A DNA stretch of 39,479 nucleotides, from contig JABLXR010000037.1 in NCBI GenBank assembly GCA_013178015.1, positions 1 to 39,479 on the forward strand, given 5' to 3'. Positions 1 through 39,479 of this stretch are shown piece by piece. A program made the translations under genes and the position numbers. The DNA is from Anaerolineae bacterium. Lineage in GTDB: Bacteria; Chloroflexota; Anaerolineae; DRVO01. Positions within the stretch are counted from its first letter, which is position 1, and each line of letters starts with the position of its first letter. The notes under the pieces are model-generated. The model saw only the letters and a program-made list of their open reading frames with translations. It was not told the origin of the DNA and ran no database searches.

Positions 1-1940
1 CGGAGCAGGGTGACGGAGCAGCGCACCGCTCCCAGGACCTGCCACCACAGGCAGGCATCGTCTTCAGGGTAGGGACGGCGCAGGGGTAGAGGGTGGGCCT
101 GGAGCTCCTCGGAGTGATAGAGGGGATCGGGCGGCGGAGGCGCCGGGAACTCGCCCTCGCTCAGGCCCAGGACGAAGAGGTGGTCCACGACCACCGCCCT
201 GCCGGCCTCCAGAGGCCCGAAGCGCACCCCGTCCGTGCCTCCCGTCTGCCAAGCCGTGGCTCGGAGGCGCTCGACCAGGGCACGGCGGAACTCAGACCAC
301 TCCACCTCGTCCTCGTGCGTGCCCAGGAGGGTGGCCTCGTCGAGTAAGTCGCGGAGAGCCCGCAGCAGCTGCCCCAATGCCTCCTGCTCGCAGTCTCGGC
401 CATCGGGTGGGCAAGCGATGAGCGGGACCACACCCGGTCCTCCTGCCGGCTCCGGCTCCTCGCTCTCCCCATCGGGCCTCAGGCCCAGGACTCTTTCCTG
501 GAGCCAGATGACGTAACCCTCCGCAGTGGCTGTGCGCGGCGGACAAGTGGTATCGAAGAAGGCGATCAGACCCTCGCGGATGGCCTGAAGTTGCTCCGGC
601 GGGAGCGTGGCGTAGAGGGGCAGGTACAGCCTGTCCTCGTCCTCAGGGTCTTCCGGGCGGGAGAGGGGTGGATCCAGGGCCCGCAGCCACTGGTTCCGCC
701 CGGCCACCACCGGGCGTTCCCGGGTGAGCCGGTCGAGCAGGGCGATCTGCTCTGAGGACAGCGAGGACTGGCAGACGTAGGGCGAGCGCAAGGCGTCGAA
801 GGTCTCCCGCCGGGGGAAGTCGAACGGGAGCAGGAGGAGGTTCAGCAGGGCGCGGATAGGGGGGCACTCGGCCAGGGCGCGCGCCACCGGCACCAGCACC
901 CCGTACTCCCGCGCCACCGCGGCCACGCAGTTGGCGTAGCGGTCGGGGGAAGGGGCCAGCAGGGCCACCGCCCCAGGATCGGCCCCGTCCAGGAGCAACC
1001 GTTTGATGGCGCGCAGGGCCAGGCGCACCTCCGCCTCGCGGGAGGGGGCGGCGATCGCTCGCCACACGGGTGGACCGGCCTCGAGGTTCACGGCCCCGGG
1101 ATGGGCGTCTGGTTCCAAGAGGAACCGCCGGACATGGCGCAGGGACTGCACTACCCCGGGGGGCTCCAGGACTGGCTCGGAGCTGAGGGTAGCGAACTCC
1201 AGCAGGGCCTGGCGGGTGCGGGCCAGGCGGGACAGGGCGCGGCTATCCGAGGGGCGGTCCTCGTCCCAGGTGAGGTAGACGGACACGTCGCCTATGGCCG
1301 ACGCCAGGTTCCTCAGCAGCCGCAACTGGACCGGGCTGAACTGGTCGAACCCGAGGACCAGAAGAAGGCCGATGTCCCCCGCCAGGCCAGGCTGCTGCTC
1401 GACCAGCCCGGCGGCGGTGGCCAGCAGCCCGTCAGCGTCGGTGCAGTGTCGCTGTTGGAGGAAGTCGTCGTAGCGGCGGTAGAGCAGCGCCAGTTGCGCG
1501 TCTCGGTGGGAGCCGCTCCGGCGGGCCTGGTCCTCCATCTGTTCGGGGGAGATCTCCTGGGTGCGCATCTCCCGCAGCCACTCCAGGGCGACGCGGGCAA
1601 ACCCTGGGTAACCGGCGACGGCGGCAAAGGTGGTTAGTTCGCCGCCGGCTTTCATCTGGGCCAGCAACTGGCGGACCAGGGCCAGGGCTGCCTGGCCGCT
1701 GATCTCGGTTACTGGGACAGCCGCCCGGTCTACGATCCACTCGGCCAAGCGATAGAACTGCCAGGCGCGCACCCCGGCGTGGTCACCCAGGCGCCGCTGC
1801 CACTGGAGGACGGAGTCATCGCCGGGGAGGAGGGCGTGTACCGGCCACAGGGGCCGGTCTCTGCGGGCGGTGCGCACGCGGGAGATGGCGTGGTGCAGGG
1901 CAGCATCGAGCGAGGGGGCAGGGAGAAGCGTGCCGGCCAT
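1..1940 (-). CDS. AddB-like PD-(D/E)XK exonuclease/helicase-fold subunit, N-terminal part, cut by window edge
   Basis: About 646 codons of an open frame run leftward off the window, so the C-terminus is missing. The start is the ATG at 1940; an in-frame TAG lies four codons upstream, so no earlier start is possible. The N-terminus has the AddB/RexB layout, a helicase-like fold without a recognisable Walker A (RPLWPVHALLPGDDSVLQ), followed by tracts such as LLLVLGFDQFSPVQLRLL. Near the left edge is FVLGLSEGEFPAPPPPDPLY, which matches the 'vlGl.eg.fP' segment typical of AddB. In that family the protein pairs with AddA (UvrD-like) in double-strand break resection; the nuclease domain and Fe-S cysteines would lie beyond the window. 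No AddA partner is visible. No clear ribosome binding site precedes the ATG, so a leaderless transcript is possible. Family call fairly sure, subunit identity less so. Confidence 0.75.
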   Translation of the reverse strand, partial: MAGTLLPAPSLDAALHHAISRVRTARRDRPLWPVHALLPGDDSVLQWQRRLGDHAGVRAWQFYRLAEWIVDRAAVPVTEISGQAALALVRQLLAQMKAGGELTTFAAVAGYPGFARVALEWLREMRTQEISPEQMEDQARRSGSHRDAQLALLYRRYDDFLQQRHCTDADGLLATAAGLVEQQPGLAGDIGLLLVLGFDQFSPVQLRLLRNLASAIGDVSVYLTWDEDRPSDSRALSRLARTRQALLEFATLSSEPVLEPPGVVQSLRHVRRFLLEPDAHPGAVNLEAGPPVWRAIAAPSREAEVRLALRAIKRLLLDGADPGAVALLAPSPDRYANCVAAVAREYGVLVPVARALAECPPIRALLNLLLLPFDFPRRETFDALRSPYVCQSSLSSEQIALLDRLTRERPVVAGRNQWLRALDPPLSRPEDPEDEDRLYLPLYATLPPEQLQAIREGLIAFFDTTCPPRTATAEGYVIWLQERVLGLRPDGESEEPEPAGGPGVVPLIACPPDGRDCEQEALGQLLRALRDLLDEATLLGTHEDEVEWSEFRRALVERLRATAWQTGGTDGVRFGPLEAGRAVVVDHLFVLGLSEGEFPAPPPPDPLYHSEELQAHPLPLRRPYPEDDACLWWQVLGAVRCSVTLL

Positions 1941-2134
1941 GCCGGGGTTCTAGAACGAGATCGCCTCTGTGTCAAGCGCAAGGAATGGAACGCTGATTAC
2001 GCTGATGCTACACTGACTCTCGCTGATCTGTTCGCAACCATGCTTTTCGATCAGCGTAGACCAGCGTCCTGTCAGCGTCATGTGCGCTGTACCTACTTCG
2101 GTAGGGCAGTGTTAGAATCGGGGCGGGAGAACCG
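1941..2134. repeat. Divergent intergenic region with iterated cgctgat half-sites and a -10-like box
   Basis: The region between the AddB-like gene and sucC carries several cgctgat words (from 1991 to 2027) followed by the inverse word atcagcg or cagcg (2050-2080). An 8-bp inverted repeat, cgctgatc at 2021-2028 and gatcagcg at 2049-2056, could form a hairpin. A smaller hairpin with a ttcg tetraloop (cctac/gtagg) lies at about 2092-2105. TAGAAT at 2113-2118 is a good -10-like box for sucC, but no good -35 is seen. The iterated words look like a dispersed intergenic repeat rather than a single operator. Confidence 0.4.
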
Positions 2135-3244
2135 ATGAGACTGCACGAATACCAGGCGAAGCGGATACTGTCTCAGCGTGGCATCTCCACGCCTGAGGGT
2201 GGGGTAGCCTACACCCCCGGTGAGGCGCACGAGGTGGCGGCCCAACTCCGGGGGCGGGTGGTGGTGAAGGCTCAGGTGCTGGCGCCTGGTCGGGGGAGGG
2301 CGGGGGGTATCAGGGTAGCGGAGGGCCCCGAGGCAGCCGAACTGGCGGCTCAGGAGATCATGAGCCTGGCCATTGGGGGCTTGCCCGTCCGGCGGGTGTT
2401 GGTAGAGCGCGCCATTGACATCCGCCGGCAGATGTACATGGGCCTGGCGCTGCAGCCCACCGGCGAGGTCCAGTTCACCGTCGCCAGCGAGGCAGCTCCC
2501 TTCACCGAGCCCCCGCGCACCATTGCCCTGGACTACGGCATTGGGCTGCTTCCCTTCCAGGTGCGAGAGTTGGCCTTTGCCTTGGGGCTTCCCCAGCGGG
2601 CTACGGAGGGGATGGTGCAGATGGGGCTGGCCTTGTGGGATACGCTAATTGCCACCGACGCTCTGTGGGTGGAGCTCAACCCCCTGGCGTTGACCCCAGT
2701 GGAGGACCTGGTAGTGGTGGACTCCAAGATCACCCTGGACGACAATGCCCTCTACCGGCACCCCGAGCTGGCGGAGTTGCGGGAGGCGGAGGAGCTCACC
2801 CCGGCGGAGAGCGAGGCCCGGCGCTACGGCCTCTACTACGTGGGGCTGGACGGCAACGTGGGCTCGCTGGTGAACGGGGCCGGGCTGGCCATGGCCACCA
2901 GCGACGCCATCGAGGCCTTGGGAGGACGATCGGCCAACATTCTGGATGTGGGCGGGGGGGCCCGGGCCCAGAGGGTAGCTGCGGGCATGAACATTCTGCT
3001 GCGCGATGCTCGGCTGCGCTCCATCCTGGTGGCGATCTTCGGCGGGATCACCCGGTGTGACGAGGTGGCGGCGGGCATCCTGGCCGCCATCCAGTGCTCG
3101 GGGGCGCCGGTGCCCATCTACGTGCGCCTCACGGGCACTAACGAGCACGAGGGGAGGCAGATGCTGGCCGGAGCTCCGGTGACACTGGTCTCGGACCTCT
3201 ACGAGGGGGCGCGCCTGGCGGTGGCTACTGCGGAGGCGGCATGA
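2135..3244 (+). CDS. sucC: Succinate--CoA ligase (ADP-forming) beta subunit, SucC-like
   Basis: The ATP-grasp subunit of succinyl-CoA synthetase couples succinyl-CoA cleavage to nucleotide phosphorylation in the TCA cycle, in the cytoplasm. The 369-residue protein begins [12 protein letters not shown] as in the family. It keeps the ATP-grasp stretch [19 protein letters not shown], the metal-binding VELNPL, the [21 protein letters not shown] segment and the glycine-rich NILDVGGGA. It is somewhat shorter than the E. coli protein (388 residues). The ATG is preceded by GGGAGA. The stop overlaps the sucD start by four bases (ATGA), so the pair is translationally coupled. Substrate could be succinate or another dicarboxylate; malate-CoA ligases share this fold. 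Confidence 0.92.
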
Positions 3245-4119
3245 GCATCCTTCTGGACGCGGAGACCAGGGTACTGGTGCAGGGGATCACCGGGCGCGAG
3301 GGGCGTTTCCACACTCAGCGCATGCTCGACTATGGCACCAAGGTGGTTGCCGGGGTGGTGCCGGGCCGTGGAGGGGAGTGGGTACACGGGGTGCCGGTGT
3401 TCGATAGCGTGCGGGAGGCCATGGTGGCCACGGAGGCGGAGGCATCGGTGACGTTCGTGCCGGCGCGCTTCGCGACCGATGCCATTTACGAGGCCGCCTT
3501 CTCCGGCATCAAGCTGATCGTGAGCGTGACCGAGGGCATCCCGGTGCATGACGTGGTGCGGTTGCGGCGCTTCCTGGCCGAGCGGAACGCCCGCCTGATA
3601 GGGCCGAACTCTCCTGGCATCGTGGTGCCCGGAGCGGCCAAGCTGGGCATCATGCCGGGTAGCATTCACACTCCGGGCCCGGTGGGGGTGCTGTCTCGCA
3701 GCAGCACTCTGACGTACGAGATCGTGGCGGCGCTGAGCCGGTTCCGCCTCGGGCAGTCTACCGTAGTGGGGATAGGCGGGGACTACGTGGTGGGCACAGG
3801 CTTTGTGGAGCTGCTAGAGCTGCTCAACGATGACCCCGACACCGAGGAGGTGGTGCTGATCGGGGAGATCGGGGGGATGGAGGAGCAGCTGGCGGCAGAG
3901 TACATCGGCAGCCACATGAGCAAGCCGGTGGTGGCCTACATCGCCGGCCTGACGGCGCCTCCGCGCAAGCGCATCGGCCATCCCGGGGCGATAGTGGACC
4001 GCTCCGATAGCAGCGCGCAGGAGAAGATCGAAGCGCTGCGGGCGGCGGGGGTGCAGGTGGCGGAGCATCCGGCCCAGGTGGCGGAGCTGCTACAGGCCGG
4101 AACGAGGGAGGGGGCGTGA
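3241..4119 (+). CDS. sucD: Succinate--CoA ligase alpha subunit, SucD-like
   Basis: CoA-binding and phosphohistidine-carrying subunit, partner of the upstream beta subunit. The 292-residue protein has the N-terminal CoA-binding Rossmann motif ([18 protein letters not shown]), then [17 protein letters not shown] and the active-site loop RIGHPGAIV. His247 in that loop corresponds by alignment to the phosphohistidine of E. coli SucD (His246). Small departures from the usual consensus are GPNSPG for GPNCPG, RSSTL for [15 protein letters not shown] for GIGGDPVNGT and [10 protein letters not shown] for SGGKGTAQEK. These may reflect a divergent lineage or a different acid substrate. It overlaps sucC by 4 bp. 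Confidence 0.92.
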
Positions 4120-4486
4120 GTCTCTGGGGGGCGGACGCGGCGCGGCGCGCAGTCGGCTCCGGCAGAGGCACGGGCTGAAGCCGCGTGCTAGAGATGCGAG
4201 GCCGGCCTGCGCCGGCTGGCGACTGGAGCCCGCGAAGGTGTGTTGCGCCCGGGTGTCGAGCCTGATGCCCGTGGATCAGGCGGTCTCTGCTCTGAGAAGT
4301 CCCGCTAAGCCGCCTGTTGATCAGGGGCCAACGTGACCTGCCTCCGGTACGAGCTCAAAGCATCACAGACACTCGGCCTCGCCCTACCCCTGAACCTCCA
4401 CCTCTCAGTATGGTCCGCGCAATCGCTCCTTTCATGGTATCAGGTGTGCCCTAGAGAGACACGAAGGTCTGCGGTGAATCCCACCC
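4120..4486. other. Gene-free spacer between convergent sucD and sulfatase genes
   Basis: No ORF with a plausible start and coding character is visible. The spacer holds short hairpin-forming words: gccggc twice with a four-base loop at 4201-4216, and caggcgg/ccgcctg at 4277-4283 and 4310-4316 with extra gatc pairing outside. One of these may terminate transcription from either side, but neither is followed by a T-run. The stretch around 4160-4200 (cacgggctgaagccgcgtg) resembles a dispersed intergenic repeat. Confidence 0.3.
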
Positions 4487-5851
4487 CTACTGCAGCGCCT
4501 CTTCCTCGCTCACCCGTCGCTGGCCGCTTGGCCGCGCCTCCGCCTCCACTATCTCCGGCCACTCCTCCCCCGCTTCCACCATCCGCCGCAGCAGGCGCTC
4601 CCGCATCACCGCCGCCACCTTCCGGTGCGACTCCATGTGGATCAGGTTGGTGAGCTCGTAGGGGTCGGCCTCCAGGTCGTACAGGCAGTCCTCCACGTAA
4701 CGGTCCGAGCCCGGATCGCGGCCGGGGTCCTTGTCGGGGGCTACCACGGAGTACTTCCAGCGCCTGGTGCGGACGGCCCGGCCCACCTGAGCCTCGCTGA
4801 TCTGGATGAACACCTCCTCCGGCCAGTCCACCGCTTCCCGTCGCAGCAGGGGCATGATGGAGCGGCCCTGCATCCGCTCGGGCACCTCCAGCCCGGCGGC
4901 GTCCAGCAGGGTGGGGGGCAGGTCCACCAGGCTGACCATCTCCCGCACCTGACCGCCGCCCCGGAAGCCCGGCCCCGTCAGCAAAGTGGGTACGCGGACG
5001 GCGCTGTCGTGGCAGGAGCGTTTGTACTCGGCGTTGCGGGTCTTGAAGTGGCTGCCGTGGTCCGAGGTGAAGAGGACAATGGTATTGTCGCTGAGGTCCA
5101 GGCTCTTCAGGGCATCAAGCAGTCGGCCGAAGGCCTCGTCCAGCCGCTTGACCATGCCGAAGTAGCCGCCCAGGTGCTGGGCCGCCGAGCCACCCAGGGC
5201 CTGAAGGTCGGGCGGGATCCAGCGGCCGGTGTAGCGCTCCCGGTAGCCATCCGGAGGCGGGTAGTCGTCCACGTGGTTCTGGTGATGGGGCTCCAGGTAG
5301 GAGATGGTGAGGAAGAAGGGCTCGTGCTGGTGCTCGTCCAGGTAGCGGATGGCGGCATCGGTGAGGGCGTCCACTCGATAGCCGGGCAGCCGCACCGGCC
5401 GATTGTCGTTGTCATACATGACGGTGCGGTAGGGCTCAGAGGTGAACTCCAGCAGCTCCGAGCCCAGCCAGTACTGGAATCCGCCCCGCCGCTCCTCCGG
5501 CACCGCCTCCGGGTGCTCCCGGCCCGCCAGGTGCCACTTGCCGATGTAGCCGGTGTGGTAGCCGGCGTCGTTGAAGCGACGGGCCACGGTGTCCTCTCCC
5601 ACCCGCATGCCGATGCCGTTGCGGAAGACGCCGGTGTTGGTGGCGTAGAGGCCAGTCTGTAGAGAAGACCGGGCCGGGGCGCACACTGGTTGGCAGGTGA
5701 AGGCGTGGTACAGGTGCGTGCCCTCTCGAGCTATCCGGTCGAAGTTGGGGGTCAGGCCCAGCGGGTTGCCGTGGACCCCGGTGGTATCCCATCGCTGCTG
5801 GTCGGTGAAGAAGAAGACGACGTTGGGCCGATCCGGGCGCCGATGGTTCAT
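4487..5851 (-). CDS. Sulfatase (arylsulfatase A family)
   Basis: Hydrolyses a sulfate ester; the natural substrate cannot be told from sequence, but sulfated glycans fit the neighbourhood. The 454-residue protein starts with PNVVFFFTDQQRWDTTG, whose Asp/Gln belong to the metal site. It then has the signature C57-A-P-A-R61 followed by SSLQTG. In this family the Cys is converted to formylglycine, as in the C/S-x-P-x-R motif. SDHGSHF is the second metal-binding segment. The C-terminal part has the LYDLEADPYELTNL motif typical of the family. No signal peptide is evident, so it may be cytoplasmic. No formylglycine-generating enzyme or anSME gene is in the window. The Gfo/Idh/MocA gene is next upstream on the same strand, 167 bp away. 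Confidence 0.92.
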   Translation of the reverse strand: MNHRRPDRPNVVFFFTDQQRWDTTGVHGNPLGLTPNFDRIAREGTHLYHAFTCQPVCAPARSSLQTGLYATNTGVFRNGIGMRVGEDTVARRFNDAGYHTGYIGKWHLAGREHPEAVPEERRGGFQYWLGSELLEFTSEPYRTVMYDNDNRPVRLPGYRVDALTDAAIRYLDEHQHEPFFLTISYLEPHHQNHVDDYPPPDGYRERYTGRWIPPDLQALGGSAAQHLGGYFGMVKRLDEAFGRLLDALKSLDLSDNTIVLFTSDHGSHFKTRNAEYKRSCHDSAVRVPTLLTGPGFRGGGQVREMVSLVDLPPTLLDAAGLEVPERMQGRSIMPLLRREAVDWPEEVFIQISEAQVGRAVRTRRWKYSVVAPDKDPGRDPGSDRYVEDCLYDLEADPYELTNLIHMESHRKVAAVMRERLLRRMVEAGEEWPEIVEAEARPSGQRRVSEEEALQ

Positions 5852-5863
5852 TCCACTCTCCTC

Positions 5864-6018
5864 AGGATAGGTTATAGGTTACAGGTTACAGGGTAGGAGG
5901 GTCGGCATCCGCCGCGTCTCAGCGGCCGTCATGCACTCACCTCATGGCCTGGAATCTGATCCCTCCAACCTGCACCCTGTTCCCTGTACCCTATACCCTG
6001 TTCCCTGTTCCCTGTAAC
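5864..6018. repeat. Inverted clusters of ggttaca/ccctgt low-complexity repeats
   Basis: From 5864 to about 5897 the + strand reads as iterated ggttaca-type 7-mers. From about 5978 to 6018 it reads as iterated ccctgt(a)/ttccctgt words, which are the reverse complement of the same motif family. The two clusters are therefore inverted with about 80 bases between them and can fold together. They fill most of the spacer between the oxidoreductase stop and the sulfatase start. Confidence 0.55.
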
Positions 6019-7020
6019 CTACTCCAGCCCCAGGCCGCGCAGATTGGCCACCACTCCCTCCTCCTCGGCCCGGTACAGCCGCCAGATGACGCGCAGGCCC
6101 TGGAGGCTGCCGGGGCCGTCGGTGAGGGGGCGCTGACCGGTCTCCACGCAGTCGAGGAAGTGCTTCATCTCGTTCTCGGTGTGTTTGTTGGGCTCCGCCT
6201 CCATGATGAGCTCTTCCTCGCCCTTGTGGATGAAGGTGAGCTTGCCGTGAGTGATGTCGGCCTCCAGCAGGCCATCGGTGCAGTGGGCGTGGAAAGAGTA
6301 GCCCAGGCGGGTACCCCGCGCGCCCCAGGTGCCAAAGTGGTAGCCCAGGCGTCCGCCCTCGAACTCGATGCAGACGTTGCTGGTGCCCTCCTTCTCCATC
6401 CATGGGGTGCCGAAGTTGGTTCCCAGGTGGGTGCCCTGAATGGGGCGGCCCAGGTACCAGAGGAGGATGTCTATGTAGTGGCAGCCGTGGCTGAAGAGCT
6501 GTCCCCCGCCCAGGGTCTTGGCGCTTAGGGCCCAATGGCCGGGCCAGTACTGGGTCAGTTGCTCCGTCCAGATGGACACCTGGAATACATCCCCAAATAC
6601 GCGGCCATCCAGCAGTTGCTTCATGCGGACCACCAGGGGGTGATAGCGCATGCAGTAGGCGATCATGAGGGTGCGCTGGTTGCGCTCCGACGCCTCGATC
6701 AGGTCCAGGCACTCTCGCTCGCTGTTGGCCATGGGCTTCTCCAGGAGGACGTGCTTGCCCGCCTCCAGGCACTCCATGCCCACCGGGTAGTGCAGGTGGT
6801 GAGGCAGGACGATCAGCACCGCGTCCACCTCATCCAGAATCTTACGGTAATCGGTGACGGCGACGGCTCCTTCGAAGTGCTCGGCCACGGCCCTGGCCTT
6901 GCCCTCGTCAATATCCACCGCCGCCACCAGGTCCATCCGATCGCGAACCCGGTCGAACCGCTGCACGTGGGCCTTTGCCATGCCCCCGCAACCGATGAGC
7001 CCCAGGCGAATCCTGTCCAT
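6019..7020 (-). CDS. Gfo/Idh/MocA family NAD(P)-dependent oxidoreductase
   Basis: Cytoplasmic sugar or polyol dehydrogenase of the Gfo/Idh/MocA superfamily, 333 residues. The N-terminal Rossmann motif is GLIGCGGMAKAHVQRF (glycine-rich loop), followed by the acidic end of strand 2 (AAVDID). The family's catalytic-region motif EKP is in GKHVLLEKPMANSERE. The GFO_IDH_MocA C-terminal domain includes GGGQLFSHGCHYIDILLWYLG with the usual Gly-rich and H-x-x-D pattern. The ATG at 7020 is preceded by a good GGAGGAG site. Substrate unknown; position beside a sulfatase suggests carbohydrate catabolism. Confidence 0.9.
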   Translation of the reverse strand: MDRIRLGLIGCGGMAKAHVQRFDRVRDRMDLVAAVDIDEGKARAVAEHFEGAVAVTDYRKILDEVDAVLIVLPHHLHYPVGMECLEAGKHVLLEKPMANSERECLDLIEASERNQRTLMIAYCMRYHPLVVRMKQLLDGRVFGDVFQVSIWTEQLTQYWPGHWALSAKTLGGGQLFSHGCHYIDILLWYLGRPIQGTHLGTNFGTPWMEKEGTSNVCIEFEGGRLGYHFGTWGARGTRLGYSFHAHCTDGLLEADITHGKLTFIHKGEEELIMEAEPNKHTENEMKHFLDCVETGQRPLTDGPGSLQGLRVIWRLYRAEEEGVVANLRGLGLE

Positions 7021-7293
7021 GGGTGCCTTCTCCTCCCTTGCGCGCGGCCAGAACCTCGAGCCGCGTGGGCCGATTGTGCCCCAGGGAAATCAAGAGGACA
7101 ACCGGCGGCGAGCGAGGGTGAGGCCGGGCCCCTTCGGCCGCGGGGGGATTCGACGGGATCGGGGCGGGGCGTGTCACCGTGCACCCGCTGACGACCGGCG
7201 GAGACTGGCCTGTTAGGGCCTCCTTTCTGAGACGATGGGGAGACGGTGGGATCACATAATGTCTCCTGCAGCATTCAGCGCGGAGGTGACGCC

Positions 7294-7764
7294 ATGCAGG
7301 TTAGGATACTGAGGCTGGAGCCCATGCGAGTGGCCTATTCCCACGCCGTGGGGGCCGAGCCAGAGAAGGCTTCCTGGGAGATCATGGAGAAGTGGGCCAA
7401 GGCCAAGGGCCTCCTGGACGGCACCAGGCCCTACCGCATCTTCGGCCACAACAACCCCAACCCGTCCGGCGGGGACCCCATCTACGGGTACGACTTTCTC
7501 CTCACCGTGGATGAGGAGGTGGAGCCCGAGGGCGAAATCGGGGTGAAGCGCCTTGCCGGGGGCCTGTACGCGGCCACGCTCATCCCCCTAGGCACCGGTG
7601 ACGGCAGCCACATCTCGGATGCCTGGATGGAGCTGCACCAGTGGGTGGAGGCGTCGGCCTTCCGGCGCGGCTCCCATCAGTGGCTGGAGGAGCAGCTGAC
7701 CGTGACCGCCGCCGACGGCAGTCAGGAGCTCCTCCTCGATCTGTACTACCCGTTGGAAGGCTGA
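7294..7764 (+). CDS. GyrI-like / AraC effector-binding domain protein
   Basis: A 156-residue single-domain protein. MQVRILRLEPMRVAYSHAVG and the later DPIYGYDFLLTVDEEVEPEGEI and LAGGLYAATLIPLG segments match the GyrI-like/SOUL-fold domain that binds small molecules. Such domains act as drug- or ligand-binding modules alone or in AraC-type regulators. No DNA-binding domain is present. The ATG at 7294 has an ideal GGAGGTG site, so it is preferred over an in-frame ATG 48 bases upstream. The 273-bp spacer shared with the divergent oxidoreductase holds CATAAT at 7255-7260 as a possible -10 box, without a clear -35. Ligand unknown. Confidence 0.72.
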   Translation: MQVRILRLEPMRVAYSHAVGAEPEKASWEIMEKWAKAKGLLDGTRPYRIFGHNNPNPSGGDPIYGYDFLLTVDEEVEPEGEIGVKRLAGGLYAATLIPLGTGDGSHISDAWMELHQWVEASAFRRGSHQWLEEQLTVTAADGSQELLLDLYYPLEG

Positions 7765-7921
7765 GCCGGGAGAGCACGCCCCAGGCCGATCTGATCCCAT
7801 GGGCCCGGCCGGCTGCGAGCTCAGGAGGAACGGCTCTGCCCACGCTCGCGAGACGGTCTGGAGACGAGAGGTCAGTACTATGGCTCCCGTAAGCGTAGTA
7901 GTGGCGAAGGAGGGAGTCTCC

Positions 7922-8125
7922 ATGTGGGCATTCGGGATCGAGCATTGGTACCGTGAGGGAGCAAGAGGACGCGGGACTGAGGGCAGAACGATGGAACGGC
8001 TGGCGCAGCTGGCGGGCAGCGGGCGACAAGACACGCCGGACCGACAACATCCCGGTGCGCTGGGTGGCCTGACAGGGCTGGTGGGCCTGGCCGTGGGCTG
8101 GATCCTCCACGTCAGAGCACTATGA
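7922..8125 (+). CDS. Small hypothetical protein (67 aa) with a hydrophobic C-terminal segment
   Basis: An ATG at 7922 preceded by GGAGG at good spacing (aaggagggagtctcc) opens a 67-codon frame ending at 8125. The N-terminal half is polar (MWAFGIEHWYREGARGRG) and the C-terminal 22 residues (LGGLTGLVGLAVGWILHVRA) form one likely membrane helix. I do not recognise a family. It is the only ORF with a proper ribosome binding site in the spacer after the GyrI-like gene, and a hairpin terminator follows it. It could be spurious. Confidence 0.4.
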   Translation: MWAFGIEHWYREGARGRGTEGRTMERLAQLAGSGRQDTPDRQHPGALGGLTGLVGLAVGWILHVRAL

Positions 8126-8222
8126 CCCCTGGGCCGGCAACGTCCGGGACGGCTGCGGTGGACCCGTCACTGGGGGCCGTCCGGTCGGGTGCCGGCCTTC
8201 CCCCTCGTTCCTCCTCAAAGCC

Positions 8223-8249
8223 CGCGGGGGCCGGCACACGGCCCCCGCG
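8223..8249. terminator. Strong GC hairpin between convergent genes
   Basis: A perfect 10-bp stem (8223-8232 with 8240-8249) and 7-base loop lie between the small + strand gene and the - strand regulator stop at 8311. The arm is cgcgggggcc. No long T-run follows (ttgtc on the + side), so it may be a bidirectional or partly factor-dependent terminator. Confidence 0.55.
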
Positions 8250-8310
8250 TTGTCATGACGGTGGTGGGCCCCCATCACTTCGCTGGCATGGCGGAATCGC
8301 TAGAGGGCAG

Positions 8311-11193
8311 CTACAGTCGCGCCAGTGCCTGCTTCGCCACTGCCTCGGCGTGCCCGTCGCCGGAGGCCCGTGCCCGCGTCACACTGCGCTCCAGCCACTC
8401 TCGCGCCTGACCATGCTGCCCGTGGGAGGCCGCCAGCGACGCAGCATGGGATAGCAGCCACGTGACCGCGGGGGCATACCCGGAGCGCTCGGCGGCGGTG
8501 AGAGCGGCCTCCACGTCCTGCCTGGCGGCGAGTGGCCTGCCGCTGGCCCAGCCGGCCTGGGCCAGCAGAAGACGCGTCTCCACCATCCGCCTGAGATCGC
8601 CCCGTTGCTCGAAGATGGCCAGCGCCTCGCGCCCCAGGTGCGCGGCCTCGTGGTGGAGCCCGCGGGCAGTGGCGACGATGGCCATCCCGTTGTGGCAGAG
8701 GGCTTGGCCCCAGTGGTGGCCTAGGTCGGAGAAGATCGCCAGGGCCGTCTCGTACCCCACCCAGGCGGCTTCGTAGTCGTGCAGGCCGAGGTTAGCTGCG
8801 TCGGCCCACACCAACCTCGCCAGAGCCTCGGCCCAGCGATCGCCGGAGGCCCGGAAGATGCCCTGGCTGCGGCGGCACGATTCCAGGGCAGCCGCGGGCG
8901 ACGGTTCGGCGCCCACGCTATTCACCAGGAGGGCGAAGGCCACCTCTCTGCCATCCGGAAGCTCTTGGGCCAGCGACAGACTCTGCGCCCTCACCTCTGA
9001 CACCTGCTCCCTAGGGTATGACAGGACGGCCCGAAACCTCCCGGTCACTGCGAGCAGGAGGGCCAGGAGTGCCGCCGGCTCCTCGCCGGGGCGCTCACTC
9101 AGCTCCTTCCTGGCCGGCTCCATGGCGGCGCTGAAACTCCTAAGGCCCTCCTCCGGCCGCCCCAGCATCTCGTGGAACAGGGCCCAGGCCGCAGCGGCGC
9201 CGCGCACCAGCTCCCAGCCTCGGTTCGCCACGGCGTGGTCCCAGGCCGCCTCGAGGTCGGGCACCTCAGCTTGCAGCAAGGCTAGGGGGGTATCCTCGCC
9301 GCCGGCCATTAGCCCCGCGCCGACCTGGCGCAGCATCTCCAGGCAGTAGCGGCAGTGCTGCCCTCGTGCTTGCCTCTCATCGTCCGGGCTCAGGGCCAGC
9401 TTCTCGGCGGCATACTGCTTGACGACGGCATGCAGATGGTAGCGGCCGCCGTCGGCGTAGCTCAGGAGCGACTTGTCCACCAGCATCATCAGCATGGCGG
9501 GGCCCGCCGCGGCGATGGCATCCGCTGCCTCGCGGGTGAAGCCTGCTCGGAACACCGATAGCCGCGCCAGCGCCTGCTGTTCCTTCGGCAGCAGGAGGCT
9601 CCAGGACTGCTCGAACACCGCCCGCAGGCTACGATGGCGTTCGGGCGCGCCCCGCCAGACCCTAGAGGGAAAATCCAGATTGCGCTCCAGCTCGGCGGCT
9701 ATGTCCTCCACCGGCAGGGCGCGCACCCAGGCTGCCGCCATCTCCAGGCCCAGGGGCAGCCCCTCAACCAGGCGACAGACCCGCACAATGGCCGGCCACT
9801 GATCTGGCGTGGGCAGATAGCCGGCCACGTTCCTCCTGGCGGCGCCGAGGAAGAGGCGGCAAGCGGCGTAGTGCTCCGGTGCTTCCGGGCTGGGTGGACA
9901 GGCCAGCCCGCGGACCTCCAGCACCCACTCAGACATCAGGTTCAGGCGCTCGCGCGAAGTAACAAGCACCTTCACCTGGGGCGCCGAGGCGGTCAGCCGC
10001 TCCAGCAGGGGGGCGCTGTCCAGAAGGTGTTCCATGCCGTCCAGAACCACCAGCGCCTCCCGCGTCCGCAGGTGCTCCAGGAGACGGGTGACCTCATCGG
10101 CCTCGGCGGTCGGGCCGACCGCGGCAGCTCCCGGGACTCGGGTGGCGCTGGCGATGGCACCGGCGACGTGGTCGGCGCCGGGAAGGCTCTCCAATGGCAC
10201 CACCACCGCTCCGTCTCGGAAACGCTCGCTCATCTCATGGGCGGCCTCGAGGGCAAGGCGTGTCTTGCCCACTCCTCCCTGACCCAGCAGGGTGAGAAGG
10301 TGACAGTCCGGATCGGCCAGCAGGCGGGCGATCTCGGCCATCTCCCTCTCCCGGCCCACCAGAGGCGTGACCGGCGGCGGCGGTGGGGAGAATGGCCTGG
10401 CCCGAGCCGGTTCGGCCACCGGGACCGGCTCGACCGGTGCAGATGGGGCGGTGGCAGACAGGATCTGCTGGTAGAGGGCTTGGGTGGCCGGCTCGGGTTC
10501 GGCATCCAGCTCTCGCTGCAGCACCTGGGCGCACAGCTGGTACTGGCGAAGAGCAAGAGACCGCTGACCGGAGGCGAGGTAAGCGGCCATGGCGGAGCGG
10601 TGCGCCCGCTCGTCCAGGGGATCTACCTGAAGCCAGCGGAGGGCAGCGGACAGCGCACGGCCATGCTCGCCTCGGGACAAGGCGACCCGGGCCAGGGCTT
10701 CCAGCGCCTGCAGGAGCTCCCGGCGCAGGGCTTCGGCTTCCAGCAACTGCCAATCGTCGAACTCCTCGCTGCCGGCGAGGCTGAGGCCGGCGAGGAAGTC
10801 GGCCCGGTAGAGGTTCGCTGCTTCCTCCAGCAGGCCCAGCGTCTCCTCAGGCTTGCCGGCGTCGGACCGCCACTGCCTGATCAGGCGGCGGAACTCGACG
10901 ACGTCCACCGAGACCTGGGCAGTGTCCATCCTCACGGTCCGTCGGTCTACGTGGAGGTGCGGCTCGCCCAGGGCACGGCGCAGCTCCCAGAGCGAGTGGC
11001 GCAGGTAGGCCCGAGCCTGGTCCCGGTCGTAGTCGGGCCAGAGAAGGGCGGCCAGCCGGTCTCGTCCCACTTCGGTGGCGGTCGCTGCCAGATAGGCCAG
11101 GAGCGCCAGGGTGCGCTGCCTCGCCACCGGCGCTGGAGCAGAACCGGCCTCGATAGTAGGGTAGCCGAACAGCCGCACGGCGATCGGCGGCAT
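8311..11193 (-). CDS. SARP-type transcriptional activator with BTAD, NB-ARC ATPase and TPR domains
   Basis: A 960-residue regulator resembling AfsR/SARP-type activators. Residues 1-95 form a winged-helix DNA-binding domain (RLFGYPTIEAG, LAALLWPDYDRDQARAYLRHSLWELRR). Residues 95-250 are a bacterial transcriptional activation (BTAD) domain. Residues 275-560 are an NB-ARC/AAA-like ATPase with Walker A GQGGVGKT (304-311), Walker B region EALVVLDGMEHL, the sensor-like VLVTSRERL and a GLPLGLEMAA motif. The remainder is alpha-helical and TPR-like (repeated A-L-A and E-A-L patterns). The ATG at 11193 has a GGGAGGTC site. It is divergent from the ABC importer operon, which makes that operon a plausible target. 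Family call is firm; target and signal are inferred. Confidence 0.88.
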   Translation of the reverse strand: MPPIAVRLFGYPTIEAGSAPAPVARQRTLALLAYLAATATEVGRDRLAALLWPDYDRDQARAYLRHSLWELRRALGEPHLHVDRRTVRMDTAQVSVDVVEFRRLIRQWRSDAGKPEETLGLLEEAANLYRADFLAGLSLAGSEEFDDWQLLEAEALRRELLQALEALARVALSRGEHGRALSAALRWLQVDPLDERAHRSAMAAYLASGQRSLALRQYQLCAQVLQRELDAEPEPATQALYQQILSATAPSAPVEPVPVAEPARARPFSPPPPPVTPLVGREREMAEIARLLADPDCHLLTLLGQGGVGKTRLALEAAHEMSERFRDGAVVVPLESLPGADHVAGAIASATRVPGAAAVGPTAEADEVTRLLEHLRTREALVVLDGMEHLLDSAPLLERLTASAPQVKVLVTSRERLNLMSEWVLEVRGLACPPSPEAPEHYAACRLFLGAARRNVAGYLPTPDQWPAIVRVCRLVEGLPLGLEMAAAWVRALPVEDIAAELERNLDFPSRVWRGAPERHRSLRAVFEQSWSLLLPKEQQALARLSVFRAGFTREAADAIAAAGPAMLMMLVDKSLLSYADGGRYHLHAVVKQYAAEKLALSPDDERQARGQHCRYCLEMLRQVGAGLMAGGEDTPLALLQAEVPDLEAAWDHAVANRGWELVRGAAAAWALFHEMLGRPEEGLRSFSAAMEPARKELSERPGEEPAALLALLLAVTGRFRAVLSYPREQVSEVRAQSLSLAQELPDGREVAFALLVNSVGAEPSPAAALESCRRSQGIFRASGDRWAEALARLVWADAANLGLHDYEAAWVGYETALAIFSDLGHHWGQALCHNGMAIVATARGLHHEAAHLGREALAIFEQRGDLRRMVETRLLLAQAGWASGRPLAARQDVEAALTAAERSGYAPAVTWLLSHAASLAASHGQHGQAREWLERSVTRARASGDGHAEAVAKQALARL

Positions 11194-11251
11194 AGTGACC
11201 TCCCGGGGCTGGGTTGCGAGGCAGCGTGACGTTGGCCCGATCTCGTCTGGA

Positions 11252-11279
11252 ATGCTACTCCGGCTGGTGGCAAAGGCAA
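11252..11279 (-). promoter_or_regulatory. Possible promoter of the SARP regulator gene
   Basis: Read on the minus strand, TTGCCT (11279-11274), a 16-base spacer and TAGCAT (11257-11252) give four of six matches at each box. The distance to the ATG at 11193 is about 55 bases. Weak by sequence alone. Confidence 0.25.
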
Positions 11280-11397
11280 GCGCCGCTCTCTATCTTGCAG
11301 GAAGGGCCGAACGTGTGTGAGGGGGCGAATAAGCGACTGTGGTGACTTAGGCGCTGTGGCTCAGCCCTGCAACGCCCGGGCCGAAGTCATATGCCCC

Positions 11398-11426
11398 TTG
11401 ACACCCAACTCCCTATACCTTATTAA
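11398..11426 (+). promoter_or_regulatory. Sigma-70-like promoter of the sugar ABC operon
   Basis: A perfect TTGACA at 11398-11403, 17 bases, then TATTAA at 11421-11426. It stands in an unusually AT-rich pocket of an otherwise GC-rich region. A second, overlapping candidate is TTAAAC (11423-11428), 18 bases, TACAAT (11447-11452). The importer lipoprotein starts at 11515, leaving a leader of 55-80 bases. Confidence 0.6.
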
Positions 11427-11514
11427 ACTACGTACAGAATCCCTCTTACAATGGGAGTACCGCCACGGCATTCCTGGTTCGCCTTGTCTCCATCCCGTCC
11501 TTGAGGAGGAAGCC

Positions 11515-12882
11515 ATGGAGAATCGCAGACTCACGAGACGTACGGTGCTACAGGCCTTCGCTGCCGGGCTCACCGGTGCGCTGGGGGCTTCGCTGATCGC
11601 TTCTTGTGGTACTCCGGCCCCGGCGACGGAGCCGGAGCCCGGTGCGACGGCGGAGCCGGTGGAGGAGACCGCAGCAGGGCCAAAGGGAGAGCAGTTCAAG
11701 ATCGAGCTGCTGGTGGACTATCCTCAGGAATTCATCGACTGGGCCAAGGAGAACCTGGAGCCGCGGATCCAGGAGGAGTTCCCTGTCTCCGAGGTAGTCT
11801 ACATTCCGATCGACTGGGGCACTCTGAATGAGAAGTTGCTGACCTCCCGCGCTGCCGGAACGATGCCCGACATCGTCCGAGGGGGTTCGGGCGGCCCCGC
11901 GTCCTATGTCGAGGGGGACTACATCATCCCGGTGGACGACTACGTAGCCCAGTGGCCCGAGCACGAGGACTTCTACGAGGCCTCCTGGCAGGGTATCGTC
12001 TGGGAGGGAAAGCAGTGGGGCATCCCCATGCTGGGTGGCCCCCGGCACTGGTGCTACCGGAGCGACATCACCGATGAGGAGGGAGTCTCGATCTCCGATG
12101 ACTGGGATTGGGACGACTACATGCAGGCAGCCGTCGCCCTGACCAAGTTTGAGGGGAACAAGATCGTCCGCAAGGGCTCCTCCACCGGCCACGATGAGAT
12201 GGAGTGGACAGGACTGCTCTATTCGGCCGGGGGTAGCCTGTTCAAGGACGGCAGGTCGAACTTCGTGAGTGAAGAGGGGATCTGGGCTCTGGAGTGGATG
12301 GCTGAGCGCCGGGCCAAGGTAGCGCCCGCTGGAATGGCTCCCCTCGAGTCTATGGAGATTCCCTACTTCGCCATAGGGCTGGAAGTGATTGCCTACGGCC
12401 ACCCGGGCCTGCACGGCAAGAACGTCATCACCTACGCTCCGGACAAGATCGACTTCGTGGCCGTGCCTAAGCCGCCGATAAAGCAGAAGCGGGTCGCCCT
12501 GGTGAGCACCGATTGGGATGCCATCAGCAAGACCTGCAAGCACCCCGATGCGGCCTGGCGCTACATGACCCTGCAGGCGTCGGTGGACGCTATGGTGGTA
12601 GCCCAGGAGGCCTGGGGTGGCTTCCCACCCACTCGTCGAGGCGTGCTCGAGGTCGCTGAGTACTGCAAGCGAGAGGACGTCAAGAAGGTTACCCAGAACC
12701 TCGACGAGTTTGGCCTGACCTACCCGACGGTTCCCAAGGCCTCGCTCCTGCGGCGCAAGATCCTTCTGTCGGAGTGCGAAGCTGCCTGCCTGGGGGTCAA
12801 GACCGCGGAACAGGCACTGACGGATGCGGCAGCTGAGTGGGACAAAGAGCTGGAAGCGATGGGCTGGTCGCACACCTGGTAG
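11515..12882 (+). CDS. ABC transporter extracellular solute-binding lipoprotein (sugar type)
   Basis: A 455-residue substrate-binding protein of the family 1 extracellular type, which captures sugars outside the membrane. The start ATG at 11515 follows GAGGAGGAAGCC; upstream in-frame codons are ignored. The N-terminus has twin arginines (RRLTRRTVLQAFAAG) and a lipobox LIASC, so it is probably a Tat-routed or Sec lipoprotein. A Glu/Pro/Ala linker follows (TPAPATEPEPGATAEP). The mature part has typical segments: TMPDIVRGGSG, PVDDYVAQWP and ISDDWDWDDYMQAAVAL, with VALVSTDWDAISKTCKHPDAAWRYM near the C-terminus. It is followed by two permease genes but no ATPase gene. The sugar cannot be named. 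Confidence 0.9.
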   Translation: MENRRLTRRTVLQAFAAGLTGALGASLIASCGTPAPATEPEPGATAEPVEETAAGPKGEQFKIELLVDYPQEFIDWAKENLEPRIQEEFPVSEVVYIPIDWGTLNEKLLTSRAAGTMPDIVRGGSGGPASYVEGDYIIPVDDYVAQWPEHEDFYEASWQGIVWEGKQWGIPMLGGPRHWCYRSDITDEEGVSISDDWDWDDYMQAAVALTKFEGNKIVRKGSSTGHDEMEWTGLLYSAGGSLFKDGRSNFVSEEGIWALEWMAERRAKVAPAGMAPLESMEIPYFAIGLEVIAYGHPGLHGKNVITYAPDKIDFVAVPKPPIKQKRVALVSTDWDAISKTCKHPDAAWRYMTLQASVDAMVVAQEAWGGFPPTRRGVLEVAEYCKREDVKKVTQNLDEFGLTYPTVPKASLLRRKILLSECEAACLGVKTAEQALTDAAAEWDKELEAMGWSHTW

Positions 12883-12923
12883 GAATCTAGCTGCGGATTG
12901 GCAACGCGACGCGTGGTGCGCAA

Positions 12924-12963
12924 CACGTGACGCGCGGCCAGACAAGACGCCGCGCGTCACGTG
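12924..12963 (+). promoter_or_regulatory. Perfect 15-bp intercistronic hairpin between binding-protein and permease genes
   Basis: Arms 12924-12938 and 12949-12963 are perfectly complementary (arm cacgtgacgcgcggc) around a 10-base loop. It sits 41 bases after the lipoprotein stop and 48 before the permease ATG. Hairpins in this place in other importer operons stabilise the binding-protein mRNA or partly terminate transcription, giving an excess of binding protein. It has no T-run. Related acgcgtg words occur just upstream, so it may also belong to a repeat family. Confidence 0.6.
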
Positions 12964-13011
12964 CTACCGATCGGGCATCAGCTCCCGCGCATTGCGCAAG
13001 GAGGGAACGGG

Positions 13012-13974
13012 ATGGCGTTGGCACCGGCACGGGCTGCCACTGATCACCGCACACTACCGGCGACCAGATGGAAGGCCATCAAGAGCGAGGCGTGGGGGCT
13101 TGGCCTGGCTTCGCCCTGGATCGTTGGGTTCCTGCTATTCACTCTGGGCCCTTTCTTAGCTTCGCTGTACTTCGGCTTTACCAACTACGACGCCATACGC
13201 CCCCCTGTCTGGATCGGCCTGGGGAACTACCGGCGCATGCTCTTCGAGGACAAGCACTTCTGGCTGTCCTTCAACAACACCCTCTACTACACCGTTCTGA
13301 GCGTCCCCCTACGCCTGGTGCTGGCTCTGTTCATCGCCGTGCTCCTGAACCAGGGTCTTCCGGGCCAGAATCTGTTGCGTACCGCCTACTACATGCCTTC
13401 TGTCGTCTCTGGTGTGGCGGCCTCCATGCTCTGGCTCTGGCTGTTTGACCCTACCATCGGACTCATCAACACTTTCCTATCTTGGTTCGGCATCAATGGC
13501 CCAGCCTGGCTCATGGACCCACACTGGTCCAAGCCAGCGCTTGTGCTCATGAGCATGTGGGGGATCGGCCCGCAGATGGTGATTTTCCTCGCTGGCCTGC
13601 AGGGCGTTCCCCAGGAGCTCTACGAAGCTGCTGAGGTGGACGGATCAGGGTGGCTCAGACGCATCCGACACATAACTATTCCTCTCATCACGCCCAGCAT
13701 CTTTTTCAATAGCGTCATGGGCGTGATCGGATCGTTCCAGGTCTTCACCGCCGCCTATGTCATGACGGCGGGGGGACCGGCCAATTCCACCCTCTTCTAC
13801 GTTCTGTATCTATTCTGGAACGCCTTCAGCTACTTCCGCATGGGTTACGCTTCCGCCCTCGCCTGGGTGCTGTTCTTCGTCATCTCAGTGCTGACGGTGA
13901 TTCAGTTCCGAATGGCCGGGCGCTGGGTGTACTACGAGGCCGGTCCGGCGGCCGGCAGGCAGGTGGCGGTATGA
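13012..13974 (+). CDS. ABC sugar transporter permease (MalF/UgpA type)
   Basis: Inner-membrane permease, 320 residues, about six membrane segments starting with SPWIVGFLLFTLGPFLASLYFG. The EAA motif that contacts the ATPase is YEAAEVDGSGWLRRIRHITIPLITPSI in outline (Glu-Ala-Ala then Asp-Gly nearby). The ATG at 13012 follows an AAGGAGG site and is preferred over the in-frame GTG at 12961, which lies within the hairpin. It overlaps the next permease by four bases (ATGA). Confidence 0.9.
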   Translation: MALAPARAATDHRTLPATRWKAIKSEAWGLGLASPWIVGFLLFTLGPFLASLYFGFTNYDAIRPPVWIGLGNYRRMLFEDKHFWLSFNNTLYYTVLSVPLRLVLALFIAVLLNQGLPGQNLLRTAYYMPSVVSGVAASMLWLWLFDPTIGLINTFLSWFGINGPAWLMDPHWSKPALVLMSMWGIGPQMVIFLAGLQGVPQELYEAAEVDGSGWLRRIRHITIPLITPSIFFNSVMGVIGSFQVFTAAYVMTAGGPANSTLFYVLYLFWNAFSYFRMGYASALAWVLFFVISVLTVIQFRMAGRWVYYEAGPAAGRQVAV

Positions 13975-14924
13975 GCCAGCCTACTGCTGCATCGAGAGAC
14001 GTAGGCGCACAGATCGGAGGTGGCCGCGTGCAGAGATCGCTGAGCTGGAGCGGCCAGCGACTGGGGATCTGGCGGGAGGGGCGGCTCCGGGTCCCGGTAC
14101 TCATCAGGGTGGCATGGCGCACGCTTCTCTTAGTGGCTCTGGTGGCGGGCAGTATCACATTCGTGCTGCCGTTTGCCTGGATGGTGTCCACGTCGCTCAA
14201 GACACCGCCGCAGGTCTGGGTGCAACCCCCGGTGTGGATACCTGACCCAGTAGAGTTCCAGAACTACGTCAAGGCCTGGACGGTGGTGCCGACTCCCACG
14301 TACCTGAAGAACACCCTGGTGATCACTGGCTTCTCTCTGGTGGGGCACGTGCTCAGTTCGGCCCTGGTAGCCTACTCCTTTGCTCGCCTCCGCTGGCGCC
14401 TGCGAGAGCCATTATTCGCTGTCCTCATCGCCACCATGATGCTCCCTTACCAGGTCACCATGATCCCTGTGTTTCTGCTGTTCAACAAGATCGGCTGGGT
14501 AAACACGCTCAAGCCACTGATCGTTCCCGCCTTCTTCGGGGCTGCGTTCTACATTTTCCTCCTGCGCCAGTTCTTTCTCACCATTCCGGTGGAGCTGGAC
14601 GAGGCAGCTATCATGGACGGGGCCAACCCCCTCACCATCTGGTGGAAGATCATGCTCCCCTTGGCGCAGCCGGCGCTGGGGGCGGTGGGCATCTTCTCCT
14701 TCATGGGACATTGGAATGACTTCGTGGGGCCGCTGATCTACCTCAACAGCACCGACAAGTGGACCCTGGCCCTGGGAGTGATCGCGTTCCGGCTGCAGTA
14801 CACCACCAACTGGGAACAACTCATGGCCTATTCCACCATGATCATGCTCCCCTGCCTACTGGTGTACCTATTCTTCCAGCGCTATTTCATCCAGGGTATC
14901 GTCTTCTCTGGGCTCAAGGGATGA
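13971..14924 (+). CDS. ABC sugar transporter permease (MalG/UgpE type)
   Basis: Second inner-membrane permease, 317 residues, with an N-terminal cytoplasmic extension of about 45 residues before the first membrane segment (TLLLVALVAGSITFVLPFAW). The family phrase MVSTSLKTPPQVW follows it, and the EAA motif is DEAAIMDGANPLTIWWKIMLP. The start overlaps the upstream permease stop by four bases, so the two are translationally coupled. As is common for this importer class, the ATPase subunit is not in the operon and is probably a shared MsmK/UgpC-like protein elsewhere. Confidence 0.9.
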   Translation: MSQPTAASRDVGAQIGGGRVQRSLSWSGQRLGIWREGRLRVPVLIRVAWRTLLLVALVAGSITFVLPFAWMVSTSLKTPPQVWVQPPVWIPDPVEFQNYVKAWTVVPTPTYLKNTLVITGFSLVGHVLSSALVAYSFARLRWRLREPLFAVLIATMMLPYQVTMIPVFLLFNKIGWVNTLKPLIVPAFFGAAFYIFLLRQFFLTIPVELDEAAIMDGANPLTIWWKIMLPLAQPALGAVGIFSFMGHWNDFVGPLIYLNSTDKWTLALGVIAFRLQYTTNWEQLMAYSTMIMLPCLLVYLFFQRYFIQGIVFSGLKG

Positions 14925-14985
14925 AGCGAACGCCACGCAACCGCGCGGTTGGCGGAGAAGGCGGAGAGAAGAGGCAAGGAACGTA

Positions 14986-15023
14986 GGGGCGAACCTTGTG
15001 TTCGCCCGCCTTGTGTTCGCCCC
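14986..15023 (+). repeat. Hairpin with internal direct repeats after the importer operon
   Basis: The 9-bp arms ggggcgaac (14986-14994) and gttcgcccc (15015-15023) pair perfectly. Between and overlapping them the word cttgtgttcgccc occurs twice, so alternative pairings exist. It lies between the second permease and the DUF3604 gene and could attenuate transcription or be a dispersed intergenic repeat. Confidence 0.45.
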
Positions 15024-15067
15024 TTTCGCCTGCGCCCGCTGATTCCTACTGAGGGCGCAGTCACCAG

Positions 15068-17446
15068 ATGAGGGAGCACAGCAACTTGGCCGAACCGCAC
15101 CGCATGACCCAGGAAGAGCAGATCGGGATCGAGTGTGCTTCGCGGGAACTGGGAGCTTGCCGCGATCTTCAGGGTCGTTTCTGGGTGGCCTGGATATCCC
15201 ACTTGGAGGGCGCCGACAACGTCGTAGCTCGCTCCTGGGACCAGACGGGGCCGGGGAGCACGCATCCGGTGAGCCTGGCGCCGGGCCAGTACATCAACCC
15301 GGCGGCGGTGGCCACCCCCGAGGGGCCGCTGTTCTTGTGGCGGTCTTTCGCTGGCGGGCGCTGGTGCGTCCTTACCCGCCGGCTTAGGGACGGCCTTTGG
15401 CAGGAGGACATCACCCTCTGCCCGGACGCCGGCGACGTGCACGGCTTCGCCGCCGCGGTGGAGCCGACGGGCTCCGTCCTGGTGGCCGCTGTGACTGCGG
15501 GCGAACCCGAGGTCCGCCCCTATGCCTTGCGCTGCGCCCGCCTGCGCGAAGGGGGCTGGGAGACCCCTGTGACCGTGGTAGAAAGCGGCGATCCACTCTA
15601 TCGTCCGTCTTTGGCAGCAGCACCGGATGGAACCGCCTGGCTGGCCTGGGATGCCTACACCGAGGAGCACGGCTACCAGGTGTACGCCTGTCGCCGCCGC
15701 AATGGTGCGTGGGAGCGGCCCCAGCAGGTCAGCCGAGGGGAGGAGTGGCAGCTCCTGCCCTGGCTTGCCTGTGACGCGGCCGGGCGCCCCTACCTGGCCT
15801 GGCTGGTGTCCCAGAGGGTAAGGGACGAGCACGGCGTCGTGGATCACTGGCCCTGGCTGGCCTTCGCCTCGTATCAAAGCGGGGTCTGGGAACCGATGGG
15901 CGATCCCCGAGTGATGGGTCCGGTGCCCGGGGTAGTCGAGTCGCTGGCGCAAGGTCTACTGGCCGACCGAAGCTACATGGGCTACTACGGCCGGCGGCGT
16001 CATCCCATGCTGGTGGCCCACCAGGGCGGGGTCTGGCTCCTGTGGGAGCGCAAGCTCCGCGAGGACTTCGACACTGCCAACTGGGGTGTCCTATGTGCTC
16101 GGCGCTACGCCGACCGCGGCTGGGGCGCTGCAGTCGAGCTTCACCGGGGCGGTGTGTGCTACCAGGTGAGCCCGGATGCTACCGCCGAGGATGGCCACAT
16201 CTGGATCGCCTATAAGGGTGATCCCAGGAAGCACTCGCCGGTGGCCCACGGCGACATCCTGGCGAGCCCGGTGGGGTTGGCGGAGGACGAGGTACACCAG
16301 AGCTGGCTCCTGGAGACCTGGCACCGGTGGAGGCCGTTGCCTCCGAGGGAGGCGGTCGCCACCGAGGCCCGCCCCACTGTCGAGCACCAGGGCCGGCGAC
16401 TGCAGCTGTTCTGGGGTGACTTGCACTGCCACAGCTTCCAGTCTCCCGACGCCGAGGGGGAACTGGACGAACTCCTGACCTATGCTCGCGACGTGGCCGG
16501 GCTAGACTTCTGCGCCCTGGCCGACAACGACTGGTACCCCAACAACATCCTCACCGCCGGCATGTGGCAGGAGATACAGTCCGTCGCGGCCCGCTTCACT
16601 CAGGCGGGCCGGTTCCTGGCCTTTCCCGGCTTCGAGTGGACCTTCCACGGGCCGCCCACCGACCGCTGGAACCACCGTATCGTCCTCTACCAGGGGCCCG
16701 GCGGCCAGGTCTTCCGCCGGGTAGAGCCCTCCGGCCGGGACGTGGACTCCTTCGTGCGCTCGCTCTGTGGCACCGATGCCCTGGCTCACGCCCACCACAA
16801 GTCCTGGAGCGTCATCTGCGAGGCGTTCGACCGCAACGTGGAGGTCTGCTCCGGCTGGCAGGTGCACACGCCCGACCTGAGCGAGGTGATGGTACACCTG
16901 GCGGCAGGGCACCGGATTGGCTTCGCCGGCAGCAGCGACGGGCATCGCTACGTTCCCGGTCACGGGGGCGGGCTGGTGGGGGTATGGGCGGAGGAACTCA
17001 CGCCTGCGGCCATCTTCGAGGCCCTCCGGGCCCGGCGCAACTACGCCACCACCGGCTCGCGCGTGGCCATCCGGTTCGGTGTCTCCGGGTTCCTCATGGG
17101 CGAGGAGGGGTCGTTGGTGGAGCCGGCGCCGATAAGCCACGGCTGGGGAGGCTGGAGTAACGAGGCCCAGTCCGCCCAGAGGCCACGGGTTGTGGTTGAG
17201 GTGGAGTCTCCGCGCGACCTGGTCGCGGTCGACATCTTCCGCGACGGAGCGCCAATCCACTCCGCGGCGGCGAATGAGCGGCGACAGCTATCGCTGGACT
17301 GGGTGGACGAGCACGCTGCGCCCGGGACGCACTACTACCACCTCCGCGTACGTCTCGAGGGCGAAACGCCCGTGCTCCCGCACAACAGCGCTCCGGCGGA
17401 GGGGAACCTGGCCTGGTCCAGCCCGGTGTGGGTGCGCGTGGGGTAA
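15068..17446 (+). CDS. DUF3604-like/PHP-fold protein with N-terminal beta-propeller-like region
   Basis: A 792-residue protein in two parts. Residues 1 to about 430 contain repeated 'aaapDGtawLAWd' and 'GrpYLAWl' blades, resembling BNR/sialidase-type propeller repeats. From about residue 446 the text LFWGDLHCHSFQSPDAEGELD, then LDFCALADND, FPGFEW, AHAHHKSW, GFAGSSDGHR and ARRNYATTGSR is the DUF3604/PHP metal-hydrolase pattern with its His/Asp metal ligands. A beta-sandwich tail ends it. No signal peptide is visible. Start chosen at the ATG at 15068; its ribosome binding site is weak, and a second ATG lies at codon 13. It follows the sugar importer on the same strand (143-bp gap with a hairpin). 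The reaction is unknown; members of this family are found in polysaccharide-use loci. Confidence 0.85.
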   Translation: MREHSNLAEPHRMTQEEQIGIECASRELGACRDLQGRFWVAWISHLEGADNVVARSWDQTGPGSTHPVSLAPGQYINPAAVATPEGPLFLWRSFAGGRWCVLTRRLRDGLWQEDITLCPDAGDVHGFAAAVEPTGSVLVAAVTAGEPEVRPYALRCARLREGGWETPVTVVESGDPLYRPSLAAAPDGTAWLAWDAYTEEHGYQVYACRRRNGAWERPQQVSRGEEWQLLPWLACDAAGRPYLAWLVSQRVRDEHGVVDHWPWLAFASYQSGVWEPMGDPRVMGPVPGVVESLAQGLLADRSYMGYYGRRRHPMLVAHQGGVWLLWERKLREDFDTANWGVLCARRYADRGWGAAVELHRGGVCYQVSPDATAEDGHIWIAYKGDPRKHSPVAHGDILASPVGLAEDEVHQSWLLETWHRWRPLPPREAVATEARPTVEHQGRRLQLFWGDLHCHSFQSPDAEGELDELLTYARDVAGLDFCALADNDWYPNNILTAGMWQEIQSVAARFTQAGRFLAFPGFEWTFHGPPTDRWNHRIVLYQGPGGQVFRRVEPSGRDVDSFVRSLCGTDALAHAHHKSWSVICEAFDRNVEVCSGWQVHTPDLSEVMVHLAAGHRIGFAGSSDGHRYVPGHGGGLVGVWAEELTPAAIFEALRARRNYATTGSRVAIRFGVSGFLMGEEGSLVEPAPISHGWGGWSNEAQSAQRPRVVVEVESPRDLVAVDIFRDGAPIHSAAANERRQLSLDWVDEHAAPGTHYYHLRVRLEGETPVLPHNSAPAEGNLAWSSPVWVRVG

Positions 17447-17805
17447 GTCGAATACAGCACGCTGCCTTCCTTCGCCACCGCCGCCGGGAGGGAGGCACGT
17501 AGGTGCAGCCGGCTTTCGAGGGCGGACCGAGTCCACACTAGAACGTCCGCTGCGACGCCTACGTCCCACAGCACCTGGTAGGCCAGACGACTGCGCCCTC
17601 GCTCGGGCGGCGCGTCATCCGGCACCACGACTAGAACGTCGTAGTCACTGTCGGGACCGGAGTCGCCTCTCGCGCGGGAGCCGAACAGATACACGCGGTC
17701 CGGCCGGTACGCCTCAACCAGGCGCCGCACCATCTCGCGTAGCCGCCGCTCCTCTCCACTTGACTTCGGATCGCGGGATCCCGGTCTGCCTCTCAACGCA
17801 GCCAT
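17335..17805 (-). CDS. Minimal nucleotidyltransferase (MNT) with read-through C-terminus
   Basis: A 156-residue protein with the polymerase-beta-like motif YLFGSRARGDSGPDSDYDVLVV. The Gly-Ser of the motif is at residues 42-43 and the metal-binding acids at 54 and 56. MNT domains usually end soon after a segment like AAVAKEGSVLY, reached here at about residue 116. The remaining 40 residues are read from the antisense strand of the DUF3604 3' end, an overlap of 112 bp, so the original stop appears lost. MNT proteins commonly pair with HEPN toxins and AMPylate them; no HEPN gene is adjacent here, only a PIN toxin pair 48 bp upstream. TAGAAT nine bases before the ATG hints at a leaderless promoter. 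Confidence 0.75.
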   Translation of the reverse strand: MAALRGRPGSRDPKSSGEERRLREMVRRLVEAYRPDRVYLFGSRARGDSGPDSDYDVLVVVPDDAPPERGRSRLAYQVLWDVGVAADVLVWTRSALESRLHLRASLPAAVAKEGSVLYSTYPTRTHTGLDQARFPSAGALLCGSTGVSPSRRTRRW

Positions 17806-17853
17806 AGGTGCATTCTAGCGTCTCGCCTCCGGGTCATGGCAGGCCGAAGGCCC

Positions 17854-18318
17854 TCAGCGGGCGCCTTCACCGCCCCGTCCGGCCCATGGAGAACCTGGAT
17901 ACACCTCCAGGCCGGCGGCTTTGGCCGCTTCTGCCAGCCGATGGTCGTAGGTGACCAGGGTGACGCTCTCGCCGTGAAGCTGTCCGGCCCGGATGGCGGC
18001 GGCTAGGTGCACGGCATCGAAGCCTCTGAGGCCGTGCCGCCAGGCCAGTTCCCCCGCCTCCCTTCCCAGGCGCCCGTCCAGAGGGATGCGCTCGTAGCGC
18101 TCCCACTCGTGCAGGAAGGCCTGGAGGGCGGCCCGGGCGTCCTCCAGGCTCACGCTGCCCAAGCGCGTCGCCTTGGCGAGGGCGGCGGGCACCTCGGCGC
18201 CGCTAGCGGCGCCGGTGATCGGGGAGCCGTCGGCGGCCATGAGCGCCCCCACGTCGGCTGCTCCCGGCTCCAGGACATAGCGCTTCACCAGAGCGCTGGC
18301 GTCGTAGTACCGGATCAC
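17854..18318 (-). CDS. PIN-domain ribonuclease toxin (VapC-like)
   Basis: A 154-residue PIN protein. The four acidic metal ligands are visible as Asp6 (YYDASALVKRY), Glu42 (SGAEVPAAL), Asp101 (RGFDAVHLAAA) and Asp125 (VTYDHRLAEAA). PIN toxins cut RNA, often tRNA or mRNA, and are neutralised by the partner antitoxin. The ATG overlaps the antitoxin stop by four bases, the usual coupling. The length is slightly above typical VapC. The MNT gene follows downstream on the same strand. Confidence 0.88.
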   Translation of the reverse strand: MIRYYDASALVKRYVLEPGAADVGALMAADGSPITGAASGAEVPAALAKATRLGSVSLEDARAALQAFLHEWERYERIPLDGRLGREAGELAWRHGLRGFDAVHLAAAIRAGQLHGESVTLVTYDHRLAEAAKAAGLEVYPGSPWAGRGGEGAR

Positions 18319-18599
18319 TCCCTATCCTCGACCAGGAGCTCAGCTACTGTCTTGTCGCCCCGGAGCCGGGCGGGGGGCTCCATGGGCTCCAGTACCTCAC
18401 CGCTCCATTCCACTAGACCCATGTCGGCCAGCTCCCGTGCCCACTCCTGGTGAGAAGCGCGCGTTCCCGCGAAGGGCACGATACGTCCGATGGGCTTGCC
18501 CCGGTCGGTGATGACTATGCTGCTGCCCTCGCGGACCATCCGCAGATAGCGCCCCAGCCGCGCCTTCAACTCGCGAGCGCCTACTCTCTCCTCTACCAC
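18315..18599 (-). CDS. Phd/YefM-type antitoxin of the PIN toxin
   Basis: A 94-residue protein starting MVEERVGARELKARLGRYLR with EGSSIVITDRGKPIGRIVP, the standard Phd/YefM DNA-binding half. The acidic C-terminal tail would wrap the PIN toxin. The start is GTG at 18599, preceded by GGAGG four bases away. An almost ideal autoregulatory palindrome lies 22 bases upstream. The stop overlaps the toxin ATG. Confidence 0.87.
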   Translation of the reverse strand: MVEERVGARELKARLGRYLRMVREGSSIVITDRGKPIGRIVPFAGTRASHQEWARELADMGLVEWSGEVLEPMEPPARLRGDKTVAELLVEDRE

Positions 18600-18620
18600 C
18601 TGGCCTCCATGCGCCGCATG

Positions 18621-18647
18621 TGCCTACATTGTACCCGTATGTAGGCA
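18621..18647 (-). promoter_or_regulatory. Operator/promoter palindrome of the antitoxin-toxin operon
   Basis: Perfect 9-bp inverted repeat, tgcctacat (18621-18629) and atgtaggca (18639-18647), with a 9-base centre. Read on the minus strand it contains TACAAT (18633-18628), a five-of-six -10 box, with a weak TTGGAC 18 bases upstream. Antitoxin binding to the palindrome would block the promoter, the usual conditional autorepression of type II modules. The predicted start of transcription lies about 20 bases before the GTG. Confidence 0.62.
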
Positions 18648-18682
18648 TCTCGTCCAAGCACGGGCCAACCAAGAAGCCTCTG

Positions 18683-18807
18683 CGGGCACGCACTCCTACC
18701 ACCTCCGCGCACGTCTCGAGGGCGAGACGGCCGTCCTGCCCCACAACAGCGCTGCGGCGTAGGGGAACCTGGCCTGGTCCAGCCCGGTGTGGGTCGGGGT
18801 GGGGTAG
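18683..18807 (+). pseudogene. Decayed second copy of the DUF3604 gene 3' end
   Basis: About 125 bases repeat positions 17322-17446, the end of the DUF3604 gene, with roughly a dozen substitutions and no gaps. The frame reads GTHSYHLRARLEGETAV and then PHNSAAA, an in-frame TAG, then GNLAWSSPVWVGVG and a stop. The parent reads PHNSAPAEGNLAWSSPVWV. There is no start, and the homology ends abruptly upstream near the toxin-antitoxin operator. The differences suggest it came from a diverged paralogue or an old duplication rather than a recent copy. Confidence 0.8.
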
Positions 18808-18880
18808 ACCGGAGCAGAGCCCGCAGTGACTTCGACTGATGAGCGGTCAGGTAGTCCTCGCGTGGAGGAGCGGCCCCGGC

Positions 18881-19297
18881 CTAGAGCACCGACTCCGGCC
18901 ACTGCAGCACGAGCACCGCGATCAGGATCGCCACATGGATAATCGGGGCGATCCCGCCCTGGTCACTCAGCCTCTCCATTCGACCGTTCCAGAAGAGCAG
19001 CACCATCGCTGCCGAGAGCACGGCCGAGCCCACGACCGTAGGGCGCCACCAGGACTGCCTCGCGAGCAGCCCTGTGCCGCTGGCCACGAAGCCGATGGCG
19101 GCTGCGACGCAGAAGACGCTGGCAAGCAGCCTGGTCCCGTCCTCTCCGGCCAGTCTCGAGAACGCCCAGGAGCCGTCGGGCCAGACCATCCCGGGCTGCA
19201 ACTGGAAGAGCCTCTGGCTCTGCCCTAAGTACAGCAGGTGTACCAGACCATGCAGCCCTAGCAACACGGCGGCAGCGATCCTGAGCACGGGCTTCAT
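18881..19297 (-). CDS. Small integral membrane protein, unknown function
   Basis: A 138-residue protein beginning MKPVLRIAAAVLLGLHGLVHLLYL with about four hydrophobic segments (also LLASVFCVAAAIGFVASGTG, VVGSAVLSAAMVLLFW and APIIHVAILIAVLVLQW). The start at 19297 is chosen because hydrophobic sequence begins there; longer in-frame starts add a polar arginine-rich stretch of low credibility. A purine stretch (ggaaagg) abuts the ATG, closer than usual. No family recognised; no partner gene apparent. It is divergent from the first ceramidase-like gene. Confidence 0.6.
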   Translation of the reverse strand: MKPVLRIAAAVLLGLHGLVHLLYLGQSQRLFQLQPGMVWPDGSWAFSRLAGEDGTRLLASVFCVAAAIGFVASGTGLLARQSWWRPTVVGSAVLSAAMVLLFWNGRMERLSDQGGIAPIIHVAILIAVLVLQWPESVL

Positions 19298-19527
19298 CCT
19301 TTCCGGTCCGTGCGGGGCCCTGGAAGGAGCTCGTCCGTGACGGGCCGCTGACGGAGCGACGAAGGGCGAGATCTGGATTCGGGCCGCATCTCGCCCGCGA
19401 CCAGATCCGGTGGGCCTGCACCGGCATTCTAGTTCCCAGCTTCCTAGGGTCAAGGCAGGCCGGATGCTCACACCCGCCACCGCTGCGGCCGCGTCGGTGG
19501 CGGGCGCAGTGTGGCTGTGCGCCGCAC
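19298..19527. other. Divergent spacer with a 9-bp stem hairpin
   Basis: No gene seen. cccgccacc at 19473-19481 pairs with ggtggcggg at 19496-19504 around a 14-base loop containing gcggccgc. It lies just upstream of the ceramidase promoter and could be an operator or a barrier between divergent transcripts. Confidence 0.4.
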
Positions 19528-19555
19528 TTGACAGGCCGCTAGTCGACCCTATTCT
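19528..19555 (+). promoter_or_regulatory. Sigma-70-like promoter of ceramidase-like gene 1
   Basis: TTGACA at 19528-19533, a 16-base spacer and TATTCT at 19550-19555. The gene starts at 19616, leaving a leader of about 55 bases. Confidence 0.5.
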
Positions 19556-19615
19556 TCACACACTGTAACGAATGCTCTCGGGCCCGCCAGGGGTTCCGAG
19601 TTCTGGGGGGTCACC

Positions 19616-20959
19616 ATGCCACAATTGAAGGCGGGCGCCGCCCGCAGCTGCATCACCCCAACCGTGGGCACCCACATGTGCGGCTACTTCTCCGACCGCC
19701 TCGCTACCGACATCCACGACGACCTCTACGCCAAGGCCATCGTGCTGGACAACGGCGAGGCCAGCGTCGCCCTGGTCGTGTGCGACCTGATCGCCCTCCT
19801 CAAGGAAGACATTGTGGTCCTCAAGGAGCGGGCTTCGGCCCTCACCGGCATTCCGGAGGACCACATCTTCGTCTCCTGCACCCACACCCACACCGGCCCC
19901 GCCAGTGTCGGCGCCCTGGGGACGCCTCGGGACGAGGCCTACATGGAAACGGCCATGGTTCGGGCGGCCGACTCGGTGAAGATGGCCCAGGAGCGCTTGG
20001 TCGAGGCCGAAGCTGGGGTGGCAGCGGCCACCTGCCCCGGTGAGACGTTCAACCGCCGCTGGCACATGAAGGACGGCACTGTGCGTATGAACCCGGGCTA
20101 CCAGAACCCGGACATGGTCCGCCCCGCTGGCCCCACCGACCCCGAGGTGCTGGTCCTGGCCTTGCGCGACCGGCAGCGCCGGCCCATCGCCATCCTGGCC
20201 AACTACTCCCTGCACTACGTGGGCAGCGCCCACCCCACCGCCATCTCCGCCGACTACTTCGGCTACTTTGACCGTGCTCTCCAGCGGATGGCCGGCGCCG
20301 ACCTGGTGGGCATCATGGCCAACGGATTCTGCGGCGACATCAACAACTGCGACTTCACCCGGCCCCGGCCCGACATGCCCCACCCGTACTTCCAGATCGA
20401 CCGGGTGGCAAACGTGGTGGCCGCGGCCGCCTACGGCGCCTGGCAGGGACTGCGTGACTTCGACTACCGCGATGATGTCCCTCTGGGCGCTGCCACCGAG
20501 AGCATGACCTTCCGACGCCGCCAGCCCAGCGAGGCAGAGCTGGCCGCGGCCCGCGCCCTGCTCAAGGCGGAGAGCCCCGATGCCGCCAAGGAGATGCCGG
20601 ACGCCGAGTCGAAGGAGTTCGGCGACTGGATCTACGCCCGGGAGACGCTCCTGGTGGCCGAGGAGCCCCTCGAGCGTCCCACTCCTGTCATGGCCCTGCG
20701 AGTGGGCGACCTGGGAATCGTGGGCTTGCCGGGCGAGATCTTCGTGGAGTACGGCCTCCAGATCAAGGAGCAGTCGCCCTTCGCGAAGACCATGACGGTG
20801 GAGCTGGCTAACGACTACATCGGCTACTGCCCCACCGACAAGGCCCTGCGGGAGGGCAGCTACGAGTCCCGCCTGGCCCGTTCGGCCAAGGCCGCTGAGG
20901 GCACCGAGGGGGACATGATTGCGGCGGCGCTGCGGGCGCTGGGGCGGCTGAGTGACTGA
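19616..20959 (+). CDS. Neutral/alkaline ceramidase-like hydrolase 1
   Basis: A 447-residue protein matching the N-terminal catalytic domain of neutral/alkaline non-lysosomal ceramidases. It starts KAGAARSCITPTVGTHMCGY; VCDLIAL and FVSCTHTHTGP form the zinc-ligand region. NYSLHYVG, ISADYFGY and MANGFCGDINNCDF are further catalytic-domain segments, and VGLPGEIFVEYG and NDYIGYCPT complete the family pattern. No signal peptide is seen. The start has a GGGGGGT site. True ceramidases are longer with a C-terminal Ig-like domain; the short form in bacteria is of unknown substrate, so the name describes fold only. A paralogue lies at 26711-28006. Confidence 0.85.
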   Translation: MPQLKAGAARSCITPTVGTHMCGYFSDRLATDIHDDLYAKAIVLDNGEASVALVVCDLIALLKEDIVVLKERASALTGIPEDHIFVSCTHTHTGPASVGALGTPRDEAYMETAMVRAADSVKMAQERLVEAEAGVAAATCPGETFNRRWHMKDGTVRMNPGYQNPDMVRPAGPTDPEVLVLALRDRQRRPIAILANYSLHYVGSAHPTAISADYFGYFDRALQRMAGADLVGIMANGFCGDINNCDFTRPRPDMPHPYFQIDRVANVVAAAAYGAWQGLRDFDYRDDVPLGAATESMTFRRRQPSEAELAAARALLKAESPDAAKEMPDAESKEFGDWIYARETLLVAEEPLERPTPVMALRVGDLGIVGLPGEIFVEYGLQIKEQSPFAKTMTVELANDYIGYCPTDKALREGSYESRLARSAKAAEGTEGDMIAAALRALGRLSD

Positions 20960-21085
20960 CGCCGAGCGGGCAGTGTGGTGGCTGTGCTGAGCGTGGTCGT
21001 GTTGGCGGGCATGCACGGTAACCTGGTCACCGCTCTTTCACGATTCCGGGGCCGGATGCCGCCGGACACTCGGACCTGCTGTCGT

Positions 21086-21157
21086 TGTCATTCCGAGCGT
21101 AGCGAGGAATCTCCTACGTTTGGGAGGGGGAGATTCCTCGCTACGCTCGGAATGACA
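21086..21157. repeat. Long perfect palindrome, copy 1 of the 'cattccgagcgtagcgagg' element
   Basis: 27-bp perfectly complementary arms (21086-21112 and 21131-21157) around an 18-base loop. The left arm begins tgtcattccgagcgtagcga. A second copy at 22229-22300 has the same arms but a different loop, which shows selection for, or exchange of, the arms. It could form a cruciform or a very stable RNA hairpin downstream of the ceramidase gene. The organisation is like REP/MITE palindromes. Confidence 0.9.
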
Positions 21158-21370
21158 CTGAGGGGTTGTGCTCGGAATGACACTGAGGGGCTACACTCGG
21201 AATGACACTGAGGGGCTACACTCGGAATGACACTGAGGGGTTGTGCTCGGAATGACGCTGAGGGGCTACGCTCGGAATGACGCTGAGGGGTTGTGCTCGG
21301 AATGACGCTGAGGGGCTACGCTCGGAATAACACTGTGCGGTTGCACTCGGAATGACACTGTGGGGGCCTC
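21146..21370. repeat. 25-bp tandem array, nine units, phased on palindrome copy 1
   Basis: Nine head-to-tail units start at 21146, 21171, 21196, 21221, 21246, 21271, 21296, 21321 and 21346. The unit is ctcggaatgacactgagggg plus five variable bases (ttgtg, ctaca or ctacg, tending to alternate). The first unit starts inside the right arm of palindrome copy 1. Units with ctacg reconstitute most of the outer half of that arm (ctacgctcggaatgac). The last two units are the most degenerate. There are no spacers, so it is not a CRISPR. Confidence 0.9.
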
Positions 21371-21469
21371 GGGAGGGCAGGAGGGGGCACTCAGGACCAC
21401 GGGGGAAGCTCGAGCGTGGTAGGGGGCAGCCCCGGGGGGTTGGCAGAATCAGTGGAGGGGCAGACCGGA

Positions 21470-21754
21470 ATGGGCCCACGCACCTACTACGTCTACCTGA
21501 TGGCGAGCTGGTCGCGTACGCTCTACGTGGGCGTGACAAACGATCTGCAGCGCCGGGTCACCGAGCACAAGGCCAGAATGATGCCTGGCTTCAGCGCGAA
21601 GTACCATACGACCAGATTGGTGTGGTACCAGGAGTTCCAGGACGTGCACGAGGCCATAGCCTGCGAGAAGAGGATCAAGGGTTGGAGGCGAAGCAAAAAG
21701 CTGGCGCTGATCGAGTCAGCCAATCCCGATTGGGAGGACTTAGCTGCACCTTGA
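21470..21754 (+). CDS. GIY-YIG family endonuclease, small single-domain form
   Basis: A 94-residue protein with the GIY-YIG core: YYVYLMASWSRTLYVGVTND, where YVYL and YVGV are the two name motifs, followed by a conserved Arg in LQRRVTEHK. Then come KYHTTRLVWYQEF and EAIACEKRIKGWRRSKK, which contains the expected acidic residue. The ATG at 21470 has a GGAGGGG site, so earlier in-frame codons are rejected. It ends NPDWEDLAAP as in the YhbQ/UPF0213-like group. GIY-YIG enzymes make DNA nicks or breaks; cellular roles of this small group are unclear. The gene stands between the two palindrome-array elements, 100 bases after the first array. Confidence 0.88.
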   Translation: MGPRTYYVYLMASWSRTLYVGVTNDLQRRVTEHKARMMPGFSAKYHTTRLVWYQEFQDVHEAIACEKRIKGWRRSKKLALIESANPDWEDLAAP

Positions 21755-22094
21755 CGTGGTGTCAGCGGCACTAGGGGGAGTAGGCAGCCCGGGCGTAAGT
21801 GCGTCCCTGCGTGCCGTCCCCAGAACAGCTCTGGCAGGGAGTCCCGCTGATGGTAGCTGCCGCGTCTTGACATCGTTCGGGCCCTCTTGCCTGCTCTCAT
21901 CGTTGGGCCATCTGGTCTCCCTTCTGTATCTCGCTCCGCTACTCAGAGCTCCTTCTCTTGCCCTCCGGAGTCGGCTCTGCTGCGATCTTGGTGACGTTTG
22001 GGTCGCCGGTGCCGCTGTCGTGCCTTCTCTTGCCCTCCCGAGTTCGCTCTGCTGCAACGCCGGATGCGCTCTCCTACCGTTCCGCGCCCCTTCT
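21755..22094. repeat. Degenerate outer part of the 22-bp array, no gene
   Basis: No credible ORF. From about 21950 the words ttctcttgccctcc and tcggctctgctgc recur about 72 bases apart (near 21950 and 22021). The ttctcttg and ccgcact-like words grade into the clean array that begins at 22095. This looks like an older, diverged part of the same array. The first 190 bases hold nothing I recognise. Confidence 0.5.
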
Positions 22095-22226
22095 CTTGTC
22101 GTTGCGCACTGCCTCTCTTGTCATTCCGCACTGCCTCTCTTGTCATTCCGCACTGCCTCTCCTGTCATTCCGCACTGCCTCTCTTGTCGTTCCGCACTGC
22201 GTCTCTTGTCATTCCGCACTGCCTCT
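22095..22226. repeat. 22-bp tandem array, six units, left of palindrome copy 2
   Basis: Units start at 22095, 22117, 22139, 22161, 22183 and 22205, each exactly 22 bases, containing cattccgcactgcctctc. The array runs directly into the left arm of palindrome copy 2, sharing the tgtcattccg word with it. Units nearest the palindrome are the most uniform. Confidence 0.9.
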
Positions 22227-22228
22227 CT

Positions 22229-22300
22229 TGTCATTCCGAGCGTAGCGAGGAATCTGCAAGGTTCGGGAGCAGGGGATTCCTCGCTACGCTCGGAATGACA
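22229..22300. repeat. Long palindrome, copy 2
   Basis: 26-bp complementary arms (22229-22254 and 22275-22300) around a 20-base loop that differs from the loop of copy 1. The arms are the same sequence as in copy 1. Arrays abut on both sides. Confidence 0.9.
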
Positions 22301-22550
22301 GCAGACGGTTCTGGGAATGACAGCAGACGGCTCTGGGAATGACAGCAGGGGATTCTGGGAATGACAACAGGGGTTTTAGGAACGACAATGCGGAGATGCT
22401 CGGGATGACGATAGGGGACGCTCGGAACGGGGGGAAAGGGTCGCACCGAATGACAGGAGCGTCTGGGAGTGAGGAGGGATCGCTCGCAGTGACACGCTGT
22501 TCCTCGGGTGACGAGGGGATCGCTCGGAAGGACAGGAGGAAGGCTGATGG
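22301..22550. repeat. 22-bp array right of palindrome copy 2, decaying outward
   Basis: Units at 22301, 22323 and 22345 read gcagacgg, variable bases, then ctgggaatgaca, in phase with the right arm end. From about 22367 the words ggaatgac, gggatgacg and gaatgacagg persist at similar intervals but with growing divergence to about 22540. The orientation of ggaatgac here is the inverse of the left array, so the whole element is mirror-symmetric around the palindrome. The remaining 22551-22746 holds nothing recognisable. Confidence 0.75.
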
Positions 22551-22746
22551 CAGTATGGCTCTGGACTCTCGGAGAGGAATGTACCCCGCGGACCGTGCGA
22601 GCCAGATCGGCCCCAGCACCGAGGTGGGATGCCAATCGGGGCACCATCTTGACCGATGCGTCAGCTATTCATGGCTGAGCGAACGGTGGGAGAAAGCGCC
22701 AGAGCTTCCGTCGCGGTGATCGCAGGCCAGACTGAGGAGACGACCA

Positions 22747-23895
22747 TTGCGCCCACTACCTCGTGACACCATGACCGCCCGGCAACGCATCGAAGCTACC
22801 CTCCGCGGTGATCTTCCCGACCGCGTGCCTATCTTCGACCTCATCCAGCATATCCCCCTGATCGAGCACGTCACCGGGGAGGAGGTCACCATCAAGAACG
22901 GCCTCGACCTCCTCTGCCGCACCATCGGCCAATGCCTGGACATCACCCGTGGTATCTCGCCCCCGGCCGAGGAGCGCACCTACACCAACCCCGACGGCTT
23001 CACCTACAAACAGGAATGGTGGACGACCTGGCTGGTGGGACGCCCATTCAGCGATGTCTCGGGCCTCCTGGAGTACATCCGGCGCAACATAGACGAGATC
23101 TACGACCGGGAGCCCGGCGACATGTGGACCTTCGCCGGCAAGGGGAACGTCTGGGGCGTGGAAGCCCGGTCACCCCGGGAGCAGTTCCTCGAGCTGCAGG
23201 AGAAGGTGGGCGAGAATACGGTGCTCTTCCCCTTCGAGAGCCCAGTCGGGCTGGATACCGCCCACATCCGTGCCCGGCTGGACCTGCTCATCTACGGCTA
23301 CCACGAGGCACCGGCTCTGGTCTCCGATTGGCTGGAGGCGCTCAACTGGGCCGAGATCCAGCGGGTGCACGAAACAGCGGACCGGGAGCTGTCGCCGGTG
23401 GCCCTGGTCTACTCCGACATTGCCGACAAGAACGCCACCTTCTACTCGCCCGCCTTCCTGCGCCAGGAGTTCTTCCCTCGCCTCGCCCGGCTAGTGGAGG
23501 CTTGGCACCAGCACGGCATCCAGGTGATTTTCCACAGCGACGGCAACCTGTGGCAAGTGCTGGACGACTTTCGGACTGCCGGGGTGGACGGCATCAACCC
23601 CCTGGAGCCGCTCTCGGGCATGTACGCCGGGGACGTCCGCGCCTGCTACCCCGACTGGATCCTCATGGGCGGGGTGGACGCCAGCCAGCTGCTTCCCTTC
23701 GGCACCGAGGACGAGGTCCGGGCAACGGCGCGGCGCACCATTGCCGAGGCGGGCGCGGACGGGCGGCTGTGGTTGGGCTCCAGCACCGAGATTCACCCGG
23801 CCTGCAAGCTCGAGAACGTCCTGGCCATGTGGGACACCGTCCTGGAGCATGGCTACTACGATGACGACCCGGCGCCGCTTCAGGAGGGGGTATGA
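22747..23895 (+). CDS. Uroporphyrinogen decarboxylase (URO-D) family protein 1
   Basis: A 382-residue protein of the URO-D/methyltransferase superfamily. The N-terminus TARQRIEATLRGDLPDRVPIF is the standard opening. Later segments are VALVYSDIADKNATFYSP, QVIFHSDGNLWQVLDDF, GVDGINPLEP and WILMGGVDASQLLPFGT. These stand-alone members are usually not heme enzymes; many are corrinoid- or methyl-transfer proteins, but the substrate is unknown. Start: TTG at 22747 has GAGGAG seven bases upstream, whereas the ATG at 22771, which fits the family N-terminus equally well, has none. It overlaps the next gene by four bases. Confidence 0.85.
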   Translation: MRPLPRDTMTARQRIEATLRGDLPDRVPIFDLIQHIPLIEHVTGEEVTIKNGLDLLCRTIGQCLDITRGISPPAEERTYTNPDGFTYKQEWWTTWLVGRPFSDVSGLLEYIRRNIDEIYDREPGDMWTFAGKGNVWGVEARSPREQFLELQEKVGENTVLFPFESPVGLDTAHIRARLDLLIYGYHEAPALVSDWLEALNWAEIQRVHETADRELSPVALVYSDIADKNATFYSPAFLRQEFFPRLARLVEAWHQHGIQVIFHSDGNLWQVLDDFRTAGVDGINPLEPLSGMYAGDVRACYPDWILMGGVDASQLLPFGTEDEVRATARRTIAEAGADGRLWLGSSTEIHPACKLENVLAMWDTVLEHGYYDDDPAPLQEGV

Positions 23896-24944
23896 GTCCG
23901 CGCGAGCGCCTGCTGAAGGCTCTGCGAGGTGAGGTGGTGGACGCTGTGCCCTGGAGCTGCTACAGCGCCCTGCTCCCGCGCGGCGAGGCGGAGCGTGCCC
24001 TCCGCGAGAGAGGGTTGGCCCTGGTCTCGTCGGTCGTGCCTTACACCCGAGAGATGCCCAACGTGGAGGTGATCTCGCGAGACGTTTGGGAAGGCGAGCA
24101 GCTCTGCACATACCGCACCTACCGCACTCCTGTAGGCGAGGTGACCGAGAAGCGCCGGGCCGAACCGGGCTACGGCAGCTCCTGGGTGGTAGAGCACATG
24201 ATCCGCCGGCCCGAAGACTACCGCGTGGTCGAGTTCATGGTGCGGGACACCGTTGTGCACCCCAACTTCGAGGTGGTGGCCGAGCTTGAGGCTGATCTGG
24301 GTGGCGACGGCGTTGCTCTGGCCTGGACTACCCGCTCGCCCTATCAGCAGATGTACATCGAGATGATGGACCTGGAGCGGATGGTCTTGGATGGGGCCGA
24401 CGGCCTGCCGGAGTTCGTGTCCCTGCATCGGGCCCTCGACGAGCTGGCCGAACGCATCTATCGTTTGGTAGTACAGTCGCCGGCGACGCTCGTCTGGTGT
24501 CCTGACAACCTTACTGACCTGGTGGCGGGCGGGCCGGTGTTCGACTCCTACTACGTGCCCTACTACAGCCGGGTGGCCGACATCGCCGCCGAGGCGGACA
24601 AGCTTCTGGTGTCGCACTTCGACGGCCGGCTGGCGAGCCTGGTGGAACCCATCGGCCGCACCCGCCTGCCGGTGATCGAGGCCTTCACCCCGCCGCCTAT
24701 GGGCAACCTGGGCGTGGCCCAGGCCAAGGCCGCCTGGCCGGGCAAAGTGATCTGGATCAACTTTCCCGGCTCGGTGTTCCTGGAGCCGCCCGAGGAGGTC
24801 CGGCGCTTCACCCGGCAGTTGCTGGAGGAGGCCATGCCGGGGGGCCGCTTCGCCCTGGGCATCACCGAGAACATCCCCGCGGGCGTGCGGGTGGAAGCGC
24901 TGCTCGCCCTGGCCGACGGGGTAGCTGACTACGAAGGTGGGTAG
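23892..24944 (+). CDS. URO-D family protein 2
   Basis: A 350-residue paralogue or distant relative of the preceding protein, starting MSPRERLLKALRGEVVDAVPW. Segments LVWCPDNLTDLVAGG, KLLVSHFDGRLASLVEPI and VIEAFTPPPMGNL match the superfamily barrel. The start codon overlaps the upstream stop (ATGA), so the two are coupled and may form a heteromer or act in sequence. Substrate unknown. A shuffled inverted repeat follows. Confidence 0.84.
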   Translation: MSPRERLLKALRGEVVDAVPWSCYSALLPRGEAERALRERGLALVSSVVPYTREMPNVEVISRDVWEGEQLCTYRTYRTPVGEVTEKRRAEPGYGSSWVVEHMIRRPEDYRVVEFMVRDTVVHPNFEVVAELEADLGGDGVALAWTTRSPYQQMYIEMMDLERMVLDGADGLPEFVSLHRALDELAERIYRLVVQSPATLVWCPDNLTDLVAGGPVFDSYYVPYYSRVADIAAEADKLLVSHFDGRLASLVEPIGRTRLPVIEAFTPPPMGNLGVAQAKAAWPGKVIWINFPGSVFLEPPEEVRRFTRQLLEEAMPGGRFALGITENIPAGVRVEALLALADGVADYEGG

Positions 24945-24947
24945 TCT

Positions 24948-25007
24948 CACGCGAAGGCGCAAACACACCAAGCTCTTCCCCTCTTGGCGCCTTTGGGTGT
25001 TTGCGTG
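24948..25007. repeat. Inverted repeat with two mutually exclusive pairings
   Basis: cacgc (24948-24952) pairs with gcgtg (25003-25007) and ccaag with cttgg inside. The middle can pair either aaggcgc (24954-24960) with gcgcctt (24987-24993), or aaacac with gtgttt (24997-25002), but not both nested. It sits in the 80-bp gap between URO-D protein 2 and the phosphorylase gene and may be a terminator or a dispersed repeat. Confidence 0.4.
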
Positions 25008-25024
25008 ACATTCGGAGGTCGTAG

Positions 25025-26290
25025 GTGCGGCGCGAGTATCCCATACTGGAATATGACCCCGAGAGGCGGGCCATCATCGAGCCGCGCCCGACGCCCAGCG
25101 ACGCTCGCCTGCCGGAGCACTGCGTCCTGTGCTTCTTCCGCGAGGTGCTTGACCGCGTATGCTCTGGCCAGGGCGCCCGCCAGGTGGCCTGCGAGCGCAG
25201 CGAGATGGGGGAGCACCCAGTATACCAGATCGAGTGGAAGGGCCGCCCGCTGGCGGTGGTCCACCCGGGCGTAGGCGCCCCCATGGCCGCCGCCCTGCTT
25301 GAGCACGCCATCGTGGCCGGGGCGCGCCGGTTCGTGGCTGTGGGCGGGGCGGGGGTGCTGGATCGGGAGATCGCCGTCGGTCACCTGATCGTGCCCACGA
25401 GCGCCGTGCGGGACGAGGGCACCTCGTACCACTACCTGCCGCCGAGCCGCGAGGTAGAGGCCAGCCCCGAGGCGGTGGCGGCCATCGAGCGAGTGCTAGA
25501 TCGGCGCGGGCTGCCTTACCGCAGGGCCAAGACCTGGACCACGGATGCCTTCTACCGCGAGACGCCGGGCAAGGTGCATCTGCGGCGGGAGGAGGGGTGC
25601 CTGACGGTGGAGATGGAGGCGGCCGCGTTCTTCGCCGTAGCCCGCTTCCGTGGGGTATCCTTTGGTCAGATCCTCTACGGCGGGGACGACGTCAGCGGAG
25701 ACGTGTGGGATGCGCGGGAGTGGAACTCTCGCGCGGACGTGCGGGAGCGGCTGTTCTGGCTGGCAGCGGAGGCGTGCCTGGAGATGGAGCAGCCCCCTGC
25801 CACCTCCGCTGGGGCCGCTCACAGTGGAGGCCGTGGGTCGACATCTCGGAGAACGGCTTCGTACACATCTGGCGCGATGCGGAACCCATGTCGAACGAGC
25901 GTGTCGAGGTCATGGCGCATATCTAGCTGCTCTCGCCTCCGGCGGGCCAGCAAGAGCAACCCGATAGTACCTGTAACGGGCAGGTTGAGGGCTTTGGCCC
26001 GGTTCCTGGCCAACCGGTCATCAAGCAGCAACCGTCGAGCCGCCAACTCCCTGGCCAGTACGATAGCCTCCGCTTCGCCCGGGTGCAGGTCGGAGAGCAG
26101 GGCCTCCACGGCCAGCCGGTTGCGGACCGTAGTGGGCCGCAGCCACCCGTCCTTCACAGCCGCCCGAGTCTCAGCGGAGCCCGGAAGGCTCAATGCCGGC
26201 GCCGCCACTTCCTGCAAGACTGCGTCAGGGATATGGACAACACCGAAGAGACGCCGCAGCAACTCGAACCGACCAAGCACTGATAGGTAG
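25025..26290 (+). CDS. Nucleoside phosphorylase (PNP/UDP family) with lost stop and antisense-derived tail
   Basis: Phosphorolysis of a nucleoside to base and ribose-1-phosphate. GTG start at 25025 after GGAGGTC. Family segments: VHPGVGAPMAAALLEHAI, FVAVGGAGVLDREIAVGHL, AVRDEGTSYHYL, TWTTDAFYRE and LTVEMEAAAFFAVARFRG, the latter carrying the ribose-binding Glu-Met-Glu. The enzyme should end near residue 255-265 (AACLEMEQ region, about 25790). Instead the frame stays open for about 160 more residues, running antisense through the DUF3368 toxin gene to 26290. That tail is rich in Ser/Arg and has no family character. So either the protein carries a long random tail or the mRNA ends earlier without a stop codon. 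Confidence 0.82.
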   Translation: MRREYPILEYDPERRAIIEPRPTPSDARLPEHCVLCFFREVLDRVCSGQGARQVACERSEMGEHPVYQIEWKGRPLAVVHPGVGAPMAAALLEHAIVAGARRFVAVGGAGVLDREIAVGHLIVPTSAVRDEGTSYHYLPPSREVEASPEAVAAIERVLDRRGLPYRRAKTWTTDAFYRETPGKVHLRREEGCLTVEMEAAAFFAVARFRGVSFGQILYGGDDVSGDVWDAREWNSRADVRERLFWLAAEACLEMEQPPATSAGAAHSGGRGSTSRRTASYTSGAMRNPCRTSVSRSWRISSCSRLRRASKSNPIVPVTGRLRALARFLANRSSSSNRRAANSLASTIASASPGCRSESRASTASRLRTVVGRSHPSFTAARVSAEPGRLNAGAATSCKTASGIWTTPKRRRSNSNRPSTDR

Positions 26291-26331
26291 ATGAGGGGAC
26301 TGGCATCAGCGACAACCGGCCCGGCGGCCAC
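25819..26331 (-). CDS. DUF3368 PIN-like toxin
   Basis: A 170-residue PIN-like protein. It begins VVADASPLIYLSVLGRFELL with the first acidic residue at Asp9. VVHIPDAVLQEV, LHPGEAEAIVLARE and LLLDDRLARNRAKALNL supply the further acidic positions, and VTGTIGLLLLARR is typical of DUF3368. These proteins pair with UPF0175 antitoxin-like proteins, as here: the partner stop is only 8 bases upstream. The gene is tail-to-tail with, and overlaps, the reading frame of the nucleoside phosphorylase. Confidence 0.88.
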   Translation of the reverse strand: MAAGPVVADASPLIYLSVLGRFELLRRLFGVVHIPDAVLQEVAAPALSLPGSAETRAAVKDGWLRPTTVRNRLAVEALLSDLHPGEAEAIVLARELAARRLLLDDRLARNRAKALNLPVTGTIGLLLLARRRREQLDMRHDLDTLVRHGFRIAPDVYEAVLRDVDPRPPL

Positions 26332-26339
26332 AGTGAAGC

Positions 26340-26615
26340 CTAACCCTCCTCCAATGAGGCTAGGTCTTCCTGGTGCTCTTCTCTACCGTACTCGTACGCA
26401 GTCAGCCCTGCTCTCTTGAGGGTCAGGGCGAACTCGTAGCGTGTCATTCCGGCGAGGGAGGCCGCTCGAGCCAAGCTCACGACGCCTTCCACGAACAGGC
26501 CGAGGGCCAAGGACATCATCACGCGGTCCTCGTCGGAGCCGCCAGCTTGGCGCTCACGGAGTGCAGCCAGCACCTCAGCCGGCAACCGTATCTGAACGGC
26601 GACTGGTTCAACCAT
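26340..26615 (-). CDS. UPF0175 family antitoxin-like protein
   Basis: A 91-residue protein, MVEPVAVQIRLPAEVLAAL at the start and VSLARAASLAGMTRYEFALTL followed by LTAYEYGREEHQEDLASLEE at the end, both diagnostic of UPF0175. It probably binds DNA through the helix-turn-helix in the AASLAGMTRYEF region and neutralises the DUF3368 partner. The ATG at 26615 with GGGAGTG upstream is preferred over the ATG at 26633, which has no such site and lies within a palindrome. Confidence 0.87.
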   Translation of the reverse strand: MVEPVAVQIRLPAEVLAALRERQAGGSDEDRVMMSLALGLFVEGVVSLARAASLAGMTRYEFALTLKRAGLTAYEYGREEHQEDLASLEEG

Positions 26616-26626
26616 TGGCACTCCCG

Positions 26627-26638
26627 GACTCATGAGTC
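26627..26638 (-). promoter_or_regulatory. 12-bp perfect palindrome ahead of the UPF0175 gene
   Basis: gactcatgagtc is self-complementary and lies 12 bases before the chosen ATG. It is a reasonable operator for autoregulation of the pair. A clear -10/-35 for the minus strand is not visible. A second short inverted repeat ctacc/ggtag lies at about 26650-26668. Confidence 0.4.
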
Positions 26639-26710
26639 ATGGCAGAGACAACTACCTTGACCAATGGTAGCATGTTCTGGGAAACCCGGCATCACTCACG
26701 GAGGTCAACC

Positions 26711-28006
26711 ATGCCCAACCTACTCGCCGGAGCGGCAACCACCGACATCACCCCACCCCTGGGCGCCTACTTGGCTGGCTACTACCGGCCCCGGCGCGCC
26801 GAGGACGTCCACGATCCCCTCTTCGCTCGGGCTCTCTGCCTGAGCGATGGAGGCACCACCCTTGCCCTCGTCTCGTGTGACCTGATCGGGCTGGCTGGCG
26901 CCCAGGTAGCGGCCGCCAAGTCCCGCATAGCTCAGCTGTGCGGCCTGGGTCCAGATCAGGTGCTGCTGGGGTGCACCCACACTCACACCGGCCCTGAGAC
27001 CCGCCTCACCGGCATGTTCCCGGTAGAGCCGGCGTACTCGGATATCCTGGTGCAGAGGATCGCTGACGCTGTCGCGCTGGCGCAGCGGAGACTGGGGCCG
27101 GCCCAGATCACCCACGGGCTGGGCTCCGAGGGCGGTGTGTCCTTCAACCGCCGCTTCTGGATGCGCGACGGCACCCTGCGTACCAACCCGGGCGTGGGCA
27201 ACCCCGACATCGTCCGCCCCGCCGGTCCCATAGACCCAGAGGTCGGCCTTATGGCCGTGCGCCGGCCGGATGGCTCCCCGGTCGCCGTCTGGCTCAACTT
27301 CGCCGTGCACCTGGACACCACCGGCGGCAGCTCCGTATCCGCCGATTATCCCTACTACCTGACCCGGGCGCTGCAGGCGCGTTTCGGAGACGACCTGGTG
27401 GTGCTTTTCAACCCCGGTGCCATGGGGGATCTCAACCACATAGACGTGGCTGCCAAGGGACGGCCAGTCAAGGGGGAGAGCCACCCCAGCCGCATCGGCA
27501 ACACCCTGGCGGGAGAGGCCCTCAAGATCCTGGCTCGGGCCAACTATGCCGATTCCGCCACCCTGTCCTGCGCCCTGGGCGAGGTGGACCTGCCCCTGCG
27601 TCGGGTGACGCCCGAGCGGGCAGCCGAGGCGCAGCGTATCGTGGAGCAGGTCAGCGTAGGCGAGGCCGATTTCACCCTGGAAGTGGTGGCTGCGCGGCGG
27701 GACCGCGACCTGGGCCGGATGCAGGCGGAGACGTTGCGGACCACCATGCAGGCGCTGCGAATTGGGGAGGTCGGCATCGTGGGCTTCCCGGGGGAGCTGT
27801 TCGTGGAGCTGGGGCTGGACCTGAAGGGGCGGGCCTCCCTCAAGCCGACCTTTGTGGTGGAGCTGGCCAACGATAGCATCGGCTACATCCCCACTCGTAA
27901 GGCCTTCGACGAGGGAGGGTACGAGGTGACCTCCACCGTCCTTGCCCCAGGTGCGGGAGAGATGCTGGTGGAGGCGGGGCTGAAGCTGCTGCAGGGGCTG
28001 CACTGA
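26711..28006 (+). CDS. Neutral/alkaline ceramidase-like hydrolase 2
   Basis: A 431-residue paralogue of the protein at 19616. It shares AGAATTDITPPLGAYLAGYY, SCDLIGL, GCTHTHTGPETRL, SFNRRFWMRDGTLRTNPG and RPAGPIDPEVG. VGFPGELFVELG and NDSIGYIPTRKAFDEGGYE complete the pattern. The match spans the whole length, so it is an intact paralogue. The ATG at 26711 follows GGAGGTC; codons upstream overlap the antitoxin promoter region and are ignored. No signal peptide. Both copies stand immediately downstream of an oppositely oriented toxin-antitoxin block. Confidence 0.86.
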   Translation: MPNLLAGAATTDITPPLGAYLAGYYRPRRAEDVHDPLFARALCLSDGGTTLALVSCDLIGLAGAQVAAAKSRIAQLCGLGPDQVLLGCTHTHTGPETRLTGMFPVEPAYSDILVQRIADAVALAQRRLGPAQITHGLGSEGGVSFNRRFWMRDGTLRTNPGVGNPDIVRPAGPIDPEVGLMAVRRPDGSPVAVWLNFAVHLDTTGGSSVSADYPYYLTRALQARFGDDLVVLFNPGAMGDLNHIDVAAKGRPVKGESHPSRIGNTLAGEALKILARANYADSATLSCALGEVDLPLRRVTPERAAEAQRIVEQVSVGEADFTLEVVAARRDRDLGRMQAETLRTTMQALRIGEVGIVGFPGELFVELGLDLKGRASLKPTFVVELANDSIGYIPTRKAFDEGGYEVTSTVLAPGAGEMLVEAGLKLLQGLH

Positions 28007-28232
28007 CTGCTGTGGCTAAATCGGGGAGCGCAGCGACGGAAGCGCCGTGTCGAGCAAGGTGCTTCCCCCAACCTGTTGCTGCCTCAAGAGGTGCGGCATA
28101 GACTACGGCTGTGCGCGTGCATATCGCCGTCCGGCGTTCCCCCATCACTGCCCAGCCTCCGCAGTGGTTTGGATCTCGGTCCAGTTGGTGGCAGGGACGC
28201 TAGACCGACAATGCAGACAGGCAGGAACGAGC

Positions 28233-28472
28233 ATGCGATACCGAGGTCTGATCGAGTCCGATCCGAAGAAGATGCTGGGAAAGCCGGTCATCGCCGGCAC
28301 CCGCATCACGGTAGAATCGATCCTGGAGAGACTGGCAGCCGGTGAGAGCGTGGAGCAGATACTGGAGGCTCAGCCTTCCTTGACTGAAGAAGCCATTCGA
28401 GCCGCTCTGGCCTTCGCGGCCGATGCCCTGCGAGCTGACGTAGTTTACCCTCTTCGGGATCCCGTCGGTTGA
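28233..28472 (+). CDS. DUF433 antitoxin-like protein
   Basis: A 79-residue protein with the DUF433 signature: ESDPKKMLGKPVIAGTRITVESILERLAAGESVEQIL then PSLTEEAIRAALAFAADALR. DUF433 proteins are helix-turn-helix antitoxins paired with DUF5615 PIN-like toxins, and that gene follows with a TTGA overlap. A weak promoter (TTGCTG at 28076, 17 bases, TAGACT at 28099) may serve the pair; the 28007-28232 spacer otherwise holds nothing clear. Confidence 0.88.
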   Translation: MRYRGLIESDPKKMLGKPVIAGTRITVESILERLAAGESVEQILEAQPSLTEEAIRAALAFAADALRADVVYPLRDPVG

Positions 28473-28825
28473 AGTTCATAGCGGACGAGAACGTCGATCG
28501 GCCCATCGTCGATCGACTGTTGTCTGACGGTCACGACGTGGCATACGTGGCCGACATCGCTCGAGGGGCCAGCGACGACACCGTCCTCAATCTGGCCGAC
28601 AGGATGGACGCCATACTGATCACCGGCGACAAAGACTTCGGTGAGATGATGGTTAGGCAAGAGAAGGCAGCCAAAGGGACTATCCTGCTTCGATTGGCAG
28701 GTCTGCCGAATGACCGGAAGGCCGACCTCGTCGCCAGTGCTGTCTCGCAGCACTCGCACCAGCTTGTCGGGAGCTTCGTAGTGATCTCGCCTGCCGCCAT
28801 TCGCATCCGGCGCCTGAACCCCTGA
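28469..28825 (+). CDS. DUF5615 PIN-like toxin
   Basis: A 118-residue protein with the DUF5615 pattern: KFIADENVDRPIVDRLLSDGHDV, ASDDTVLNLA and AILITGDKDFGEMMVR, giving the Asp-Glu-Asn and Asp-Lys-Asp-Phe acidic sites of this PIN subfamily. It starts with TTG at 28469, overlapping the DUF433 stop (TTGA), so translation is coupled. Presumed ribonuclease toxin. Confidence 0.87.
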   Translation: MKFIADENVDRPIVDRLLSDGHDVAYVADIARGASDDTVLNLADRMDAILITGDKDFGEMMVRQEKAAKGTILLRLAGLPNDRKADLVASAVSQHSHQLVGSFVVISPAAIRIRRLNP

Positions 28826-28920
28826 GGCCCCGCGCCATTCGCAGGCTGTCGGGCTTGATGGCGTGGGGTAGGGTGACGCGGTGGCGCCGTCACGACACCC
28901 AACTACCCAGTGGAGGTAAC

Positions 28921-31074
28921 ATGGCCCTCATATTCCCCGAACCCCAGCGCGTCGAGACCTTGCCCGCCATCCTTACCCTCGCCAAGGGCGACTCCCTCAA
29001 CTGCCACATCGTCCTGGCCGATGGCGCCGATCCCCTGGAGCGCCTAGCAGCCGACATCATTGCCGGAGCCGTCGAGGCGGCGGCCGGGCAGCGGCCATCC
29101 GTGGGCCCAACCCCCGGCACGGGAATCCCCATCAGCGTGGGCGCGGCCGCCTCTGGTCCCGCCTTGTCCCGGGTCCTGGACGCTACCGCCGACAACCCCG
29201 AGGCCTACGCCCTGGTCGCCGACGCCGACAGCATCGCCCTGAGGGGCCGAGGCCCGGCCGGCACCTTCTACGCTGCTCAGACCCTGGTCCAGATTCTGCG
29301 GCAGCAAGAGGGCGACCTCACCGTCGAGGGGGTTCGCATAGGCGACTGGCCCGACTACAAATACCGCGGGCTCTACGTGGAGTCCAAGTGGGGCCCCGAT
29401 CTGATGACCCTCGACGACTGGAAGGAACTGGTGGACTACATGGCAGCGCTGAAGATGAACGCCTTCGGCGTGGGCGTGTACTGCTGCTGGTGCGTCCAGT
29501 ACGAGGGCAAGCGCACCGAGTTCCTGATGCTTCCCTTCCCCGATCACCCCGAACTGCAGACGCCCAAGACCATCCGCTACTACTCCGCTAGGGACCAAGA
29601 GTGGAAGGCCATCACCTACCTGCCGCTCATGTTCCAGGAAGACTTCTTCGGCGACCTGGTGGCCTACGCCAAGAGCCGCAACATCACGGTGCGCCCCCAC
29701 TTCAATGGTCCTGGGCACACCACGCTCATCCCCCACACACATCCGGAGCTGTCCTCCAAGGACGAGGCTGGTCGCCCTACCGGGTACGGCTACTGCCTGA
29801 GCAACCCCAAGACCTACGAGTTCCTCTTCGAGCTCTGGGATAGCATCATTGACCGCTACCTGGCCCCTAACGGGGTGGACTGGTTCCACATGGGCCTGGA
29901 TGAGATCTACCCCGTGACCGGCACGGACGAGCAGGACCCGGAGAGAGTGGTGGATCCCTGGTGCAAGTGCCCCGAGTGCCGCGAGCGCAGCCAGGAGGAA
30001 CTGCTCACCGAATACGTGCTCAAGACCACCCGCCACCTGCTGGACAAGGGGATCAACCACATCACCCTCTGGAACGACCACCTCTCCCGCAGCGGCGCCC
30101 TTACTCCTGAGTTCGTGGACAAGCTGGCGCAAGCGGGCGTCAAGGACCACATCATTCTGCAGTGGTGGCGCTACGACGAACCGGTGCTGGAGATCCCCGG
30201 GGAAGTAGATCTGCGGGCCTGGACCACCCCCATGCCCGGGTACTACTTCTGGCTCTTCACCCAGAGCTACACCTCTAACATCTATCCTCACCTGGCTCTC
30301 GGGCACCGGGCCGGCGCCGAGGGAGCGGACGCCTACTGCGTCTTCGACGCGGCCTTCGACCGCAACTACGTCTGCCTGGCCGAGTACGCCTGGAACCAGA
30401 CCACCTCCGGTGACCTGTACCAGTTCAAGAGCAAGTACGCTCGCAAGGTCATGGGCACTACCGGCTTCGACGCCGTGGAGCCCTTCGAGAAGTGGGACCA
30501 GGTCTACGACAGCATGCCCCTGGTGCCGGGGGTGCTGGACAACCTGCTCTACTACTGGCACACCTACTCCGCCGCCCGGAACGAGTACCCCAGGAACGTG
30601 CTGCGCCAGCTACGGGGATGGGACCGCCGCCTGATGTCTACCATCACCCGCTCCCGGACTCACCTGCGGCGGGCGCATGCCCTCTTCAGCCAGCGCCGCA
30701 ACAATGCCCCCGACCCGGAGCTGATAGACGAGTACCTGTTTGAGTGCGAGCGGCTGATTGCGGTGGTGGACCTCTACGAGGCCCTGCTGCAGAGCACCGA
30801 CCTCGCCCGTGCTGCCCTCGCCGGAACGAGCGCCGACGGGCGGGCCGGGGCACTGGCCGAGGCACGCGAGAAGCTCCTGCGCGCTCTGCACGGCTTCGAT
30901 GCTATGCTCGCCTTCGGGGAGGAGGTGAAGCGGCCCTACCTGTTGCCCCAGCTCCTGCGAGACCTGAGCCACCTGAGGGCCTACGTCACCGAGGTGCTGG
31001 CCTCGCTGGAGGGGGCCATCGCCTCTGAGGTGGCGGAGCGCCGGCTGGGAGAGGTGCTGGCGGAGATCAGTTGA
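28921..31074 (+). CDS. GH20-like beta-N-acetylhexosaminidase family protein
   Basis: A 717-residue protein. Residues 1-145 are the GH20b-type N-terminal domain (ADGADPLERLAADIIAGAVE, GPAGTFYAAQTLVQIL). The TIM barrel follows: DYKYRGLYVESKWGPDLMTLDDWKEL, ITVRPHFNGPGHT and the catalytic Asp327-Glu328 pair in WFHMGLDEIYP. In GH20 the Asp assists the substrate acetamido group and the Glu is the acid. PWCKCPECRERSQEE is a Cys pair typical of this subgroup. A helical C-terminal region of about 200 residues has no assigned function. The ATG at 28921 follows GGAGGTAAC. No signal peptide, so probably intracellular. It overlaps the nitrilase-family gene. Confidence 0.86.
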   Translation: MALIFPEPQRVETLPAILTLAKGDSLNCHIVLADGADPLERLAADIIAGAVEAAAGQRPSVGPTPGTGIPISVGAAASGPALSRVLDATADNPEAYALVADADSIALRGRGPAGTFYAAQTLVQILRQQEGDLTVEGVRIGDWPDYKYRGLYVESKWGPDLMTLDDWKELVDYMAALKMNAFGVGVYCCWCVQYEGKRTEFLMLPFPDHPELQTPKTIRYYSARDQEWKAITYLPLMFQEDFFGDLVAYAKSRNITVRPHFNGPGHTTLIPHTHPELSSKDEAGRPTGYGYCLSNPKTYEFLFELWDSIIDRYLAPNGVDWFHMGLDEIYPVTGTDEQDPERVVDPWCKCPECRERSQEELLTEYVLKTTRHLLDKGINHITLWNDHLSRSGALTPEFVDKLAQAGVKDHIILQWWRYDEPVLEIPGEVDLRAWTTPMPGYYFWLFTQSYTSNIYPHLALGHRAGAEGADAYCVFDAAFDRNYVCLAEYAWNQTTSGDLYQFKSKYARKVMGTTGFDAVEPFEKWDQVYDSMPLVPGVLDNLLYYWHTYSAARNEYPRNVLRQLRGWDRRLMSTITRSRTHLRRAHALFSQRRNNAPDPELIDEYLFECERLIAVVDLYEALLQSTDLARAALAGTSADGRAGALAEAREKLLRALHGFDAMLAFGEEVKRPYLLPQLLRDLSHLRAYVTEVLASLEGAIASEVAERRLGEVLAEIS

Positions 31075-32207
31075 ACCGCGGACGGTTTGCCGCCGCCCTG
31101 GGCTTGCTCGCAGCGGCGGTCGCCTACGAGCTGTGGAGGGGCTCCGGGCACGTCCGGGAGCACGGTGAACCGGAGCTTCAGTTGGACTACGCCGCCGAGC
31201 ATGGAGCCGACGCTGGGCTCGGCAACATGCTCGGCGTGCAGCCCTACGTGGTGCCATCAGATTACGTCACCTGGCAGAGCCTGTACTGCAAGCTGTCCGC
31301 TTACCTGGCAGAGGCCAGAGAACGAGGCTGGCTCAACCCCAAGTCGGTGGTGGTGTTCCCCGAGCATATCGGCACTTGGCTGGTGGCAGCAGACGAGAAG
31401 CGCCAGGTCTACTCCGCTGTCACCGTCTCCCGTGCCGCCGCCTGGATCATGGCCGCAAACCTGCCTCGGACGCTCGGCTGGTGGCTCAGATCGCCGGCCT
31501 GCGACCGCTTGCGCTACAGCTTGTTTCGATCCAAGGGCGCGGCGATGGCTCGCGGCTATCACAACGTGTTCTCGCGCCTGGCCTCCCGGTTCGGTGTCAC
31601 CGTGGTAGGGGGCTCCGTGGTGCTCCCCCGCCCGCGGGTGCTGGCCGGTCGGGTGGTCTGCACCGACGGTCCGCTGCATAACGTCACTGCGCTATGTGGC
31701 CCCGATGGCATGCCCTACCCGAACTTGGTGCGCAAGATCCATCCCACGCCGGACGAGCAGCCTTTCACGGCCTCCGGAGAGCTGCAGGACCTGACCGTCT
31801 TCCATACACCGGCGGGCTGCCTCGGCGTCTTGATCTGTGCCGACTCGTGGCATCCGGAGCCCTACGAGATCCTACGACGAGAAGGCGTGGACTTGGTGGC
31901 AGTTCCCTCTTACCTCATCCCCACTGGCGCCTGGGATCGCCCATGGCCTGGGGATGTCGTTTCCCGGGCGAGCCCGCATGGCGGTACGGATGCTCCCTCA
32001 ACCTCGCTGTCTGAGGGCGAAGCCTGGTTGCGGTACGCCCTGCCCGGCCGCATAGCCTCATCCGGCGCCAGAGTCGGCATCAATGTCTTCTTGCATGGTA
32101 GCCTCTGGGACTTGGGCGCGGATGGCCACACGATCGTCGTCCGAGATGGACAGGTGTTCGAGGCGGAGCATGTACATGGGGCCAGCCTGCTGAACGTGTG
32201 GCTGTGA
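31071..32207 (+). CDS. Carbon-nitrogen hydrolase (nitrilase superfamily), N-terminally membrane anchored
   Basis: A 378-residue protein with the nitrilase Glu-Lys-Cys triad: Glu98 (VVVFPEHIG), Lys222 (LVRKIHP) and Cys256 (GVLICADSW). The first 22 residues (RFAAALGLLAAAVAYELW) are hydrophobic enough for one membrane anchor. It starts with TTG overlapping the GH20 stop (TTGA), so it is coupled to that gene. Nitrilase-fold enzymes act on nitriles, amides or N-acyl chains; an amide-bond role next to a hexosaminidase-like enzyme is attractive but unproven. Confidence 0.82.
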   Translation: MNRGRFAAALGLLAAAVAYELWRGSGHVREHGEPELQLDYAAEHGADAGLGNMLGVQPYVVPSDYVTWQSLYCKLSAYLAEARERGWLNPKSVVVFPEHIGTWLVAADEKRQVYSAVTVSRAAAWIMAANLPRTLGWWLRSPACDRLRYSLFRSKGAAMARGYHNVFSRLASRFGVTVVGGSVVLPRPRVLAGRVVCTDGPLHNVTALCGPDGMPYPNLVRKIHPTPDEQPFTASGELQDLTVFHTPAGCLGVLICADSWHPEPYEILRREGVDLVAVPSYLIPTGAWDRPWPGDVVSRASPHGGTDAPSTSLSEGEAWLRYALPGRIASSGARVGINVFLHGSLWDLGADGHTIVVRDGQVFEAEHVHGASLLNVWL

Positions 32208-32271
32208 GCTGAGCTCAGGCGCCCCACGAGCCGGACTTGCCTGGAGATGCGCCTGGCCCCAGGGCGCTGCC

Positions 32272-33552
32272 TCACCGACGGGGCTCGGGCGAGCGCCACA
32301 TCACCAGGCCGGCCGTCAGGTACAGGATCAGTGCCAGGGCGAAGACGGCACCAAACCCCGCCGTCTGGACCACTACGCCTCCGAGGGCCGTAGCCAGCGA
32401 GGCGATGCCTGTCGCGGTATTGGTCAGCCCGATGTATATGGGACGATCGTCGGCTGGGGCGGCGTCCAGTAGGAAGTTGGTGCCCCCGATGAAGATGCCG
32501 GTGCGGGTCACACCCAGGAGGGCGAAGACGAGGCCGAAGTAGCCGAGGGCGAACCAACCGGGCGCCCCGAGAGCGCGGAAAGCGGGAACGGCGGTCACGG
32601 CGAGTAGGGGCACCAGCACACCGAGTAGGGCTGCCAACCGCAGGACCGCTCGGTTGCCCACCCCGTCGCTCACCCGTCCCCACATGTACGTGGACATAAT
32701 ATTGGCTACGGTGGCTACCATGAGGTATGAGCCAGCGATGGCGTCGGGGAGCCCGAAGACAAGCTTAGCGTACAGAATGTAGAAGGGGCCGGCGATCTCC
32801 GCCAGCATGAAGCCGACCCGGGCGGCCATGAAACAGCGGTAGGCGACGTTGCGCCCGGGCAAGGCGGTCGCCCGCCGCAACTGCTCCGGAACGCTGGCCC
32901 GCGGACGGGTGTTGCGGTCCCTCGGCTCCCGCACGAAAGCGAACGAACCCAGCGACACGGCCAGGGAGACGGCGGAGAGGACGAACAGGATGCCGTAGTC
33001 GCGAGGGAAGGGGATGCCTCGGGCATCGTCCAGCACGTAGCTCACTACCAAGGAGCCCAGCAGTATCAGGCATCCGCCGATGGACATGCGCCAGGCCATG
33101 AACCGGCCTCGCATCCGGGAAGGTATGGTCTTTCCCACCACGTCGGTGAAGGCCAGCCCGGATAGGCCTCCACTCAGGGTGTTGACGGACATGAAGAGGA
33201 AGGTTAGGGCCAGCAGGAGGCCACCGCCCGGAAGCAAAAGGGCGGCCAGGGCCAGGGCGAAGTTGGCCGATATCCGCAGGGCTGCCGCCATCCGATAGTA
33301 GGGCAGTTTCGCCGGTGCTGCCTGCACACGACCGGATATCAGCAGCTGGGGCAGGAACCAGCCCCCCATCCGCACCGGCACCAGCAGCCCTACCAAGATG
33401 GGTGAATCGGTGAGGCGGGCGATGAAGACGCTCAAGACGAGGGTGGGGTCCTGGAGGGCATCGGCCAGGGCAAAGGCCACGCCGTTCACCACTCCGAGAG
33501 CGAAGTTCAGGCGCAGGTGACGCCTAGCGTGCGGATGAAGCTCTTCCAGCAT
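32272..33552 (-). CDS. MFS transporter 1
   Basis: A 426-residue membrane protein with about 12 hydrophobic segments and the family loop TDVVGKTIPSRMRGRFMAWRM between helices. A second related motif is RVSDGVGNRAVLRLAALLG. The start is set at the ATG at 33552 (MLEELHPHARRHL) because the paralogue next door aligns from the same point; an upstream in-frame ATG adds 21 unrelated residues. No clear ribosome binding site. Substrate unknown. Confidence 0.84.
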   Translation of the reverse strand: MLEELHPHARRHLRLNFALGVVNGVAFALADALQDPTLVLSVFIARLTDSPILVGLLVPVRMGGWFLPQLLISGRVQAAPAKLPYYRMAAALRISANFALALAALLLPGGGLLLALTFLFMSVNTLSGGLSGLAFTDVVGKTIPSRMRGRFMAWRMSIGGCLILLGSLVVSYVLDDARGIPFPRDYGILFVLSAVSLAVSLGSFAFVREPRDRNTRPRASVPEQLRRATALPGRNVAYRCFMAARVGFMLAEIAGPFYILYAKLVFGLPDAIAGSYLMVATVANIMSTYMWGRVSDGVGNRAVLRLAALLGVLVPLLAVTAVPAFRALGAPGWFALGYFGLVFALLGVTRTGIFIGGTNFLLDAAPADDRPIYIGLTNTATGIASLATALGGVVVQTAGFGAVFALALILYLTAGLVMWRSPEPRR

Positions 33553-33687
33553 GGATAGGGAGATCCCCGAGCCGAGGCATCTCGACAGTGTACCATCCCT
33601 GCCGGTGCTGGGCACCCGCGCGCCGCATAGGGAGGGGCGGGATCTCTGGGGCCGTAAGGGGCGGCCCCTGGGCCGGGCAGGGAAGGC

Positions 33688-34995
33688 TCAGCGCGGTACG
33701 GACGACACTTCACCCAGAGACCGCGGCTCAGCGGCGCGCGTGATGGCGACGCCGGCCCCAGCGTAGAAAGCCAAGGCGAGGGCGAACAGGGCCCAGTAAC
33801 CGAGCGCCTCAACAATGAAGCCCCCCAGTACGTTGGTCAGGGAGGCGATGCCCACCAGGGTGTTGGTAAACCCTAGGTAGATGGGCCGGTCGTGGGCGGG
33901 CGCGATGTCCAGCAGGAAGGCTTGTCCCCCGACGTTGACCGCAGTGCGGGAGGCGCCCAGAGTGGCGAACACCACCCCGAAGAGGATGGTGGCCACCGCC
34001 CCGCTGGCACCGCCCACGGCCCGTGCCAGGGGCAGCACCGTGAGAGCCACCAGCGGGGCGACGCCTCCGAGCGCGCAGGCGATGCGCAGCAGGGCCCTGT
34101 TGCCAGCGCGGTCGCTCACCCGGCCCCAGAAGTAGGTGGAGGCAATGTTGGCTGCAGTAGCCACCATGAGGTACGTGCCTGCCATGGCTGTAGGCAGCCC
34201 CACTACCGCACTGGCGTAGAGGATGTAGAAAGGCGAGGCTATCTCCGCCACCATGAGCAGCACCCGCGCCACCAGGAAATGGCGGTAGTCGGCGTTGCCC
34301 CGAGGCAGAGAGCCGGCCCGCCGCAACTGCTCCGGCAGGCTCGCCCGGGGCTGCACCTGGCCATCGCGCGGCTCCTTGGTGAAGGCAAAGGCGGTCATGG
34401 AAATGCCGATGGCGAAGGCCGCCAGAAGGAACAGAATGGCGTAGTTGCGCGGGAACTGGTACCGCGCAGTGTCGCTGAGAACGTGCCGCACCACCAGAGA
34501 GCCCAGCAGGGCTAGCAGCCCTCCCAGGAACATGCGCCAGGCGAAATAGCCACCCCGCATGCGAGAGGGTATGGTCTTGGCCACCACATCCATGTAGGCC
34601 AGACCCGACAGCCCCCCAGTGAGGGAGAAGGTCCCCAGGAACAGGAACATGAGGGCCAAGAGGAGCTGGCGGTCGGTAACCAGGAAGGTGGAGGCCGCCA
34701 GGGCGGATACCGAGGCTATGCGCAGGGTGGCACCCAGGCGGTAGAAGGGCATCTTCTGCGGCGCCGCCTGCACGCGCCCGGAGAGCAGCAACTGGGGCAG
34801 GAACCAGCCCCCCAGGCGCAGGGGCTGGAGGAACCCCACGAACACGTTCGACCCGCTGAGCTGATTGACGAATACGCTCAGGACCAGATTGGTGTCTTGG
34901 AGGGCGTCGCCCAGGCTGAAGATGCCACCATTGAGGAGCCCGAGAAGGTAGTTGCGCCTCAAGTGGCGACGTGCCTCAGGATGTAGCTCTTCCAC
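33688..34995 (-). CDS. MFS transporter 2, paralogue of MFS 1
   Basis: A 435-residue paralogue of the preceding transporter, alike over the full length (VEELHPEARRHLRRN, MDVVAKTIPSRMRGGYFAWRM, RVSDRAGNRALLRIA). The start is set at GTG 34995 by alignment with MFS 1. The open frame extends upstream to 35184, but that part is encoded by the 109-bp repeat region and is probably not translated. A tandem duplication is the simplest origin. Substrate unknown. Confidence 0.82.
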   Translation of the reverse strand: MEELHPEARRHLRRNYLLGLLNGGIFSLGDALQDTNLVLSVFVNQLSGSNVFVGFLQPLRLGGWFLPQLLLSGRVQAAPQKMPFYRLGATLRIASVSALAASTFLVTDRQLLLALMFLFLGTFSLTGGLSGLAYMDVVAKTIPSRMRGGYFAWRMFLGGLLALLGSLVVRHVLSDTARYQFPRNYAILFLLAAFAIGISMTAFAFTKEPRDGQVQPRASLPEQLRRAGSLPRGNADYRHFLVARVLLMVAEIASPFYILYASAVVGLPTAMAGTYLMVATAANIASTYFWGRVSDRAGNRALLRIACALGGVAPLVALTVLPLARAVGGASGAVATILFGVVFATLGASRTAVNVGGQAFLLDIAPAHDRPIYLGFTNTLVGIASLTNVLGGFIVEALGYWALFALALAFYAGAGVAITRAAEPRSLGEVSSVPR

Positions 34996-35117
34996 TATGT
35001 CGCGTGCCGCCGCTCTCTGCCAGATGAGATAGCACCTTGATACAGCAGCAGGGCGACACTGGCAAAGCGGGCTCGAGGCCGTTCGCGGCGGTGCCCAGGC
35101 AGGACCCTCCGGTGGGC

Positions 35118-35369
35118 GAGGCCTGTCGCGCGTGGGCGCGCGAACTCCTCGGGGGTGGTTGGCTCTTTGCCGCCAAGAATACACGCCCTAGGCCCGGCGG
35201 CGCTCGGGCGAACATGTGGGCTGGAGGAGGCCTGTCGCGCGTGGGCGCGCGAACTCCTCGGGGGTGGTTGGCTCTTTGCCGTCAAGAATACACGCCCTAG
35301 GCCCGGCGGCGCTCGGGCGAACATGTGGGCTGGAGGAGGCCTGTCGCGCGTGGGCGCGCGAACTCCTCG
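35118..35369. repeat. 109-bp direct tandem repeat, 2.3 units
   Basis: Units start at 35118, 35227 and 35336; the third is cut at 35369. Units one and two differ at one base (gccgcc against gccgtc near 35172 and 35281). Each contains the hairpin tcgcgcg-tggg-cgcgcga. The unit length is not a multiple of three, so apparent ORFs across it restart in shifted frames. It lies upstream of MFS 2. Very low divergence suggests a recent or homogenised expansion. Confidence 0.92.
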
Positions 35370-35796
35370 AAGGAAGGTATACCCGCGGTGCAGTCGAGGC
35401 TGGCTCGCCTAGTGCGAGCGCGGCGAAGGCCCTGCGCGGCGGTGTTGGTCGGAGGCGGCACTACGGGTTCTGGGCCATCACCTCTTGCTTGCCCTTGGCC
35501 GCCTCGAGTTGTATGCTCTGGCGAGTGCCTCATCTAATTACTCGCGCACCGAATGAGCCCTGTCAGGCCTGGTTTCCTGCGCGAAGCAGCAGGCAGATCT
35601 GGCTGGGTCCAGTCGGAGGCCTGGTCCGGCCACACCGGAGACGCAGCTGCACAGAGGAGTTCCCGTAGGCCCAGGCCGGCAACGGCCTGGGCTGAACTGG
35701 CCCGGGTACGGCAGGTCTCGAGGGAGGTATTCGTGGCACGCCGGCATCGGGTTCGCCCGGCAGTTGATGTGAAAGCCCTCGGGGAGGGGTGAGTCC
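35370..35796. other. Spacer before the ABC exporter operon
   Basis: No gene with coding character is seen. It contains the promoter candidate at 35489-35517. Short ORFs here are rich in Arg/Pro and look like composition artefacts. Confidence 0.35.
35489..35517 (+). promoter_or_regulatory. Possible promoter of the ABC exporter genes
   Basis: TTGCCC (35489-35494), a 17-base spacer and TATGCT (35512-35517), four of six matches in each box. The leader to the first ATG would be about 275 bases, longer than usual. Confidence 0.3.
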
Positions 35797-37542
35797 ATGA
35801 GGATTCCGCTCCGGCAGTACTGGACTCTGCTGGCGGACTACATCCGCCCCCAGCAGAGACGAGTGCTGATGCTAGCTATGCTGCTCCTGGGCAGCATCGC
35901 CCTGCAGGCGGTCAACCCCCAGATCATGCGCTACTTCATTGACGCCGCTCGCAGCGGAGCCACGGACGACGCCCTTCTGCGGTCTGCCCTCCTCTTCATC
36001 ATGCTGGCGGTGGCCCAGCAGGGTGCCGCTGTGGGTGCGGCGTACCTGGGCGAGAATGTGGGCTGGACTTCCACCAACGCCCTGCGCTCCGACCTGGCTC
36101 GCCACTGCCTTCACTTGGACATGTCTTTCCACAACCGGCACACCCCGGGAGAGATGATCGAACGCGTAGATGGCGACGTCACCTCGCTGTCGAACTTCTT
36201 CTCCCAGTTCACCATTCAGCTTCTGGGCAATGCCCTGTTGCTGCTGGTGATCCTCGGGCTCCTTTTCCAGGAGGACTGGCGGGTGGGGCTGGTGCTGACT
36301 GGGTTCGTCGTGCTGGCAATGGCGGTGCTGAACCGACTGCGCGGCATCGCCGTGCCTCAGTGGCACGCGGCTCGCGAGGCCAGCGCCGAGCTGTTCGGCT
36401 TTCTGGAGGAGCGGCTGGCGGGCACCGAGGACATACGCTCCGCCGGGGCCAAAGCCTACGTCATGCGCCGCTTCTACGAACTCATGCGTCGCATCCTCAG
36501 GGAGCACCTGCGGGCCGGGCTCATGACCAACGTGATGATCAACACCTCCACCATGATCTTTGTGGTGGGTAACGCCCTCGCCCTGGCGGTGGGTGCCTAC
36601 GTCTACCAGGCCGGCCTGGTCACCATCGGCACTGTATACCTCATCTTCAACTACACCAACCTCATCAACCGACCTATTCAGCGCATCTCTCAGCAGTTGG
36701 AGGACCTGCAGCGCGCCTCTGCCGGCATTACCCGAATTCGGGAGCTGTTCGCCACCGAGGCCACCATCGTCGAGCACGGCACGTCGCTCCTGCCCCCCGG
36801 CCCCCTGTCGGTCGAGTTCGACCGCGTGTCCTTCAGCTACGACGCCGACGAGCCCGTGCTCGGAGACCTGAGCTTCCGCCTGGAGCCGGGCCGGGTGATG
36901 GGGTTGTTGGGCCGCACCGGATCGGGCAAGACCACCATCAGCCGCCTTCTCTTCCGCCTCTACGAACCCCAGGAGGGGACCGTGCGCCTGGGAGGAGTGG
37001 ACATACGGGACCTGCCCCTGGCCGAGCTTCGCCGGGGTGTGGGGATGGTCACCCAGAATGTCCAGCTCTTCCATGCCTCCCTGCGCGACAACCTGACGTT
37101 CTTCGACCGCGGCATCTCCGATGAGAGTATCCTCCGGGTGATCGGCGAGCTGGGCCTCCAGGAATGGTTCGAGTCCCTGCCCGAGGGATTGGACACCGAG
37201 ATCGAGTCGGGCGGCAGCGGGCTTTCCAGCGGCGAGGCGCAGCTCCTGGCCTTCACCCGCATCTTCCTCAAGGACCCCGGGCTGATCGTGCTGGACGAGG
37301 CCTCCTCCCGGCTGGACCCAGCCACCGAGCAGCTCATCGAGCGGGCGGTGGAGCGCCTACTCAAAGATCGCACCGGCGTCATCATCGCTCACCGGCTGGG
37401 GACCGTCCTGCGGGCGGACGAGATCATGATCATCGAAGAGGGCAGGATCCTGGAACACGGCGACCGGGAGGTGCTGGCCGCCGATCCGGGCTCGCGCTTC
37501 AGCGGCTTGCTCAAGACGGGCTTGGAGGAGGTGCTGGCGTGA
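35797..37542 (+). CDS. ABC exporter half-transporter, subunit 1 (catalytic Walker B, degenerate signature)
   Basis: A 581-residue fusion of a six-helix membrane domain (about 1-330) and an ATPase domain. Walker A is GRTGSGKT (372-379) and the Q-loop VGMVTQN. The signature is LSSGE (476-480) instead of LSGGQ, and Walker B is LIVLDE with Glu501. The switch His is His532 (IIAHRL). The ATG has a GGGGAGGGG stretch upstream. The stop overlaps the next gene by four bases (GTGA). Complementary defects in the two subunits indicate an obligate heterodimer. Substrate unknown: lipid, peptide and drug are all possible. Confidence 0.9.
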
Positions 37543-39392
37543 GCCAGATCTCGGCGGAGGTTGGCGTAGTGCCCGTCACCGTCGGTAGGGAGAGTGAGCC
37601 GCCGAGGCCGCTTCCCACCTGGAAGTACCTGTGGATGATGATGCGCTACCAAACGGGGCGCTTCATCCTCATGACGGCGCTGCGCACCGCGATCTTCGCC
37701 GCCATCCCTCAGGCGGGCGGGCTCATCGTGCAGAGGTTCTTCGACACCCTCACTGGGGACGCCCCAGCCACGATCGGCCCCTGGGCCCTGGCTGCCCTCA
37801 TTGTGGCCGTCGGCCTGGCCCGGGTAGCTTTCGTCTTCGTGGACGTGGCCCTCAACTACCAGTGGTCCTTCACCATTCGGGCTCTGCTGCGGCGCAACCT
37901 GTTCGAGCACATCCTGGACCGGCCAGGGGCTCGGGCGCTGCCCTATTCCACCGGCGAGGCCATCAGCCGCTTCGGTGGCGACGTGGAAGAGGCAGTGAAC
38001 TTCCTGGCGGCCAACCTCTTCCTCGTCGGTACCACCATCTTCAGTATCGTGGCCGTGGTAGTCATGCTTGGCATCAACGCCCGGATCGCCCTGGTGGTGT
38101 TCATCCCTCTCCTCCTGGTGATGGTGGCGGCGAACCTGGCCCGAGAGCGGTTCACCACCTACCGCCGGGCCAGCCGGAAGGCTACCGGCATCGTGGTGGA
38201 CTTCATCGCCGAAATGTTCGACTCAGCCCAGGCGGTCAAAGTGGCCAACGCTGAGGATCGCATGATCGAGCACCTGGACCGGCTGAGCGAAGATCGCCGG
38301 GTGGCCGCCCTGCGGGATCGAGTGTTCCACGAGGTCATGCACTCGGTGTTCTACAACGCGGTCAACTTGGGTACCGGGCTCATACTGCTGATGTCAGGGC
38401 AGGCCATCAGGTCGGGCACGTTCACCGTGGGCGACTTCGCCCTCTTCGTCTACTACCTCAACTACGCCACCGAGTTCTCCTACATGATCGGCTCCCTGCT
38501 GGCCCGCTACAAGCAGGTGGGCGTCTCGTTCGAACGCATGGTGCAGCTGCTACAGGATGCCTCTCCCGACACCCCGGTGAAGCACGCGCCTGTCTACATG
38601 CGAGGGAAGCTCCCTCCCGTCCCTTACCAGGCCAAGACCGCGGAGCATCGGCTGGAGCGGCTGCAGGCCACAGGGCTCACCTATCGCTATCCCGACAGCG
38701 GCCGGGGCATCGAGGACGTCAGCCTCGACCTGCCCCGGGGCTCGTTCACCGTGGTCACCGGCCGCATCGGCTCCGGCAAGACCACGCTCCTGCGCGCTCT
38801 CTTAGGGCTCGTCCCTCGAGAGAGGGGCGAGATCCGCTGGAACGGCGAGCTGGTGGAGGACCCGGCGGACTTCCTGGTGCCTCCCCGCGCCTCCTACACC
38901 TCCCAGGTGCCCCGCCTGTTCAGCGAGAGCCTGCGGGACAACATCCTGATGGGCTTGCCCGAGGACAAGGTAGACCTGTGGGACGCGGTGAAGGCCGCGG
39001 TCCTCAGCGAGGACGTGGCTCTCATGTCTGAGGGCCTGGACACGGTGATCGGGCCCAAAGGGGTGCGGCTCTCGGGCGGGCAGGGCCAGCGGGCGGCAGC
39101 GGCCCGCATGTTCGTGCGCGACGCTGAACTGCTGGTGGTGGACGATCTCTCCAGCGCTCTGGACGTGGAGACGGAGCGGCAACTATGGGAGGGGGTGTTC
39201 GCCCGGCGCCAGGTCACTTGCCTGGTGGTGTCCCATCGGCGGGCGGTGCTCCGTCGGGCCGACCACATCATCGTGCTCAGAGACGGGAGGGTGGTGGCCC
39301 AGGGCACGCTGGACGAACTGCTGAAGACTTCCGAGGAAATGCAGCGCCTCTGGCGCGGTGACGTGGGATCGGACGAGGAGGATGGGCGGTAG
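37539..39392 (+). CDS. ABC exporter half-transporter, subunit 2 (canonical signature, degenerate Walker B)
   Basis: A 617-residue half-transporter. The start is taken as GTG 37539 (MSQISAEVG), overlapping the upstream stop; the frame is open further upstream but only inside the partner gene. The membrane domain spans about 35-350, with a 30-residue linker before the ATPase. Walker A is GRIGSGKT (408-415), the signature canonical LSGGQ (511-515) and the switch His retained (VVSHRRAV). Walker B is LLVVDD, with Asp536 where the catalytic Glu is expected. The nucleotide site built from its Walker motifs and the partner's LSSGE would be non-catalytic. Confidence 0.9.
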
Positions 39393-39479
39393 GGGAGAGG
39401 GGGAGAGGGGGAGACAGGGAGAGGGAGAGAGGGGGAGACAGGGAGAGGGAGAGAGGGGGAGACAGGGAGAGGGGGAGAG
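39393..39479. repeat. Purine-only tandem repeat, 24-bp period, runs off the window
   Basis: gagaca recurs at 39411, 39435 and 39459, giving a 24-base unit of g/a with a single c. It follows the exporter stop and continues beyond the right edge. Such homopurine tracts can form triplex or slipped structures and are difficult to assemble. Confidence 0.75.

Follow-up and report, generated by a model that had tools for sequence, protein, structure and literature searches.

Bacterial REPs were sorted by a 2013 survey into two super-families, GTAG and CGTC, of which the GTAG repeats are tied to RAYT (PMC3733652). The CGTC REPs 'apparently lack a dedicated transposase' (Di Nocera et al.; PMC3733652): no transposase flanked by them was reported, their origin was left open, and GIY-YIG proteins are not mentioned in the survey. 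Few bacterial repeats are as widespread as the CGTC-type REPs, and a partner gene that can be recognised by its sequence makes the question of their origin directly testable. In the open-access literature of PubMed Central, we found no description of a link between GIY-YIG proteins and REPs, which does not imply that none exists elsewhere.

The locus described here lies on a contig of an Anaerolineae bacterium of the phylum Chloroflexota (JABLXR010000037.1, assembly GCA_013178015.1), whose whole analysed stretch of 39,479 nucleotides is referred to as the window. A sequence-only reading of it had noticed a lone GIY-YIG gene between two copies of a long palindrome and had proposed, by analogy with RAYT, that the enzyme cuts at or near the palindrome and drives its spread or the growth of adjoining arrays. 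The association itself is strongly supported by the inverted bracketing of this GIY-YIG subgroup, by a repeat class that follows the protein tree, by co-occurrence across genomes, and by orthologous sites that either carry or lack the element. The protein may further cut the DNA, render the elements mobile, and let the arrays grow, all of which we infer from the sequences. We consider it reasonably probable that the GIY-YIG protein is a dedicated nuclease of CGTC-type REP hairpins, which would fill a RAYT-like role with a non-homologous enzyme.

Palindromes and GIY-YIG gene of the window

21086-21157, no strand: palindrome 1, an inverted dimer of two 27-nt REP-like hairpins (21086-21112 on the + strand and 21131-21157 on the - strand)
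22229-22300, no strand: palindrome 2, an inverted dimer of REP-like hairpins (22229-22255 on the + strand and 22274-22300 on the - strand)
21470-21754, + strand: stand-alone GIY-YIG gene encoding 94 aa (PF01541, E 3.9e-14)

Each palindrome spans 72 bp, and the two are 90% identical to each other. Palindrome 1 consists of perfect arms of 29 nt around a loop of 14 nt and carries TGTC tags at both outer ends, and palindrome 2 has perfect arms of 27 nt. Two palindromes with the same arms and different loops, as proposed from the sequence, are thus present, with arm lengths of 29 and 27 nt replacing the 26-27 bp given before. The earlier view of simple arms needs a further correction, as the arms are hairpins in their own right, ATTCC-GAGCGTAGCGA-GGAAT. 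In both palindromes, the arm reads TGTC-ATTCC-GAGCGTAGCGA-GGAAT-CT and folds into a 4-nt unpaired tag, a 5-bp stem, tandem G-A mismatches, GC/GC, and a GTA loop of 3 nt. Since each arm is a tagged hairpin, each palindrome represents an inverted pair of REP-like units, head to head. Folded as single-stranded DNA, palindromes 1 and 2 reach -37.5 and -34.3 kcal/mol, respectively (z -14.5 and -11.9). Sequence searches of the 4.57-Mb draft genome place the palindrome or its arm at about ten further sites, alone or as dimers. About 400 bp away from one dispersed copy lies another long palindrome with 27-nt arms (CGTAGGGGCGAACCTTGTGTTCGCCCG; positions 1987-2049 of locus L003, contig C6 of the source genome).

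The gene, for which a GTG at 21416 is an alternative start, encodes a protein that keeps the invariant GIY-YIG residues Y9, Y19, G21, R29, H33, and E66; Y9, Y19, G21, R29, and E66 are conserved to at least 98% (134 rows). The protein belongs to the GIY-YIG nuclease superfamily, and nuclease activity is predicted for it. The only second PF01541 match in the source genome is a 609-aa frame, taken to be UvrC, so that the gene between the palindromes is indeed a lone one—the sole stand-alone GIY-YIG gene of the 4.57-Mb draft. It is separated from the REPs by 313 and 475 bp, which is more than in most relatives and speaks against a REP-dedicated role. The predicted structure is confident (pLDDT 91.6), and its nearest folds are UPF0213 proteins, followed by Slx1, a nuclease of branched DNA. 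Searches for an NCBIfam equivalog and for a PHROG assignment found none for the window protein; the PHROG matches are weak ones, by which the fold family takes in homing enzymes. A phage origin of the gene was rejected, with 0 matches among 50,697 phage records. On the - strand of the window, at 17854-18599, a PIN-domain toxin-like gene (PF01850) with a small antitoxin-looking ORF before it forms a possible toxin-antitoxin pair near the GIY-YIG region.

Tandem arrays of truncated heads

21158-21357, - strand: array 1, eight tandem 25-bp units, outward from the right-hand tag of palindrome 1
22096-22227, + strand: array 2, six tandem 22-bp truncated REP heads (TTGTCATTCCGCACTGCCTCTC)
22301-22366, - strand: array 3, three tandem 22-bp truncated REP heads, outward from palindrome 2

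These three arrays bear out that repeats built from the arm ends adjoin each palindrome. Their units start with the hairpin head (TGTCATTCCGAG...) and miss the 3' half of the stem; in array 1, the truncated head TGTCATTCCGAG is followed by a tail specific to each unit. In every case, the units of the window stack outward from the tag end, which for array 2 is the left-hand tag of palindrome 2. Beyond array 3, more degenerate REP heads continue up to about 22540. At the about ten other palindrome or arm sites of the source genome, no tandem array was found.

Outward-stacked heads beside a REP recur in other lineages, with unit sequences of their own. Among 31 distinct adjacent head/REP pairs—two of them from the locus of the window itself and several from one locus—most have the first 11-15 nt in common, that is, the tag, the 5' stem, and GA. 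Under a strict test, arrays occur near the gene at 9 of 80 loci and at 5 of 92 REPs distant from it. Head arrays are a trait of these elements, although some REPs far from the gene have one too.

Inverted bracketing across bacteria

The main sample comprised 80 named loci, which were picked by protein alone. A hairpin was scored as a tag plus a 5-nt stem with its complement within about 45 nt, and a gene as bracketed if such hairpins stood in inverted orientation within 200 bp on each side. Inverted bracketing applies to 35 of the 80 subgroup genes compared with 17 of 17,973 intervals drawn at random from the same loci, and any such hairpin lies within 200 bp of 62 of the 80 genes compared with 5.5% of random intervals. 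Other ORFs used as controls are bracketed in 4 of 465 cases (Fisher p 1.8e-28 against 35/80); three of these four are further, unselected GIY-YIG genes of the same subgroup, which leaves a true control of 1/462. Inverted REPs are hence clearly enriched at this GIY-YIG subgroup (35/80 against 1/462), as the sequence-only reading had anticipated. Bracketing was found in none of 36 loci of UvrC and other GIY-YIG subgroups, nor in any UPF0213-like locus among those checked. A fresh sample, kept apart from the design of the test, yields 11 bracketed genes out of 26, and 19 of the 26 with any hairpin.

By record title, the bracketed loci fall into at least 14 phyla, among them Chloroflexota, Pseudomonadota, Planctomycetota, Bacteroidota, Acidobacteriota, Ignavibacteriota, Nitrospinota, Bacillota, and several Patescibacteria. 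Within the phylum of the window, homologous genes are tightly enclosed with one inverted hairpin per side (e.g., L009, L010, L012, L018, and L029). The innermost bracketed units are between 346 and 623 bp long (median 442), and the simplest elements extend over about 350 bp from tag to tag. Elsewhere in the same genomes, REPs and REP dimers lacking the gene are scattered. A set of 160 distinct genes with full flanks contains 83 bracketed ones and 137 whose nearest hairpin is no more than 250 bp away; these counts are partly non-independent because several Bradyrhizobium orthologues are included.

These controls also bear on the possibility that REPs merely favour the gaps beside small genes, or act as terminators of the gene. 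REPs are intergenic, and one lies within 200 bp of 65 of the 465 control ORFs. However, inverted bracketing is about 200 times rarer at control ORFs after removal of the further GIY-YIG genes, and the bracketed units are polymorphic at orthologous sites, which makes coincidence or regulation extremely improbable. As for size, three of 171 ORFs below 200 aa are bracketed, and all three are GIY-YIG genes. Chance proximity and size bias are thus rejected by the ORF controls (1/462 true controls; 3/171 short ORFs).

In Neisseria gonorrhoeae (L149; NZ_CP119140.1, about position 1882287), an array of CGTCATTCCCGCG... hairpins surrounds a subgroup gene. These hairpins are the dRS3 repeats that the survey of 2013 mentions by name (PMC3733652).

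REP class and protein tree

The flanking hairpins fall into two classes: GA hairpins have a 5-bp stem, GA...GA mismatches, and a CT tail, and CC hairpins (CGTCATTCCCGCGAAAGCGGGAATCCA) a continuous stem and a CCA tail. On a tree of 133 proteins, the REP stem class changes seven times, compared with a mean of 44.55 and a minimum of 36 in 200 shuffles. For 62 rows of known phylum, the REP class shows 4 changes and the phylum 31. The nearest tree neighbours of the window protein are all of the GA class, to which the palindromes of the window belong as well. The residue that separates the classes best is K76 of the window protein: 63 proteins of the GA class have K/R at position 76, and 53 of the 67 in the CC class have W there. 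Repeat class and protein clade evolve together. As the repeat type follows the enzyme tree, the GIY-YIG enzyme is probably the missing partner of these REPs, which would handle them and perhaps also spread them.

Among the GA-class hairpins, the inner helix can be resolved in 94, and 74 of these have an apical GNA or GNNA loop. DNA mini-hairpins with loops of this type are reported to be extraordinarily stable (PMC4686876), and single-stranded DNA might hence be the acting form.

Co-occurrence of gene and repeats

In the phylum of the window, 12 of the 21 genomes that have two or more REP matches carry the gene, as do 11 of 130 others (p 1e-6); the figures for Pseudomonadota are 18 of 33 genomes with three or more matches and 19 of 167 others (p 2e-7). 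These are Fisher p values for the tested REP variant in two independent genome samples, with kinship ignored. Many draft genomes are rich in REPs and lack the subgroup gene (e.g., G116 with 200 matches, G323 with 160, and G449 with 143), and the distribution is patchy even within a genus, as G051, G133, and G149 lack the gene while congeners have it. The existence of REP-rich genomes without the gene implies that the repeats outlive or outrun it. Of the two findings that the sequence-only reading had held to speak against itself, palindrome-bearing genomes without the gene do occur (G116, G323), and a lack of proximity enrichment is clearly contradicted by the bracketing counts.

The genome with most REP matches of all, 768, is G375, which is supposedly gene-less. 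On its contig C87, a frameshifted subgroup gene lies between inverted CGTC REPs (L378, 1443-1818 of the locus).

A RAYT or other transposase might move the REPs and carry the GIY-YIG gene along as a passenger. Y1-type genes are indeed found in 12 of 21 REP-bearing genomes checked, that of the window included. Yet the other 9 of the 21 have no Y1 gene, none of 20 Y1/RAYT-type loci is bracketed by these REPs, and the 2013 survey likewise reports no transposase flanked by CGTC REPs (PMC3733652). Nor would a tree common to gene and REP class be expected of a passenger, and we regard this explanation as very unlikely. RAYT-driven spread as the main explanation is rejected on the bracketing of Y1 loci (0/20) and the genomes without Y1 (9/21). 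The Y1 (RAYT-type) gene in the genome of the window (contig C21, 22580-22912) is not flanked by the palindrome.

Gain, loss, and copy number

One orthologous intergenic site was compared across 118 Bradyrhizobium genomes and takes several states by species: no REP (L220, L227), a REP dimer without the gene (L228, L229), dimer-gene-dimer (L222, L235), REP-gene-REP (L225, L240), and a collapsed single hairpin with a tag at both ends (L221, L223, L224). Other species bear a third type of REP dimer there (GTCATGGCCGGGCTTGTCCCGGCCATCCACG; L230, L237, L243, L246, L247). In L242, the left end of one REP type is combined with the right end of another, a hybrid suggesting recombination between element types. 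The site is either a hot spot or a permissive gap.

Two further genera show the same kind of polymorphism. Sphingobium plasmids carry the gene unit in the interval from fnrL to a response-regulator gene; of the relatives, two carry a collapsed hairpin only (TYG64, TYG74) and one carries none. Azospirillum lipoferum has the unit inside its suf operon, where it separates sufB from sufC, and three relatives of 95-96% identity have this site without the gene. The same element thus occurs at different sites, and orthologous sites are both occupied and empty, as is the case for mobile elements. Target duplication and the exact insertion point are illegible in alignments of occupied and empty sites, as the intergenic flanks are too diverged.

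The single hairpin at gene-less sites is either a deletion product or the state before insertion. The latter would suit a homing-type parasite, whose gene spreads by cutting existing REPs as landing sites, with REP abundance being due to something else. Such an origin would agree with the simplest forms, which have the gene in the loop of a REP pair, with the one complete hairpin at the same site in gene-less alleles (Sphingobium TYG64 and TYG74; Bradyrhizobium L221, L223, and L224), with abundant REPs in genomes without the gene, and with the homing enzymes in the fold family. The collapsed hairpin is, however, equally explained as a deletion between the stems of two REPs, a full inverted REP, and not half of one, stands on each side of the gene, and the REP class tracks the protein clade across phyla. 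Homing is hence an unlikely, if serious, alternative.

Genomes with the gene hold 1-7 matches to it, and copies within one genome are mostly 65-78% alike: gene copying is slow or old, as for RAYTs, whose copies are slow or old likewise. Recent transposition of the gene within a genome was not seen except for near-duplicates (e.g., L284/L285 and the tandem pair in L270). In L026 (G106, contig C1, about 566-578 kb), two near-identical gene copies are repeated in tandem with a unit of ~650 bp, each with a REP set of its own, and a third copy lies 10 kb off.

Few and old gene copies could also be expected of a domesticated, structure-selective, Slx1-like nuclease that serves the host by resolving or pruning REP cruciforms, with the adjoining REPs autoregulating the gene and spread not being driven by it. 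That its nearest solved folds are UPF0213 and Slx1 and that the gene co-occurs with REPs fit as well. Against this, presence is patchy within genera, several diverged copies exist per genome, one Azospirillum has the unit inserted within its suf operon while three relatives have no such gene, and frameshifted relics occur. Overall, the gene looks like a mobile or selfish one and not like a housekeeping gene, and we judge a host-serving role to be distinctly unlikely.

Proposed mechanism

With the GIY-YIG protein as the dedicated nuclease of these REPs, the following sequence of events is reasonably probable. The protein would recognise tag and hairpin once the REP is extruded as a single strand or cruciform—a step supported by the co-evolution of REP class and protein—and would hydrolyse the DNA at the base of the hairpin. 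GIY-YIG enzymes hydrolyse DNA without a covalent intermediate; joining must hence depend on host enzymes, and host repair or replication might copy or join the freed DNA. This would result in slow movement of non-autonomous REP dimers and, more rarely, of the REP-gene-REP unit. The gene would be lost, and a single hairpin left behind, if the two REPs re-joined through their self-complementary stems. Growth of the unit would have led to the dimer-array-gene-array-dimer form of the window, the arrays of truncated heads probably being by-products of repeated cutting and repair, or of slippage, at the tag end.

The wider claim that the loci of at least 14 phyla form a class of mobile elements, in which REP hairpins and the nuclease gene itself are mobilised by a hydrolytic, single-domain GIY-YIG enzyme in place of a transposase or recombinase, and that this enzyme is the missing engine of CGTC REPs, has in our estimate about even chances. 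If the enzyme is indeed the partner of these REPs, the arrangement of REP plus enzyme arose at least two times with unrelated enzymes, and a function could be given to a large set of 'GIY-YIG nuclease family proteins' that are unnamed in NCBIfam.

Comparison with known systems

GIY-YIG homing endonucleases such as I-TevI have the same catalytic fold, and their genes, too, are polymorphic in presence at orthologous sites. Unlike in the I-TevI type, the gene described here comes without intron, intein, or DNA-binding extension and has inverted REPs on its flanks. The closest solved folds are Slx1, which acts on branched DNA, and UPF0213; unlike Slx1, the window protein bears no RING domain, and to our knowledge neither Slx1 nor UPF0213 proteins are linked to REPs.

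On the side of the repeats, the CGTC REPs, including dRS3 of Neisseria, have in common with the present hairpins the CGTC/TGTC tag, a stem opening with A-T, and dimers in opposite orientation (PMC3733652), and they occur in the same genera—Neisseria, Azospirillum, Sinorhizobium, Bradyrhizobium, and Novosphingobium. The CC class (CGTCATTCCCGCGAAAGCGGGAATCCA) fits the published stem, loop, and CCA tail of CGTC REPs (PMC3733652). The palindromes of the window have the unpaired tag TGTC, which along with CCTC is a variant of CGTC in these REPs, and are dispersed inverted dimers as well. CGTC REPs have a stem of 8-9 bp from A-T with a loop of 4-5 nt, a description that CC hairpins of relatives match, whereas the GA class of the window has a 5-bp stem and a 3-nt loop; its tail is CT in place of the mostly found CCA. 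As tag and dimer match while stem length and tail differ, the GA class of the window is regarded as a relative and not as a member of the CGTC REPs.

The closest parallel is the system of REP/REPIN and RAYT (TnpA-REP, GTAG), which is alike in its short tagged hairpins, mostly arranged as inverted dimers and dispersed between genes. There, likewise, one small low-copy enzyme gene is flanked by its own hairpins, and the repeat type follows the enzyme lineage; flanking of the gene by REPs is, by analogy, found here too. RAYT is an HUH Y1 transposase (PF01797) working with the tag GTAG, whereas the present protein is a GIY-YIG protein (PF01541) accompanied by the tag C/TGTC. The combination of REP and dedicated enzyme was hence already known, and what appears to be new is an enzyme unrelated to RAYT.
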